From: Thiothrix subterranea
GTDB lineage: Bacteria > Pseudomonadota > Gammaproteobacteria > Thiotrichales > Thiotrichaceae
Assembly (NCBI RefSeq): GCF_030930995.1
Contig: NZ_CP133217.1
Span: forward strand, 3,214,001-3,278,000
Direction: 5' to 3'
DNA: 64,000 nucleotides
The translations under genes and the position numbers were made by a program. Shown in pieces: positions 1-64,000 of the stretch. The stretch's first letter is position 1; the number at the start of each line of letters is the position of its first letter. The notes under the pieces are model-generated. The model was not told where the DNA came from and did not search any database. It saw nothing but the letters and a program-made list of their open reading frames with translations.

Positions 1-310
1 CAATAACTTGAGTTCGTTTAGCAAAATCAGCATCTGATCGTCCGCTGGTAGTAACACAAATAATCATATCTTTTCCGTGCGGTAACTTTCGAATACTTGA
101 AATGATTTCTCCGTATTGTTCAGGGTCTGATGTATGCTTACTTTGTTCGTCCCTAGCATGAATGTGTACCATCTGTACGCCAAGTTTAATAGCTTGCTCT
201 ACATCCGAAAGGATTTCATTTGTCGTTAAAGGTATATAAGGGGTCATTTCTTTGGTTGGAATGACTCCAGTACAAGCCAGATTAATAATTAATTCAGATT
301 TTTCTTTCAT
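1..310 (-). CDS. BKACE-family beta-keto acid cleavage enzyme (DUF849), N-terminal part
   Basis: The first 103 residues of a protein whose C-terminus lies left of the window. The N-terminus has the family's opening strand NLACTGVIPTKEMTPYIPLT, followed by a helix and the strand VHIHARDE, whose two histidines correspond to the zinc-binding HxH of the 3-keto-5-aminohexanoate cleavage enzyme/BKACE family. Known members condense a beta-keto acid with acetyl-CoA, giving acetoacetate and an acyl-CoA. It is the last visible gene of the minus-strand acylation operon, 37 bp after the microprotein gene. I infer that it may supply or recycle the acyl group used there; the substrate cannot be read from the sequence. 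Confidence 0.82.
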   Translation of the reverse strand, partial: MKEKSELIINLACTGVIPTKEMTPYIPLTTNEILSDVEQAIKLGVQMVHIHARDEQSKHTSDPEQYGEIISSIRKLPHGKDMIICVTTSGRSDADFAKRTQVI

Positions 311-347
311 AACTTTAAACTTTCCAAAAAAGCTGCTTAAGTAGTGA

Positions 348-497
348 TTAACCTACATCAAGATAATTCATCGGATCAGGATTGCGACCAATTAACACAA
401 TGATGGCAATAAGCGTTAACGTATAAATACTTATTGCCATCAGTAATGCTAATGGCTTAGGCAGATATTTTTCAAGAAATGCGGTAAGAGGCGTCAT
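348..497 (-). CDS. 49-residue single-helix membrane microprotein coupled to MBOAT gene
   Basis: A short ORF whose ATG overlaps the MBOAT stop codon in an ATGA arrangement, which suggests translational coupling. The protein has a short polar N-terminus with two lysines (about 10-14), one hydrophobic helix (about 15-37) and a short tail, RNPDPMNYLDVG, carrying one tyrosine near the C-terminus. Size, topology, position beside an MBOAT gene and a C-terminal tyrosine recall DltX, the small protein of D-alanylation operons that works with DltB. There is no long sequence identity I can point to, so the assignment rests on context. It could also be an unrelated small membrane subunit. Confidence 0.7.
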   Translation of the reverse strand: MTPLTAFLEKYLPKPLALLMAISIYTLTLIAIIVLIGRNPDPMNYLDVG

Positions 498-1594
498 AAT
501 GGTAAACCTAAAATTTTAGCGATCACTGGGTTGGCAAGGGATAACCACCCTAATACATAAAAAGGCGACAGTTTGGCTAATTTGGTTGCATTTTTATGTA
601 TTTTTGGATTTTTATTGAGCATATTCTTCACTAACCTTGTTAAGATAATTCCAATAACTTGCCACAAAGCCCATAATACGTAATAAACTGATGACTCATG
701 CCATAGACCAATGACCAACATAGCAGCAATTAATCCGATGACTGGGGAGCGAGTTAATGCAGTAATAGGCTGAAACACATAGTCTCTGACCCATTGAGAA
801 AGCGTGATATGCCAGCGCAGCCAGAAATCAATGAGATCCTTTGCTAACCAAGGACGATTGAAATTTTCCTCAAGACGTAGCCCCATCATCAAAGACAAAC
901 CAAGCGCAATGCTGCTATAACCAGAAAATACGAAATATAACTCAATCCAATCTATGATTGAATAAATCCAGACCACAAAGAAATTTTGGGTTTGAAAAAT
1001 ACCTGCCGATATATTTGCTTCAACTTGATTAATTAACCAACCACCTAGAATAACTACTTGAGCAATGCCAAATAGTAAACGCTCCGCACCAGTGAAAAAT
1101 TCACTTGCATCCCATCGACGCCTTGCAATTTGTCGCTCAAAAATTTGAAACCGATTAATAGGCCCTGCCATTAAAGTAGGTAAGAAGAATTGATAGCGTA
1201 AATTATTAATTACACCAAGGCGAATAATTTTCCCCATCCACCAATCAAATAAAATATGTAAGTTGCGAAGTGTAAAATAAGCCCCACCAACCCATAAAAA
1301 TTGGGGAAGTTCTCGAAAAAATAGCAATGATATGGTTAACAAACTAGCGCCACATAACATCAAATAACTTTTACCACCCCAACGATCTCCTACAAACATA
1401 ATTATGGCAACGAGTAGGCTACTACTAATCAACCAAACGGCCGAAAGGGGTGATACACTAATTATACAAAGTAGGCTCCATACGGCTAAGATTTCCCATA
1501 TATTTCGTTTAATTAACCAAGAAAACAAAACAGCAAAAAGACTGCAAAAAATCAGGAAAAGTGCTTCTGGATTCATTTTTGTGTATTCCACCAA
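494..1594 (-). CDS. MBOAT-family membrane O-acyltransferase (DltB/AlgI-like)
   Basis: A 366-residue polytopic membrane protein. The central part carries the MBOAT signature region: FFLPTLMAGPINRF (about 136-149), FSGYSSIALGLSLMMG and FNRPWLAKDLIDFWLRWHITLS, then GLWHESSVYYVLWALWQ with the conserved active-site histidine in GLWHE. The family moves acyl groups from a carrier thioester across the membrane to cell-envelope polymers. Its 5' end overlaps the SGNH gene by 22 bp and its stop overlaps the microprotein start. The neighbours (adenylation-carrier fusion and SGNH protein) indicate a Dlt-like modification system rather than alginate acetylation, because no alginate genes are present. The envelope polymer acylated is unknown. 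Confidence 0.9.
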   Translation of the reverse strand: MVEYTKMNPEALFLIFCSLFAVLFSWLIKRNIWEILAVWSLLCIISVSPLSAVWLISSSLLVAIIMFVGDRWGGKSYLMLCGASLLTISLLFFRELPQFLWVGGAYFTLRNLHILFDWWMGKIIRLGVINNLRYQFFLPTLMAGPINRFQIFERQIARRRWDASEFFTGAERLLFGIAQVVILGGWLINQVEANISAGIFQTQNFFVVWIYSIIDWIELYFVFSGYSSIALGLSLMMGLRLEENFNRPWLAKDLIDFWLRWHITLSQWVRDYVFQPITALTRSPVIGLIAAMLVIGLWHESSVYYVLWALWQVIGIILTRLVKNMLNKNPKIHKNATKLAKLSPFYVLGWLSLANPVIAKILGLPL

Positions 1595-2210
1595 ACTTTC
1601 AATTCTTGCAAAAATCTTTGCCGCCCTGTGCTATTCATATGAGCACTATCCCAGAAGTTTTCATTTTCCCAAAAACTATCAGGCTGAAATAATGGAAGGT
1701 TAAGTTGTTTAGCTAAATTTTGATGAAATGACCCCAGATTTTTTGTTGCCACATCTCCTATAAACTGAGCACTCCACATTGAACGTGGTGGAGCAATTAA
1801 AATTACTTTGACACCTTTTCTTTTTAAAGAATTAATCAACTTATATAATTCTTCGGAATGCTTAGGCAGTCGTAAATACAAAGGGTATTTTTTTGCCTCG
1901 TTTAAATTAACGTGGAATGTATTAGCCAATCTACTAGCATCATCCGCTGTCATGACCTCATGCGAAGAACCGCGCCCTAGTAGCTTATTGAGTTTCAAAG
2001 CCAAGTCCTGACTTTTCTGTTTCATTAATAATGCGATGGATAATGAAGAAAATTGGTTTGAGTTATCTTTCTTATCTGCAAAATCAAAAACAAATGGATT
2101 TGTTTCAAAAAATACAAACTTCACATCTTGGTGCAAAAGTTTCTCCAGTAAACGCAATATTTGCTCTTCACTGATGCTGGAAACTGCCAAGCGCACATGA
2201 GGTCTCCCAT
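1573..2210 (-). pseudogene. SGNH hydrolase-like protein, C-terminal piece (split by tandem IS)
   Basis: The 3' part of a gene whose 5' part is at 5077-5301. Joining the halves across one copy of the 11-bp target duplication (2200-2210) gives an uninterrupted frame reading GRPH-VRLAVSS, so the ancestral protein was about 283 residues. This piece ends in WDSAHMNSTG, the D-x-x-H block of SGNH esterases, preceded by a strand VKVILIAPPRSMW. In operons of this kind the SGNH protein (DltD or AlgJ/X-like) works with the MBOAT protein outside the membrane. A downstream GTG at 2196 could start a truncated product, but it would lack the membrane anchor and the catalytic serine. Confidence 0.8.
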
Positions 2211-3639
2211 TATACGCGCCAACTTAAGCCCCTAACCCCTTGTTTCCTCTTGAAAACAAGATATGGCAACTCCATGTAGGATACTTTTACCGACCAAAGT
2301 GAAAGTCCCCATGAAGTTGCCACCATTATTAGATACCCGTTTTGTCCAATTCCTGCAAGTGCTGCCTGCCGATTATCACGAACAAGCGTATGCCTTCAAA
2401 GCCTTCGCCCGTCCCCGCAAGATCAAAAGCCCGCTGCAATTGCTCCAGTTAGTGCTGGCGTACTGCGGCTTGGACTTGTCGCTACGCAGTTGCGCCGGGG
2501 AGGTTGCCCAGAGGCAGGGCTATCTCAGTGATACAGCCGTAAAAAAAGACTGGAGGCTTGTGTTCCGTGGGTAAAATCCCTGCTGGCAGGCGTATTTGGG
2601 CTAAGCGAGATTGTCGATAGCGGCAAACTACGTTTCATCGCCATTGATGGCTCGACCGTGCAAGAACCGGCAGCCACTGCCACGACGTACCGCCTGCATA
2701 TCGCCATTGATTTGATCAACCTCAGCCTGCATCAAGTGGAAGTCACCACCGATAAAGAAGGCGAAAACCTCGACCATTACACGCTGGCAGCAGGCGATGT
2801 GGTGCTGATTGACCGGGGTTATAACCAACCCAAAACGCTTGTCCCTTTTATCGACCGGGGCGGTGACGTGGTATTACGCTACAACGCCCATAGCATGAAT
2901 CTGTATGAGGATGACGAAGGGGATGATACCGGACGCCTAGTCAAAATCGACTGGTACACGCGCTTACGTAAGCTGGGTAAACGCCCCAGTTGTGTGCCGG
3001 TTTGGTTATGTCATGGCAACAAACGCATCCAGGGCTACCTTCACGCGATCCCCTTACCCGAAGAAAAAGCCGCACAAGCGCGGCGCAAAGCCAAACAACG
3101 CGCCAAAGACAAGGGACGCAACCCCAGCACGGAAGCCCTTTGCCTGAGCGAATGGGTACTGATTTTCACGTCATTACCGCCTGAAGTCCTGTGTACCACC
3201 ACCGCATCCGCACTCTACCGTGTCCGCTGGCAGGTTGAATTGGTGATCAAACGTCTCAAAAGTTTGCTGAATGTCGATGAGCTACGGGCGCACAAAGGCT
3301 CAAAACTGGCTGAACTGTATCTACACGGCAAATTATTGTACGCCGCCGTGCTGGAAAAGATGACGCAAAGTCGCTTTGCCAATGCCAAACGTAAACTCGA
3401 TAACCCCCGCCGACTCACCGATTGGCGACTTTGGAAAACCGTCGCGGATGACCTCAACGCGGGCATCAAAGCCTGTTTCCCTGTTGATGCCCGCTTTGAG
3501 GATGACAACATCAAGAGTTTGAGCGAACGCCCCAGAAAGCGGACGTTGCAATGTTTGCCTAGCCCCATTCTTGCTCTGTTGAACCAATGCCGAGAAATGG
3601 CGTTGAGCCGTGTTTAATCAAGGGATAGAGGCTTAAGTT
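2211..3639 (+). mobile_element. IS4-family insertion sequence, copy A (left half of tandem dimer)
   Basis: The left end reads TATACGCGCCAACTTAAG; other copies begin CATACGCGCC. The right end stops at GGCTTAAGTT and lacks the terminal GGCGCGTATG, abutting the left end of copy B directly. The dimer A+B is flanked by one 11-bp duplication, AGGTCTCCCAT (2200-2210 and 5077-5087), so the pair behaves as one insertion. Full-length copies in this window are about 1,437-1,441 bp. The copy interrupts the SGNH gene of the acylation operon in the opposite orientation. Confidence 0.92.
2263..3617 (+). CDS. IS4-family transposase, copy A, two frames joined by -1 frameshift
   Basis: The first frame (103 residues) ends at 2574 and the second (open from before 2658) ends at 3617. 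A run of seven A (about 2541-2547, read GTA AAA AAA GAC) lets a -1 slip continue as KKRLEACVPWVKSLL, giving about 451 residues. The second part carries the DDE_Tnp_1 catalytic core: IAIDGST (first D), LIDRGYNQ (second D) and YRVRWQVELVIKRLK, an exact Y-2-R-3-E-6-K signature of the IS4 family. The same A7 and the same two frames recur in the other copies, which favours programmed frameshifting over decay. Start choice: ATG at 2263, but a start further in cannot be excluded. Confidence 0.85.
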
Positions 3640-5076
3640 ATACGCGCCAACTTAAGCCCCTAACCCTTGTTTCCTCTCGAAACAAGATATGGCAACTCCA
3701 TGTAGGATACTTTTACCGACCAAAGTGAAAGTTCCCATGAAGTTGCCACCATTATTAGATACCCGTTTTGCCCAATTCCTGCAAGTGTTACCTGCCGATT
3801 ATCACGAACAAGCGTATGCCTTCAAAGCCTTCGCCCGTCCCCGCAAGATCAAAAGCCCGCTGCAATTGCTCCAGTTAGTGCTGGCGTACTGCGGCTTGGA
3901 CTTGTCGCTACGCAGTTGCGCCGGGGAGGTTGCCCAGAGGCAGGGCTATCTCAGTGATACAGCCGTAAAAAAAGACTGGAGGCTTGTGTTCCGTGGGTAA
4001 AATCCCTGCTGGCAGGCGTATTTGGGCTAAGCGAGATTGTCGATAGCGGCAAACTCCGCTTCATTGTCATTGACGGTTCGACCGTGCAAGAACCGGGTGC
4101 GACAGCCACGACGTACCGCCTGCATATCGCCATTGATTTGATCAACCTCAGCCTGCATCAAGTGGAAGTCACTACCGATAAAGAAGGCGAAAACCTCGAC
4201 CATTACACGCTGGCAGCAGGCGATGTGGTGCTGATTGACCGGGGTTATAACCAACCCAAAACGCTTGTCCCTTTCATCGACCGAGGCGGTGATGTGGTAT
4301 TACGCTACAACGTCCACAGCATGAACCTGTATGAAGATGGCGAAGGAGATGATGCCGGACGCCTAGTCAAAATCGACTGGTACACGCGCTTACGCAAGCT
4401 GGGCAAACGCCCCAGTTGTGTGCCGGTTTGGTTATGTCATGGCAACAAACGCATCCAGGGCTACCTTCACGCGATCCCCTTACCCGAAGAAAAAGCCGCA
4501 CAAGCGCGGCGCAAAGCCAAACAACGCGCCAAAGACAAGGGACGCAACCCCAGCACGGAAGCCCTTTGCCTGAGCGAATGGGTACTGATTTTCACGTCAT
4601 TACCGCCTGAAGTCCTGTGTACCACCACCGCATCCGCACTCTACCGTGTCCGCTGGCAGGTTGAATTGGTGATCAAACGTCTCAAAAGTTTGCTGAATGT
4701 CGATGAGCTACGGGCGCACAAAGGCTCAAAACTGGCTGAACTGTATCTACACGGCAAATTATTGTACGCCGCCGTGCTGGAAAAGATGACGCAAAGTCGC
4801 TTTGCCAATGCCAAACGTAAACTCGATAACCCCCGCCGACTCACCGATTGGCGACTTTGGAAAACCGTCGCGGATGACCTCAACGCGGGCATCAAAGCCT
4901 GTTTCCCTGTTGATGCCCGCTTTGAGGATGACAACATCAAGAGTTTGAGCGAACGCCCCAGAAAGCGGACGTTGCAATGTTTGCCTAGCCCCATTCTTGC
5001 TCTGTTGAACCAATGCCGAGAAATGGCGTTGAGCCGTGTTTAATCAAGGGGATAGGGGCTTAAGTTGGCGCGTATG
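3640..5076 (+). mobile_element. IS4-family insertion sequence, copy B (right half of tandem dimer)
   Basis: Begins ATACGCGCCAACTTAAGCCC directly after copy A and ends GGGGCTTAAGTTGGCGCGTATG, the complete right inverted repeat. Length is about 1,437 bp. The target duplication AGGTCTCCCAT follows at 5077-5087. It differs from copy A by scattered substitutions, for example around 4080-4100, so the dimer was not made by a very recent exact tandem duplication. Confidence 0.92.
3689..5043 (+). CDS. IS4-family transposase, copy B, two frames joined by -1 frameshift
   Basis: Same architecture as copy A: a 103-residue first frame (3689-4000) and a second frame to 5043, linked by the A7 run near 3967-3973. 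The catalytic aspartates in VIDGST and LIDRGYNQ and the Y-R-E-K signature are intact. Together with copy A this is one of only two copies in the window with no further disabling mutation, so A and B are the likely sources of active transposase. Confidence 0.86.
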
Positions 5077-5301
5077 AGGTCTCCCATCTCCCAATATTCC
5101 CCCATTGTCTCCAGAACCTAGTCCCGGTACCGCGTAACGCATCAGAGAAGATCCAATCACAACGATCGGCGCTTTTGGTATCGCTTGCTCTGTTGGGTCA
5201 ATAATATTATTGGGTAACGGATACAAAGCCACCACCAATATAAAAATACCGGATAAAGCAATAGAAACAAGCCAGATTGCTAACAAACTAGATATTCTCA
5301 T
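5077..5301 (-). pseudogene. SGNH hydrolase-like protein, N-terminal piece (split by tandem IS)
   Basis: The 5' part of the gene continued at 1573-2210. It encodes a membrane anchor (about residues 5-27, LLAIWLVSIALSGIFILVVA) followed by IVVIGSSLMRYAVP, where GSS is block I of the SGNH fold with the catalytic serine. The start ATG overlaps the stop of the adenylation-carrier gene in an ATGA arrangement. Reading on into the IS adds a short foreign tail ending at 5044. Because the anchor and the serine are separated from the D-x-x-H block, no functional SGNH protein is expected unless the IS pair excises precisely. Confidence 0.8.
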
Positions 5302-7109
5302 TTCAACAAATCTTTGACCGTTGTTACCAATTCACCAAGGTTACGAATACTTGCAGCTTTTGCCACCGGAATTCTGATCGAGAAATGACTTTCCATAGCA
5401 ATAATAAGCGCAATTTGGGAAAAACTATCCCAGCTTCGAACAGAAGCAGGGCTTGAATCTGGCTGAAGTAACTGAGGGTCTATGTGTAAGACCTGTGCTG
5501 TAATCTGATAAACCTCTCCAGAAACATCACGAGAATTTCTTTCTTGTGTGTATTCTTTTTTACGACTAAGTATCATCAAAAGCTCTTCTCTCAGCTCTTT
5601 TAATTTAGGTTTACCCGCATCCCCTCGCGGTATAGAAGCCAAAGAAATAATTCTTTTAGGTACTTTAAGTGCTTCAAGGTTAGAACGCGCATATTCTAAT
5701 AAAGTATCTTCATCAGTTCTCTCGTCTGACAATACAACCGCCGTCACAGGAACTTCATCAAAGTTAGGGTCTGGCATTGAAACAGTAACTGCCTCAATTA
5801 CTGATGGGTGTGTCAATAGGACTTCATCAATTTCCTCAGGGCGGATCAAAAAACCACCTGACATAATAATTGTTTTCAAGCGACCTAATATTTTATAAGA
5901 ACCATCCGAACAAGATTGCACCAGATCCCCTGTTCTCATCCAGCCATCTTGTGTGAACGTTTCTGTTGTACGCTTAGAATTTTTCCAATAACCTAAGAAA
6001 ATATTATCACCGTGTAGTTGCAACTCACCGATTTCAGAATCCACATCGTCGGTATTTCTAATGCGTGCTTCACAATCGACCGGCTTTCCAATGCTACCAA
6101 AACCACCCATTTCTGAATGAAAATCTCCAGAATAAAGAGCAGAGGTAACAGTTTCTGTTAGACCGTATTGATTGGAAATGCTTTTACCAAATCGATTTTG
6201 TAAACGCCCCCACAGCTCTTGCTCAAGTTTTGCAGCGACTGAGATTAAATGAAGGCATTCACTGGAGTCAAAGTAATCATCATGATTCGCATATTGATCG
6301 ATAAATGACCATATCGTGGGTGCGGTAATAAAATGAGTAGCTTTTTCTTGGCGCACTCGATTTAACCAGTTCTCAAGGTTACTGATTTTAAATCCACCTG
6401 ATCGAATCAAGGTTGCTGCATTAGCCATAGCCAGTAAAATTCCTTGTACTAGGCCGTCAGCATGAGCTAGAGCCATATCATTAAATAGTCGTGCATTTGA
6501 ATTACAACCAAATAATCGCGATATGGTTTGCAAATTAGCAATAATATTTTTTCGGGAAATCATTACTCCACTGGGTGCTTGTGTAGTGCCTGATGTAAAC
6601 AATATATAAGCTAAATCATCATTTACTTCTGGCAAATGAGGCTCTCGTATCGCAGTCGGCAAATCCAAACCACAATGATGCATTGCGCTACGTTTATGGC
6701 TAAAGCTGAATAATTTTTTGCGGGGATAACTATTAGAATCGTGAATTACAATACGAGCAGGGATTTGTTTTATCCAATCTTCGTCTAAGCGACTATCATC
6801 AATGATAACAAGAGCGGGTTCTGTAGAGTTGACAATTGAAGCAACGCGCCGATGAGGAGTATCAGGTGTTAACATAATAGGGACTACACCATCTAATAGA
6901 GAGGCGATAAACCCGACAATAGCAGCCCCTTCATTGTGAGTAAGAATGATAACTCTACTAGACGGCAAAATATTATATTCATCAAATAGCGTTACTAAGC
7001 GATTAATAAGCTCAATAAGATCACCATAATTTAAACGATACTCAAGCATTGTCAAAAAATCGTTATTTTTGAATTTTTTAAGGTTTCTCCAAATAGAGTG
7101 AAAATCCAT
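5298..7109 (-). CDS. Acyl-adenylating enzyme fused to C-terminal carrier protein (DltA+DltC-like)
   Basis: A 603-residue two-domain protein. Residues 1-515 are an ANL-superfamily adenylation domain: YILFTSGTTQAPSGVM (phosphate-binding loop), NQYGLTETV, GWMRTGDL, LGRLKTIIMSGGFLIRPEEI, and a final GDAGKPKLKELR with the catalytic lysine. Residues 530-603 form an acyl-carrier domain with SVRSWDSFSQIAL; the serine in DSF is the expected phosphopantetheine site, although the usual DSL is DSF here. It should activate a carboxylic acid with ATP and load it on its own carrier, the cytoplasmic half of a Dlt-like system. The substrate cannot be predicted. It overlaps the SGNH gene by 4 bp and follows the acyltransferase gene by 6 bp. 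Confidence 0.9.
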   Translation of the reverse strand: MDFHSIWRNLKKFKNNDFLTMLEYRLNYGDLIELINRLVTLFDEYNILPSSRVIILTHNEGAAIVGFIASLLDGVVPIMLTPDTPHRRVASIVNSTEPALVIIDDSRLDEDWIKQIPARIVIHDSNSYPRKKLFSFSHKRSAMHHCGLDLPTAIREPHLPEVNDDLAYILFTSGTTQAPSGVMISRKNIIANLQTISRLFGCNSNARLFNDMALAHADGLVQGILLAMANAATLIRSGGFKISNLENWLNRVRQEKATHFITAPTIWSFIDQYANHDDYFDSSECLHLISVAAKLEQELWGRLQNRFGKSISNQYGLTETVTSALYSGDFHSEMGGFGSIGKPVDCEARIRNTDDVDSEIGELQLHGDNIFLGYWKNSKRTTETFTQDGWMRTGDLVQSCSDGSYKILGRLKTIIMSGGFLIRPEEIDEVLLTHPSVIEAVTVSMPDPNFDEVPVTAVVLSDERTDEDTLLEYARSNLEALKVPKRIISLASIPRGDAGKPKLKELREELLMILSRKKEYTQERNSRDVSGEVYQITAQVLHIDPQLLQPDSSPASVRSWDSFSQIALIIAMESHFSIRIPVAKAASIRNLGELVTTVKDLLK

Positions 7110-7115
7110 CGAGTT

Positions 7116-7781
7116 CTACTCCTCATCTTCTACATACAGACTTGATTTTGCGGGATTATAAGAACGCTCTTGAGCAGGATTCCCTACTACTAACACCCCA
7201 TCAGAAACATCCTTACGAACTACTGAACCAGCGGCTATCAGTGCATTTTCACCAATACGAATATTAGGGAGTATGGTTGCCCCTGCCCCAATCATAGTGC
7301 CAGTACCTACACGTATGTTCCCAGCCAGTGTTGCTCCGGGTCCAATACTTACATAATCACCTAATACAGTGTGGTGTCCCAAAGATACTGCGCGATTAAC
7401 CAATACACCATTACCGATCATGGAGACTGCCCCGACGACAACGCCTGCATTAATAAAGCTTCCCTCACCGATACGTACAGACCGTGCCAGTATCGCGCTT
7501 GGATCAATTAATGGGTCATCCAAAACAAAACCTAACTGTTGTGCCTGAGCAATCAACGCTGCTCGGCGGGATGGAGTAAAAGCACAAGCAATGAATCTTT
7601 TACCTATGATAGAAGGAGGGAGTTCATTAATATTAACAACGCGGGATTGATCAACTAATCGAGGTGAACCATTCACGCTGACTGCCATTTCTATCTTAAG
7701 CCCTAGTCGATGACAGGTTTCCTCATACTCTACAACCAGCGGAGATCTCACGCCAAACAAAATCATTTTTGACAAACCCAC
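7116..7781 (-). CDS. PglD/NeuD-family hexapeptide acyltransferase
   Basis: A 221-residue protein. Residues 1-80 form a small Rossmann-like domain (MILFGVRSPLVVEYEE, then PSIIGKRFIACAF), and residues 90-205 form a left-handed beta-helix of hexapeptide repeats (RIGEGSFINAGVVVGAVSMI, GNIRVGTGTMIGAGATIL). The conserved LGHHTVLGD supplies the catalytic histidine of this family. Relatives acetylate amino or hydroxyl groups of sugars using acetyl-CoA. It is the first gene of the acylation operon, 22 bp after uvrA. The first start is GTG at 7781; an ATG at 7766 (MILFG) fits the family's usual N-terminus and may be the real start, since neither has a clear ribosome site. Confidence 0.86.
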   Translation of the reverse strand: MGLSKMILFGVRSPLVVEYEETCHRLGLKIEMAVSVNGSPRLVDQSRVVNINELPPSIIGKRFIACAFTPSRRAALIAQAQQLGFVLDDPLIDPSAILARSVRIGEGSFINAGVVVGAVSMIGNGVLVNRAVSLGHHTVLGDYVSIGPGATLAGNIRVGTGTMIGAGATILPNIRIGENALIAAGSVVRKDVSDGVLVVGNPAQERSYNPAKSSLYVEDEE

Positions 7782-7803
7782 TTAATAAATTTCCGGGGCT
7801 TTA

Positions 7804-10623
7804 TCATAACATCCGCTTCAAAAATTGCCCAGTAAACGACCCTTCCGCCTCCGCCACCTGCTCCGGCGTACCAATCGCAATAATATGCCCCCCACGACTC
7901 CCACCCTCCGGCCCCAAATCCACCACCCAATCCGCCGTCTTGATCACATCCAGATTATGCTCAATCACCACCACCGTATTGCCACCATCACGCAAGCGAT
8001 GCAGCACTTGCAGCAATTGGTCAACGTCGTGGAAATGCAGCCCCGTAGTCGGCTCATCCAAAATATAAATCGTCTTGCCCGTGCCACGTTTGGACAGCTC
8101 TTTCGCCAACTTGACGCGCTGCGCTTCGCCGCCGGAAAGCGTAGTCGCATTTTGCCCCAGCGTGATGTACGACAGCCCCACGTCCATCAGCGTTTGCAGC
8201 TTGGTGTTGATCGACGGCACGGCGGCGAAAAATTCGCAGGCATCTTCCACCGTCATCGCCAGCACTTCGCTGATGTTCTTGCCCTTGTAGCGGATGTCGA
8301 GGGTTTCACGGTTGTAACGCTTGCCTTCGCACACTTCGCAGGTCACGTACACGTCTGGCAAAAAGTGCATTTCGACCTTGATCAAACCGTCGCCGGAACA
8401 CGCTTCGCAGCGTCCGCCTTTGACGTTGAACGAAAACCGTCCGGGCAAATAGCCGCGTGAACGCGCTTCTTGCGTCGCCGCAAACATATCCCGAATCGCG
8501 GTAAACACGCCTGTGTAGGTGGCGGGGTTGGAACGCGGAGTACGCCCAATCGGGCTTTGGTCGATGTCGATAATTTTGTCGATTTGCTCCACGCCCAGCA
8601 CTTCGCGCACTGGGGCAACTTCCACACTGCTGTCGTGCAGATGCCGCGCCAGAAATGGGTATAATGTGCGGTTGATCAGCGTCGATTTGCCCGACCCCGA
8701 CACGCCCGTGATGCAGGTCAGCAGCCCCAGCGGAATTTCCAGCGTCACGTCATTGAGATTATTGCCGGTCGCGCCGATCAGTTTGATGGTGCGTTCGGGG
8801 TTGAACGGGGTGCGTTGGGCGGGCATGGTGATTTTGCGCCGCCCGGACATGAATTGCCCCGTCACCGAATCCGGCGTGGCAAACACTTCTTCCGGTGTGC
8901 CTTGCGCAATAATGTAACCGCCATGCACGCCCGCGCCGGGGCCAATATCCAGCACATGGTCGGCGGAACGGATCGCGTCTTCGTCATGCTCGACCACGAT
9001 CACGGTATTGCCAAGGTCACGCAGGCGGAACAGCGTTTTCAGCAAGCGGGCGTTGTCGCGCTGGTGCAAACCGATGGATGGCTCATCCAGCACGTACATC
9101 ACCCCGACTAGCCCCGCGCCAATCTGCGAGGCAAGACGGATGCGTTGCGCTTCGCCGCCGGAGAGCGTTTCCGCGCTGCGGCTCAGGGTCAGATAATCCA
9201 GCCCGACATTGACCAGAAATTCCAAGCGCAAGGCAATTTCACGCAAAATCTTATCGGCGATTTGCCCCTGTGTTCCCGACAAATTCAGGCTACGGAAAAA
9301 CGCATGGCTTTCGCCAATCGGCAAATGCGTGATCGCAGGCAAATTGCGGCCCGCGATAAACACGTTCCGCGCCTGTTCGTTCAAGCGCGTACCGCCGCAA
9401 TCCGGGCAAGCGCGGCTGGCAAGGTATTTCGCCAACTCTTCGCGCACCGCACTCGAATCGGTTTCGCGGTAACGGCGTTTGAGATTGTTCAATACGCCTT
9501 CAAAGGTGTGCGAACGGGTGTAAGTTTGCCCTTTTTGCCCGACATAGGTGAATTCCACCTCCTCCAAACCGCTGCCGTGCAAGATCAGTTTATGGACAGA
9601 CGCGGGCAATTCATCCCACGGCTGCTCCACGTCAAAGTTGAAATGTTCGGCAAGCGAGGTGAGCATCTGGAAGTAGTAGGCGTTGCGCCGATCCCAGCCG
9701 CGCACCGCACCACCCGCTAGGCTCATCGACGGATTTGCCACCACCCGTTGCGGGTCGAAAAACTGTTCCACGCCCAAACCGTCGCAGGTTTGGCACGCGC
9801 CAGCGGGTGCGTTGAACGAGAACAAGCGCGGTTCGAGTTCGGTCAGCGACCAGCCGCAATGCGGGCAGGCGTAGTTGGCGGAAAAAATCATGTCTTCGCC
9901 GTCACCGTCCATCCACGCCACTGTTGCCAGCCCGTTGGCGAGTTTCAGCGCGGTTTCAAACGATTCGGCGAGGCGCAATTGCATGTCGTCGCGCACTTTG
10001 AAACGGTCAATCACCACTTCGATGGTGTGTTTCTTGCGCAATTCCAGCGTCGGCGGCACGTCCAGTTCGTAGACCACGCCGTTCACCCGCGCCCGCAAAT
10101 AGCCTTGCGCCCGCAACGAATCAAACAGTTGCACATGTTCACCCTTGCGTTCGCGCACCACCGGGGCAAGCAACATCAGCTTGCTGCCTTCGGGCAAACT
10201 CAACACCTGATCGACCATCTGGCTGACGGTTTGCACTTGTAAGTCAACGTGATGCGTCGGGCAACGCGGTACACCCGCCCGCGCATACAGCAGGCGCAGG
10301 TAGTCGTAAATCTCGGTGATCGTGCCGACGGTGGAACGCGGGTTGTGCGAGGTGGTTTTCTGCTCAATGGAAATCGCCGGGGAAAGCCCTTCGATGTGGT
10401 CAATGTCCGGCTTTTCCATCATCGACAAGAACTGGCGGGCATAGGCGGACAGCGACTCGACGTAACGCCGCTGCCCTTCCGCAAAGATCGTGTCGAACGC
10501 CAGCGACGACTTGCCCGAACCCGACAAGCCCGTGATCACGATCAGCTTGTCACGCGGCAGGTCAAGGTCGATGTTTTTCAGGTTATGGGTGCGTGCGCCG
10601 CGAATGCGGATGAATTTTTCCAT
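7804..10623 (-). CDS. uvrA: Excinuclease ABC subunit A
   Basis: At 939 residues this is full length for UvrA, the damage-recognition ATPase of nucleotide excision repair. It has two ABC modules: Walker [21 protein letters not shown] near residue 31 and [15 protein letters not shown] near 640, with ABC signatures [12 protein letters not shown] and [12 protein letters not shown]. Zinc-finger cysteine pairs are CPHC and CQTC in the first half and CEAC and CEVC in the second. The gene is intact and GC-rich. It stands alone upstream of the acylation operon on the same strand, so read-through into that operon is possible. Confidence 0.98.
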
Positions 10624-10706
10624 GAATGCAAGCTCGTGCCGAACAAAAAGCGAAGTTTAGCAGGTTTTGGCAGAAAGGGAGATTTCCCTACTAATGGCAA
10701 ACAGGT

Positions 10707-10913
10707 TTACAAACGGTTTTCGCGTACAGTGCCGGATAAGCTGGTTTTCAGGTTGGATAATGCTTGCCGTGCATGTGCAGCTCCGTTGCCTCGTCGGTTT
10801 GTTACGGTCTTTTTGGCTTTTTTCAATGCCATCAACATGGGTTGCAAGGCCAACAGTTCCCTGACATCCAGCAGAGCAACCTCTTGCAACACTTGGCTTC
10901 TCAGTGCGTTCAT
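10707..10913 (-). CDS. Small basic hypothetical protein
   Basis: A 68-residue ORF. The N-terminal half is predicted helical (LRSQVLQEVALLDVRELLAL) and the C-terminal half is rich in lysine, arginine and asparagine (KKAKKTVTNRRGNGAAHARQ). I do not recognise the family. It sits between uvrA and a broken toxin-antitoxin remnant and could itself be a toxin-antitoxin leftover. Coding support is only its open frame and plausible composition. Confidence 0.4.
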   Translation of the reverse strand: MNALRSQVLQEVALLDVRELLALQPMLMALKKAKKTVTNRRGNGAAHARQALSNLKTSLSGTVRENRL

Positions 10914-10990
10914 ATTTCACCGTCCAGTCAATCGAGGTAAGCATAAAAAACACGAAGTTTAGCAGGTTTTGTTTGGTATTCGTTGCTCGC

Positions 10991-11194
10991 TTAACCCATT
11001 GCCGATTGAATCAAAGAAATATCTTTGCGTAACAATTCGTTAACCAATTGTTGTACGTCAATACCTTTGGCTTTGGCGCGTTCCACAAACTATGTTTCTA
11101 CATCCTGATCTAAATAGACGGGGATGTTGAGATGGGTATCAGGGTGGAAAAATTGACCCCGCACTCCTTTGGAAAAATCGTATTCGTCTTTCAT
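10991..11194 (-). pseudogene. Antitoxin-like gene with in-frame stop
   Basis: Reads MKDEYDFSKGVRGQFFHPD..., then LNIPVYLDQDVET, an in-frame TAG at 11090-11092, and continues FVERAKAKGIDVQQLVNELL to a stop at 10991. The sequence resembles short ribbon-helix-helix antitoxins paired with RelE/BrnT-type toxins. The start ATG overlaps the stop of a BrnT-like remnant (ATGA), so the order toxin-then-antitoxin is kept. The internal stop makes a functional antitoxin unlikely. Confidence 0.7.
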
Positions 11195-11244
11195 CCTAAA
11201 TCCTCATACTGTCGTTGTTCATGGCGTGTAGCAGGTCTAGCAGA
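11191..11244 (-). pseudogene. BrnT-like toxin, C-terminal remnant
   Basis: Only the last 17 codons remain, reading SARPATRHEQRQYEDLG then TGA. This matches the C-terminus of BrnT toxins; the complete BrnT at 51034-51330 ends SARKATKQEQRYYED. The rest of the toxin has been replaced by the solute-binding-protein fragment whose stop lies at 11247. Confidence 0.6.
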
Positions 11245-11246
11245 AG

Positions 11247-12159
11247 TCACTGACAATTATTTTCTGCGAGATGTTCCCTTAAAATCTCATCTATATTTGG
11301 ATTCAGAGTGTTAGTAAATTTAACATTTTCCCATTGTTTATGACCTGTAGTTCGTATTTCATCTATACCTCCATTCTTCAAAATCTTAGAAATTATTCTT
11401 ATATCTTCGCAACGTTTTTTATAACAATCATCTCTTTCTTTATCACCAATTTTTTTGGAGAAATCATAAGCAACTAACAAAGCTTTTACCTTTAAAGTTT
11501 CTACTTTTCCACCTCCCTCTAAAAAAGAATAATCACTTGCAGTTATTGTATCCGGCTTATAATATTTTGATACTAAATCTTTATCGTCTATCTTAACAAG
11601 ATGAACTCCATCATCTGATTTAAAGTAATTTGCATTTTTTTCTACAAAAGGTATAGGTTTTCCTGAAACATAAAAGAATGCATCAGCGTCTCCTTTAACA
11701 AGAGAAGCGATGTTATATCTCATACTAATATTAGGTTCAAGATAGTCGGGTTTTACTGGATTATCAGGATTTGATTTATTGAAACTATCTATAATATTTC
11801 TAGCAGTAATATTTGTTCCGCTGCCCGGCGAGCCTATGATGACTTTCTTACTATCAAGATCATCTATCGAGTTAATACCACTATTTTTCCTCGCAAAAAA
11901 ATGTACGGTTTCATCATGGAGATATGTTATTAGGCTTATCTTTTTTAATGTATTTTTTAATTCCTTATCTTTTCCATTAATGATATATTCAATTACATCT
12001 ACCTGCATCATCCCTAAAGCAGCATTACTTCTTGACTTCAGTCTTTTCAATGTATCTATGGAACCATTAGATGCAATATAAGGGTTAATAAATATATCAT
12101 GTTCTTCCATATAATCTGCCATATCTTTACCAATTTGATAATATGTACCCCTGAAAGGT
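11247..12159 (-). pseudogene. TAXI-type TRAP transporter solute-binding protein, 5' end lost to IS
   Basis: The frame runs from the IS boundary at 12159 and reads GTYYQIGKDMADYMEEHD, the first strand-helix of TAXI-family periplasmic proteins, followed by DDLDSKKVIIGSPGSGTNIT, the family's ligand-binding segment. The signal peptide and roughly the first 30-40 residues are missing because IS copy C begins there. The gene is much richer in AT than its neighbours, which suggests separate origin. A start at the internal ATG (12122) would give 291 residues without a signal peptide. No TRAP membrane component is visible nearby. Confidence 0.78.
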
Positions 12160-12977
12160 CATACGCGCCAACTTAAGCCCCTATCCCCTTGATTAAACAC
12201 GGCTCAACGCCATTTCTCGGCATTGGTTCAACAGAGCAAAAATGGGGCTGGGTAAACATTGCAACGTCCGCTTTCTGGGGCGTTCGCTCAAACTCTTGAT
12301 ATTGTCATCCGCAAAGCGTGCATCGACAGGAAAACAGGCTTTGATGCCTGCTTTGAGGTCGTCCGCGACGGTTTTCCACAGTCGCCAATCAGTGAGTTGG
12401 CGAGGATTGTCGAGTTTGCGTTTGGCATCGGCAAAGCGACTTTGCGTCATCTTTTCCAGCACGGCGGCGTACAATAATTTGCCGTGTAGATACAGATCAG
12501 CCAGTTTTGAGCCTTTGTGCGCTCGTAGTTCATCGACATTCAGCAAACTTTTGAGGCGTTTGATCACCAATTCAACCTGCCAGCGGACACGATAGAGTGC
12601 AGATGCGGTGGTGGTACACAGCACTTCAGGCGGTAATGACGTGAAAATCAGTACCCATTCGCTCAGGCAAAGGGCTTCCGTGCTGGGGTTGCGTCCCTTG
12701 TCTTTGGCGCGTTGTTTGGCTTTGCGCCGGGCTTCAGCAGCCTTTTCTTCGGGTAAGGGGATGGCATGAAGGTAGCCCTGGATGCGTTTGTTGCCATGAC
12801 ATAACCAAACCGGCACACAACTGGGGCGTTTACCCAGCTTACGTAAGCGCGTGTACCAGTCGATTTTGACTAGGTGTCCGGTATCATCCCCTTCGCCATT
12901 CTCATACAGGTTCATGCTATGGGCGTTGTAGCGTAATACCACGTCACCGCCCCGGTCGATGAAGGGGACAAGTGTTT

Positions 12978-13830
12978 CAGCAATTCTCATTTTGCCCCTC
13001 ACCCAATAAAATGGCGTAAACTAGACCTATCCCATTGAGATCTGTTCCGGGAGGTGAAGTCAATGAGCTACCCAACCGTTACTGCTGCTGCGCTAACCGC
13101 ACCGCTCACGTTTGCGGGTATCGTGGAGCAATTGCGCGATACATTCCGCGCCTTCCCCGACTGCCGCAAACCCGGCAATAATACCCGCTATACCTTGGAG
13201 GATGCGGGTTTGAGTGCCTTTTCGGTGTTTTTCATGCAGTGTGCGTCCTTTCTGGAATACCAGCGGCGCATGGTGGAGAACCAAGAGCGGAGTAATGCAC
13301 AGACGTTGTTCGGTGTTCATGCCATTCCTGCGACAATCAAATTCGCCATTTGCTGGATAGCGTGCCGCCGGCAGCCGTTGCGCCTGCTTACCGTTATCTT
13401 TTCAATGGGTTGCAACAGAATGGTTATTTGGATACGTGGCGGGTGCATGACTACGGTTATTTGTTGGCACTGGATGGGACACAGCATTTTTCGTCATCCC
13501 ACATCCATTGTGAGCAGTGTTTGACGAAGACGCATCACAACGGGACAGTCACCTACTCACACCAAGTGCTGACCCCGGTTTTAACCGCACCCGATAAACC
13601 GCAGGTGATCCCGTTACCGCCAGAGTTCATCAGCCGCCAAGATGGGCAAACCAAGCAAGATTGTGAAATCAACGCCGCTAAACGCTGGCTGGCTCAGTGG
13701 GGCGCGGATTACATCCCGCTGGGCATCACGTTTCTGGGGATGATTTGTATTGTCACCAGCCCTTTTGCCAAGCCGTCCTGGACGCTGGCGCACAGTTCAT
13801 TTTCAACTGCAAACCCACTTCCCACACGAC
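12978..13830 (+). mobile_element. Second IS (ISNCY-like DDE element), 3'-truncated copy
   Basis: Starts with CAGCAATTCTCATTTTGCCC immediately after the 10-bp duplication ACAAGTGTTT (12968-12977). It is near-identical to the outer part of the complete inverted copy at 13831-15295 but stops at CCCACACGAC where that copy begins. It has therefore lost its 3' half. Confidence 0.85.
13054..13830 (+). pseudogene. Transposase fragment of the truncated second IS
   Basis: The first frame (from 13054) reads MSYPTVTAAALTAP and NQERSNAQTLFGVHAIP. The homologous sequence then moves to another frame at about 13330 (DNQIRHLLDSVPPAAVAPAY) and continues to LALDGTQHFSS, with the first catalytic aspartate, and LGITFLG before being cut by the inverted copy. 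The shift after HAIP is identical in both copies. Confidence 0.8.
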
Positions 13831-15295
13831 CAGCAATTCTCATTTTACCACCCACTGCTCAATCTCATCCGCATGATGCCGCCGCTCTAAGCCGACGAGC
13901 ATAAAATCCAGCAGAGCCGTCCAACTTTTGAAGCACAAAAAGGTCGTGAGCGTATTGATGTCATCGAACAAACGTTCGCGTGACCCCACTTTCTGAAGTA
14001 AAGTTCGGAAACGCTCATCCATCAAGTCAATCACGGTATGGACGAGATAAGCCAATAACACTAATGCGGCCAACAAGTTGGCGAAGGTGTTGCTGCCCAT
14101 GCCCGAAGTTGTGTTCAAAGTGGTAGCCTTTGGTTTTCAGGGTATTGTTGTTTTCGTTCTCAATCTTCCAGCGACACCTCCCAGCCTTCACAAGATCGAC
14201 GACCTTGCCGGTGGTGATAGGGTGAGAGGTGGCGAAATCGTTATGGTATAAGCAATTACCATCATCACGCACACTCGTGAGGCTGAACCAGTTGACACGC
14301 AGGGCATCGTCCCCATCACGTAAGGGCATCTGCGTCGCAAAACGGTAGGTATCCGTGACAGAATGCTTTCCCATCCGCCGCTGTACAAGATGGGTACGTA
14401 TCGCGCCGATTTTCTCTAGCCCTTCCAACTCTTCATATAAGGTCGTGTGGGAAGTGGGTTTGCAGTTGAAAATGAACTGTGCGCCAGCGTCCAGGACGGC
14501 TTGGCAAAAGGGCTGGTGACAATACAAATCATCCCCCAGAAACGTGATGCCCAGCGGGATGTAATCCGCGCCCCACTGAGCCAGCCAGCGTTTAGCGGCG
14601 TTGATTTCACAATCTTGCTTGGTTTGCCCATCTTGGCGGCTGATGAACTCTGGCGGTAACGGGATCACCTGCGGTTTATCGGGTGCGGTTAAAACCGGGG
14701 TCAGCACTTGGTGTGAGTAGGTGACTGTCCCGTTGTGATGCGTCTTCGTCAAACACTGCTCACAATGGATGTGGGATGACGAAAAATGCTGTGTCCCATC
14801 CAGTGCCAACAAATAACCGTAGTCATGCACCCGCCACGTATCCAAATAACCATTCTGTTGCAACCCATTGAAAAGATAACGGTAAGCAGGCGCAACGGCT
14901 GCCGGCGGCACGCTATCCAGCAAATGGCGAATTTGATTGTCGCAGGAATGGCATGAACACCGAACAACGTCTGTGCATTACTCCGCTCTTGGTTCTCCAC
15001 CATGCGCCGCTGGTATTCCAGAAAGGACGCACACTGCATGAAAAACACCGAAAAGGCACTCAAACCCGCATCCTCCAAGGTATAGCGGGTATTATTGCCG
15101 GGTTTGCGGCAGTCGGGGAAGGCGCGGAATGTATCGCGCAATTGCTCCACGATACCCGCAAACGTGAGCGGTGCGGTTAGCGCAGCAGCAGTAACGGTTG
15201 GGTAGCTCATTGACTTCACCTCCCGGAACAGATCTCAATGGGATAGGTCTAGTTTACGCCATTTTATTGGGTGAGGGGCAAAATGAGAATTGCTG
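13831..15295 (-). mobile_element. Second IS (ISNCY-like DDE element), complete inverted copy
   Basis: About 1,465 bp with related ends: CAGCAATTCTCATTTTACCA at 13831 and, on the other strand, CAGCAATTCTCATTTTGCCC from 15295. The 10-bp duplication ACAAGTGTTT follows at 15296-15305, shared with the truncated copy's outer end, so the one-and-a-half-copy unit is a single insertion into IS copy C. Confidence 0.86.
13840..15219 (-). pseudogene. Transposase of the second IS, split over three frames
   Basis: Frame 1 (15219 to about 14943) holds the N-terminus. Frame 2 (to 14027) holds LALDGTQHFSS, FLGDDLYCHQPFCQ and CRWKIENENNNTLKTKGYHF, the D, D and E catalytic blocks of a DDE enzyme. Frame 3 (from about 14085 to 13840) holds the C-terminus NLLAALVLLAYLVHTVIDLM. 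Two shifts, after HAIP and after FGHGQQHL, would both have to be bypassed, so this copy is probably inactive. The family assignment (IS4-like/ISNCY) is from motif style only. Confidence 0.78.
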
Positions 15296-15926
15296 ACAAG
15301 TGTTTTGGGTTGGTTGTAACCCCGGTCAATTAGCACCACATCACCCGCTGCCAGCGTGTAATGGTCGAGGTTTTCGCCTTCTTTATCGGTGGTGACTTCC
15401 ACTTGATGCAGGCTGAGGTTGATCAAATCAATGGCGATATGCAGGCGGTACGTCGTGGCAGTGGCTCCCGGTTCTTGCACGGTCGAGCCATCAATGACGA
15501 TGAAACGCAGTTTGCCGCTATCGACAACCTCGCTTAGCCCAAATACGCCTGCCAGCAGGGATTTTACCCACGGAACACAAGCCTCCAGTCTTTTTTTACG
15601 GCTGTGTCACTGAGGTAGCCCTGCCTCTGGGCAACCTCCCCGGCGCAACTGCGTAGCGACAAGTCCAAACCGCAGTAAGCCAGCACTAACTGGAGCAATT
15701 GCAGCGGGCTTTTGATCTTGCGGGGACGGGCGAAGGCTTTGAAGGCATACGCTTGTTCGTGATAATCGGCTGGCAGCACTTGCAGGAATTGAGCAAAACG
15801 GGTATCTAATAATGGTGGCAACTTCATGGGAACTTTCACTTTGGTCGGTAAAAGCATCTGTGTGGGGTTGCCACATCTTGTTTGCAAGAGGAAACAAGGG
15901 GTTAGGGGCTTAAGTTGGCGCGTATG

Positions 15927-16192
15927 GCGTCCACCCCCTGCTGGAACGCCACGGCTGGCGTTACGTCAACGCCAATGTCTGGAACAAAGGCAAAGCCCAC
16001 ATCGCGGGCAACGTCAACACCGCCAAAATCCGCCGCTTCCCCGTCGTCACCGAAATGTGCGTCCAATACGTGTTTGAAGCACGGCTCGACAACCTCAGCT
16101 TGCAGCAATGGCTCTACCGCGAATGGAAACGCACCGGATTGACCCTGCGCCAAGCCAACACCGCCTGCGAAGTCAAGGACGTAGCCACCCGC
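15927..16192 (+). pseudogene. DNA methyltransferase, internal fragment (5' end lost at IS copy C)
   Basis: Open frame directly from the IS end: GVHPLLERHGWRYVNANVWN, then RRFPVVTEMCVQYVFEA and CEVKDVATR. It continues after the ISKra4 element at 17598 as EYLDQGHLWYPPPP once one 9-bp duplication is removed. The N-terminal region, where the catalytic (D/S)PPY motif of amino-methyltransferases would be expected, is missing. Confidence 0.8.
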
Positions 16193-16222
16193 GGGTGTGA
16201 CCGGAAGTGATGCCCGGACACA

Positions 16223-17299
16223 TTAAGCAGCCTTGCAGGCGGAGAAGTTCTGCCAATACTCATTCCATCCGCCATTCAGGCGAGTCACCCGAAGGGCGAG
16301 CATGGGATCGACATTCTCGGCTGCCCACCAAGCTCCCGGCTTTTTCAGGCGTGCTTGTACGACAAAGCGGTGGGCACTTTCAATTTCGCCGGAGCCGATC
16401 GGGCGTCCCAGTCGGATAGCCCCGGCATAATCCACCTGCTCGCGTCGGTTATTGAGATAGCGGTAAGCTTTCCTGACGGGAGCTTGCGCATCCGCTGTGG
16501 CGGGGGCTTCCAGATGCGGCAACAGGGCTTCCAGTACCTTGGCAGAACGGTTGGCTTTCAATTCCGCTTGCCGCTGCTCTAGCCATGCGTCGGTGTCAGA
16601 GGAGCAGGAGGGGGCAGCTTCCGCTAGGTATTCGCTCAGATGGTAAAAATCCACCAGATAAGCACCCTGACTGCCAAAACAGTGTTCTATCTGGTCGGCA
16701 ATCCAGACTGCCCCGTCGCCCACGCCATGAATGTCCGTTGCCCGTCCAAAGCCTGCCAGACAGGCACAATGGTGCAGGTGTTGTCCGGCCTGTTCCGTGC
16801 CGCCGCTAAAGGTTCCGCCATAAAAGCGGCGGGTGCTCCCCAGTTCGCGGGCAATGCACAGCTTTAATTCTTGCCAGTTCAGGGTTTTACCTTTGCGGCG
16901 GTCAGCCGCTTCCGGGGCGCTCGTGACAATGGGAACCATGCCGCCGTCCATTTCCACCAGCACACAGGCTTTTCCCAGACTTTCAGGCCGGGCTGTTTCC
17001 AGTACCGTATTGTCCAGCATCAGACGTCCATGACGTTCCGTCGTCTGTCGGATCGTTTCCGGGGGCAAGCTGATGCCATAATGTTCCTGAAGTTTTTCAC
17101 TCACCTGCCGGAAAGGATGATCCGCCCCAAAATCCGTGACCACCCGTTGCAGCGGCGCGGATACCCCCCGGCAACGCACCGCCGCACTGGCGGAAAAAGG
17201 CCGTTGCAGGCACGAACCTTGGCGAAACAACCGTTCGTTTACTTCAATCTGTCCGTAGGTACTGTGCCAGTAGAGTTTTTTTGACCCATAGGACGCCAA
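16223..17299 (-). CDS. ISKra4-family transposase, catalytic frame (orfB)
   Basis: A 358-residue frame, starting YGSKKLYWHSTYGQIEVNER and containing VLVEMDGGMVPIV (first acidic residue), HGVGDGAVWIADQIE (second) and RPIGSGEIESAHRFVVQARL (glutamate), the pattern of ISKra4 enzymes. It overlaps orfA by 61 bp. A seven-A run at about 17277-17283 gives a plausible -1 slip: orfA reads GQKNS and the slipped frame reads SKKLYW. The fusion would be about 440 residues. The element appears intact and may be active. Confidence 0.88.
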   Translation of the reverse strand: MASYGSKKLYWHSTYGQIEVNERLFRQGSCLQRPFSASAAVRCRGVSAPLQRVVTDFGADHPFRQVSEKLQEHYGISLPPETIRQTTERHGRLMLDNTVLETARPESLGKACVLVEMDGGMVPIVTSAPEAADRRKGKTLNWQELKLCIARELGSTRRFYGGTFSGGTEQAGQHLHHCACLAGFGRATDIHGVGDGAVWIADQIEHCFGSQGAYLVDFYHLSEYLAEAAPSCSSDTDAWLEQRQAELKANRSAKVLEALLPHLEAPATADAQAPVRKAYRYLNNRREQVDYAGAIRLGRPIGSGEIESAHRFVVQARLKKPGAWWAAENVDPMLALRVTRLNGGWNEYWQNFSACKAA

Positions 17300-17532
17300 C
17301 CCGCTGTCTGTTGCCCTTGATCGGCGGCCGCTTCTTCATGCCGTTCTGCCCAGCCGGACAGCGCATCGTGTCCCAGTTGGCGCAGGGTTTCGATTATCTG
17401 CCGTTCTGCTTCATCGGCGCGTTTCAAGTCATCACTGCTGGATTCCATAATCGTTAGGATCGATTCAATCCGTTCCTGAAGCGCGGGATGACGGGCAAGG
17501 CGTTGGGCGAGCTGCGTTGACTTGTCTAACAT
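17239..17532 (-). CDS. ISKra4-family orfA (N-terminal frame)
   Basis: A 97-residue frame, MLDKSTQLAQRLARHPALQE, then a helical segment rich in acidic residues (ADEAERQIIETLRQLGHDAL). It ends in the overlap with orfB after the A7 run. It probably forms the N-terminus of the frameshifted transposase and has no separate known role. Confidence 0.8.
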   Translation of the reverse strand: MLDKSTQLAQRLARHPALQERIESILTIMESSSDDLKRADEAERQIIETLRQLGHDALSGWAERHEEAAADQGQQTAGWRPMGQKNSTGTVPTDRLK

Positions 17533-17597
17533 GGGGGGACTCCGTTAATGGAAATATTTACCGGATATTAGACCATGCATCACTTTCGGTCACACCC

Positions 17598-18206
17598 GCC
17601 ACCCGCGAATACCTCGACCAAGGCCACCTCTGGTATCCGCCACCGCCGGAAACCTTCGCCAAAATGGCCACTTACGCCAACCAGCACGGCAACCCGGCAG
17701 GCCGCCCCTACTTCTCCCGCGACGGCATACGCCCGATGACCGCCGACGAATGGGCAAGCCAACGCAGCAAACTCCACTGCCCAATGGGTTTCACCAACGT
17801 CTGGGAACGCAATCCCCTCAAAGGCGCAGAACGCATCCGCGTCCCCGAAATCAGTGGCAAAGCCGCCCACCTCAACCAAAAACCGTTGGACTTGATGGGC
17901 ATGATCATTGAAGCCGCCAGCGACGCAGGCGACGTAGTGTGGGAACCGTTCGGTGGGTTGTTTTCAGCATCATTGGCAGCGAAACGCGCCGGACGCAGAG
18001 CGTTTGCCGGGGAACTCGACCCGACTTATTTCCAGCTTGGTCTGGAACGCTTCATGCCGCGCCAGCCAGAAAAGACTGCTGCAAGAAAACGCAAAAAACA
18101 TTCTTGGGCAGACACACCCGGCTTCGGTATGTGGGCAGACCGTGAAGAAATGGCAGACCCAGCAGCGTATGTGCGCAACATCAGGAAACCGCGTTATACC
18201 CTGTGA
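17598..18206 (+). pseudogene. DNA methyltransferase (N6/N4-amino type), C-terminal fragment
   Basis: Continues the frame from 16192. AAHLNQKPLDLMGMIIEAAS and GDVVWEPFGGLFSASLAAKR form the NQKP segment and the FxGxx AdoMet-binding motif of PF01555-type methyltransferases, followed by AFAGELDPTYFQLGLERF. It would have been part of a restriction-modification or orphan methylation system. With the 5' end missing and an IS in the middle it is dead. Confidence 0.86.
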
Positions 18207-18224
18207 AATAAACCTGAAGTTGCT

Positions 18225-18605
18225 CTACCCGACCACACTCAAATGCGGCTGCTTGAAATCCGTATCCTTGGCAAACACCGGAGGCAGAAAATTCCTCACA
18301 AACCGTAGCTTGCTCTCGTAATCGTCGAAGACCTTACCGCTTTTCTGGCAGTAAAGCTCAATCACTTCCGCTGCTTTGAGCAGGCTGGCTTTTTCCGCCT
18401 CACTGACAACGACCACCTCACCGGGCTGGGTTTTCCCTTGCGGTGACAGAACCATGTACAGCGTCATGCCCCTGTCTTGCCCTTGCCGCCAAGCTTCTTC
18501 GTATTGCTCGGCCGTCAACTCGTAGAAACAAGCTTCCGTTGGCTCAAAACCCAACTTGAAAACGACTGAAACAGCCGGAAAAACGGTAAAAAACAGGTCA
18601 AACAT
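18225..18605 (-). CDS. Hypothetical protein beside the broken methyltransferase
   Basis: 126 residues, start MFDLFFTVFPAVS, with a predicted alpha/beta middle part (FYELTAEQYEEAWRQGQDRG, then GEVVVVSEAEKASLLKAAEV). I do not recognise the family. It is convergent with the methyltransferase remnant, 18 bp apart. It has coherent codon use and no disruption. A role in the same former defence locus is possible but unsupported. Confidence 0.6.
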   Translation of the reverse strand: MFDLFFTVFPAVSVVFKLGFEPTEACFYELTAEQYEEAWRQGQDRGMTLYMVLSPQGKTQPGEVVVVSEAEKASLLKAAEVIELYCQKSGKVFDDYESKLRFVRNFLPPVFAKDTDFKQPHLSVVG

Positions 18606-18820
18606 GAGCTATAGCACGCTTGATGCGCCTAGCCCCCAACTTGTAACTTCGCGCTTCACAACCGCTGGATAAATTAGCGTGGGTACGGTGCGGGCAAACT
18701 GGCAAAAAACTGGGGTTGCCTGCTGCGCAGCGTATCCGCATAGGGGTTACGAAACACGTTAATAATGCCTCAGCACTGCTTCCAAACAGTAGCGAACCAA
18801 CTGTCACCCAATCAACAATT

Positions 18821-19525
18821 TTAATTATTAGCCAACAACACTATTTTATTACGATCGAGAATTTGAATCGCTTGATGCTTTTCCGCCACCAAACCGTCAC
18901 GTTTCCACTGTGCGAACAAGCGGCTAACCGTTTCGATAGTCAGCCCCAGCAGTTGCGCAATTTCAAGGCGGGACAATACCAGTGGTGTCCATTTATTCAT
19001 CGGTGAGACCGTGCACCATGATAATAGAAAACTGGCGAGGCGTTCCTGAGAACGTTTTGCCCCCAATTCCAGTAAACGCTCATCCGCGTGCTGCAATTCT
19101 TGAATACAACGCACCATGATTAGACGTTCAACTTCGGGGCGGTAAACACCTAAGGTATTGAATTTCGCAACAGCAATGCGGCACACACTCGCCTGTTTTA
19201 ATGGCACTGCGCTGTGGTTGTAACGCACATCAACCAAACCATCAAAACCAAAAACCTCACCCGCTTTCACAATGCGGATAATTTGGTCTTTACCATTCGC
19301 AGTGGTTTTAAACAACTTCACGTAGCCATCACGCAATAAGTAAATGTGCTGAGCACTGACGCCCGCATGGTAAATGGTTTCAGTAGCCGTGTAGTCGAGC
19401 GCTTCACTCTCGACGCTTTTTAGCACATGATGAATGTCTTCTGCCAATTCGTTAAAAAAAGCAAACTCATGCACGCGACATTGCTTTAATTGCCCACTGC
19501 TCACCTGAGATTCCATCATCATCAT
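18821..19525 (-). CDS. Crp/Fnr-family transcription regulator without iron-sulfur ligands
   Basis: About 234 residues. A cyclic-nucleotide-binding-type beta-roll (about 40-150: ETIYHAGVSAQHIYLLRDGY, GEVFGFDGLVDV) is followed by a C-terminal winged helix, LSRLEIAQLLGLTIETVSRL, where ETVSR is the recognition helix typical of Fnr-like proteins. The N-terminal cysteine cluster of Fnr is not present; only one cysteine precedes RVHEF. The start is set at a run of four ATG codons (19525) with GGGAG just upstream; an upstream frame to 19576 lacks a ribosome site. It is divergent from glgC, so the 150-bp gap may carry shared control. Confidence 0.88.
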   Translation of the reverse strand: MMMMESQVSSGQLKQCRVHEFAFFNELAEDIHHVLKSVESEALDYTATETIYHAGVSAQHIYLLRDGYVKLFKTTANGKDQIIRIVKAGEVFGFDGLVDVRYNHSAVPLKQASVCRIAVAKFNTLGVYRPEVERLIMVRCIQELQHADERLLELGAKRSQERLASFLLSWCTVSPMNKWTPLVLSRLEIAQLLGLTIETVSRLFAQWKRDGLVAEKHQAIQILDRNKIVLLANN

Positions 19526-19677
19526 TATTCTCCCTTTACCAGTTTCCAATATTAGAGAGAGCTGATGAATATGCATTGCTATTTATCAAAAATTTAACAG
19601 ACTGATCAGCGGCAGCCTCTTCACTTAGGGTACACTTGCCATCAGGTACAAGTAACTGACTCTGGGAGCACCATAAT

Positions 19678-20946
19678 ATGACAACCAATAACCCGCGCTT
19701 CGTCAGCCTGCTGACACGTGAAACCCTAGCTTTAGTACTCGCGGGGGGGCGTGGCTCGCGTTTATATGAACTGACCGATCGCCGCGCCAAACCAGCGGTC
19801 TACTTCGGCGGAAAATTCCGCATTATCGACTTCCCGCTGTCTAACTGCGTGAATTCCGGTATTCGCAAAATCGGCGTACTCACCCAATACAAAGCGCATT
19901 CCCTCATCCGGCATTTGGTACACGGTTGGTCAAACTTCCGCACGGAATTAGGCGAGTTTGTGGAAGTGTTACCGGCCTCGCAGCGCACCACCGGCAACTG
20001 GTACGCAGGTACTGCCGATGCGATTTACCAAAATCTCGATATTGTCGAAACCTTACGTCCCAAATATGTCCTAGTTCTCGCAGGGGATCATATTTACAAA
20101 ATGGACTACGGTGAAATGCTGGCGTATCACGTCGAAAAAGGCGCTGACATGACCGTGGCGTGCGTGGGTGTGCCGTTAGAAGATGCCAAAGGTTTCGGGG
20201 TAATGACGGTCGATGACAATCACCGCGTAATAGGGTTTGATGAAAAACCGGCTGAGCCACGCCCAATGCCCGGTTCAAGCGATACCGCCTTGGCGTCGAT
20301 GGGCAATTACATTTTCAACACCGACTTTTTGTTTGAGCAATTGCACAAAGATGCGGCAAATCCTGCTTCCAGTCGCGATTTCGGCAAAGACATTATTCCT
20401 TCACTGATTGCGGAACACGCGGTATATGCCTACCCCTTCCGCGACCCCATCACCGGCAAACAACCTTATTGGCGCGATGTAGGCACGATTGATGCGTTCT
20501 GGGAAGCCAATATGGAGCTGGTATCCGTCGACCCAGAGCTGAATTTATACGATGAGACCTGGCCTATTCTCACTTATCACCGCCAATTGCCCTCAGCGAA
20601 ATTCGTGTTTCGCGATCCGGGTCGTGAAGGCAAAGCGTTGGATTCGGTGGTCTCCGCAGGCTGCGTGATTTCCGGTGCGGCTGTGATCAATTCGCTGCTG
20701 TTCTCGAATGTCAAAGTGCATTCCTACAGCACCGTGCAGGATTCGGTGTTACTCCCCGAAGTGCGTGTCGGGCGGCATTGCCGAATCACCCGTGCGGTCA
20801 TTGACCGTGGCTGCGACCTGCCCGAAGGCACAATCATTGGCGAAGACCCGGTAGCGGATGCCCAACGTTTCCGCGTCACCCCCAAAGGCATTACCTTGGT
20901 TACACCGGAAATGCTGGGGCAAAAAGGTTCAGCCAGCGTTGGTTAA
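19678..20946 (+). CDS. glgC: Glucose-1-phosphate adenylyltransferase
   Basis: 422 residues, full length for bacterial GlgC. It makes ADP-glucose for glycogen synthesis. The N-terminal nucleotidyltransferase domain has [20 protein letters not shown], then [19 protein letters not shown] and [16 protein letters not shown]. The C-terminal beta-helix (about 300-410) has repeats such as [22 protein letters not shown] lies about 10 bases before the ATG. No other glycogen gene is adjacent. Confidence 0.97.
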
Positions 20947-20953
20947 CGCTGTC

Positions 20954-22078
20954 TCAAGCCTTTATACCTTTGCAATACTGGTAAGCAATTTTTACCAGTT
21001 GCATACTGTGTAACAACGGCTTACTCAACACCCGATGCGTACTCATGTGGAAATTAGCCATTTTACGGCGCTCCACCCACAAATGGTTAATCATCGGGTG
21101 ATTGGGTATGGCGCACGAGTCCACCCAAGGCAGCGGCGTGTTATCCAGTGTGCAGTAAATATTTTCCAACTCTAACAACACACCGGGCGAATACGCCGCG
21201 TAAGCTTCGTTATAGGCAATTTTGAGCGCATAGCCGCCTTGCGTCGCGCTGGTCAAATTCAATTTGATGGCAATTACTTCACCATCCAGCAACAGTTTCA
21301 GCATCATCAACTGCCCCTGTGCCGCCGCATTGCGGATTAAGTTTTCAGCAAATTGACGTTCACCCGACTGACAGCTCATGGCCGTCAGCGCCCGCCCTTT
21401 CCAGCCTTGTTGCTCCAGATCGAGAAAATCCTTGATCCAATCACTCAAACCGTGACTTTGCCCCGGCAACAATGCCCGACATTCTAACGTTCCCAATGCC
21501 TCCAAACGTCGCCGTAAGCGGTTGTATTCTTTCAGCTTCTTTTTACGCTGATGAGTGCTGACATACGCCTCACCAGAAAGCCCGGAAGTCAACACTGCAC
21601 GTTCCCACGTATCGTGTTCATTGACCCAGCCGCCCTGCTGATGCGTCAACAAGCGTAATTGCCGCGCAAATTCACCCTCAGCGGGTACTTTATTCAACGA
21701 AAACGCCATAGCCCCCGAATGCTCACGCAACCACGCAAATACCGCTTGCAGGGTTTCTTCCGCATAATCCTGATGCACGAGGGGCGTACCAAGCGGGCAA
21801 TGCGGGTGCAACCAATTCATCCAATGACAGGCGGGAAATTTCTGATAGGTTTGGCTTCTGACCAACGGCAATAAACCCGTGAGGTGTGAATGCGCGGTAT
21901 CCGCCCATACCAATAGCACAGCAACCGGAAGCTCCGGTGACACGAGCGCGTCTAAAGCAGGCAATAACGCCCAACTTTCGTAAAAAACATTGGGTTCGAG
22001 CGCTTGGCGTGTGAGCAAGTCCCAAGCCGGGACAATATCACGCAATTCACGTATGGCGGTTACTAGTTGCGTAATCAA
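20954..22078 (-). CDS. CelD/BcsL-like GNAT-fold acetyltransferase
   Basis: 374 residues with the Acetyltransf_6-type core in the second half: FLDLEQQGWKGRALTA, then LMMLKLLLDGEVIAIKLNL and AYNEAYAAYSPGVLLELE, the pattern of FemAB/CelD-related acyltransferases. Such proteins often act in polysaccharide or cell-wall modification. It converges with glgC (7 bp between stops) and is followed by no co-directional partner. The substrate is unknown. Confidence 0.82.
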   Translation of the reverse strand: MITQLVTAIRELRDIVPAWDLLTRQALEPNVFYESWALLPALDALVSPELPVAVLLVWADTAHSHLTGLLPLVRSQTYQKFPACHWMNWLHPHCPLGTPLVHQDYAEETLQAVFAWLREHSGAMAFSLNKVPAEGEFARQLRLLTHQQGGWVNEHDTWERAVLTSGLSGEAYVSTHQRKKKLKEYNRLRRRLEALGTLECRALLPGQSHGLSDWIKDFLDLEQQGWKGRALTAMSCQSGERQFAENLIRNAAAQGQLMMLKLLLDGEVIAIKLNLTSATQGGYALKIAYNEAYAAYSPGVLLELENIYCTLDNTPLPWVDSCAIPNHPMINHLWVERRKMANFHMSTHRVLSKPLLHSMQLVKIAYQYCKGIKA

Positions 22079-22186
22079 AATGGATACCCGTTTATCGTTA
22101 TTGAATCACTGTATAAGCAATATTGTGTTCCTAATGAACCCGTAAGCTTAAGCAAATACCCGACAAACGTACCCAAATGGGCGACA

Positions 22187-22219
22187 ATAAAAAAGCGAGC
22201 CGTAGCTCGCTTTTTGTGT
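22187..22219. terminator. Bidirectional intrinsic terminator
   Basis: An 8-bp stem AGCGAGCC-GTA-GCTCGCT with an A-run before it and a T-run after it. It serves transcripts from either side, mainly the small Rmf-like gene on the minus strand. Confidence 0.8.
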
Positions 22220-22240
22220 TCTGACAATACAGCGTATTGC

Positions 22241-22438
22241 TTAAGCAGCAAGCCACTCTTTGTAAGCTTCCATGTCTTTTTCCTGACCAGCAGCATAACC
22301 CGCCTCATAAGCTTCGGTCAGACGCTGCTCTTCACGCATTGGGTTGAGCAAGTAACCACCTTGCCAGCCTTGCAGGAACTCAGGGTCAACGCCTGCTTTT
22401 TCCATTTCTACTACAGCGTTGTAATACTGCATATTCAT
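22241..22438 (-). CDS. Small acidic protein with Rmf-like motifs
   Basis: 65 residues, with GAGG eight bases before the ATG. Two short motifs stand out: LQGWQGGYLLNP (about 22-33) and TEAYEAGYAAGQ (about 41-52). Ribosome modulation factor has similar GYxAG and LGGWREA segments in the opposite order, which is the only basis for the comparison. It lies 44 bp downstream of the TrpD-like gene, so the two are probably co-transcribed, and a terminator follows. Function unknown. Confidence 0.72.
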   Translation of the reverse strand: MNMQYYNAVVEMEKAGVDPEFLQGWQGGYLLNPMREEQRLTEAYEAGYAAGQEKDMEAYKEWLAA

Positions 22439-22482
22439 TGTCGTGTCCTCTCTAAATAAAATGAAAATAAACGCGCTGCCGC

Positions 22483-23604
22483 TTACGCCGCAGCACGCAG
22501 TGTTTCCAGTGCTTTACCGCTATTCAGCGTCGCACGTACCGCAGCAGCGGCCTCCTGTATCGAACCGTAACGGCCCAAATGCGCCAGACAGATCGAGGCG
22601 GAGTATACCAGACTGTCGTACATCAAACCTGTTTCGCCACCCAGTGCCGCGATACCCATTGCAGCGGCTCTAGCTGCCAACGCATCGCTATCAACCGTGG
22701 TCGCAATCTCATCCCCTATCATCGGGGCTGCGGGCAAATCATCCGGCAAAGGCACGGCACGCACGTCGGCTTGCAAGCTAAACGCTTTAGGGTCAAGGTC
22801 ACGCTGTTGCACCTCACCCTTGTCGTAGTAATAGAACAGTTTGCCCGCTTGTTGCAACGAAGGAATCACCCCGCCCTCAACACCGCGCACAAACATAGCA
22901 CTATCAAACCCCGCCTGCCGCGCCAATGACGCATAAATTGGTGGGTAAGCTTTGTGCACATACCCGCCCATGCAATGGGTTTTTACCCGCCCGCGAATCG
23001 GCCCCAACATGGTTTCTACCGTGGTCAGCACTTGACGCTTAATCATGCGCTGGCGGATAGGAATCAAATCGTGCAAACCCGCTGCAAATTGGCGTTGATC
23101 GAGGTAAGTCCAACCGATCCGTTCCAATTGCGCCAAGGCTTCTGCCGGGGTCAAATTCACATTGATACCCGCCGCTTGCAACACTTTGTGGTGCGTTGCA
23201 CCGAATTTCGGGCCGACTTGTTCCAAACCGTGCAAGACCGCGTGCACGCCCATGCTTGCCAATACCACTGGCACGAACGTGGACGCTGGTACACCGCGTG
23301 TATAACCGTCATACGGGTCAGACACATCGAGGACTTCATCCACGGCGGCAGTCTGAATCACCGAAGTATCAATCAACGCCTGCAAGGTTCCCCGATTTTC
23401 TTCGTCGGTTTCCCGCTTCATGCGCAACGCAATAAAGTAAACCGCCACCTGCACCGGATCAGCGTCGCCACTTAAAATGTGGCGCATTGCATAATACGCA
23501 TCCTCATAGCTCAAGTCCTTGCTGTATTCAGGGCCTGTGGCTACTTTTTGAATGCATTGGCGCATGTGCAATTTTAAATTGCGTTCGGTATTTGTATCAG
23601 TCAT
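22483..23604 (-). CDS. TrpD-like anthranilate phosphoribosyltransferase family protein
   Basis: About 373 residues from the ATG at 23604 (MTDTNTERN); an upstream frame to 23682 has no ribosome site. The N-terminal helical domain (AYYAMRHILSGDADPVQVAV) and VLASMGVHAVLHGLEQVGPK correspond to the nucleoside phosphorylase-type fold of TrpD relatives. The glycine-rich loop usual in TrpD is replaced by DPYDGYTRGVPASTF, so it is a paralogue (TrpD2/YbiB-like group) rather than the tryptophan enzyme, and no other trp gene is near. The reaction is not assignable. Confidence 0.82.
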   Translation of the reverse strand: MTDTNTERNLKLHMRQCIQKVATGPEYSKDLSYEDAYYAMRHILSGDADPVQVAVYFIALRMKRETDEENRGTLQALIDTSVIQTAAVDEVLDVSDPYDGYTRGVPASTFVPVVLASMGVHAVLHGLEQVGPKFGATHHKVLQAAGINVNLTPAEALAQLERIGWTYLDQRQFAAGLHDLIPIRQRMIKRQVLTTVETMLGPIRGRVKTHCMGGYVHKAYPPIYASLARQAGFDSAMFVRGVEGGVIPSLQQAGKLFYYYDKGEVQQRDLDPKAFSLQADVRAVPLPDDLPAAPMIGDEIATTVDSDALAARAAAMGIAALGGETGLMYDSLVYSASICLAHLGRYGSIQEAAAAVRATLNSGKALETLRAAA

Positions 23605-23757
23605 CGTGGCATTTTCCATATCGCGGAAGTTTAAGAAGCGCGTCCCTGTTTCTGAATATCCCTCTAGGGGTAACACTGACACCCCGGCGGGCTATTTCAG
23701 AACACAGACCAGAATGCGCTAAGATTAAAACCCAATTTTACGTTCAAGGAGATTCCC

Positions 23758-24201
23758 GTGTCACAAATCGATAATGAGTCTATGGATTTCGCCAGCGGCA
23801 TGGCCGCATTTGAAGCCAAGCATTTCTCGCGAGCTATGCAAATGCTGTCGCCGTTCGCGGATCAAGGCGATAAGGTCGCACAACACCTGTGCGCCATTAT
23901 GCATCAAAACGGTCTCGGCACGGTGCGCAATGATGCCAAAGCGTTTGCCCTGATGAAAGCTTCAGCGGAACAAGGTTACGGCTTAGCCCAACACGGCATG
24001 GGGTTTATGCACCTAGAAGGCGAATGCGCAGAGAAAAACGGTGCAGAAGCTGCCAAATGGTTTCGCCTAGCCGGTGCGCAAGGGCTACAAGGCTCTCTCA
24101 CCACACTCGCCCTCATGTACCAGCAAGGCAACGGTGTTCCGCAAGATGAGGCAGAAGCCAAGCGCCTCTACAAACTCGCGGGCTTCGATGACCTAGGGTG
24201 A
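23758..24201 (+). CDS. Sel1-repeat (TPR-like) protein
   Basis: 147 residues with a GTG start behind AAGGAG. About three Sel1-type repeats occur: KAFALMKASAEQGYGLAQHG, GAEAAKWFRLAGAQGLQGSL and DEAEAKRLYKLAG. There is no signal peptide, so it is probably a cytoplasmic protein-interaction scaffold. It is divergent from the TrpD-like gene. Confidence 0.88.
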   Translation: MSQIDNESMDFASGMAAFEAKHFSRAMQMLSPFADQGDKVAQHLCAIMHQNGLGTVRNDAKAFALMKASAEQGYGLAQHGMGFMHLEGECAEKNGAEAAKWFRLAGAQGLQGSLTTLALMYQQGNGVPQDEAEAKRLYKLAGFDDLG

Positions 24202-24339
24202 AAACTGGGACAAACTGAACGGGGGATTAAGCACTATAATCCCTAAAAATCAATAAAATAGACACATTAATAAAATTAATGAATTAAGTACTGATTCAGC
24301 CCAAACCCGTAAGATGCACGGCATGGATGACGGGCGCAC

Positions 24340-24546
24340 AATAACAACAATAAGCCTTGGCTAACGATGGAACGGTTATGAAAAAGCCAGTCGGCCTGCA
24401 CGTTAAGAACGTCAGACCGACCATTAACTTAACCATCTGAGCGTGGGTGAGCAGACCCTTAACAGATGAGAATCATAACAATAATACGTTCATGCAATGT
24501 GTACCGAGCAACAAGAATAACAACAAACGCTCGGTTTTTCTTTTTT
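24340..24546 (+). ncRNA. Candidate structured small RNA ending in an intrinsic terminator
   Basis: The 376-bp gap between the Sel1 gene and panD has no gene. It holds a long hairpin at 24390-24421 (GTCGG/CCGAC, CTG/CAG and ACGTT/AACGT around an AAG loop), an enclosing stem GGTTA/TAACC (24374-24434), a second hairpin CATCTG/CAGATG with inner GGGT/ACCC (24434-24458), and a terminator. The ATC at 24435-24437 can pair either with GAT at 24366 or inside CATCTG, so two folds compete. TATAAT at about 24235 could be a promoter. I do not recognise an RNA family; the start is a guess. Confidence 0.4.
24503..24546 (+). terminator. Intrinsic terminator with long loop
   Basis: Stem ACCGAGC/GCTCGGT (24503-24509 and 24529-24535) with a 19-base A-rich loop, followed by TTTTTCTTTTTT. 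It acts on the plus strand, after the Sel1 gene and the candidate RNA. Confidence 0.7.
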
Positions 24547-24577
24547 CCCGACGAAGTGTATTATTTTAATACAAGTC

Positions 24578-24958
24578 TCAAGCGGCTTGCACTGCAATTT
24601 GCCCCGCCGTATGCGTTACCCGATTTTGAGCATCCACATACACCAATTGTGGCTTGTGCAGACCCGCTTCTGCTTCAGCAAAGCTGGCATACGTACAAAT
24701 AATAATCAAATCACCGGTACTGGCCTTATGCGCCGCTGCACCATTGATCGAAATAATTCCACTACCCGCTTCCGCACGAATGGCATACGTGGAAAAACGT
24801 TCACCATTGGTAATGTTGTAAATATGCAGTTGCTCGTATTCACGAATATTGCCGATACGTAACAAATTATCGTCAATCGCACAGGAACCTTCATAGTCCA
24901 ACTCAGCATGAGTGACGGTAACACGGTGCAGTTTGGATTTGAGAAGCGACAGCTCCAT
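24578..24958 (-). CDS. panD: Aspartate 1-decarboxylase
   Basis: 126 residues from ATG 24958, with GGAGG eight bases upstream. It makes beta-alanine from aspartate for pantothenate. YEGSCAID contains the Gly-Ser self-cleavage site that forms the pyruvoyl cofactor, and [19 protein letters not shown] is the conserved core. It is third in the order panB-panC-panD, 49 bp after panC. Confidence 0.96.
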
Positions 24959-25007
24959 TAGCGATTCCTCCGGTAACAATCAAGCAGTAGTATTCTGCGC
25001 AATACTA

Positions 25008-25874
25008 TTATGATGTTTCTGTTAATTTTTTCAATGTTAAGGGGATATTATCTATCAAGCGAGCTTTGCCCAGCCATGCCGAACCTAGCACCACCAAATT
25101 TTCATCCCCCACTTGCGCGGGTAACAAATCCACTGTGCGCCGAATTTCCACATAGTCCGGTTGGAAACCGCGTGATACCAGTGCCTGCATTGCCTCGGCC
25201 TGTAAAGCAGCGTAATCCTGCCTAGATTTGTGCAGCGCGTCAACCACTTCCCGTAAGGTCAACTGCAATCCGGCGGCAAGTTTCCGCTCAGCGGTGGTGA
25301 GGTAGCCATTGCGCGAACTCATGGCCAATCCGTCAGCCTCTCGCACTGTCGGCAAACCTTCGATATGAATGTCCATATCCAGATCGCGCACCATCTGGCG
25401 GATCACCATCAACTGCTGAAAATCCTTCTCGCCAAACACCGCCACATCCGGCTGCACCAGATGAAACAGCTTGCAAACCACGGTAGAAACGCCGGTAAAA
25501 TGACCGGGGCGCGATGCGCCTTCTAATAGTTCACTGACACCCGGCACTTCAACCTTCGTCGCCAGCCCACCGGTGGGATACATCAGCGCAGGCGTTGGCG
25601 TAAACACCAAATCCGCCCCACCCGCTTGCAACTTGCTGCAATCTTCCGCCAGAGTACGCGGATACGCTGCCAAATCTTCTTTACGGTCAAATTGGGTCGG
25701 GTTCACAAAAATGGATACCACCACTTTGCTGCCGAGTTCCTGCGCTCGTTTCACCAAGGCAATATGCCCTGCGTGTAAGTTGCCCATCGTCGGCACAAAC
25801 GCAATGGTTTCGCCCGCCCTGCGCCAGCTTTTGAGTTCTTCACGCAGTGCGTCAATGGCTTGAACAATAATCAT
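25008..25874 (-). CDS. panC: Pantothenate synthetase (pantoate-beta-alanine ligase)
   Basis: 288 residues. It joins pantoate and beta-alanine with ATP. PTMGNLHAGHIALVKRAQ carries the HIGH-type nucleotide motif, followed by VVSIFVNPTQF, VFGEKDFQQL and MSSRNGYLT, the KMSKS-like segment. It starts 10 bp after panB ends, indicating one transcript. Confidence 0.97.
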   Translation of the reverse strand: MIIVQAIDALREELKSWRRAGETIAFVPTMGNLHAGHIALVKRAQELGSKVVVSIFVNPTQFDRKEDLAAYPRTLAEDCSKLQAGGADLVFTPTPALMYPTGGLATKVEVPGVSELLEGASRPGHFTGVSTVVCKLFHLVQPDVAVFGEKDFQQLMVIRQMVRDLDMDIHIEGLPTVREADGLAMSSRNGYLTTAERKLAAGLQLTLREVVDALHKSRQDYAALQAEAMQALVSRGFQPDYVEIRRTVDLLPAQVGDENLVVLGSAWLGKARLIDNIPLTLKKLTETS

Positions 25875-25884
25875 GGGATGCTCT

Positions 25885-26694
25885 TTAGAAAAAACAGTGT
25901 TGATCGGCGGGGAATGTGCTCGCTTTTACGGCTTGCACATACGCAGCCACGGCTTGCGGAATGGTTGCGCCCGTACCGATAAAATCTTGGGAAAATTTCG
26001 GTGCACGCGGTGAAATACCCAGCATATCGTGTAAAACCAGCACTTGCCCGTCACAGTCGCGCCCTGCTCCAATCCCGATGGTTGGAATCTCCAAGGCTTG
26101 GGTAATTTGTGCTGCCAACGCCACGGGAACGCATTCCAACACCAACATATCCGCCCCCGCCTCTTGCAGCGCAATGGCATCATCAAGCATTTGTTTGGCA
26201 ACCGCTTCATCGCGACCTTGCACCCGATAACCGCCGAGTTTGTGAACCGATTGCGGTTGCAAACCCAAATGCGCACACACCGGTACGCCATGATGCGCCA
26301 GTTGTCTGACGGTAGCGACTTGCGGCGCACCGCCTTCTAATTTCACCATGTGTGCGCCGCTTTCCTGCATCAAACGCGCACTATTGCGCAAGGCAAGTTC
26401 GGGCGAGGTGTAACTCATGAAGGGTAAATCGCCAATGACCAAGGCGCGTTGACTGGTTTTGGTCACAGCGCGGGTGTGGTAAACTATGTCATCCATCGTT
26501 ACAGGAACGGTGGTTGCGTGTCCTTGAATCACCATGCCTAATGAGTCACCGACCAGAATCACATCGACTCCTTGCGCGTCGAGTACTTTGGCAAAACTGG
26601 CATCATAAGCCGTCAGCATGACGATCTTTTCGCCTTCACGTTTCATCTTACGCAAGGTCGTGACGGTCATGCGCGACTCAGGTTTGGTACTCAT
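25885..26694 (-). CDS. panB: 3-methyl-2-oxobutanoate hydroxymethyltransferase
   Basis: 269 residues from the ATG at 26694, with GGGAG upstream; the frame stays open to 26931, but that extension is unlike PanB. Family segments: [56 protein letters not shown] and [20 protein letters not shown]. First step of pantothenate synthesis, making ketopantoate from 2-oxoisovalerate, the valine precursor made by the ilv genes at 46-49 kb. Confidence 0.96.
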
Positions 26695-26773
26695 GCGGCT
26701 TATCTCCCAGAATCCGTTAAATGTTGCAGTGCAGTTTACCACACCGCAACATTTCAGCCAGTTAACCTGAGCG

Positions 26774-27085
26774 TTACCAGCAGTGACCGGAGGTTGCGCA
26801 AGCAACCACAATTTGCCCCAAAATAGACACCACCGTATGTTGCATAGAAGAGGGCGTTTCAAGAGCACTCTCGTCCAGCATGGATGCGTCATAATCAGCA
26901 CTGACAGGAATAGAAATTGGTGCACCATCACGCTCTAATTGATGGAACGCAGGCTTTAACTTTGGCAATGAATCACCCGTTGCCACAGATGGCTTAACCG
27001 TTGCGGGGCTGCTGGTTATTATTGTGCAAGCGGGGAGTGACAGCACCAACACGAATGTCATGGCAATTATTGGAATTGTTTTCAT
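26774..27085 (-). CDS. Small predicted lipoprotein
   Basis: 103 residues. The N-terminal signal [20 protein letters not shown] ends in a lipobox (LPAC), so the mature protein would be lipid-anchored at C20. The remainder is proline- and serine-rich with a hydrophobic C-terminal stretch ([19 protein letters not shown]) containing two more cysteines. Family unknown. It is divergent from the XRE-type regulator gene. Confidence 0.72.
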
Positions 27086-27195
27086 GGGATTTCTCCATAT
27101 ATTTTGTTTATCAGCGAGGCCAAGATTAGCTTAACCCCAGTTAAACAACCAAGTAATTTGTTCATTTATGATTCAGGTTATAACTTATACAAAAT

Positions 27196-27226
27196 TTGCA
27201 TATTGTGTAAACTTATTGCATATTGT
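27196..27226. promoter_or_regulatory. Two direct repeats, probable autoregulatory operator
   Basis: TTGCATATTGT occurs at 27196-27206 and 27216-27226, exactly 20 bp apart, which puts both on one face of the helix. They end 9 bp before the start of the XRE-type gene and lie in the divergent gap with the lipoprotein gene. I infer binding by the adjacent regulator. Confidence 0.5.
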
Positions 27227-27235
27227 TATCTTTAA

Positions 27236-28216
27236 ATGAATCGAACAATAACTAAACAAATGCAAGCAGATACACAGAATCGGCACATCCCGCAGGATGG
27301 CAAACGCCTCAAGGCGTTACGAAAAATAAAAGGGCTAAGTCAAGCTGGATTGGCACAAGCACTGCAAAGTTTGATCAAGCCTTACATGAAACATGGCTTC
27401 GTCATTCAACAACCCGACATTGCACGAATTGAGCTGGAAAAATCCACCCTAGACGTACCTGAATTGCTCGGTTATTCGCAATTCTTTGGTACGGATATTG
27501 ACGATTTGCTGAAACCGCATTTCCGTTCCCTGCACAAAAATGCCTTTTGCTTGCAACAATTTTCGACGGATAGCGACGCTGATGATTACTTTACACGCAT
27601 GGAAGCAGCCGGGCGCATTCTCGCTTACAGCCAGTTCCCTTCCTCATTTTTCATGGTAAATCAGGCGACTAACCGACGCTTCAAACAAATCGCACAACCC
27701 GATTATTGCGAAACACACCTGCATACGCTGGATTCCCTGTTGAGCTTTATTTTCTCGCCGATTAGTCGCTACGGTTACGCGCAACGCGACAGCATTTTGG
27801 AGCGCTATGTGGAGCATTTTCGGCAACGCCACCACAAGCGCTTGTACTTCTTTTCACGCGCCAGTTTCACGCCGCACAGCCTGTTTCCGAATCTGGTGTT
27901 GCTGCCCGAAAAAGCCACGTTGCTAATGCTTGCGCCCATCATGCAGCAGCAACAAGGTGATGTCTTTCTGGAAATTCATGATGAAGTGATTTGCAAGCAG
28001 GTACACGATTTTTATTTCCAAACCGTACCGTTATTGGAAGCCAACGTCACCCTACTGCGCATCGGCCGAGAAACGCTCGCGCTATTACAAGATGGCATTA
28101 GCATGGAAATGTCGATTCGTTTTTTTTATGAGGAAGTCCAGAAACGCAGCCCCGAAGACAGTGCTGCGGTTCTGGAAAACTTCAGTGTGGATATTCAAGA
28201 AATGCTGAAAGAATAA
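27236..28216 (+). CDS. XRE-family helix-turn-helix regulator with large C-terminal domain
   Basis: 326 residues. Residues about 20-90 form an HTH (RLKALRKIKGLSQAGLAQAL ... QPDIARIELEKSTLDVPELL). The C-terminal 230 residues are not a domain I recognise; they include FSPISRYGYAQRDSILERYV and FLEIHDEVICKQVHDFYF, and may bind a ligand. No strong Shine-Dalgarno precedes the ATG; the sequence before it is AT-rich with two operator-like repeats. Convergent with the metallohydrolase gene. Confidence 0.85.
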   Translation: MNRTITKQMQADTQNRHIPQDGKRLKALRKIKGLSQAGLAQALQSLIKPYMKHGFVIQQPDIARIELEKSTLDVPELLGYSQFFGTDIDDLLKPHFRSLHKNAFCLQQFSTDSDADDYFTRMEAAGRILAYSQFPSSFFMVNQATNRRFKQIAQPDYCETHLHTLDSLLSFIFSPISRYGYAQRDSILERYVEHFRQRHHKRLYFFSRASFTPHSLFPNLVLLPEKATLLMLAPIMQQQQGDVFLEIHDEVICKQVHDFYFQTVPLLEANVTLLRIGRETLALLQDGISMEMSIRFFYEEVQKRSPEDSAAVLENFSVDIQEMLKE

Positions 28217-28222
28217 GGCAAG

Positions 28223-29194
28223 TTAGAAATCTTCCTGTTCTGCTTCCAGAATCGCCAAGCTAATGTGCTTGCCAAGGGTATCCTCCATGCTATGCCAATC
28301 TTTGTAAGCCACGATTTGTTCCGCAATTTTCGGCTTCATTTCGTGTGCCTCCATTTCTTCACGGAGTTCTTTGACACTGGTATACAATTTGTTCATGTAA
28401 TCGCCATACGCGGTAACAATGGCTTTATCGCCGCTTGCACCATGCCCCGGCACAATCGTGCTTAAATCCATCGCCACAATGCGTTCGGCGTTTTTAGCGC
28501 TGCCGGGAAAACTGCCTTCATCCATTAAGATTAAGCGGGCGTTGCTGATGGTATCCCCCGTAAACAGAAGTTTGTCTTCGACCACCTCAAACATGACTTC
28601 GTTGGAAGTATGCGCCTTACCTTCCACCAAATGGGCTTTGACCGTGACATTGCCCACTTTGATTTCCTGATCTTGCGTCAATGCCTCGGTAGGAATCACC
28701 AGCTCAGTACCTGCCGTGGCTTTTTCGGTCATGGTATCCATGGTTTCAATCCACGAATCGCCAGCTCCTTGTTTAGCATCTTCAATCATGCCTGCACTGG
28801 CATAAAACTTGGCGTCGGCGTTGTCTTCCTTAAATGCTTGATTGCCGAGCCAATGATCGCCATGAATATGCGTAATGAATACCTTCGTCACTGGCTTGTC
28901 CGTGACTTTGCGGATATGCGCCAATACCGCACGCCCAATCGCTGCACTTGAACCGGGGTCAACCACTGCGACCTCGCTATCGCCAACAATGAAACCGGGA
29001 TTATTAATAAAACCCTGATTCTCTTTGTCTGGCTGACCGGCAGGGCCATGAATCACATAGACATGCTCGGATACCTTTTCGGCTTTGTAGTTATCGACAA
29101 TGCCTTGATGAATGGCTTTCTCCGCTGCGGCAGCGCTTAAACTGAACGCTGTCAAGGTAATGCCTACCAGCCACAATAACATGGGGTGTTTCAT
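28223..29194 (-). CDS. Secreted metallo-beta-lactamase-fold hydrolase
   Basis: 323 residues with a signal peptide (about 1-23, LLWLVGITLTAFSLSAAAAE). Metal-binding motifs are ITHIHGDHWLGNQ (HxHxDH), a histidine in EGKAHTSNEV, FTGDTISNAR and VPGHGASGD. The fold is that of class B beta-lactamase, SoxH or related periplasmic hydrolases seen in sulfur oxidisers. The substrate cannot be inferred; the surroundings give no sox gene. Confidence 0.9.
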   Translation of the reverse strand: MKHPMLLWLVGITLTAFSLSAAAAEKAIHQGIVDNYKAEKVSEHVYVIHGPAGQPDKENQGFINNPGFIVGDSEVAVVDPGSSAAIGRAVLAHIRKVTDKPVTKVFITHIHGDHWLGNQAFKEDNADAKFYASAGMIEDAKQGAGDSWIETMDTMTEKATAGTELVIPTEALTQDQEIKVGNVTVKAHLVEGKAHTSNEVMFEVVEDKLLFTGDTISNARLILMDEGSFPGSAKNAERIVAMDLSTIVPGHGASGDKAIVTAYGDYMNKLYTSVKELREEMEAHEMKPKIAEQIVAYKDWHSMEDTLGKHISLAILEAEQEDF

Positions 29195-29322
29195 AGATTA
29201 ATTTCCTCCTAATTAAATTTTCTGAGAACCTAGAGTGTATCCGATTACGGAATTAGCTGAAATTTCTGTGGGTTTGTCTACAATAGGCGGCTTTCGAGTC
29301 AGCACGCTGGTAGGCTTTATAC

Positions 29323-30207
29323 ATGCAACACAACAAGAGTCATCGCAAGGGCATTATCCTCGCTGGTGGTAGCGGCACACGCCTCTACCCCCTGACCCGC
29401 GCCGTCAGCAAACAACTGATGCCGATCTACGACAAACCCATGATTTACTACCCACTGACCGTGTTAATGCTCGCCGGTATCCGCGATATTCTCATCATCA
29501 CCACGCCGGAAGATTCGGCACAATTCCAGCACTTGCTGGGCGACGGGGCGCAATGGGGGCTGAACATTGAATATGCCGTGCAACCCTCACCGGATGGCTT
29601 GGCGCAAGCCTTCATCATTGGCGCTGATTTCCTTGGCAATTCGCCCGCGACGCTGATTCTGGGTGACAACATTTACTACGGCGAAGGCTTATCCAGTCGC
29701 TTGCAAACCGTTGCGCAACAAACTTCCGGCGCAACCGTGTTCGCTTACTACGTCAAAGACCCCGAACGTTACGGTGTCGCCGAATTCGATGCTAACGGCA
29801 AAGCGCTCAGTATTGAAGAAAAGCCCACCAAACCCCGCTCTAATTACGCGGTAACGGGCTTGTATTTCTACGACAATCAGATTGTGGATGTGGCGCGTGA
29901 AGTCCGCCCTTCCCATCGCGGTGAACTCGAAATCACCACCGTCAACCAGATGTATCTGGAACGCGGGCAATTGCAGGTGGAAATGCTTAAACGTGGCACA
30001 GCATGGCTGGATACCGGCACGCACGCTTCCTTGCTGGATGCGTCCAACTACATCCGCGTCATTGAAGAACGCCAAGGGCTGAAAATTGCCTGCCCCGAAG
30101 AAGTCGCATGGCGCATGGGCTATATCGACGATGAACAATTGTTGACACTTGCCGCTCCCTTGAAAAAGAGCGGCTACGGCGTATACCTCGCGGAATTGCT
30201 GAAATGA
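29323..30207 (+). CDS. rmlA: Glucose-1-phosphate thymidylyltransferase
   Basis: 294 residues. First step to dTDP-L-rhamnose. [20 protein letters not shown] is the nucleotide-binding start, followed by [30 protein letters not shown] and [19 protein letters not shown]. It opens a plus-strand operon; its stop overlaps the rmlC start (ATGA). Confidence 0.98.
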
Positions 30208-30752
30208 AGATTATCCCAACGAATATCCCCGACGTGCTGATACTCGAACCTCAAGTGTTCGGCGATGCACGCGGCTTTTTTCTGGAAACGTGGAACAGCA
30301 AAACGTTCGCGGATGCAGGCTTAAACCTAAGTTTCGTGCAAGACAATCACAGCCGCTCCGGTCAAGGCATTTTGCGCGGAATGCACTACCAAATCCAAAA
30401 CCCACAAGGCAAGCTGGTGCGTGTTACCAGCGGTAAGGTGTTTGATGTCGCGGTGGATTTACGCCAATCCTCACCCACATTCGGGCAATGGGCAGGCGCA
30501 GAACTTTCTGCCGAAAACTACCGCATGTTATGGGTTCCCCCCGGTTTTGCCCACGGCTTTTATGTGATGAGTGAATCGGCGGATTTTTTGTACAAATGCA
30601 CCGACTTTTACGCCCCCGCCTACGACCGCAGTTTGCGCTGGGATGATCCAACTGTGGGCATCGAATGGCCGCTAATTAATGGCACACAGCCCACGATTTC
30701 CGCCAAAGACGAAGCGGGTAAAAGCTGGCAAGAGGCGGACAAATTCGCATGA
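30204..30752 (+). CDS. rmlC: dTDP-4-dehydrorhamnose 3,5-epimerase
   Basis: 182 residues, full length. Cupin fold with [35 protein letters not shown] (catalytic His in RGMHYQ), [20 protein letters not shown] and [13 protein letters not shown]. It overlaps rmlA and rmlD by 4 bp each. Confidence 0.98.
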
Positions 30753-31624
30753 AAATATTACTCACTGGCGCACACGGACAACTCGGCTCAGAACTGCAAG
30801 CCACCTGCCCTGCGGGTATCACCCTGATCGCGACGGATCGGGATACGCTGGATATTACCCAACCACAACAAGTCATCAAAGCACTCGAACAGCATCACCC
30901 AGATGTTGTCATCAACGGCGCTGCCTACACTGCCGTCGATAAAGCGGAAACGGACACAGCAAACGCTTATTTGATCAACCACGCCGCCGCACAGACTTTT
31001 GCAGCAAAAGCGGCATTATTTGATTATTACCTGCTGCAAATCTCAACCGATTTTGTGTTTGACGGGCTGCAATCCACCCCTTACTTGCCGAATGCCGTGG
31101 CGAACCCCCTCGGTGTTTACGGCGCAAGCAAACTGGCGGGCGAACAAGCCGTACAAGCCGCCTGCCCCAGTGCAGCTATTGTACGTACTTCATGGCTGTA
31201 TTCGGCTTACGGCAATAATTTCGTCAAAACCATGTTGCGCCTGATGCGCGAACGCGATGCCCTTGGCGTAGTCGCCGATCAAGTCGGCACACCGACATGG
31301 ACAGGCACACTCGCGACAACGCTGTGGTCATTCATCGCCCAAAAACCACAGGGTATCTTGCACTGCGCCGATAACGGCGTGGCAAGCTGGTACGATTTCG
31401 CCGTTGCCATTCAGGAAGAAGCCCTGGCGCTGGGATTGCTCGATAAAGCCATCCCCATCAAGCCGCTGCGTACCGACGAATACCCAACGCCCGCACGTCG
31501 CCCCGCCTTCAGCGTGATGGATAGACGCGCAACCGAAACATTACTGGGCTACACTCTACCGCATTGGCGCACCAGCTTGCGGCAGATGCTTACTCAATTG
31601 AAACAACAACACGTAACAGCATGA
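30749..31624 (+). CDS. rmlD: dTDP-4-dehydrorhamnose reductase
   Basis: 291 residues. Short-chain reductase fold with LLTGAHGQLGSELQ at the N-terminus, VVINGAAYTAVDKAE, STDFVFDG, and the catalytic YGASKLAGEQ (YxxxK). Completes dTDP-L-rhamnose. Its stop overlaps the rmlB start. Confidence 0.97.
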   Translation: MKILLTGAHGQLGSELQATCPAGITLIATDRDTLDITQPQQVIKALEQHHPDVVINGAAYTAVDKAETDTANAYLINHAAAQTFAAKAALFDYYLLQISTDFVFDGLQSTPYLPNAVANPLGVYGASKLAGEQAVQAACPSAAIVRTSWLYSAYGNNFVKTMLRLMRERDALGVVADQVGTPTWTGTLATTLWSFIAQKPQGILHCADNGVASWYDFAVAIQEEALALGLLDKAIPIKPLRTDEYPTPARRPAFSVMDRRATETLLGYTLPHWRTSLRQMLTQLKQQHVTA

Positions 31625-32706
31625 CAACGACATACACACCTCATCACGTGCTCGTCACTGGCGGCGCGGGCTTTATCGGCACAAATTTCGTGCATTTTTG
31701 GTTGCAACAATACCCAGACACCCGTTTGGTGATTTTGGATGCGCTGACCTACGCCGGACGCTACGAAAATTTGCAGCCGCTGGAAGGGCAAGCCAATTTC
31801 CGCTTCGTGCATGGCGATATTTTGGATCAGCCGCTGGTAGAGCAATTGCTGCGCGAGGAAACCATCGACACGATTGTGCATTTCGCGGCTGAATCGCACG
31901 TTGACCGCTCGATTTATGGCCCGGATGCCTTCCTGAAAACCAATATCGACGGCACGCACAGCTTGCTGAAAGCGGCGAAAACCGTGTGGTTGGATGAGAA
32001 ACCGGGCTTTGTACACCGCTTCCACCACGTCTCCACCGATGAAGTGTATGGCACGTTGTCCGCCACCGATCCTGCCTTCACCGAAATCACGCCGTATGCG
32101 CCGAATTCGCCGTATGCCGCCAGCAAAGCGGCGTCTGATCATGTAATCCGCGCTTACCAGCACACCTACGGCTTGCAAACCACGACCAGCAATTGCTCCA
32201 ACAATTATGGGCCGTATCAGTACCCTGAAAAGCTGATTCCGCTGGCGATTTCCAACTTGTTGCAAGGCAAGCCCGTGCCAATTTATGGCGATGGGCAACA
32301 AATCCGCGATTGGTTGTATGTAGATGACCATAACCGTGGTATCGACCTGATTATCCGCACCGGGCGTATCGGTGAAACCTACAATATCGGCGGCAATAAC
32401 GAGCAGGCAAACCTGAGTTTGATTCATGAACTGTGTGCGTTGCTGGATGCGCGTTTCCCTGATTCGCCACACGTACCGCACAATCAGCACATTGTGTACG
32501 TGACCGACCGACCGGGGCATGACCGCCGTTACGCCATCGATAACAGCAAAATTTGCAGCGAACTCGGTTATGTACCCGCTGAAACCTTCCAGTCAGGCTT
32601 GGCGAAAACGCTGGATTGGTATTTGAGTCACCCCGATTTCTGGCAAGGCGATGTCAAGTTGTTCGGCACACACGCCCCTTCGACTACGCTCAGGGAGCAG
32701 GTTTGA
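31621..32706 (+). CDS. rmlB: dTDP-glucose 4,6-dehydratase
   Basis: 361 residues from the ATG at 31621 (ATGA overlap with rmlD). VLVTGGAGFIGTNFVHFWL is the NAD-binding start; HFAAESHVDRSI, STDEVYG and YAASKAASDH (YxxxK) follow. The C-terminal residues HAPSTTLREQV come from a small palindrome-like repeat at 32676-32695 that seems to have been inserted at the gene end. Order here is rmlA-C-D-B rather than the common rmlB-A-D-C. Confidence 0.97.
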   Translation: MTTTYTPHHVLVTGGAGFIGTNFVHFWLQQYPDTRLVILDALTYAGRYENLQPLEGQANFRFVHGDILDQPLVEQLLREETIDTIVHFAAESHVDRSIYGPDAFLKTNIDGTHSLLKAAKTVWLDEKPGFVHRFHHVSTDEVYGTLSATDPAFTEITPYAPNSPYAASKAASDHVIRAYQHTYGLQTTTSNCSNNYGPYQYPEKLIPLAISNLLQGKPVPIYGDGQQIRDWLYVDDHNRGIDLIIRTGRIGETYNIGGNNEQANLSLIHELCALLDARFPDSPHVPHNQHIVYVTDRPGHDRRYAIDNSKICSELGYVPAETFQSGLAKTLDWYLSHPDFWQGDVKLFGTHAPSTTLREQV

Positions 32707-33662
32707 TGCAGTGCCGTATTTGTGGCAGTAACGGCGAACATCGCCACTATGTCGCCAAGGAAATGATGCTGGGGTTGCGCGATGAACACCGCTATTTTCA
32801 GTGTGCGGATTGCGACTGCCTGCAAATCGAACAGATTCCTGCCAATATTGCCGACTATTATCCCGACAATTATTATTCATACAGCAATGCGACCAAGGCA
32901 GGCAATCCGCTCAAACAAGCCCTGACGAAGTTACGGGATCGTTACGAAGTCACGGGTAACTGTTTGATTGGGCGGGTGATGCACTTGTGGATGCCGAATG
33001 CGAAACTCGCCACGTTACGCCCGCTCAAGCTGAACCAAGACACGCGGATTCTGGATGTGGGCTGCGGGGCAGGACATTTATTGCATTCATTGCGCGAAAT
33101 GGGTTTCCAGAATCTGTTGGGTATCGACCCGTTTAACCAAGCCGATATTGCTTACCCAAACAGTTTGCGCATTGAGAAGCGCGATATTTTCAGCGAAACC
33201 GGCGAATGGGATGTGGTGATGTTCCACCATTCGTTTGAGCATTTGCCGAATCAGCGGACTAATCTGGGGCAAGCCTTCAATATTCTGAAACCGGGCGGGG
33301 TCGCCTTGGTGCGTGTGCCTACCGTGTCGTCGTATGTGTGGCAAGAGTACGGCGTGAATTGGGTGCAATTGGATGCGCCACGCCATTTGTACCTGCATTC
33401 GATCAAGAGTATGCAGGCATTGGCGGAACAGGCGGGCTTTTTGTGCGAACAAGTGGTGTACGATTCTAACGCCTTGCAATTCTGGGGCAGCAAACAATAC
33501 GAACAGGATATTCCACTGCGCGACCCGCGTTCGTGGGCGGAATCACCGGAAAATTCACTGTTTAGCGCCGAACAAGTGCGTGAGTTTGAAACCCGCTCAC
33601 GCGAGTTGAATGCGCTGAATCAGGGTGATCAAGCGGCGTTTTACTTGAGAAAACCGGCATGA
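32706..33662 (+). CDS. Class I SAM-dependent methyltransferase with N-terminal zinc motif
   Basis: 318 residues from the ATG at 32706, overlapping the rmlB stop (TGATG). An N-terminal zinc-ribbon-like part (CRICGSNG ... CADCDCLQ, residues 3-40) is followed by the methyltransferase core, ILDVGCGAGHLLHSLREMGF (about 115-134) and FHHSFEHLPNQRTNL. This layout is usual for sugar or sugar-nucleotide methyltransferases in polysaccharide loci. The target is probably a sugar of this locus. Confidence 0.88.
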   Translation: MQCRICGSNGEHRHYVAKEMMLGLRDEHRYFQCADCDCLQIEQIPANIADYYPDNYYSYSNATKAGNPLKQALTKLRDRYEVTGNCLIGRVMHLWMPNAKLATLRPLKLNQDTRILDVGCGAGHLLHSLREMGFQNLLGIDPFNQADIAYPNSLRIEKRDIFSETGEWDVVMFHHSFEHLPNQRTNLGQAFNILKPGGVALVRVPTVSSYVWQEYGVNWVQLDAPRHLYLHSIKSMQALAEQAGFLCEQVVYDSNALQFWGSKQYEQDIPLRDPRSWAESPENSLFSAEQVREFETRSRELNALNQGDQAAFYLRKPA

Positions 33663-34132
33663 GTGTTAAGCCGACATTGCTGGCGATTTCTTCACCCGGC
33701 GGGCATTGGATTCAGCTTAATCGGCTGAGCGTCGGGCTGGAAGAGCGTTATCGGGTGGTGTATGCGATGCCTGCGGGGTTGTTCACTTCGACTTCGCTCG
33801 GTGAACGCGAACCAACACGCAAGGTGTATTCGGTGGTGGATGTCAGTGCCGATGATAAATGGCGTTTGATACCTTGTGCTTTGCAAGTGTTGTATATCTT
33901 ATTGAAAGAAAGACCGAAAGCGATTTTATCGACAGGTGCTGCACCCGGTGCGGTGGCGATTTGGCTGGGTAGTTTTCTCGGCATTCGTACCATTTGGGTG
34001 GATAGCATCGCCAACGTAAAACAGATTTCACGGGCGGGTAAATTGGCGCAAAAACGTGCCGATGTATTCTTGACGCAATGGGAACAGTTGAGCGATGGGC
34101 AAGCGATTCAATACAAGGGAGCTGTATTGTGA
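33659..34132 (+). CDS. Alg14/PssD-like glycosyltransferase subunit
   Basis: 157 residues. AISSPGGHWIQLNRL is the Alg14-type N-terminal loop, and STGAAPGAVAIWLGSFLGIR corresponds to the next conserved block. In bacteria such proteins (PssD, EpsE) pair with an Alg13-like catalytic partner, here the next gene, to transfer a sugar to a lipid-linked intermediate at the membrane. A repeat-like palindrome lies inside the coding region (33781-33806). Confidence 0.9.
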   Translation: MSVKPTLLAISSPGGHWIQLNRLSVGLEERYRVVYAMPAGLFTSTSLGEREPTRKVYSVVDVSADDKWRLIPCALQVLYILLKERPKAILSTGAAPGAVAIWLGSFLGIRTIWVDSIANVKQISRAGKLAQKRADVFLTQWEQLSDGQAIQYKGAVL

Positions 34133-34602
34133 TTTTCGTGGCGGTTGGTACGCAATTTCCGTTTGATCGCCTGATTCGAGCCGTGGATGAATGGGCGGCA
34201 CAACACGCTCTCACGGGAATGGCGCAAATTGCAAGCGGGGAATATTTGCCGCAAACCTTGCAATGGGAACGCTTTATGACCACAGCAGTGTTTAACCAAC
34301 ACGTGCAAAATGCCGATTTGATCATTTCACACGCGGGCATGGGTAATATCATTACCGCGCTGGAACACCGCAAACCCATTATCGTGATGAACCGCCAACA
34401 TGCCCTCGGCGAACACCGCAACGATCACCAACTGGACGGTTTAGCCTGGATGGGGCAATTGCCGGGGGTGTATACCGCCACCACCCAAGACGAATTGTAT
34501 GCACTGTTGGCAAGGCAACACACTTTGCAAGCTGCACCACTGGACAATGATTCCCGGCGGCAAACGCTGGTGGATTTCATTGATCAAGCGATTCGTGCAT
34601 GA
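34129..34602 (+). CDS. Alg13/PssE-like glycosyltransferase catalytic subunit
   Basis: 157 residues from a GTG at 34129 that overlaps the alg14-like stop (GTGA). IFVAVGTQFPFDRLIRAVDE is the start of the GT28 C-terminal type domain, and ADLIISHAGMGNIITALEHR with PIIVMNRQHALGEHRNDHQ is the nucleotide-sugar-binding half. Together with the preceding gene it forms a split enzyme. Confidence 0.92.
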   Translation: MIFVAVGTQFPFDRLIRAVDEWAAQHALTGMAQIASGEYLPQTLQWERFMTTAVFNQHVQNADLIISHAGMGNIITALEHRKPIIVMNRQHALGEHRNDHQLDGLAWMGQLPGVYTATTQDELYALLARQHTLQAAPLDNDSRRQTLVDFIDQAIRA

Positions 34603-35891
34603 CCGCTAAGTCGCCTTCACTATTGTTGACCAGCTTACTTTCGACAATTGCCCGCTTTGCTGGGGTTGGGTTGAATTTTGCGGTGGCAATCGTGTTGACG
34701 CGCACGCTACCGATGGCAGAAGCGGGCATGGTGTTCATGCTGATGACACTGGTCACGGGTGTTTCGCTGTTCAGCCGTTTGGGAGTGGAACAGTGGTTGG
34801 TGCGTGATGTGGCGCGGATTCAGGAAACCGATACACAGCAACAAGGCGTGCATTTACGCGATGCTTACCGCATGGTGTTAATTAGCAGCGGCATTTTCAT
34901 GTTGGGCTGGCTGGTATTTGCACCGCTATCGCAGCACTGGTTGTTTGATGATGCGATTCAGATGCTGCCGTTATTGCTGGCGGGAAGCGGCATTCTGTTT
35001 TTCAATTTGGTGATGTTGAATTCATCGTTTTTGAAAGCCATCCGGCATACCTCCGAATCGATTCTGGTACAGAATTCCTTGCCTGCGGTGGCTTATATGC
35101 TGCTGATTGGGCTGTTTTGGTGGAATTTTACGGATAATCAACATTATCTGTTGTTGTATATTGCGTCATTGGTATTGGCGGGGTTGGCATCGTTTTACTG
35201 GCTGCGCCCTTGGTGGCGAAGTTTGCATCCTGCCAATCCAACGCAATTTAGTGTTAAAGCGGTGTTGCAACAGTCGCTGCCGTTAGCGCCGGTATCGTTT
35301 TTTTCGTTTTTGATGTTGTGGGCAGATACGCTACTCACCGGATTGTTGCTCTCGAATGAAGATGTGGCGCTGTTCACGGTTGCGGCGCGTTTATCGTTTG
35401 TCAGCCTGTTTTTCCTTGGGGCGTTGGATGCCACCATTTACCCGCGTTTACTGCGCATTCATCAACACCAGCGGGAACAATTGAAACGATTTTTCTGGCA
35501 AGCTACCGGCTTAGTCGCAGGCACATTGGGAGCTGTCACGCTGTTATTGTTGTTGCTGGGCGATCACTTACTCCATGTCTTTAAACCCGAATATGTGCAA
35601 GCAGGTGCGGCGCTGGCTATTTTGCTGGTGGCGCAATGGGTGCGGGCGTTGAGCCTGACGTTTTCGTTTATGTTTATTGTGCAAGCACAAGTACGTTATC
35701 TGAACAGCTTACTGGCGCTGGCGTTGGTTATTAATGTAGTCGCTAATCTGATTTTGATTCCAAAATACGGCATTGAAGGAGCGGCTGGCGCGACACTTAT
35801 CGCTAATCTGGTGCTAACCATCGGCGTAGCGGCGCTGTTTCTCAAAAAGCGTTTGTTAAACGTACCGGATAAGCGAGGACAGGAGGCATAA
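34599..35891 (+). CDS. Wzx-like polysaccharide flippase
   Basis: 430 residues with about 12-14 hydrophobic helices, beginning LLTSLLSTIARFAGVGLNFA, the usual Wzx/MOP-superfamily N-terminus. It would flip lipid-linked repeat units across the inner membrane. Overlaps the previous gene by 4 bp and meets the polymerase gene with a 1-bp overlap. Confidence 0.9.
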   Translation: MTAKSPSLLLTSLLSTIARFAGVGLNFAVAIVLTRTLPMAEAGMVFMLMTLVTGVSLFSRLGVEQWLVRDVARIQETDTQQQGVHLRDAYRMVLISSGIFMLGWLVFAPLSQHWLFDDAIQMLPLLLAGSGILFFNLVMLNSSFLKAIRHTSESILVQNSLPAVAYMLLIGLFWWNFTDNQHYLLLYIASLVLAGLASFYWLRPWWRSLHPANPTQFSVKAVLQQSLPLAPVSFFSFLMLWADTLLTGLLLSNEDVALFTVAARLSFVSLFFLGALDATIYPRLLRIHQHQREQLKRFFWQATGLVAGTLGAVTLLLLLLGDHLLHVFKPEYVQAGAALAILLVAQWVRALSLTFSFMFIVQAQVRYLNSLLALALVINVVANLILIPKYGIEGAAGATLIANLVLTIGVAALFLKKRLLNVPDKRGQEA

Positions 35892-37201
35892 TGTTAAGAA
35901 TTATCGCTATCCTATTCATTATTTCCATTTTTATCCCACTGGAATTTTATGTCATGGTGGGTTCGGTGCGGGTCGAAGCTTACCGCATGGTGTTGGGTTT
36001 AGCCTTACTGTACGCGCTATTTAATCTGCGTGACGTGCTGCAACAAGCGGATCTCGTGGATATTTTGCTGTTTTGTTTAGTCGGCATCGTATTCGCCAGT
36101 TTCTGGCAGAATCACGGTATGCAAAAAGCGGTTGAATCAACTGGCATTTTTGCAATTGAAACCGTGGGTGCGTTTTATCTGGCGCGATTATTTATTACAA
36201 CGCCGCAGCGGTTTTATTGGATCAACCAAACCTTTATTGCACTACTCGCCTTGCTCACGGTATTCACGCTCTACGAAGCCTTCAGTCAACACCGCATTCT
36301 GCATGAAATCGCTGAAAAACTGACGGGCAATCATGCTTTAGACCCGCGTCTTTATACCTATCATTACATTCGTTCTAGCATTATGCGGGCAACAAGTTTG
36401 TTCGCTCACCCTATTTTGTATGGAACATTACTGGCATTGTTTTTCCCATTTGCGCTGTTGTTAGTCGTGCGCTTCGGTTCGCTGAATTATACAAGTAAAT
36501 TGGTGGGAATCACGGTTTCAATGCTACTAACCTTATCGTCAGCCCCATTACTGGCATTGATTTTTCAGGGATTTACCGCCGTCTTAGTTAAGTTTTGGTA
36601 TAACGCGCGGCAATTCTGGATTTCGCTATTTTTTGGCGGTTTGGCAACAGCACTGTTAATCGAAGCGTTTTCCAATCGGGGATTTTTTGGAATTTTAATT
36701 TCGTATTTGACCTTTAACCCGAATACCGGCTATTTCCGTATCCTGCAATGGGAATACACCGCCGATGACATCCGCGAGAATTTGATCTGGGGGATTGCGC
36801 ACCATGATTGGACACGCCCCTATTGGATGGAATGGATGGGGAATAGTATTGACAGTTTCTGGTTATTGCTGATTCTGCAACACGGCTTGTTTGCCTTAAT
36901 CCTATTATTACTCGCCTGTTTTTACGCGGTATTCCATGCCTTGAATCTCGTTCATCACCATCACGATCAATCCCGCTGGATGGTCTCTGCATGGATAGTC
37001 TCATTCATGTCGCTGATTTTGATTGGGTTTACCGTCGACTATTTCGGCAAATTGCAACCGCTGTTCTTTTTTATGTTGGGCGCAATTGGCTGGGCGCACT
37101 ATTATCCTTTCTGGAACCATCAGGCAGAAGAATTGGTATCAGCAAGCGATTCCACCAATAATTCCTCTACCAATAAACTGAGAAGCAACGACAAGACATG
37201 A
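35891..37201 (+). CDS. Wzy-like polysaccharide polymerase / O-antigen ligase family
   Basis: 436 residues, strongly hydrophobic, about 10-12 membrane helices with a larger periplasmic loop in the middle (about 125-160, ALDPRLYTYHYIRSSIMRAT). Late conserved-looking segment: GIAHHDWTRPYWMEWMGNSI. Position between flippase and glycosyltransferases supports a Wzy role; sequence alone only says O-antigen polymerase superfamily. Confidence 0.8.
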   Translation: MLRIIAILFIISIFIPLEFYVMVGSVRVEAYRMVLGLALLYALFNLRDVLQQADLVDILLFCLVGIVFASFWQNHGMQKAVESTGIFAIETVGAFYLARLFITTPQRFYWINQTFIALLALLTVFTLYEAFSQHRILHEIAEKLTGNHALDPRLYTYHYIRSSIMRATSLFAHPILYGTLLALFFPFALLLVVRFGSLNYTSKLVGITVSMLLTLSSAPLLALIFQGFTAVLVKFWYNARQFWISLFFGGLATALLIEAFSNRGFFGILISYLTFNPNTGYFRILQWEYTADDIRENLIWGIAHHDWTRPYWMEWMGNSIDSFWLLLILQHGLFALILLLLACFYAVFHALNLVHHHHDQSRWMVSAWIVSFMSLILIGFTVDYFGKLQPLFFFMLGAIGWAHYYPFWNHQAEELVSASDSTNNSSTNKLRSNDKT

Positions 37202-37656
37202 GACTGCGTTTTATCAATCAAAGAATGTTTATGTGGCTGGTGTGGTTTCGTGACAGCCTGCTGTGGCTGCGCACGGGTTATTTCCGCAAGCTTTACGGCA
37301 TGAATATTGCGCCGGATGTGCGAATTTCGTTTAAAGCCCGCTTGGATAAGACCAATCCACGCTGCATTGAAATCGGCGAAAAAACTTACATCGCGTTTGA
37401 CAGCATCATTTTGGCACACGACTACGCAACCCGACGGCATGGTGGACAATTCGATCAGAAAACGCGCATTGGGGCTAACTGTTTCATCGGTTGTGGTGCT
37501 ATAATTTTACCCGGCGTGACCATCGGTGATCAAGTGATTGTCGGTGCAGGCAGTGTTGTCACCAAAGACGTGCCAGCGCATTCGATTGTGGCGGGTAATC
37601 CCGCAAAAGTCGTGCGGTCGGGGATTCAAACCATTGCTTACGGGAGATTAGCATGA
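37198..37656 (+). CDS. WcaF-like hexapeptide acetyltransferase
   Basis: 152 residues. The left-handed beta-helix C-terminal half has TRIGANCFIGCGAIILPGVT, then GDQVIVGAGSVVTKDVPAHS and IVAGNPAKVV, the standard ending of sugar O-acetyltransferases. It probably acetylates the repeat unit. ATGA overlaps at both ends. Confidence 0.9.
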   Translation: MRLRFINQRMFMWLVWFRDSLLWLRTGYFRKLYGMNIAPDVRISFKARLDKTNPRCIEIGEKTYIAFDSIILAHDYATRRHGGQFDQKTRIGANCFIGCGAIILPGVTIGDQVIVGAGSVVTKDVPAHSIVAGNPAKVVRSGIQTIAYGRLA

Positions 37657-38582
37657 CGGCAAATGCAGAAATCAGCGTTATTCTGGTTTCTTACAATACG
37701 TCCGGTTACATTCGCCGCGCATTGGAATCACTGTTTCGCGAAACCCAACTGAGCAGGATTGAAGTCATTGTGGTTGACAATGCCTCCAGTGACGACTCGG
37801 TGAGCATGATTCGGCAATTTTTCCCGCAAGTCCTATTGATTGAATCGGGTGCTAATCTGGGATTCGCCGGTGGTGTGCAATTGGGTGCAGCACAGGCGCA
37901 CGGCAACTATTTGTTATTGCTGAACCCGGATACCGTCATCGTGAATGCGGCGGTGGATCGCTTGTTACGTTTCGCCAAACAATACCCTGACAGCGGCATT
38001 TGGAGTGGCGTTACCCTCAACAATGACATGAGTTTGAACACGCAACACGCTTGGAGCAAACCGAATCTGCGCGACCTGTTTTACAGCGCCGTGGGCTTGA
38101 GCAAGCTGTTTAGCAAAACGTGTTTATTCAATAATGCGAATTACGGTTGCTGGGAACGCGATACGATTAAGGATGTGGATATTGTGTCTGGTTGCTTCTT
38201 CCTCACCACGCGAGAATTGTGGGACAAACTCGGCGGCTTGGATGCCAGTTTCTTTATGTACGCCGAAGAAGCCGATTATTGCTTGCGAGCCAAAGCCTTA
38301 GGCCATCAGCCCATTGTGACCCCGGATGCTCGGATTATTCACCACGGTGGTGTCAGCCACAGCCATTTTTCAGGCAAACAAATCAAGTTACTCAAAGGCA
38401 AAGTGGAATTGTTTAACCGCCATGTCGTGGCTTGGCAGCGCCCCGCTTATAAAGCGCTACTGTATTGGTATGTGCTGAATAAATACCTGCTACACACCCT
38501 CTTCAAACCGAAATCGGAACAACGGCGTGAATGGCAGACGATATTTGCCAACCGTGCCGACTGGTTGCAGGGGTATCGTTGA
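37653..38582 (+). CDS. Family 2 glycosyltransferase (rhamnosyltransferase-like)
   Basis: 309 residues. GT-A fold start ISVILVSYNTSGYIRRALES, then VIVVDNASSDDSV, NLGFAGGVQLG, LLLNPDTVI (DxD-like) and GCFFLTTRELWDKLGGLDAS with YAEEADYCLRAKALG. Resembles WbbL-type rhamnosyltransferases, which fits the dTDP-rhamnose genes upstream. Confidence 0.9.
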   Translation: MTANAEISVILVSYNTSGYIRRALESLFRETQLSRIEVIVVDNASSDDSVSMIRQFFPQVLLIESGANLGFAGGVQLGAAQAHGNYLLLLNPDTVIVNAAVDRLLRFAKQYPDSGIWSGVTLNNDMSLNTQHAWSKPNLRDLFYSAVGLSKLFSKTCLFNNANYGCWERDTIKDVDIVSGCFFLTTRELWDKLGGLDASFFMYAEEADYCLRAKALGHQPIVTPDARIIHHGGVSHSHFSGKQIKLLKGKVELFNRHVVAWQRPAYKALLYWYVLNKYLLHTLFKPKSEQRREWQTIFANRADWLQGYR

Positions 38583-39406
38583 TGGCGAGTGTGATTGTAC
38601 CCGCACACAATGAAGCCAGCGTGATTCGTCGCTGCTTGGATAGCCTCAGCGCTCAAGCAGGTTTGGATACTCTGATTGTGGCTTGCAATGGCTGCACGGA
38701 TAATACCGCAGAGATTGTACGCAATGAATACCCGCACGCCATCTGCCTCGACATCGCTAAACCGTCTAAAGTCAATGCATTGAATGAAGCCGAAAAACAC
38801 GTCACGAGCTGGCCGGTGTTTTATATTGATGCCGATACGCGCTTATCGCCTAACGCAATTCAGACCATTATTGCGGCAATGGCAAACGGCAGTCCCTTGT
38901 TAGCAGCACCCGAACCGCTAATTGATACCTCGCAATCTTCTTGGGTAGTACAGCAGTATTACCGGCTGTGGTTGCAACTTCCCTATATTCGTGAAGGGGT
39001 GGTGGCCACCTGTAGTTACGTCATTAGTCAGGCAGGGCGTGAGCGTTTTCAACAATTTCCTGACATTATTAACGATGACGGTTTTGTGCGCTGTCAATTT
39101 GATGCGCAGGAACGTCACAATATTGCTGACACCCAAATATTTATTAACGCCCCGCGAAACCTGAGTTCTTTGATAAAGATTAAAACTCGCGCTCGTCTGG
39201 GAAACATGCAATTAGCGGCGGCTCAGCTTTGCACGAAAACCGATAAAAAAGCGTACTCCAGCATCTTACTCGACAAACTGATGAGTCGGGATGCCGTAGC
39301 CGCTGTGGTCTACCTGTTAATTGCAAGTTTCATTCGCTGGCGGGCTGCGCGGCAATACCACCACTTGCAAACCTATACGTGGGAAAAAGATCAATCTTCA
39401 CGCTAA
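38582..39406 (+). CDS. Family 2 glycosyltransferase
   Basis: 274 residues from the ATG at 38582, overlapping the previous stop. SVIVPAHNEASVIRRCLDSL, then DTLIVACNGCTDNTAEI and VFYIDADTRLSP (DxD) give the GT-A fold. A C-terminal hydrophobic stretch (DAVAAVVYLLIASFIRW, about 240-256) may attach it to the membrane. It is the last gene of the overlapping 12-gene run. Confidence 0.9.
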   Translation: MASVIVPAHNEASVIRRCLDSLSAQAGLDTLIVACNGCTDNTAEIVRNEYPHAICLDIAKPSKVNALNEAEKHVTSWPVFYIDADTRLSPNAIQTIIAAMANGSPLLAAPEPLIDTSQSSWVVQQYYRLWLQLPYIREGVVATCSYVISQAGRERFQQFPDIINDDGFVRCQFDAQERHNIADTQIFINAPRNLSSLIKIKTRARLGNMQLAAAQLCTKTDKKAYSSILLDKLMSRDAVAAVVYLLIASFIRWRAARQYHHLQTYTWEKDQSSR

Positions 39407-39694
39407 AAAATGTGCCGTTTGTATTTTTTTTACGACAAAAATCCAAACATAGGCTATATTAGGAAACAGTTTTGGCAACTACCGAGTGTCTTAAAAAGTT
39501 GCCCGTTGGCGGAGTATTTATTTGTATAACAAACAGATAATGCTTTATCGTCATTACATTATGATACTTGTCACAACAAGTTGACGTGTGGTTTTTTTGC
39601 ATCACATTTCAGCGAGGTTAGAACAAGTTTGCTTATTGACAATAAACTCCATAATGGCTTGTTGGCGCAGCCATTGTCAGAGGATAACGGTTGA
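39407..39694 (+). promoter_or_regulatory. 288-bp non-coding gap before the second half of the polysaccharide locus
   Basis: No gene fits. An inverted repeat ACTTG-TCACAA-CAAGT lies at 39566-39581 and overlaps TTGACG (39581-39586), a possible -35 element; a -10 box at the right distance is weak (ACATTT). The gap breaks the otherwise overlapping gene run, so a separate promoter for the phosphoglycosyltransferase gene is likely. Confidence 0.4.
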
Positions 39695-41095
39695 ATGGAA
39701 CATTTGAAGGTAAACAACAAAATCAGTGCTGAACTGATCTATCGCAGTACAGATACGCTGATTATTTTGGGTATTTTGCTCCTAGCTTCTTTGCATTCCA
39801 GTACTTACAACATCCAAGGCTATCTGATTATCGGCTTGGCTGCTTCTCTGCTGTTTGGTCTCATTGGTCGATTCACCGACATTTATACCTCATGGAGCGG
39901 ACGACCCTTCTTCCGCGATGAAGTCATCCGCCTTATTGTGACCTGGTTAGTCACCTTTTTGTTCCTCATTTTTATTATTTTTGTCGTAAAAACTTCTGAA
40001 GACTATTCACGCTTTGTGTTGATAAGCTGGTTATTCGTCACCCCGGTTCTATTAATCAGCAGCCGCTATGCCTTGCGCATCTTGCAAGCTTCACTCAAGC
40101 GTATCGGTCTTAACAATCATAGCATCGCGATTGCAGGCATCACCAAACAAGGCTTGCACTTTGCTCAGATGATTGACAGCCAACCCCACGCTGGATTTCA
40201 AATTGCGGGATTTTACCATCTGGAAGACGATGGCCCTGAGCTAGAACTTCCTCGGCACTATGCCCGACTGGGTGATGCAAACGCCATGAAAGAGGCTGCT
40301 CGCACAGGCGAATGGGATCAAATTTACCTCGCGCCTTCCTCAGAACAATCCTTATTATCGAAACGGTTAATCAATGAACTGGCAGATACCATCACGCCAA
40401 TCCGTTTGATTCCCGACGACTTCACCAACACCCTACTACACAGCCGTTACATGGAAATTGCTGAAACCCCCATTCTACGCATTTACGACGCGCCGCTGTC
40501 TGCGCAACGTGCCTTCGTTAAGCGTCTCGAAGATTTATTTTTAGGCATGTTGATTTTACTATTGGTTTCTCCGTTGATGCTGGGAATCGCGCTGGCAATC
40601 AAACTGTCTTCACGGGGGCCGATTTTGTTTAAGCAGAGCCGCCACGGTTTACGCGGGGAAACGTTTCAGGTACTCAAATTTCGCACCATGACGGTTTGCG
40701 AGAATGGCAAACATATCAAACAAGCCACCCGTAACGATTGCCGCATTACCCGCGTTGGTGCATTCCTGCGCAAAACCTCACTGGATGAACTGCCGCAATT
40801 TTTCAATGTACTGCAAGGACATATGTCAATTGTTGGCCCACGCCCTCACGCGGTTGCACACAATGAAGAGTACCGCCAACTCATCCCCGGCTATATGCGT
40901 CGCCATTTAATGAAACCCGGCATCACTGGCTGGGCGCAGGTGAACGGCTGGCGCGGCGAAACCGATACCCTTTTCAAAATGGAAAAGCGGGTAGAACTCG
41001 ATATGGAATACATTCGTAGCTGGAGCTTGACACTGGATCTCAGAATCATTTTCGTCACTGCCTTCAAAACCTTGCACGATAAAAATGCTTATTAG
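39695..41095 (+). CDS. Undecaprenyl-phosphate sugar phosphotransferase (WcaJ-like initiating enzyme)
   Basis: 466 residues. Four N-terminal membrane helices, a central Rossmann-like segment ([18 protein letters not shown]), a fifth hydrophobic segment ([20 protein letters not shown]) and the catalytic C-terminal domain: [50 protein letters not shown] and [18 protein letters not shown]. It loads the first sugar phosphate on the lipid carrier. Confidence 0.95.
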
Positions 41096-41110
41096 CATCC
41101 GCACACATTC

Positions 41111-42199
41111 GTGAGAATCGAACAACTGACCTTCACCCGTTATGTCGCGGCACTAACGGTGGTGTTCTTTCACTATGGCATGACGGTGTTTCCTGCAAAT
41201 GTGCCGTGGGTAAATCCGGTATTGGCGGCGGGGCCGATTGCAGTCAGTTATTTTTACGTGCTTTCCGGCTTCATTATGGCGATTGCGTATTATCGACCTG
41301 AGCAGCCGCAACAAGCCTTTGCTACGCGGCGTTATTGGTGGGCGCGAATCGCTCGAATTTACCCCGTTTACTTATTAGCGCTATTGCTGATGATAGCGGC
41401 GAAATACCAAACGGTGGGCAGTGAACCGTTAACGGTCGCGCTGAGTGTCAGCATGTTGCAGGCATGGATACCGGGCTACCCCATCACCCTGAATACGCCC
41501 GGCTGGTCATTATCCGTAGAAGCTTTTTTCTACTTATGTTTCCCGCTATTGATTCTGTTGGTGAAACGCTACCCTTTGAGTAATCTCACCCTAGCAGCCG
41601 GAATATTATGGCTAGTAACGCAGCTTGGGCATGGCATCTTGCTCAACACAGAAGCTTATGCGCCACGTGGACTGTTACATGATTTTATTTTTTATAACCC
41701 GCTAATGCACTTGAATACATTCATGATTGGCTTTATCGCTGGTGCATGGCTGCGAACAGGTCGCCTAAACCGTTTCAGTGCGCCGCTTATCAATATCAGT
41801 GGCTTACTATTGGTTTCCGTGCTGATTATCGGCTTGCTGATTAGCCGCAAAACGCTGATTGATGCCAGTGGGATTGCGTTTGACTACACTAATGGACTGA
41901 TTGCGCCGTTATTTTTGCTATTCATTGTGCTGCTGGCACTCAATACCGGCAAAATCAGCCAATGTTTACAGCATAAATGGCTGGTATTGCTCGGTGAAGC
42001 CAGTTTTTCACTGTATATTCTGCAAAAGCCGCTGCATGGCATCTATGAAAAACTCATGCCCATTGCAATAAATCCGCACGGAGCACTGCACTTCTACGTA
42101 TTTGTCGTGCTATTAACCATTAGTGCCTTATGCTCCTATTGGTTTTTTGAAGCACCCGCACGCCGCTGGCTCAACAACTTTGTTAACCGTACCCCCTAA
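41111..42199 (+). CDS. Acyltransferase-3 family membrane protein
   Basis: 362 residues, GTG start at 41111. About ten membrane helices; N-terminal IEQLTFTRYVAALTVVFFHY with the catalytic-type histidine, then GPIAVSYFYVLSGFIMAIAY and PGWSLSVEAFFYLCFP, all characteristic of the OafA/acyltransferase-3 family. It probably decorates the exported polysaccharide with an acyl group. Confidence 0.92.
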   Translation: MRIEQLTFTRYVAALTVVFFHYGMTVFPANVPWVNPVLAAGPIAVSYFYVLSGFIMAIAYYRPEQPQQAFATRRYWWARIARIYPVYLLALLLMIAAKYQTVGSEPLTVALSVSMLQAWIPGYPITLNTPGWSLSVEAFFYLCFPLLILLVKRYPLSNLTLAAGILWLVTQLGHGILLNTEAYAPRGLLHDFIFYNPLMHLNTFMIGFIAGAWLRTGRLNRFSAPLINISGLLLVSVLIIGLLISRKTLIDASGIAFDYTNGLIAPLFLLFIVLLALNTGKISQCLQHKWLVLLGEASFSLYILQKPLHGIYEKLMPIAINPHGALHFYVFVVLLTISALCSYWFFEAPARRWLNNFVNRTP

Positions 42200-42253
42200 G
42201 AGTTGCTACAATCGGGCGCTATATTTCAACTTGGCCGACAGACCATTCATACC

Positions 42254-44263
42254 ATGCGAAACGAACAGTACAATAACCAAACCAGCCAAACTCAGCGTGC
42301 TTATGCCTCTGACGTATTCAAGAAATCGGATACACTGAATTTACGTGAATTCGGGCGCACCTTAGTGCGGCGCAAGCGCATGATTCTATTAATTATAGCA
42401 ATCACCCTGCTATTAACATTATTGTTTACTCTGTTCAGCAAACCATTATACCGAGCTACCGCCACTTTACACATTGAACGTGAATCCAGCAAAGTGGTCG
42501 ACTTCGACACGACGCGGGGTTCTGACGATATTCGTGATACCCGCGACTTTTACCAAACACAGTTTGAACTGATTCGCAGCCGTGGTTTAGCCACGCAAGT
42601 CATTAAAGATCTTAACTTAGCAGAAGAACTGTCCAGCACGTCGCTCATTGGACAAATCAAAGCACAGTTTAGTCAGCCGAGTACGGATAACCCAAACGCG
42701 GCACTTGAAGATTTATTCTTAGACAATTTAAGCATCGAACCTGTCAAAAACTCGCGCTTGGTAGCGGTTAGCTATGTCTCGCCTGACCCTGTTCAAGCCG
42801 CTGAAATTGCTAATGCAGTGGTGGATACATTCAAAACAATCAATGGCACGCGGCGTTTGGATAGTACGATGGCTATTTCCTCGAAGCTAAAGGCAACGGT
42901 TGATGCTCTCAAAGCGCAGATGGATACGGCAGAAGAAGCCTTACAGACACACATGCGTAAACACAATATATCCGAGCAAGACGGCATCGTTTCCACTCCC
43001 ACACTGAAGGCGCTGGAACAGCGTAATGATGAATTAAGCCGGATACGCCAGCAACGCACGGATCAAGAAAGCCAAAATGCCACTCTCACGGACGATAAAC
43101 GTCAGTTGAATCTCGAAGCATTAGATGCGCTTAAACGCGAAGAATCCGCTTTGGTTACAGAAATAGATACAACCAAACAAACACAAGATGAAATTATCAA
43201 CACGTATCGTACCCTCCAGCAAGAATTCTTCGACCAAAAAGAACGCTATAAACCCCTGAAGAAGCGCTTAGGAGAAGTCAGTATTGCCGGAAGTTTATTC
43301 ACCGACAATATTGCAGTCATTGATAAAGCAGAAGTTCCGTCGAGAAAATTCAAACCGAATTTATCAACCAATCTGCTGTTTGGTAGCCTATTGGGATTAT
43401 TGTTAGGCATGTCAGCGGCCTTCATGCGCGAATTTTTGGATGATACGGTCAAAGATATTAATGAACTGGAACGCACGACCCAACTCCCCGTGCTCGCGGT
43501 CATGGCAGAAACCACTGATATTAACAGCCGCCAATTGGCAACCGCCACCATTAGCAAACCACGTTCCGCGATTGCTGAAGCGTTCCGTTCGCTGCGCACC
43601 AGTTTACGTCTCACGCACCAAGGCGCTGAAACTCCGGTCATTGTCATCACCAGCGCCAGCCCCGATGAAGGCAAAACCACCACTGCCAGCAATTTAGCCT
43701 GCGCTTATGCTTCAGCGGGGAATCGCGTCCTGCTGATAGATGCCGATATGCGCAACCCTTCACTGCACAAAACGCTAGGGATTCACGCCAAGCATGGGTT
43801 GTCAAACTATTTATCCGGGGCATTGAACAGCCGTGACCTGATTCAAATCACGGACATCCCGAACTTATATTTATTAACGGCAGGAAGCTTGCCCGATGAT
43901 CCTGCCGAATTGCTGTCTTCACCCCACATGCGCGTGTTACTCGACAGTGCCAAACAAGATTTCGATCAAATCATTGTGGATAGCCCACCGGTATTAGGGC
44001 TGGCTGACGCCTTGATTCTCGCCTCGCAATCTTCTGCCACGTTACTCACCGTTTGTGCCGAGCATACTCGCATGGCGATCCTGCAAAATGCGCTAACCCG
44101 TTTACGCCGTGCCCAAGCACCGCTGGCGGGCATATTGTTGAATCGTGTCGATTTGAATAACGGTTATGGCGAAGATTACGGCGGTTACGTTTACCAAGCA
44201 GACGTACAACGCGCCAAACCCACTGCCGTGAGTAAATGGCTAAGCGCTTTGAAAAAACTCTAA
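42254..44263 (+). CDS. Wzc-like polysaccharide co-polymerase and tyrosine kinase
   Basis: 669 residues from the ATG at 42254 (MRNEQYNN); the frame is open from 42203. A Wzz domain flanked by two membrane helices (about 45-65 and 375-395) with a coiled coil between (about 220-330), then a BY-kinase domain with Walker A SASPDEGKTTTASNLA, VLLIDADMRNPSL (Walker A') and IIVDSPPVLGL (Walker B). The C-terminus has a tyrosine cluster, GYGEDYGGYVYQ, the usual autophosphorylation tail. It controls chain length and export. No Wza gene is in the window. Confidence 0.93.
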   Translation: MRNEQYNNQTSQTQRAYASDVFKKSDTLNLREFGRTLVRRKRMILLIIAITLLLTLLFTLFSKPLYRATATLHIERESSKVVDFDTTRGSDDIRDTRDFYQTQFELIRSRGLATQVIKDLNLAEELSSTSLIGQIKAQFSQPSTDNPNAALEDLFLDNLSIEPVKNSRLVAVSYVSPDPVQAAEIANAVVDTFKTINGTRRLDSTMAISSKLKATVDALKAQMDTAEEALQTHMRKHNISEQDGIVSTPTLKALEQRNDELSRIRQQRTDQESQNATLTDDKRQLNLEALDALKREESALVTEIDTTKQTQDEIINTYRTLQQEFFDQKERYKPLKKRLGEVSIAGSLFTDNIAVIDKAEVPSRKFKPNLSTNLLFGSLLGLLLGMSAAFMREFLDDTVKDINELERTTQLPVLAVMAETTDINSRQLATATISKPRSAIAEAFRSLRTSLRLTHQGAETPVIVITSASPDEGKTTTASNLACAYASAGNRVLLIDADMRNPSLHKTLGIHAKHGLSNYLSGALNSRDLIQITDIPNLYLLTAGSLPDDPAELLSSPHMRVLLDSAKQDFDQIIVDSPPVLGLADALILASQSSATLLTVCAEHTRMAILQNALTRLRRAQAPLAGILLNRVDLNNGYGEDYGGYVYQADVQRAKPTAVSKWLSALKKL

Positions 44264-44277
44264 TCAGGAAACACACC

Positions 44278-44736
44278 ATGTTCATTGCACTCGCTTTACA
44301 CGTTCTCGCCGTCGTCATCTGGGTAGGTGGCATGTTTTTCGCGTACATGGCATTGCGTCCAGTAGCCGCAATCGTGCTGGAACCACCGCAACGCCTCACC
44401 TTATGGAATGGCGTATTCGGGCGCTTTTTCCCGTGGGTTTGGGCAGCGATTATCGTTATTCTAGGGTCAGGTTACTGGATGCTCCTCGGACCATTCGGTG
44501 GTTTTGCGAATGCGCCGGTATTCGTTCACATCATGAATGGACTAGGGCTGGTAATGATGCTGATCTTCTTTCATGTGTATTTCGCGCCTTATCAAAAGTT
44601 ACGCAAAGCAGTTGCCGCCCAAAACTGGGCGGATGGCGGCAAAGCGTTAGCGCAAATTCGCGTATTGGTCGGCATTAACACACTGATTGGAATACTCACA
44701 ATTCTGATTGCATCAGGCGGAAAATACCTGCTGTGA
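44278..44736 (+). CDS. CopD-like four-helix membrane protein
   Basis: 152 residues from the ATG at 44278 (AGGA upstream). Four hydrophobic helices; the first, LALHVLAVVIWVGGMFFAYM, has the histidine and WVGGM pattern of CopD/DUF-type haem-binding-like membrane proteins, and a second histidine occurs in FVHIMNGLGLVMML. Related families are linked to copper handling or haem. Overlaps the next gene (GTGA). Confidence 0.8.
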   Translation: MFIALALHVLAVVIWVGGMFFAYMALRPVAAIVLEPPQRLTLWNGVFGRFFPWVWAAIIVILGSGYWMLLGPFGGFANAPVFVHIMNGLGLVMMLIFFHVYFAPYQKLRKAVAAQNWADGGKALAQIRVLVGINTLIGILTILIASGGKYLL

Positions 44737-45201
44737 ATGCGGTATTGCGGCTAGGCGATGTTGGGAAGGAAACTGTCACCGCCCTACTAGCGCGTTACGG
44801 TTTGCGCCTGAAACAGGTGGCGGATAACAACACCATTCCCGGCAGCTATTGGCACGAGGACGAAGCGGGCATTATTGGCTTGGATGTGTTGGTGCGGCAA
44901 GATACCCCGCTGCACTCCATCCTGCATGAAAGTTGTCACATTATCTGCATGGATGAAGCCCGCCGCGCCGTGTTACACACGGATGCCGGAGGCGAGTATG
45001 CGGAAGAGGACGCGGTTTGCTACCTGCAAATCCTGTTAGCCGATTGCATTCCCGATTTCGGGCGGGAGCGCATGTGGCAAGACATGGATGCTTGGGGTTA
45101 CACATTCCGTCTTGGCTCTGCACAACGCTGGTTTCAGGAAGATGCTGAGGATGCTTTTGAATGGCTGGTGCAACATAGATTATTGACCCCAAGTGGCGAG
45201 T

Positions 45202-45224
<23 letters not shown>
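44733..45224 (+). CDS. Conserved-looking hypothetical protein with HExxH motif
   Basis: 163 residues, GTG start overlapping the CopD-like stop. SILHESCHIICMDEARRAV has HExxH with acidic residues following, as in zinc peptidases; CYLQILLADCIP and AWGYTFRLGSAQRWFQED are further ordered segments. Peptidase activity is an inference from the motif only. No signal peptide. Convergent with the DUF1624 gene, whose 3' end overlaps it by 23 bp. Confidence 0.8.
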
Positions 45225-47021
<1,797 letters not shown>

Positions 47022-47032
47022 TCATAAGTCAA

Positions 47033-47527
47033 TTAAACGTGTAGGGACGCTTCGCCACGAGCAATGCCCATGCCGCCGGAGCGCACCACTTCAATAATGC
47101 GGTAATCTTTCAACGCATTCACGAACGCATCCAATTTACTGCGGTCGCCCGTCAACTCAATCGTGTAGGTTTTTTCGCTGACATCAATGATGTTGCCCCG
47201 GAAAATATCCGACAAGCGCTTGACCGCTTCACATGCCACGTGTTTATCCACGGCGACTTTGACGAACATTATCTCGCGTTCAATGTGCGCATACTGCGCC
47301 AGATCCATGACTTTCACCACATCAATCAACTTATTGAGTTGCTTAATGATTTGTTCCACGATTTCTTCGCTGCCGCGCGTCACCACGGTCAAACGCGACA
47401 AAGTGGCGTCATCGGTCGGTGCGACCGTCAGGGATTCAATATTGTAGCCACGCGCAGAGAATAATCCGGCAACACGCGACAACGCGCCCGCTTCATTCTC
47501 CATCAAAATGGAAATTACATGCCGCAT
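47033..47527 (-). CDS. ilvN: Acetolactate synthase small (regulatory) subunit
   Basis: 164 residues, usual for IlvH/IlvN. The N-terminal ACT domain SILMENEAGALSRVAGLFSA-RGYNIESLTV binds valine for feedback control. Starts 8 bp after the large-subunit gene ends. Confidence 0.97.
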   Translation of the reverse strand: MRHVISILMENEAGALSRVAGLFSARGYNIESLTVAPTDDATLSRLTVVTRGSEEIVEQIIKQLNKLIDVVKVMDLAQYAHIEREIMFVKVAVDKHVACEAVKRLSDIFRGNIIDVSEKTYTIELTGDRSKLDAFVNALKDYRIIEVVRSGGMGIARGEASLHV

Positions 47528-47535
47528 TTTGTCAC

Positions 47536-49236
47536 CTATACCAGAATCATTTCGTTTTGGCCTGCACCGGCAGGCACCATCGGGAATACATTGTTTTCAC
47601 GCTCGGTAATAAAATCCATGAAGACCAAACGGTCTTTCATCGCCAGCGCCTCTTTCAATGCACCTTCCACGTCACTTGCCTGTTCAATGCGCATCCCGAC
47701 ATGACCGTAGGCTTCCGCGAGTTTCACGAAATCGGGCAACGCTTCCATATAAGACATCGCGTAACGCTTCTGGTAGAAGAATTCCTGCCACTGACGCACC
47801 ATGCCGAGGTAGCCGTTGTTCAACGAAATAATCTTGATTGGCAAGTGATATTGCAAGCAAGTCGCCAGTTCCTGAATGCACATCTGGATACTGCCATCGC
47901 CGGTAATACAGCCAACGGTTTCCTCAGGGAACGCCATTTGCACGCCCATTGCGGCGGGCAACCCAAAGCCCATCGTGCCTAAACCACCGGAATTGATCCA
48001 ACGGTTCGGCTGGCTGAAGCGGTAGTATTGCGCTGCCCACATTTGGTGCTGACCCACGTCAGAACACACGTAAGCATCGCCATTGGTCGCTTCCCAGAAC
48101 TTTTGCACCACAAACTGTGCTTTGATCGCGGCATTCATATCCTGATTATATTTCAGGCAATCCGCACCGCGCCATTCCGCAATTTGCTTCCACCAATCAG
48201 CCAGTGCCGCCGCATCGGGGCGCTCAGCACGGCTACGGTATTCTTCCAGCATATCAATGATGACGCTTTTAACGTCGCCAACGATAGGCACGTCCACTTT
48301 AACGTTCTTGGAAATCGACGCGGGGTCAATGTCAACGTGGATAATTTTGGCATAAGGGCAGAATTTTTCGATATTGCCGGTCACACGGTCATCAAAACGT
48401 GCGCCAATCGCAATCACCAAGTCAGCATGGTGCATGGTGTTATTGGCTTCATACGTACCGTGCATCCCCAGCATACCGATGAATTGCTTATCCATTGACG
48501 GAAAGCCACCCAAACCCATCAGGGTATTGGTAATCGGAAAGCCCAACTCACGGGTCAACTCGGTCAATTGATGCGCCGCACCCGACAACACCACGCCACC
48601 GCCGGTATACAGCACTGGCTTTTTCGCTTCCAACATCAGGTCAATGGCACGGCGTACTTGACGCTTATTGCCTTTCACCGTGGGGTTGTAGGAACGCATG
48701 GTGATTTCTTTCGGGTAATGGAACTCACAACGTGCCGTAGTAATGTCCTTAGGAATATCCACCAATACCGGGCCGGGGCGACCCGTGCTGGCAATATAAA
48801 AGGCTTTCTTAATAGTCGTTGCCAGTTCTTTAACGTCTGTCACCAAGAAGTTGTGTTTGACGCATGGGCGGGTAATGCCCACGATGTCGACTTCCTGAAA
48901 CGCATCGTTGCCAATCAAATGGCGCGGCACTTGCCCGGTGAACACCACCATGGGCACAGAATCCATGTACGCATCCGCAATGCCCGTCACAGCATTGGTT
49001 GCCCCGGGGCCGGATGTTACCAGCGCCACTCCGGGTCTGTTAGTTGCTTTGGCATAGCCTTCGGCTGCATGGACAGCCCCTTGCTCGTGTCTTACCAGAA
49101 TGTGGTTGATTTTGTCGTGTTGCTTGTACAATTCATCGTACAAAAACAACACCGCTCCACCAGGATAACCAAAGATGGTATCAACCCCTTCTTCCTTAAG
49201 ACACTCGACGAATATCTCGGCACCGGTCAGTTCCAC
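47536..49236 (-). CDS. ilvB: Acetolactate synthase large (catalytic) subunit
   Basis: 566 residues from a GTG behind GGAG. ThDP-dependent enzyme: GYPGGAVLFLYDEL with the catalytic glutamate region LVRHEQGAVHAAEGYA, FAD-associated RFDDRVTG, and the ThDP motif GDGSIQMCIQELATCLQYHL ... NNGYLGMVRQWQ. First gene of ilvB-ilvN-ilvC, supplying valine/leucine/isoleucine and the pantothenate precursor. Confidence 0.97.
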   Translation of the reverse strand: MELTGAEIFVECLKEEGVDTIFGYPGGAVLFLYDELYKQHDKINHILVRHEQGAVHAAEGYAKATNRPGVALVTSGPGATNAVTGIADAYMDSVPMVVFTGQVPRHLIGNDAFQEVDIVGITRPCVKHNFLVTDVKELATTIKKAFYIASTGRPGPVLVDIPKDITTARCEFHYPKEITMRSYNPTVKGNKRQVRRAIDLMLEAKKPVLYTGGGVVLSGAAHQLTELTRELGFPITNTLMGLGGFPSMDKQFIGMLGMHGTYEANNTMHHADLVIAIGARFDDRVTGNIEKFCPYAKIIHVDIDPASISKNVKVDVPIVGDVKSVIIDMLEEYRSRAERPDAAALADWWKQIAEWRGADCLKYNQDMNAAIKAQFVVQKFWEATNGDAYVCSDVGQHQMWAAQYYRFSQPNRWINSGGLGTMGFGLPAAMGVQMAFPEETVGCITGDGSIQMCIQELATCLQYHLPIKIISLNNGYLGMVRQWQEFFYQKRYAMSYMEALPDFVKLAEAYGHVGMRIEQASDVEGALKEALAMKDRLVFMDFITERENNVFPMVPAGAGQNEMILV

Positions 49237-49356
49237 AGTTCACTCCGTAAATCGCATGGGCGAAGGAAAAGACTCGCATCATAATACGAATGCATGGGGG
49301 ATTACACCCCAAAAAGTGTGCGAGTATTGATTTTTTCAGGCTAAAAGCGGCGGGCA

Positions 49357-49387
49357 TAAAAAAGCCACGTTGCGTGACGTGGCTTTT
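49357..49387. terminator. Intrinsic terminator next to the tRNA-Met fragment
   Basis: AAAAAGCCACG and CGTGGCTTTT form a stem of about ten pairs with T-runs on both strands. It sits 9 bp beyond the 3' end of the tRNA-Met fragment, so it was the tRNA gene's terminator on the minus strand. Confidence 0.75.
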
Positions 49388-49395
49388 GGAATTCT

Positions 49396-49446
49396 TGGTG
49401 GCTACACCTAGATTCGAACTAGGGACCCCATCATTATGAGTGATGT
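49396..49446 (-). other. 3' fragment of elongator tRNA-Met gene: attachment site of the element
   Basis: Read on the minus strand, it runs ACATCACTCATAATGATGGG (anticodon stem-loop with CAT at 49436-49438), a T-arm CTAGTTCGAATCTAGG and acceptor TGTAGCCACCA. The 5' half of a tRNA (D-arm and 5' acceptor strand) is absent; homology stops after 49446. This is the usual scar where an integrase has inserted into a tRNA gene. The complete tRNA should lie at the far end of the element, outside the window. Confidence 0.82.
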
Positions 49447-49581
49447 AAATTGACTAAATCAATGACTTACATTGAACAGGACTGAACAAGCCAAGTCACG
49501 TAAAAATGCGGGTTACAGAGGATTTAGAGAAAAATCACCGTTCATTTTTGCTCAATCCGCATCAATCCTAACCAGCAAATC

Positions 49582-49648
49582 GCGTGACTAAGCGCGTGAC
49601 TAAGAAATACAATGATGTGAACTAGGCAAAAAACGGCGGTTTAGTCAC
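49582..49648. promoter_or_regulatory. Repeated GTGACTAA sites before the integrase gene
   Basis: GCGTGACTAAG is repeated at 49582-49592 and 49594-49604, and its inverse TTTAGTCAC lies at 49640-49648, ending at the integrase ATG. The spacing and place between the attachment site and the gene suit integrase arm-type or repressor sites. Confidence 0.45.
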
Positions 49649-50995
49649 ATGGCATTCACGATCAAACTTCTCGATTCACTCACTCCACAAGCAAAACCCT
49701 ATCGGAAATTTGAAGGCAAGCAGCGGGCGGGCTTTGGGGTGCAAGTATCATCCGGTGGCAAAATAACTTTCATTTTTTTGTACCGTGAGCCGATAGCCAA
49801 TAAGCAGCGCGTCATGACTCTAGGCGGCTATTACGGCGTAGATCGTGACGGACAAGCCAAGAACGGCGGTCTATCCCTGAAAGAAGCCTATGCCGCGTAT
49901 GCTGATGCAAAACGCATCCACGAAGAGGGTAGAGACCCGCAAATAATCCGTGATGAAAAGCTAGTGCAAGAAAACGCGGCTCGACGTGCCGAACTCGAAC
50001 GGCTTAGGCGTGAATCTTCTATGGGCAGTATTCAGCAATTGCTCAATGCCTATGTTGCTGACATGAAGTTACAGGGTAAGCGCTCTTGGTTCGATGTAGA
50101 GCAATGCCTAAGCAGCAACGTCTATGCCGCCATTCCAGCCACCACCAAAGCCAAAGACGTTTTACCGACTGACATTAGGGCGGTATTGGCGGCAATCATC
50201 AAGCGCGAAAAAATGACGATGGCAAACAAAGTACGGGCATACCTAAGCGCGGCGTTTGCTTTCGGTATCGAATGGGATAACGACGCTAAACGGCATTTTG
50301 AGGCGTTACGCTTTGGTATCAGCACAAACCCCGTGCGCGATGTGCCGAAGCCTGACAAACGCACTCACGCACGGGATAGGGCGTTATCCGGTGAAGAGGT
50401 GAAACACCTTTGGGATTTGCTTGATGATTGCGGCTTGCATCCCAAAACAGCGGTGGCAATCCGGCTACTGTTTGCTTTGGGCGGTCAACGTGTCGAAGAA
50501 ATATTAGGGCTTCATGCCGATGATGTGGATATGCAAAATCAATACGTGACCTTGTTGGATACGAAGAATGGAAGCACTCACGTTGTGCCGTTTGGGGAGG
50601 TTGCCATTCCTTTGCTGCAAGAGCGCTTGTGTGATACCAGCACCAGCGGGGCATTGTTTGGCAAAATCAAAGGCAATGCCAGTGAGGATATGGGCTATCA
50701 CACCCTTAGTCGGGCAATTAATCGCATTTGCAAGCGCACGGGAATGAATCCGTTTGTGCCTAAAGATATTCGACGCACCGTCAAGACGCTCATGGGTGAG
50801 GCAGGTATCCGCAAAGAAGATCGAGACCGCTTTCAAAATCACGCACTAAGCGACATATCCGCCAAACACTATGACCGCTATTCGTACCTTGCCGAAAAAC
50901 GGCGCACTAGCGCGGTATGGGATGCGTATTTGCAAAACATCCTTGCAGGCTCACCACAAGCAAACGTGGTGCAGTTGCGGGTAGTTGGTGCATAA
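49649..50995 (+). CDS. Tyrosine recombinase (P4-type integrase)
   Basis: 448 residues. An N-terminal DUF4102-like arm-binding domain (LDSLTPQAKPYRKFEGKQRA) is followed by the catalytic domain: ALGGQRVEEILGL (Arg I), TKNGSTHVVPF (Lys), PKDIRRTVKTLMGEAG (Arg II; the usual histidine two residues before IRR is lysine here), FQNHALSD and HYDRYSY with the nucleophile tyrosine. It is 200 bp from the tRNA-Met fragment and points into the element. Confidence 0.94.
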   Translation: MAFTIKLLDSLTPQAKPYRKFEGKQRAGFGVQVSSGGKITFIFLYREPIANKQRVMTLGGYYGVDRDGQAKNGGLSLKEAYAAYADAKRIHEEGRDPQIIRDEKLVQENAARRAELERLRRESSMGSIQQLLNAYVADMKLQGKRSWFDVEQCLSSNVYAAIPATTKAKDVLPTDIRAVLAAIIKREKMTMANKVRAYLSAAFAFGIEWDNDAKRHFEALRFGISTNPVRDVPKPDKRTHARDRALSGEEVKHLWDLLDDCGLHPKTAVAIRLLFALGGQRVEEILGLHADDVDMQNQYVTLLDTKNGSTHVVPFGEVAIPLLQERLCDTSTSGALFGKIKGNASEDMGYHTLSRAINRICKRTGMNPFVPKDIRRTVKTLMGEAGIRKEDRDRFQNHALSDISAKHYDRYSYLAEKRRTSAVWDAYLQNILAGSPQANVVQLRVVGA

Positions 50996-51033
50996 ATGCG
51001 TATTTACAAATTAAATACAAGAGACTATAAATC

Positions 51034-51330
51034 ATGGATGTGATCTACGCCCTAAACGGGATTACCTTTGTTTGGAATGCTGACAAAGCCAACGCCAACA
51101 AACACCGACACGACGGCATAGCCTTTGAACAGGCTGCACAAGCATTCTTTGACCCATTCCTAAGAATGGTGGATGCAAGCCGCAACGATGAAAGCAGGGA
51201 TGCAATCATCGGCATGGATAAATCGTGGAATTTGTTGTTCGTGGTGAATATCCAGATAGAAGATGACCGTATCAGGCTTATATCCGCACGCAAAGCCACC
51301 AAACAGGAACAGCGATACTATGAAGATTGA
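51034..51330 (+). CDS. brnT: BrnT-family ribonuclease toxin
   Basis: 98 residues. FVWNADKANANKHRHDGIAF is the BrnT N-terminal motif (W..K...N..KH), and RIRLISARKATKQEQRYYED the C-terminal motif. A RelE-fold toxin that cleaves RNA. Overlaps the antitoxin gene by 11 bp, in the normal toxin-antitoxin order. Confidence 0.94.
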   Translation: MDVIYALNGITFVWNADKANANKHRHDGIAFEQAAQAFFDPFLRMVDASRNDESRDAIIGMDKSWNLLFVVNIQIEDDRIRLISARKATKQEQRYYED

Positions 51331-51604
51331 ACAACTGAAAACGCGCCTAAGCAAAGATCGACCGATGACCACCATCACGCTAAGAATGCCCGTTGATGTG
51401 CTGGAAGACCTAAAGCGTATTGCTCCCGTATTGGGCTTTAACGGCTATCAGGGCTTATTGAAAGCGTATGTAGGGCAAGGCTTGCGGCGTGACCTTGAAC
51501 GGCTGGATAACGACGCTGTGACCGCTCTTGTATCCAGCCTAAAGCGGCATGGTGTGAGTGAAGCGGTGATTACTGAGGCACTGAATGAAGCGGCGCATGG
51601 GTAG
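51320..51604 (+). CDS. brnA: BrnA-like antitoxin
   Basis: 94 residues from the ATG at 51320 inside the end of brnT. PMTTITLRMPVDVLEDLKRI and GFNGYQGLLKAYVGQGLRRD form a ribbon-helix-helix DNA-binding domain that would neutralise the toxin and repress the pair. An upstream frame to 51263 only overlaps brnT. Confidence 0.85.
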   Translation: MKIEQLKTRLSKDRPMTTITLRMPVDVLEDLKRIAPVLGFNGYQGLLKAYVGQGLRRDLERLDNDAVTALVSSLKRHGVSEAVITEALNEAAHG

Positions 51605-51622
51605 CGTGGCATAATCCTTTCT

Positions 51623-51678
51623 TCCAGCATCTAGCTCGACGGGGCGAAAAGCGGATACCTTCAACCGCCGATGCTGGA
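51623..51678 (+). other. Long stem-loop after the toxin-antitoxin pair
   Basis: TCCAGCATC (51623-51631) pairs with GATGCTGGA (51670-51678), and inside it GCGG (51651-51654) pairs with CCGC (51665-51668). No U-run follows directly. It could be an attenuator or RNA-processing hairpin before the next gene. Confidence 0.4.
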
Positions 51679-51711
51679 TTTCATTTGAAGGATGCACGGT
51701 GAAGGTGTGTA

Positions 51712-52395
51712 ATGCTTGTTGGTGAGATCGAACGGCGCAAGCTGATATGGCGTAAAGTTGGCGATTGGATGGATACGGCTAATTCAGAGGATGCACTTCC
51801 AGAATTTCCCGACTTTGGCTATTCAACTTCGGAAAAGAAGCTGATTGCAGCGATATTACAGGCAACATCTGAAAAGCGACTAGCACTTATAAAACTTGAA
51901 ATGCGTGTTATTGAATCATTCCATCCTGATTATCGGTGGAGTGACCTTATTGCATATCCAGATGTTCAAAAATCCATAAAAGAATCAGTCGGTTTTAGTG
52001 AAGAGACTTGGATAAGTGGTGTGTTGCCTCTGCTGTTAAGGCTGCGTCCTAGTAGCGTAGCAATCCGCTCACTTCAAAGCATGGAAATGATTAAGAAGTC
52101 TTCCAATGGAGGTTTTATAAAAATAGGGCTTGAAACAATGAAAATCTGCCGCGTTTCAGAGCAGCAGCCAAAAATTGAAGGCGGAAAAAAAGGAAGGTAT
52201 GACGATATTAAGCCAGAAATACGCGAAAATTATTTGAAATGGAAAAAGATAAAAAAAGACGACCACCATGTATATGATTGGGCGCGAAAAATTCAACGTG
52301 ATTATTTAAACGCGAACGGGGCGAAGCGATTTACCAGATTGCAAACACTTACTGATTGGGCTCGCGTATGGGATAAAGAGAAAGACCAACAGTAA
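51712..52395 (+). CDS. Hypothetical protein of the integrated element
   Basis: 227 residues, mostly helical, with a basic middle (KIEGGKKGRYDDIKPEIREN) and a C-terminus rich in Trp/Arg (QTLTDWARVWDKEKDQQ). I do not recognise the family. The last 60 residues look like a DNA-binding helical segment of the kind found in mobile-element accessory proteins. It lies between brnTA and the AlpA-like gene. Confidence 0.65.
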   Translation: MLVGEIERRKLIWRKVGDWMDTANSEDALPEFPDFGYSTSEKKLIAAILQATSEKRLALIKLEMRVIESFHPDYRWSDLIAYPDVQKSIKESVGFSEETWISGVLPLLLRLRPSSVAIRSLQSMEMIKKSSNGGFIKIGLETMKICRVSEQQPKIEGGKKGRYDDIKPEIRENYLKWKKIKKDDHHVYDWARKIQRDYLNANGAKRFTRLQTLTDWARVWDKEKDQQ

Positions 52396-52484
52396 GTAGT
52401 TGCTGTTGATGCGCGGCGTAAAAAAATGGGGATAATACCTAGTCATGTTCAATTGAGCGCAAAGGCGCAAAAGGCTAAACAAAC

Positions 52485-52691
52485 ATGACAAAATCAGACA
52501 CATATCAATCAGGCATAGCCAACGTGCATCAGGCTATGGCACACGCTGGCGTATCCAGTCGCACCACATTGATTGCATGGGAGAGGGCGGGCAAATACCC
52601 TAAGCGCGTAAGTTTGGGCGGTGGGCGCGTCGGCTGGCGGTGGAGTGATCTATACGCTTGGGCGGATAGCCTGACGGCAAAGGAGGGCTAA
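52485..52691 (+). CDS. AlpA-like excisionase/regulator
   Basis: 68 residues. A MerR-type winged helix: ANVHQAMAHAGVSSRTTLIA, WERAGKYPKRVSLGGGRVGW, RWSDLYAWADSL, the AlpA pattern of P4-like elements, where it activates integrase or directs excision. Followed at 2 bp by the next gene. Confidence 0.85.
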   Translation: MTKSDTYQSGIANVHQAMAHAGVSSRTTLIAWERAGKYPKRVSLGGGRVGWRWSDLYAWADSLTAKEG

Positions 52692-52693
52692 TA

Positions 52694-52870
52694 ATGGACA
52701 ATAAAAAAGCCGACCCCGCAACAGAGTCGACTCCAGTTAATGCACAAACCGATAATACCAAAAATCCAGTAAGATTAACACCAGAGCAAACAGCAAAACT
52801 TGTTAATTTATTGTCGCCCCGTGCAAATACAGCACGTCGCATGGTTAAGTTATTGGCGGAGCATCCCGAT
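52694..52870 (+). pseudogene. Winged-helix protein of the element, 5' part (split by IS copy D)
   Basis: Starts MDNKKADPATESTPVNAQTD and reads TARRMVKLLAEHPD to the IS. It continues at 54321 as SITGDINRVSSVNLGNIKRV. The joined protein would be about 124 residues, with an HTH_39-like winged helix. The IS adds a false tail ending HTRQLKPLSP. Confidence 0.75.
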
Positions 52871-54309
52871 CATACGCGCCAACTTAAGCCCCTATCCCCT
52901 TGATTAAACACGGCTCAACGCCATTTCTCGGCATTGGTTCAACAGAGCAAGAATGGGGCTGGGCAAACATTGCAACGTCCGCTTTCTGGGGCGTTCGCTC
53001 AAACTCTTGATGTTGTCATCCTCAAAGCGGGCATCAACAGGGAAACAGGCTTTGATGCCCGCGTTGAGGTCATCCGCGACGGTTTTCCAAAGTCGCCAAT
53101 CGGTGAGTCGGCGGGGGTTATCGAGTTTACGTTTGGCATTGGCAAAGCGACTTTGCGTCATCTTTTCCAGCACGGCGGCGTACAATAATTTGCCGTGTAG
53201 ATACAGTTCAGCCAGTTTTGAGCCTTTGTGCGCCCGTAGCTCATCGACATTCAGCAAACTTTTGAGACGTTTGATCACCAATTCAACCTGCCAGCGGACA
53301 CGGTAGAGTGCGGATGCGGTGGTGGTACACAGGACTTCAGGCGGTAATGACGTGAAAATCAGTACCCATTCGCTCAGGCAAAGGGCTTCCGTGCTGGGGT
53401 TGCGTCCTTGTCTTTGGCGCGTTGTTTGGCTTTGCGCCGCGCTTGTGCGGCTTTTTCTTCGGGTAAGGGGATCGCGTGAAGGTAGCCCTGGATGCGTTTG
53501 TTGCCATGACATAACCAAACCGGCACACAACTGGGGCGTTTGCCCAGCTTGCGTAAGCGCGTGTACCAGTCGATTTTGACTAGGCGTCCGGCATCATCTC
53601 CTTCGCCATCTTCATACAGGTTCATGCTGTGGACGTTGTAGCGTAATACCACATCACCGCCTCGGTCGATGAAAGGGACAAGCGTTTTGGGTTGGTTATA
53701 ACCCCGGTCAATCAGCACCACATCGCCTGCTGCCAGCGTGTAATGGTCGAGGTTTTCGCCTTCTTTATCGGTAGTGACTTCCACTTGATGCAGGCTGAGG
53801 TTGATCAAATCAATGGCGATATGCAGGCGGTACGTCGTGGCAGTGGCTCCCGGTTCTTGCACGGTCGAGCCATCAATGACGATGAAACGCAGTTTGCCGC
53901 TATCGACAACCTCGCTTAGCCCAAATACGCCTGCCAGCAGGGATTTTACCCACGGAACACAAGCCTCCAGTCTTTTTTTACGGCTGTGTCACTGAGGTAG
54001 CCCTGCCTCTGGGCAACCTCCCCGGCGCAACTGCGTAGCGACAAGTCCAAACCGCAGTAAGCCAGCACTAACTGGAGCAATTGCAGCGGGCTTTTGATCT
54101 TGCGGGGACGGGCGAAGGCTTTGAAGGCATACGCTTGTTCATGATAATCGGCAGGCAACACTTGCAGGAATTGGGCAAAACGGGTATCTAATAACGGTGG
54201 CAACTTCATGTGGACTTTCACTTTGGTCGGTAAAAGTATCCTACATGGAGTTGCCATATCTTGTTTTCAAGAGGAAACAAGGGGTTAGGGGCTTAAGTTG
54301 GCGCGTATG
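52871..54309 (-). mobile_element. IS4-family insertion sequence, copy D
   Basis: A complete element of 1,439 bp with both ends CATACGCGCC / GGCGCGTATG and an 11-bp target duplication AGCATCCCGAT at 52860-52870 and 54310-54320. It splits the winged-helix gene. Confidence 0.94.
52904..54257 (-). pseudogene. IS4-family transposase of copy D, frameshifted by a deletion
   Basis: It has the same A7-linked frames as the other copies, but GCGTCCTTGTC at about 53402-53412 has lost one C relative to GCGTCCCTTGTC in the other copies. This breaks the catalytic frame between the second aspartate block and the glutamate block, so the protein would lack YRVRWQVELVIKRLK in frame. Confidence 0.88.
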
Positions 54310-54320
54310 AGCATCCCGAT

Positions 54321-54518
54321 AGCATTACTGGGGACATTAACCGCGTATCCAGCGTTAATCTCGGCAATATTAAGCGCGTATACAACCCTGTATTAAGTCA
54401 GGCCGGTTACATGCTGGATTGGCGTTATCCGCCAACACCAATTAATAACGCCTATGGTGAGCCGTCTGGACAAGTATTATGGGGTATCTATCCGGCAGAC
54501 GATGATTATGGGGCGTAA
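54321..54518 (+). pseudogene. Winged-helix protein of the element, 3' part
   Basis: Continuation of the frame interrupted at 52870: SITGDINRVSSVNLGNIKRV, then VLSQAGYMLDWRYPPTPINN and QVLWGIYPADDDYGA with stop at 54518. The layout of two helices, a recognition helix and a wing matches the small phage/plasmid HTH proteins of PF14090 type. Its end overlaps the RepL-like gene by 17 bp. Confidence 0.72.
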
Positions 54519-54894
54519 ATCGTATAACTGCTACCGCGACGAGTACAAGCTAACACACATGGGTTTACTTACAATGGAGGGCGGTTTATACGCTCTCCTA
54601 AGCGATGATGCGGATTTTGACAATATTGTTCATTTAACTAAAACCAAGAAGTTGGCATTTATGACCAAACTTGGCAGCAAATCAAAAAACCCTGATCGTG
54701 TTTGCAGTAACGCTCTAAATAAGTTGCGGGACAAAAACCTTATTGCCAGTGTTGGGGTGAGCGTTTACATGCTCAATCCGCAATATCGAGACAAGCAAAA
54801 TAGCTCTACCTCGAACGGAAAATTGATGGCTAAATTCAACGGATACCGTGAAAAACGTCACTCACCAGATGATAATTTATCACCCGTGGAATGA
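54502..54894 (+). CDS. RepL-like winged-helix protein
   Basis: About 130 residues from ATG 54502 (MIMGRKSYN); the frame is open from 54454. DRVCSNALNKLRDKNLIASV-GVSVYMLNPQY is a winged helix ending in the VYMLNP wing typical of RepL-type plasmid initiators. Three iteron-like repeats start within its last codons and continue downstream, as expected of an initiator and its origin. It might instead be a transcription regulator using those sites. Confidence 0.6.
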   Translation: MIMGRKSYNCYRDEYKLTHMGLLTMEGGLYALLSDDADFDNIVHLTKTKKLAFMTKLGSKSKNPDRVCSNALNKLRDKNLIASVGVSVYMLNPQYRDKQNSSTSNGKLMAKFNGYREKRHSPDDNLSPVE

Positions 54895-54930
54895 TAATCT
54901 AACACCTAGCTTAGATGATAATTTATCACC
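54867..54930 (+). repeat. Iteron-like direct repeats after the RepL-like gene
   Basis: ATGATAATTTATCACC at 54869-54884 and 54915-54930, with a variant ATGATAATCTAACACC at 54891-54906; spacings are 22 and 24 bp. A partial GGGTGATA follows. The region to 55141 is AT-rich (for example 54940-55010) and has no gene. A candidate origin or operator array. Confidence 0.6.
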
Positions 54931-55141
54931 GCATGGGTGATACTGATTTTTCAGTAAACCAATGTTTATTAAGTGATTTTCGGCAAATTGATTGCAAAAA
55001 GTGCTTATATAAAACAATACACATACATCCTATCTCTGTGACGCGGGATAGTTGGGAGTTGGGAAAACACTTTATCCCGTCAAGGGCAAACCGGAAGCCG
55101 CAGCTAAGCGACCAGAGCGAAGCGGCGGGAGTCTGAACGGG

Positions 55142-56582
55142 CATACGCGCCAACTTAAGCCCCTATCCCCTTGATTAAACACGGCTCAACGCCATTTCTC
55201 GGCATTGGTTCAACAGAGCAAGAATGGGGCTAGGCAAACATTGCAACGTCCGCTTTCTGGGGCGTTCGCTCAAACTCTTGATGTTGTCATCCTCAAAGCG
55301 GGCATCAACAGGGAAACAGGCTTTGATGCCCGCGTTGAGGTCATTCGCGACGGTTTTCCAAAGTCGCCAATCGGTGAGTCGGCGGGGGTTATCGAGTTTA
55401 CGTTTGGCATTGGCAAAGCGACTTTGCGTCATCTTTTCCAGCACGGCGGCGTACAATAATTTGCCGTGTAGATACAGTTCAGCCAGTTTTGAGCCTTTGT
55501 GCGCCCGTAGCTCATCGACATTCAGCAAACTTTTGAGACGTTTGATCACCAATTCAACCTGCCAGCGGACACGGTAGAGTGCGGATGCGGTGGTGGTACA
55601 CAGGACTTCAGGCGGTAATGACGTGAAAATCAGTACCCATTCGCTCAGGCAAAGGGCTTCCGTGCTGGGGTTGCGTCCCTTGTCTTTGGCGCGTTGTTTG
55701 GCTTTGCGCCGCGCTTGTGCGGCTTTTTCTTCGGGTAAGGGGATCGCGTGAAGGTAGCCCTGGATGCGTTTGTTGCCATGACATAACCAAACCGGCACAC
55801 AACTGGGGCGTTTGCCCAGCTTGCGTAAGCGCGTGTACCAGTCGATTTTGACTGAGGCGTCCGGCATCATCTCCTTCGCCATCTTCATACAGGTTCATGC
55901 TGTGGACGTTGTAGCGTAATACCACATCACCGCCTCGGTCGATGAAAGGGACAAGCGTTTTGGGTTGGTTATAACCCCGGTCAATCAGCACCACATCGCC
56001 TGCTGCCAGCGTGTAATGGTCGAGGTTTTCGCCTTCTTTATCGGTAGTGACTTCCACTTGATGCAGGCTGAGGTTGATCAAATCAATGGCGATATGCAGG
56101 CGGTACGTCGTGGCTGTCGCACCCGGTTCTTGCACGGTCGAACCGTCAATGACAATGAAGCGGAGTTTGCCGCTATCGACAATCTCGCTTAGCCCAAATA
56201 CGCCTGCCAGCAGGGATTTTACCCACGGAACACAAGCCTCCAGTCTTTTTTTACGGCTGTATCACTGAGATAGCCCTGCCTCTGGGCAACCTCCCCGGCG
56301 CAACTGCGTAGCGACAAGTCCAAGCCGCAGTACGCCAGCACTAACTGGAGCAATTGCAGCGGGCTTTTGATCTTGCGGGGACGGGCGAAGGCTTTGAAGG
56401 CATACGCTTGTTCGTGATAATCGGCAGGTAACACTTGCAGGAATTGGGCAAAACGGGTATCTAATAATGGTGGCAACTTCATGGGAACTTTCACTTTGGT
56501 CGGTAAAAGTATCCTACATGGAGTTGCCATATCTTGTTTTCAAGAGGAAACAAGGGGTTAGGGGCTTAAGTTGGCGCGTATG
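55142..56582 (-). mobile_element. IS4-family insertion sequence, copy E
   Basis: A complete element of 1,441 bp with CATACGCGCC and GGCGCGTATG ends and a 12-bp duplication AGTCTGAACGGG at 55130-55141 and 56583-56594. It inserted independently of copy D, in non-coding sequence of the element. Confidence 0.94.
55175..56530 (-). pseudogene. IS4-family transposase of copy E, frameshifted by an insertion
   Basis: The reading GATTTTGACTGAGGCGTCC at about 55844-55862 has an extra G (55854) compared with GACTAGGCG in the other copies. This breaks the frame between the LIDRGYNQ block and the glutamate block. A different lesion from that of copy D. The A7 shift region is unchanged. Confidence 0.88.
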
Positions 56583-56852
56583 AGTCTGAACGGGTGAGGA
56601 TTTGGCGTAGCGTACCCTTGTTACCACTGCTAGTAACCCGCAACCAACGGGCGCGGCTGTAGGTGGTCAATACGGCTGCTGAAAGAAATAAGCTCGGCAT
56701 GAGGGGCAAAGGCTATTCGCCGCCTGCCCCTCTGCCATGTGGCGAACATCGCCGAAGGCATTTCTTAAAAAAGTATTTAAATGGAAACATCATCAAAATC
56801 ACAGAAACACCTAATTTAATATTATGGAAATTGCTTAACAGGATTATTGGAT

Positions 56853-57521
56853 ATGACCGAAACACGAAAAGCAGGTCGACCATTGGGCGCTAAAAACAAG
56901 CATCCACAGGTTTTACGAATTGACATTAAATTGACCGATACAAAAGGAACAAAACCCATGCAGCAAATGACCATCAGTGAACTCGGAAAACACATTGAGA
57001 CATCACACAATGCGCTTGTAAAGCTCGAAGGCTGTATTTCTGCATTAACCTCAGTTGCAGAAATTCAGGATTCATTGCCAGATATACAGCGCGTGTTAGA
57101 TTCTCTGAAAAGCACCAAACAAAACCACCTTGATGAATACAAAAAGCGCGTTGATTTTAAAAAGCCGTATGAAAAGGTTTGCTTTGACGTGGCTATCAAA
57201 TTTGCTTCTAATCCGCAAAATATCGCGTTGATGCTAGAGCGCGGTAAACAGGATGTTTTAGACCGTCGCATTAAATTCCAGCAAGCGGGAATGAGTGAGG
57301 CGGATTCAGTCGCATTTGTGCCTGATTTTGACGCTACCGAACGTTTAGCGGAAATTGAGAAACGCCGCGTTATTGCTGATAGCTGGAAAAGGTTTGCAGC
57401 AACCGGATTAGAAGCGGATTTGCCAGAAAACGCGGCGGAAATGCTGGAGGCTTTCGGTAGTTATCAGGAATATGTACCCAGTGGCGTATTTGGTCGCCCG
57501 ATTAGCGTAATGGAGGGGTGA
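56853..57521 (+). CDS. Hypothetical protein with AT-hook-like N-terminus
   Basis: 222 residues from ATG 56853 (MTETRKAGRPLGAKNKH). RKAGRPLGAKNKH resembles an AT-hook or the start of phage small-terminase/DUF5681-like proteins. A helical middle (ISELGKHIETSHNALVKLEG) suggests oligomerisation. Function not assignable. First of three co-directional unknown genes. Confidence 0.62.
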   Translation: MTETRKAGRPLGAKNKHPQVLRIDIKLTDTKGTKPMQQMTISELGKHIETSHNALVKLEGCISALTSVAEIQDSLPDIQRVLDSLKSTKQNHLDEYKKRVDFKKPYEKVCFDVAIKFASNPQNIALMLERGKQDVLDRRIKFQQAGMSEADSVAFVPDFDATERLAEIEKRRVIADSWKRFAATGLEADLPENAAEMLEAFGSYQEYVPSGVFGRPISVMEG

Positions 57522-57549
57522 GGGGTATATAGCGTAAGAGGTTGATTCT

Positions 57550-57960
57550 ATGGCGATAACCAAGAATAAGAAGGCACGGCGCGAAAGTTTGCGGGAAGAA
57601 TTACGCTCCCGCGAATATCTGAGGCGCATCCATGAAACACTGGATTCTGAATGGTTGCCCGAAGATGTGCCGATCAAGACCGCCAAGCTAAACGGTTTTT
57701 TCAAATTGCTGGCAAAGAGTTTACCTGATGCGCGTGAGTCACCAATAACCCTAACCATGCCGAAAGATGAAACAAGCGTGCTAGAACGCGCCAGAATCGT
57801 TTCTAACGCGATGTTAGCGGGAGACATTACGGCAAGTCAGGCACAAGCCGCTATTGCCGTGTTGGAAAGCGTAGCGCGAATTTCAACGATAGGCGACCTA
57901 GAACAGCGCATAAGCGCACTAGAAGCACAACCGCAAGGATACTTAACCAATGTCGATTAA
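57550..57960 (+). CDS. Hypothetical protein, helical, of the element
   Basis: 136 residues. Basic N-terminus (KNKKARRESLREELRSREYL), then IKTAKLNGFFKLLAKSLPDA and ITLTMPKDETSVLERARIVS, and a C-terminal helix with ISALEAQ. The middle part recalls small phage proteins near terminase genes, but I cannot name a family. Overlaps the next gene by 11 bp. Confidence 0.62.
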   Translation: MAITKNKKARRESLREELRSREYLRRIHETLDSEWLPEDVPIKTAKLNGFFKLLAKSLPDARESPITLTMPKDETSVLERARIVSNAMLAGDITASQAQAAIAVLESVARISTIGDLEQRISALEAQPQGYLTNVD

Positions 57961-58339
57961 ATCTATTACAGAGCGTTTAAACGCGATTGAACAGGCAAGA
58001 CAGCCACCAGCACCACCGTTCTATTCGGATTATGAAGCGGGATGGCGGCGAACCAGACGATACAGGAAAGTTTTCGCCATGCTTTACCAAAATGAGGGTA
58101 TCGAAGGCTTTGAACGTCGCCATTCTGAATCCTTGGCAAAAGGGAAGCATGTTCGTACTGGTAAACGGCGCGAAAATGGCGAAAGACACACCGTCTATTC
58201 CGATTACCTAATCAAAATCATGATGGGCATTGAAGCTGAAAAAGTTGCTGAAAGTTTGAAAGGACGTGGCGAACGAATTTGGGCGGAAATTCTAAGCGAA
58301 CGGGAAGCAAGGGGCGCATTTCCGAAAACGACACCCTAG
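57950..58339 (+). CDS. Hypothetical protein of the element
   Basis: 129 residues; starts inside the end of the previous gene. Rich in Arg/Lys/Glu (GWRRTRRYRKVFAMLYQ, VRTGKRRENGERHTVYSDYL). A helical nucleic-acid-associated protein is a plausible guess. No signal or membrane segment. Confidence 0.6.
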   Translation: MSIKSITERLNAIEQARQPPAPPFYSDYEAGWRRTRRYRKVFAMLYQNEGIEGFERRHSESLAKGKHVRTGKRRENGERHTVYSDYLIKIMMGIEAEKVAESLKGRGERIWAEILSEREARGAFPKTTP

Positions 58340-58862
58340 AATATTAGCGTTTTCTTATGTAGTTCCTGGACTAAATGTGAGCCCCCCTCACAAAATAGCA
58401 GTAGCGGCTAACCATAAATTCTCACCAAAGCGGGTAAAAAAGCGGGTATGAAATCCCATAAATTCACACAAGCCTAGATGTGATGCGGCTTTCAGCGTAT
58501 TTATCGAGTCCCTTAATAGAATCCTACTGGGAATCCCGCAAGGAATCCCACTGGGATAACAGTCAGGCAATGTCCCGTGGGACATCCGTGGGACATCCGT
58601 GGGACATCCGTGGGACATCCGTGGGACATCCGTGGGACATCCGTGGGACATCCGTGGGACATCCGTGGGACATCCGTGGGACATCCGTGGGACATCCGTG
58701 GGACATCCGTGGGACATCCGTGGGACATCCGTGGGACATCCGTGGGACATCCGTGGGACATCCGTGGGACATCCGTGGGACATCCGTGGGACATCCGTGG
58801 GACATCCGCATCTTGTCACTGTGACAGGTGTGTGACTGGTGCGTAACAGGTAAGGCGACAAC
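58340..58862. other. Non-coding stretch with tandem repeat array
   Basis: Left of the array (58340-58527) I see no gene. 58528-58560 holds degenerate units such as TGGGAATCCCG. 58576-58806 is the 11-bp array. 58813-58850 has an inverted repeat TGTCACTGTGACA and GGTGTGTGAC-type repeats. ORFs through the array come from the repeat's lack of stop codons and are not believed. Confidence 0.6.
58576..58806 (+). repeat. 21 perfect tandem copies of an 11-bp unit
   Basis: The unit CGTGGGACATC repeats 21 times without variation (231 bp). Because 11 is not a multiple of 3, the three forward frames all read the same 11-residue peptide, as do the three reverse frames, and none contains a stop. Diverged units precede it at 58528-58558. 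It lies between the unknown gene trio and the ribbon-helix-helix gene. Confidence 0.97.
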
Positions 58863-59141
58863 TTAGGCTTTGCGTCGCTGCATTGGGATGGAAAACCCCG
58901 TTTCGTGTTCTGGTGCATCTGGCACTAATCCCGCTTTGCTCAATTCATCCCGTATCAATTCCCGCATACGCGATTCACTGAAACAACAAGAGGGCGACCC
59001 CTCTGCAAAGGTAATTTCCAGACGTGCGGTTATCTCTGCATTCAGCGTCCGATTGTTCGCTTTAGCAGCTTCATCAATTCGGGCTTTCAAATCGGGAGAA
59101 AGCCGGATTTTCATTTGAGGGTGAGTGCGTGAACCTTCCAT
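58863..59141 (-). CDS. Arc-type ribbon-helix-helix repressor
   Basis: 92 residues from the ATG at 59141 (MEGSRTHPQ); the frame to 59186 overlaps the operator-like repeats. MKIRLSPDLKARIDEAAKAN and NRTLNAEITARLE form an Arc-like RHH domain, followed by a helical tail (RMRELIRDELSKAGL). Divergent from a second RHH gene. Confidence 0.85.
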   Translation of the reverse strand: MEGSRTHPQMKIRLSPDLKARIDEAAKANNRTLNAEITARLEITFAEGSPSCCFSESRMRELIRDELSKAGLVPDAPEHETGFSIPMQRRKA

Positions 59142-59150
59142 ATTGCGGAT

Positions 59151-59214
59151 TATGAACCATTGCGGTGTTGACAAGCAATGAACCACCGTGATTCAATAGC
59201 AAATGAACCACCGT
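59151..59214. promoter_or_regulatory. Three spaced repeats between divergent RHH genes
   Basis: AATGAACCACCGT at 59177-59189 and 59202-59214 and a weaker TATGAACCATTGC at 59151-59163, 25-26 bp apart. TTGACA at 59168-59173 lies among them. Likely operators for one or both RHH proteins. Confidence 0.55.
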
Positions 59215-59232
59215 AGTCTATTAAGGTAGTAT

Positions 59233-59388
59233 ATGAAAGATAGCAAACGCTTCAGTATCGGCTTATCTGCAAGCCTATACGCATGGTTGAAGAAACAAGC
59301 AGACAAAAATCACCGTTCTATGAGCGGTCAAGTAAATGATTTATTAGAAAAAATGAAGGAGGTAGAGGAAAAGCAAAAGCCAGCATAA
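59233..59388 (+). CDS. Small ribbon-helix-helix protein (51 aa)
   Basis: KDSKRFSIGLSASLYAWLKK, then DKNHRSMSGQVNDLLEKMKE: a strand followed by two helices, the minimal Arc/MetJ-type fold. Divergent from the Arc-type gene and upstream of the Rep gene region, so it may control copy number or lysogeny-like state. Confidence 0.7.
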   Translation: MKDSKRFSIGLSASLYAWLKKQADKNHRSMSGQVNDLLEKMKEVEEKQKPA

Positions 59389-59402
59389 GCCAGAAAGTAA
59401 GA

Positions 59403-59458
59403 AGCCCCTAGGTGTACCACCACCCAGAGGCTTAGTGACTAATAGGTGTACCACCACC
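59403..59458. promoter_or_regulatory. Repeated TAGGTGTACCACCACC, one inside a hairpin
   Basis: TAGGTGTACCACCACC at 59409-59424 and 59443-59458, 34 bp apart. The first is in the loop of a stem AAGCCCCT/AGAGGCTT (59402-59433). It precedes the gene before rep and could be an operator pair or an attenuator. Confidence 0.45.
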
Positions 59459-59512
59459 AATCAGTCGATTTACTGAAAACCACTTAAACCATTAATTTAC
59501 AAGGATTCCAGA

Positions 59513-59854
59513 ATGGGAAATTCTAACACAAACCAAACTGTAGATTACAGTCAAACCCGCGTTCTTGAACTTATGCGCGGTATGACTCCCGAAGACCAAC
59601 GCACATTGGCGCGTTTTGTTGATGCGATGGTGCATGAAGGTCTATCTAGTGCATACGCCACCCTCACCCCTAAGCAACGCCTTGACGCTCTTTCTGACGC
59701 AGTAAGCCGCATGAAAAGCCATAGCGTCGTTTTGTCGCAATTCTTCACGCGCAGTTCAACGAAACAAGCCGCACTCGAAGGCATGAATCAAGAAATTGAA
59801 AACATGCTGGTTCTTTGGGAATTGGTCAAAGCTGATTTAGAGGTGCAATCATGA
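59513..59854 (+). CDS. Hypothetical protein upstream of rep
   Basis: 113 residues, helical (TRVLELMRGMTPEDQRTLAR, YATLTPKQRLDALSDAVSRM). No membrane segment. Its stop overlaps the rep start (ATGA), so the two are co-translated. Possibly an accessory or regulatory factor for replication; family unknown. Confidence 0.7.
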   Translation: MGNSNTNQTVDYSQTRVLELMRGMTPEDQRTLARFVDAMVHEGLSSAYATLTPKQRLDALSDAVSRMKSHSVVLSQFFTRSSTKQAALEGMNQEIENMLVLWELVKADLEVQS

Positions 59855-61542
59855 TGCACGTCGCCCAAACTAACCCCGCTTATGCCAGCTTCAACCCCGC
59901 TTTCATCAAAGACATTGAAGCCGAATGGCAACACCACCATGCTGAATCCGCGAATGGTGAAAACTATTTGCACCAGCAACAAGCCATTGCCAGCCGTTCA
60001 TTTGCCAGCGACAAAGACGAAGATGGATTACGTTTCTCTGCGATGCTGGCAGCGTCAAAATGCAAACAGCTTGCACCAGAGGGAACACCACTAAAACGCG
60101 CATTCGACTACCTGAAAAGCCGTGGTATCACCCCGCCAATCGTTTCTAAGCAGACAATCCGTCACGATGGCACAACGGGAGAGAAAGCCGTTACCGAAGG
60201 CATTAGAGCGCGTCTCTGTTCAGAGAAATGGTGGTTGCGTAAATTGCGCAATCAACAGGCGCAACAACAGGAATTACAGGCTATCCGCTTAGGCTTTGTG
60301 AATGCTGGGAAGCAAGTCTACATCAGCAATCACTCACTAAGCCGCGCTTTGATGCGTCAAGAGCGTAATCGTGAATGGCTAGAATCCTGCGATCTAATTG
60401 ACGTGGATACCGGCGAAGTCATGCCAATGATGCAAGCCGTTGATGCTGGCATATCCAATCCTAACAACCGTCGCAATGAAATGATGTTACGCATCAGTGA
60501 CGGCGAAAAGTTCTTTGCAGCACAAGGCAAAATCGCCCTATTCCTTACCCTGACTGCACCATCAAAGTTCCATCAATTCACCCGTAAAGCGGGTTACATC
60601 AAAACCGATTCAATGGGCGTTAAGCACACGATCGGCGGTCAAATTGTCCAGAATCCGAAGTATCAGGAGGTGATTGAATGGCGGCGTGGTCGGGGCAAAT
60701 CCGCAACCATTGAAAGCCGCATCAATACCCCGCGTTTAGGGCATGAATGGCTATCAGTGAGTTGGGCAAGGTTACGCGCTGCACTCAAACACAAGGCGAT
60801 TCAGTGCGATTTTATGCGCGTTACTGAGCCTCACCATGATGGTGCTACACATTGGCATTGCATCGCGTTTGTCGCTGAATCCAACGTGCGAGACTTCACT
60901 AAGCTGCTGTGGTCAAAATGGTTGCGTGAAGATGCAGACGAAGCGGGCGCGAAGAAATACCGTGTTGACATCGTGCGAATTGACCCGAAAAAAGGACGGG
61001 CAGCGTCTTACATTGCGAAATACATTTCAAAGAACATTGACGGCGCATCTGTTACCGAAGACTTTGAAAGTGGGCTTGATGCTGCTGAATCATCAGTACG
61101 GGTTCATGCGTGGCGAACAACACACGTTATCCGTGCGTTTCAGTTCTCCCGTGGATTCGGTCAAGTGGGTATCTGGCGCGAACTACGGCGCATCAAAGAC
61201 GGTCAAGACGGCATTGTGGAATTAGCGCGTGTTGCTGCTGACCATTCCGACTATCTGGCATTCCTCACAATCCAATCACAAAAGGCATTACAGCCACTTT
61301 CCACGATCAGGGTAGACAACCCTAAGCCCAACCTTTACGGCGAAATCACAAGCCGCGTAATCGGTTTGGAATACGCACCTGATTCTATCGAAGTCATCAC
61401 GCACACCCATACATGGGAAGTCGTTCGACGTGTTGAAGAATCAGAGAGTGATGATGTTGACCGCTTTGAATTTCTGGCAATCGCTGAAAATTCGCCCCTC
61501 GGACTAGTGGACAATAATTATAGATATGAGGTGGCAGCATGA
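59851..61542 (+). CDS. HUH-type replication initiator (phage GPA family)
   Basis: 563 residues. Rolling-circle motifs in order: IALFLTLTAPSKF (about 227-239), GATHWHCIAF with HxH (about 330-339) and AASYIAKYISKN with two tyrosines four apart (about 385-396), the P2 gpA/phiX gpA arrangement. It would nick one strand at the element's origin and religate it. First of a run of genes that overlap by 4 bp each. Confidence 0.92.
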   Translation: MMHVAQTNPAYASFNPAFIKDIEAEWQHHHAESANGENYLHQQQAIASRSFASDKDEDGLRFSAMLAASKCKQLAPEGTPLKRAFDYLKSRGITPPIVSKQTIRHDGTTGEKAVTEGIRARLCSEKWWLRKLRNQQAQQQELQAIRLGFVNAGKQVYISNHSLSRALMRQERNREWLESCDLIDVDTGEVMPMMQAVDAGISNPNNRRNEMMLRISDGEKFFAAQGKIALFLTLTAPSKFHQFTRKAGYIKTDSMGVKHTIGGQIVQNPKYQEVIEWRRGRGKSATIESRINTPRLGHEWLSVSWARLRAALKHKAIQCDFMRVTEPHHDGATHWHCIAFVAESNVRDFTKLLWSKWLREDADEAGAKKYRVDIVRIDPKKGRAASYIAKYISKNIDGASVTEDFESGLDAAESSVRVHAWRTTHVIRAFQFSRGFGQVGIWRELRRIKDGQDGIVELARVAADHSDYLAFLTIQSQKALQPLSTIRVDNPKPNLYGEITSRVIGLEYAPDSIEVITHTHTWEVVRRVEESESDDVDRFEFLAIAENSPLGLVDNNYRYEVAA

Positions 61543-61730
61543 GCAAGCGAATCAAGTACGTCTACCTGCAACCCGGACAAGTGCCACCGCAGGCAAAACC
61601 CCAACAAAAACACAAGCAACCCGCACCAGCGCCACAACCCAAACCACAAAAGCCGCCTGTCATGGATGGCTTAGCGTGGGTAATGTTGCTGGCAGTGGCG
61701 GCGCTGTGGGCATGGGGGGCAATGTCATGA
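61539..61730 (+). CDS. Proline-rich protein with one C-terminal membrane helix
   Basis: 63 residues. Residues 10-40 are Pro/Gln/Lys-rich (GQVPPQAKPQQKHKQPAPAP), and 43-62 form a hydrophobic helix (GLAWVMLLAVAALWAWGAMS). Overlaps rep and the next gene by 4 bp. Small single-helix proteins after a rolling-circle Rep can be phage coat or secretion parts, but nothing here proves that. Confidence 0.7.
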   Translation: MSKRIKYVYLQPGQVPPQAKPQQKHKQPAPAPQPKPQKPPVMDGLAWVMLLAVAALWAWGAMS

Positions 61731-61954
61731 TTAAGACGTTGGGATATTTAGACCTTGAAGAACTTGGTTATTCCTTCCATCGGAAAGGCACGATTCGGCG
61801 CATAGGCGTAAACAAAGACGGATACTTTTTTGAGGTTCGGCACAATGGCAAGCCGCTATTTAACGGACAGCAAGCCGTAGGGATAGCGGAGGCGCTAGAC
61901 ATGGCTGACTCACATCACCGCATGATGAAGCGGGTTATGGAGGTGCAGTCATGA
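61727..61954 (+). CDS. Small hypothetical protein
   Basis: 75 residues from ATG 61727 (MIKTLGYLDLEELGY), overlapping its neighbours by 4 bp. GTIRRIGVNKDGYFFEVRHN looks like a small beta-sheet; the C-terminus is helical. Unknown family. An upstream extension of the frame to 61526 overlaps the previous gene and is not believed. Confidence 0.65.
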   Translation: MIKTLGYLDLEELGYSFHRKGTIRRIGVNKDGYFFEVRHNGKPLFNGQQAVGIAEALDMADSHHRMMKRVMEVQS

Positions 61955-62199
61955 GCAATCCACTACCCGCAAAAGCAGCGGCGGCTGCTGGCATGATTGC
62001 AGGCCACAAGCTGTATAAAACCCGTGCCAACGGCGCGACCAGTTCCGCAAGCATCCCCAACCCTTACCACAAGCCGAAAAACGCAATTGAGGCGGTATGC
62101 AAAATGGCATGGAGTCAGGGCGTCACTGAAGGTGCAAAACATGCCGCCAACGGCGTGACCTTTGCCCAACTCTGCAAAATGTTGGAGGCGTGCCAATGA
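61951..62199 (+). CDS. Small hypothetical protein, alanine-rich
   Basis: 82 residues. MSNPLPAKAAAAAGMIAGHK, a Pro/Ser linker (about 28-40), then a helical C-terminus (AIEAVCKMAWSQGVTEGAKH). No clear membrane helix. Part of the overlapping cassette after rep. Confidence 0.65.
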   Translation: MSNPLPAKAAAAAGMIAGHKLYKTRANGATSSASIPNPYHKPKNAIEAVCKMAWSQGVTEGAKHAANGVTFAQLCKMLEACQ

Positions 62200-62549
62200 A
62201 TCCACTACTGACACCCCAAGAGCAAGCGCATGTTGCCTCTGTGAGAGCGTTCCAGCACTTTGACACCCCTACTCTATCCGATAACGCCCCGATCAACTGG
62301 GAACGCCTTCACGCGCTAATTCCGTGGATTGCCTTCCTGTTTGCCGGATTCGTTTGGGCGACGTTCCTGCTGATTCCGACGGCATTCGGCCTGCATTACG
62401 CGGGCATGTTCCCTGCTGCAAGCAATTGGCTGTATGTCCTGATGGGCTTGACCTTGTGTCTGGCCTGTTTCGTCGCTGCACAAGTCAAACACGGAGCGCG
62501 GGCTATCCTGTTCGCGTTTGCCGTCCTCCTTTTAAGCTATTGGTTCTGA
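62196..62549 (+). CDS. Small membrane protein of the element
   Basis: 117 residues from ATG 62196 (overlapping the previous stop). A soluble N-terminus (about 1-38) is followed by three hydrophobic segments: LIPWIAFLFAGFVWATFLLI, LYVLMGLTLCLACFVAAQV and ILFAFAVLLLSYWF. Family unknown; followed by a GAGG ribosome site for the last gene. Confidence 0.7.
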   Translation: MNPLLTPQEQAHVASVRAFQHFDTPTLSDNAPINWERLHALIPWIAFLFAGFVWATFLLIPTAFGLHYAGMFPAASNWLYVLMGLTLCLACFVAAQVKHGARAILFAFAVLLLSYWF

Positions 62550-62556
62550 GGTAAAA

Positions 62557-64000
62557 ATGATGAATAACGAAAACTTCAATGCTGGCCTCGCGTACAGCGA
62601 TTACAAGACCCGCCAAACGTTCTACATGCTGGCGGCGGCGGTAGCCTTCTTAATGTCCAGTTACTTTGTGGTGGGCTATCTGGCGGGCAATTTGCACGTA
62701 TTAGAATGGGATGCGTCCCAGTGGGCTAATGGTATCGTAGCCGTCGGCATCACTGCCGTAATGACCGGATACCAATTTATCCTCTATGGCGCGGGCAATG
62801 TCGCAGGCGGCAAAAAAGCGACCGTTTTAGCGGTCGTGGTGGCGGTGTCCTTCTCGCTCCTCTCAGAGGTCGGGCAAGGCATGGAGCGGGATACAATCCG
62901 CATGGAAACCAAAAGCCAAGAATCCCCGACCTACAAGGCCATTGTAGGCGCGATTGGTGGCAGCGCCAGTGCCTCGCCCTACTCTGCCGACCTGCAAGCC
63001 GCTGAAGTGAAATTAGCGCAATGTGAGCAGCGCCTCGCACAAGGCAAGGAAAAACACTGTGAAGGTAGCAAAGCGCGTGTTGAAGCCGTCAACAAAATGA
63101 TTGCAGGCCATGCAACGGCAAGCCAATCACAAGCCCTAGCCCTCGCTGCAACCGCTAAAGCGATGGAAAAAGACGAAAAGAATTATGCTGCACTGGTGAG
63201 CGTCTTGCGTGAAACGTTCGGTGTGTCTGGCACAATCGGCTCGTTTCTCATCTCGCTAATCATCATCAGCTTTTTCGAGTACGCCTTCCATTACTTAGGC
63301 GGGCAGTTCGCGGCGGCGCGTGAATTCCTGATGGCACACGGCTATGACGTGACCCGCCATTTACGCCAACCACCGCGCAAATTTGATGGCAGCATCAGCA
63401 CCTATTCCGATAAATCCGAATCCGCACCCATGGCAGCGCTTACCGGGTCCGCGAACTCTGCCAAGCAAACCGTGAGCGAATACGCGGCAAAAATAGAGGA
63501 AGGTCTAAAAGCCTCACCTGAAATCATCGCAACCGAATATGCACGGGCGCAACATGGGCGTAATCAGCAAATGGAAGCAATGGGCAATGCAGCTAAAGCC
63601 TTGGGCGATAAGATCGAATCCGCGATTAAAAAACCTGAAGTAGCTGAACGTCATCACCTGTATTGCACACTTGCAAACGGTCGGCAAATGGATAAGGTTT
63701 TTAAAGCACATGAAGCAGATGCAGCGCTTAAAGAATGGCAGCGTTTGAATGAAACTGGCATTGGTGAAGATGGCAACCCCATTGCAAGATTAGGTTTGCA
63801 TCAAACCTATTTTGAAACCGAAAAGGACGCTGAAGCTTTTGAAAAAAAGATCGAAGCGGAAAACCTAAAATGGCAATCTGACGCGCCAGTGATTAAATCG
63901 GTAACAGGCTTTAAACAATCACCCGATCAAGCGGCGAATGTTAATAAACTGTATCAAACCGAAATGGCAAAGCATGAGGCGGGCGAAGTGTTTAACGAAT
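62557..64000 (+). CDS. Large membrane protein with coiled coil (continues past window)
   Basis: At least 481 residues, starting MMNNENFNAGLAYSDY behind GAGG; no stop before the window edge. N-terminal membrane helices (about 24-45, 52-76, 85-105), a cytoplasmic or periplasmic helical stretch (about 145-205) with coiled-coil character, a further helix (SGTIGSFLISLIIISFFEYA), then a long polar C-terminus (YCTLANGRQMDKVFKAHEAD). I do not recognise the family. The frame was read by me directly from the sequence. Confidence 0.75.
   Translation, partial: MMNNENFNAGLAYSDYKTRQTFYMLAAAVAFLMSSYFVVGYLAGNLHVLEWDASQWANGIVAVGITAVMTGYQFILYGAGNVAGGKKATVLAVVVAVSFSLLSEVGQGMERDTIRMETKSQESPTYKAIVGAIGGSASASPYSADLQAAEVKLAQCEQRLAQGKEKHCEGSKARVEAVNKMIAGHATASQSQALALAATAKAMEKDEKNYAALVSVLRETFGVSGTIGSFLISLIIISFFEYAFHYLGGQFAAAREFLMAHGYDVTRHLRQPPRKFDGSISTYSDKSESAPMAALTGSANSAKQTVSEYAAKIEEGLKASPEIIATEYARAQHGRNQQMEAMGNAAKALGDKIESAIKKPEVAERHHLYCTLANGRQMDKVFKAHEADAALKEWQRLNETGIGEDGNPIARLGLHQTYFETEKDAEAFEKKIEAENLKWQSDAPVIKSVTGFKQSPDQAANVNKLYQTEMAKHEAGEVFNE

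Follow-up and report, generated by a model that had tools for sequence, protein, structure and literature searches.

The window, that is, the whole 64,000-nucleotide stretch of the Thiothrix subterranea genome analysed here (contig NZ_CP133217.1, positions 3,214,001 to 3,278,000), begins with a minus-strand operon in the order NeuD-like hexapeptide acetyltransferase, AMP-ligase-carrier, SGNH protein, MBOAT, microprotein and BKACE (beta-keto acid cleavage enzyme). Its features, in window coordinates, are:

2..310, minus: start of the BKACE gene (full 282 aa at L002 14462-15310)
348..497, minus: DltX-like microprotein, 49 aa, its ATG overlapping the MBOAT stop codon as ATGA
354..371, minus: putative shuttle tail M43-N-Y45-L-D47-V48, a relaxed FxYxxF (Tyr45 codon 363-365)
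390..446, minus: membrane helix of the microprotein, the hydrophobic 19-mer at residues 18-36 by hydropathy (helix 14-38 in the AF2 model)
494..1594, minus: short DltB-like MBOAT, 366 aa from TTG 1594; the likelier start is ATG 1576, with an ATGA overlap with the SGNH gene
698-700, minus: codon of MBOAT H299 in GLWH
809-811, minus: codon of the conserved MBOAT H262
1573..2210, minus: 3' fragment of the SGNH transferase gene (D-S-A-H motif)
2211..5073, no strand assigned: two tandem IS copies of ~1.43 kb breaking the SGNH gene, with a 14-bp target duplication, ATGAGGTCTCCCAT
5074..5301, minus: 5' fragment of the SGNH gene (signal anchor, catalytic G-S-S)
5298..7109, minus: AMP-forming ligase with a C-terminal carrier (PP-binding) domain by Pfam, ATGA overlap with the SGNH gene
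7116..7781, minus: acetyltransferase of left-handed beta-helix type (NeuD/PglB-like), present in three of the four diverged orthologous loci described below

Because ATGA overlaps join the MBOAT and microprotein genes and the ligase and SGNH genes, and with an MBOAT start at ATG 1576 also the SGNH and MBOAT genes, these genes look translationally coupled. The operon sits between a full uvrA gene (window 7804-10623) and a partial 3' copy of uvrA past the BKACE gene (399 aa; L002 13204-14403). This arrangement is common to the window genome and its sister (G006), and suggests that the operon arrived with an insertion or duplication.

The window genome contains one MBOAT gene. Its product matched the Pfam MBOAT family (1.4e-19), TIGR04091 (7e-41) and DltB (6bug, 1.4e-26), DltB being the best match; since the TIGR04091 score of 140.7 bits lies under the 375-bit equivalog cut-off, the protein is DltB-like and not DltB. 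It has the conserved His pair, including the GLWHE motif that an earlier reading of the DNA (hereafter the sequence-only reading) had pointed out and that we located at G296-L-W-H299-E, and it ends without a tail 67 residues after GLWH. Modelled as a single chain by AF2 with 15 sequences, the MBOAT gave a poor structure (pLDDT 62.6), whose lone significant Foldseek match was DltB (8jem, E 4e-4, low TM). The locus presents the setting of DltB-type MBOAT, carrier-loading ligase, carrier and SGNH protein. A ligase search at 1e-60 across 369 genomes of the class returned the window only.

A Pfam search of the SGNH protein gave no match, and the assignment is based on its GSS and DSAH motifs, the gene position and a weak GDSL-lipase match of one orthologue (G420). 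The gene is intact in the sister genome (283 aa, both motifs). In the window it is split at about codon 76 by the two IS copies, which are arranged head-to-tail and 98% alike; about 20 copies or pieces of this IS occur in the genome. As the last enzyme is broken, the acylation pathway is probably off in the window strain. In the sister, BKACE itself is cut by a different IS (L034 11822-12502).

The microprotein and its orthologues

The microprotein (MTPLTAFLEKYLPKPLALLMAISIYTLTLIAIIVLIGRNPDPMNYLDVG) agrees with the sequence-only reading in its 49 residues, in its start within the MBOAT stop codon and in its single helix, seen both by hydropathy and in the AF2 model (core pLDDT about 94). The tyrosine that had been called C-terminal stands near the end, as residue 45 of 49, which makes the wording slightly loose. 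The tail, GRNPDPMNYLDVG, ends in MNYLDVG and deviates from the published acyl-shuttle motif, FxYxxF (PMC12148441), which would form the C-terminal hexapeptide: both Phe are replaced (by M and V), and the Tyr and the hydrophobic character at -2 and +3 are kept. With an E-value limit of 10, the window microprotein matched no Pfam family, DltX (PF12459) included; the positive control, L. crispatus DltX, gave 7e-16. As defined by Pfam or by FxYxxF, the microprotein would accordingly be placed outside the DltX family.

Two K+R precede the helix and one follows it, a small margin in the direction N-in/C-out. In all 12 aligned microproteins K+R before the helix equal or exceed those after it, by a small margin in several. 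This bias to the N-terminal side predicts the Tyr to lie outside; the wrong-side tyrosine that the sequence-only reading had raised as an objection is not predicted.

An MBOAT search found three diverged orthologous loci (41-45% MBOAT identity), and the orthologue group comprises only four diverged members, with the window and G006 as near-copies:

G420 (L065), MBOAT 41% identity: ligase-carrier, SGNH, MBOAT, 49-aa microprotein ending GFIYWDN, radical SAM gene
Sulfitobacter pontiacus plasmid NZ_CP049347 (L097), MBOAT 44.7%: acetyltransferase, ligase-carrier, SGNH, MBOAT, 53-aa ORF, ketopantoate-reductase-like gene
G860 (L116), MBOAT 45% to the Sulfitobacter MBOAT: acetyltransferase, ligase-carrier, SGNH, MBOAT, 51-aa ORF ending EVIRYIDPRRG, reductase-like gene

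The intact gene set is present in these loci and in the sister (L034). The Sulfitobacter ORF has the ATGA overlap and ends in DQIIYIDLQEAQ; it is missing from the gene table, which is itself incomplete. Aligned, the tails read MNYLDV (window), IIYIDL (Sulfitobacter), IRYIDP (G860) and FIYWDN (G420), giving the group signature Phi-x-Y-x-D, and M1, P13, L16, Y25, Y45 and D47 are invariant in the five aligned microproteins. The motif is followed by further residues in four of these microproteins (window, sister and two orthologues), in contrast to the exactly C-terminal FxYxxF found elsewhere. The sister microprotein keeps start, stop and tail, with three synonymous and two conservative differences. 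The conservation of the tail in homologues, on which the sequence-only reading had staked its proposal, was thus found: Tyr and Asp(+2) are invariant among the orthologues, and the other Gram-negative microproteins beside short MBOATs end in FxYxxF or Y..F. This conservation at the sequence level confirms the microprotein gene as real and more than a chance ORF. Since the last gene varies between loci (BKACE, reductase, radical SAM), the comparison further suggests that different loci may make different acyl groups.

Split and fused tails among related MBOATs

Exact C-terminal FxYxxF was found in 81 of 100 related MBOAT ORFs, the remaining ones being cut by contig ends or frameshifts, or short. 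The intact short MBOATs examined lacked a tail of their own, and a tail-bearing small ORF was present in the locus of every one of them (15/15, window and G006 near-copies included). After the His of GxWH, short MBOATs have 55-83 residues versus 113-193 in fused ones. None of 39 small membrane ORFs near the 81 fused MBOATs carried the tail, and in a background set of 660 membrane-helix ORF ends from all loci of the analysis, the frequency away from MBOAT loci was about 1% for the relaxed motif and zero for the strict one. A scan of genome contigs for relatives yielded fused ones only, and a sequence search of the PDB with DltX matched no entry.

The strict FxYxxF does occur in Gram-negative microproteins other than that of the window. 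The tails of the split loci and of two Gram-positive DltX controls are:

G471: FRYAGF
G274: FRYQNF
G418: FLYGRF
G433: FIYVSF
G472: APYVGF
G1092: FAYQGF
G929: FKYQGF
G753: FEYRVF
Gram-positive DltX controls (L099, L100): FIYNEF

G753 was considered as a tail-less exception and rejected, as the microprotein ending FEYRVF adjoins its SGNH gene. In control L099 (1777-1926, Limosilactobacillus oris plasmid CP014788) the dltX ORF ending FIYNEF, upstream of dltA, is absent from the annotation.

The split state is associated with carrier loading: an AMP ligase of at least 500 aa lay in the stretch read of 12 of 13 split loci versus 0 of 35 fused loci (Fisher 2e-10, kinship of loci ignored; G929 was left out for too little flank). 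The split locus G433 has neither ligase nor carrier in the stretch read. A 14th split locus, G753, has FkbH (TIGR01686, 1.6e-87) and a carrier, which suggests that glyceryl-type carrier loading by FkbH feeds a split MBOAT shuttle; its locus (L125 2076-7992) comprises the FEYRVF microprotein, two SGNH-like genes, FkbH, the carrier and the short MBOAT. A carrier-domain gene, confirmed by profile in L017, lies 4 bp upstream of the fused FLYWQF MBOATs (L017-L032), which probably form a fused yet carrier-fed class. A strict rule that carrier-fed means split was rejected on account of this clade and of G433. Two G471-type split loci (L066 10970-13163, L110 2112-3365) contain a PLP decarboxylase-like gene between carrier and ligase, joined in L066 by a sulfotransferase-like gene (both named by eye).

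In a quick maximum-likelihood tree of 41 MBOATs without their tails, 27 of 28 fused proteins formed one clade (98), and the split MBOATs fell outside it as several lineages, with the window group supported (99). The rooting, like the order and number of events, is uncertain owing to long branches (G472, G418 and the atypical fused protein L062).

Proposed acyl-shuttle cycle and alternative explanations

Comparison with homologues gives the microprotein the quite probable role of a detached acyl-shuttle subunit in an envelope-acylation pathway of the MBOAT-SGNH type, and it likely works like DltX. Around the observed ORF, its coupling, its conserved tail, the complementarity of tail-less MBOAT and tail-bearing microprotein and the adjacent carrier-loading gene, we infer the following topology and chemical steps. 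The AMP-ligase would load an acyl group onto its own carrier domain, from which the short DltB-like MBOAT would take it at the cytoplasmic face. With its helix N-in and C-out, the microprotein would reach with its tail into the MBOAT mouth on the extracytoplasmic side, and the MBOAT would use His299 to move the acyl group to Tyr45. The catalytic Ser of SGNH would then receive the group from acyl-Tyr, and the SGNH protein would place it on a surface polymer. The role of the tail Tyr as acyl carrier is drawn from homology to DltX and PatA; acyl-Tyr has been shown for PatA, and the DltX device has been described (PMC12148441).

Alternatively, the microprotein could have a purely structural or assembly role as a bridge between MBOAT and SGNH protein, with the Tyr docking in unacylated form and the acyl group passing directly from MBOAT to SGNH or via a lipid. 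The loss of the canonical aromatic positions in the window lineage fits this explanation, as does the conservation of the helix residues P13, L16 and Y25, which equals that of the tail. However, the Tyr is the sole tail residue common to all 12 aligned microproteins, DltX included, and also to the fused tails, and its equivalent is the acyl carrier in DltX and PatA (PMC12148441), so that we consider a purely structural role unlikely. The system might also be decaying in this lineage, the SGNH gene being broken, MBOAT and microprotein being relics and the relaxed motif a product of decay. The two IS copies in the SGNH gene and the sister's own IS in BKACE would agree with this, but MBOAT and microprotein are 99% and 97% identical to those of the sister, with no stops, and relaxed Y-x-D tails are present in intact loci of other bacterial groups, which makes the relaxed form older than the IS insertion. 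Decay may be true of the window strain, yet it does not explain the motif, and as a general account it is highly improbable. That 348-497 is a chance ORF without product, as its mere 49 codons and at first single sequence allowed, is refuted by the place, length, overlap and tail shared by four diverged loci and retains a negligible probability.

Comparison with known systems

The preferred reading, a detached acyl shuttle, relates the microprotein most closely to DltX (dlt operon, PF12459, Firmicutes), in which only one helix Leu and one Tyr of the outside segment are fully conserved (Kamar et al., PMC5541007). Both have ~45-50 aa, one helix and a tail Tyr with hydrophobic residues at -2 and +3, the charges of the window microprotein point by a small margin to the N-in/C-out orientation of DltX, and both are accompanied by a short MBOAT, a carrier-loading ligase and an SGNH protein. 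In contrast to DltX, the window microprotein lacks a Pfam DltX match and has Phi-x-Y-x-D instead of FxYxxF, its gene follows the MBOAT gene rather than preceding dltA, ligase and carrier are one protein, loci of its type also contain an acetyltransferase gene together with one for BKACE, a reductase or a radical-SAM protein, and the host is Gram-negative. The DltX-like form seen by the sequence-only reading is supported by the conserved tail Tyr, though with a relaxed motif (MNYLDV).

The PatA/AlgI-type MBOATs, with their fused C-terminal FxYxxF tail, share the MBOAT family, the tail position relative to the membrane and the SGNH partner. They differ in that the window tail is a separate gene and that the window MBOAT has about 100 residues fewer behind GxWH and receives its acyl group from a ligase-carrier in place of the acetyl-CoA used by PatA. 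In the Gram-negative Dickeya, the dlt-like genes dltBAC and dltD/pbpG likewise bring together a DltB-like MBOAT, a ligase and a carrier; their gene content differs, and the description consulted does not mention a microprotein (PMC3544676).

That a C-terminal acyl relay is a general MBOAT device, as the sequence-only reading supposed, had already been published, usually as a tail fused to the MBOAT (PMC12148441); the acyl-Tyr device itself is known from Dlt and PatA. What appears to be new is the split shuttle in Gram-negative ligase-carrier pathways. The non-Dlt MBOAT/SGNH pathways were described in 2025 as having neither a carrier protein nor a DltX-like microprotein (PMC12148441); contrary to this, split loci in several Gram-negative groups have both. 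We see an evenly balanced case for the broader view that detached shuttle microproteins are a widespread, mostly overlooked subunit of Gram-negative carrier-fed MBOAT-SGNH pathways in several MBOAT lineages, that the PatA/AlgI tail arose by a single gene fusion, and that the tail sequence, here Phi-x-Y-x-D, is adapted to the acyl group or to the SGNH protein with which it works. The data yield a genomic rule, by which a short MBOAT without FxYxxF points to a tail-bearing small ORF nearby, and this rule exposes small genes that are easily overlooked. The natural variants of the tail allow asking which residues besides the Tyr count, and the split loci suggest a possible origin of the fused PatA/AlgI form.
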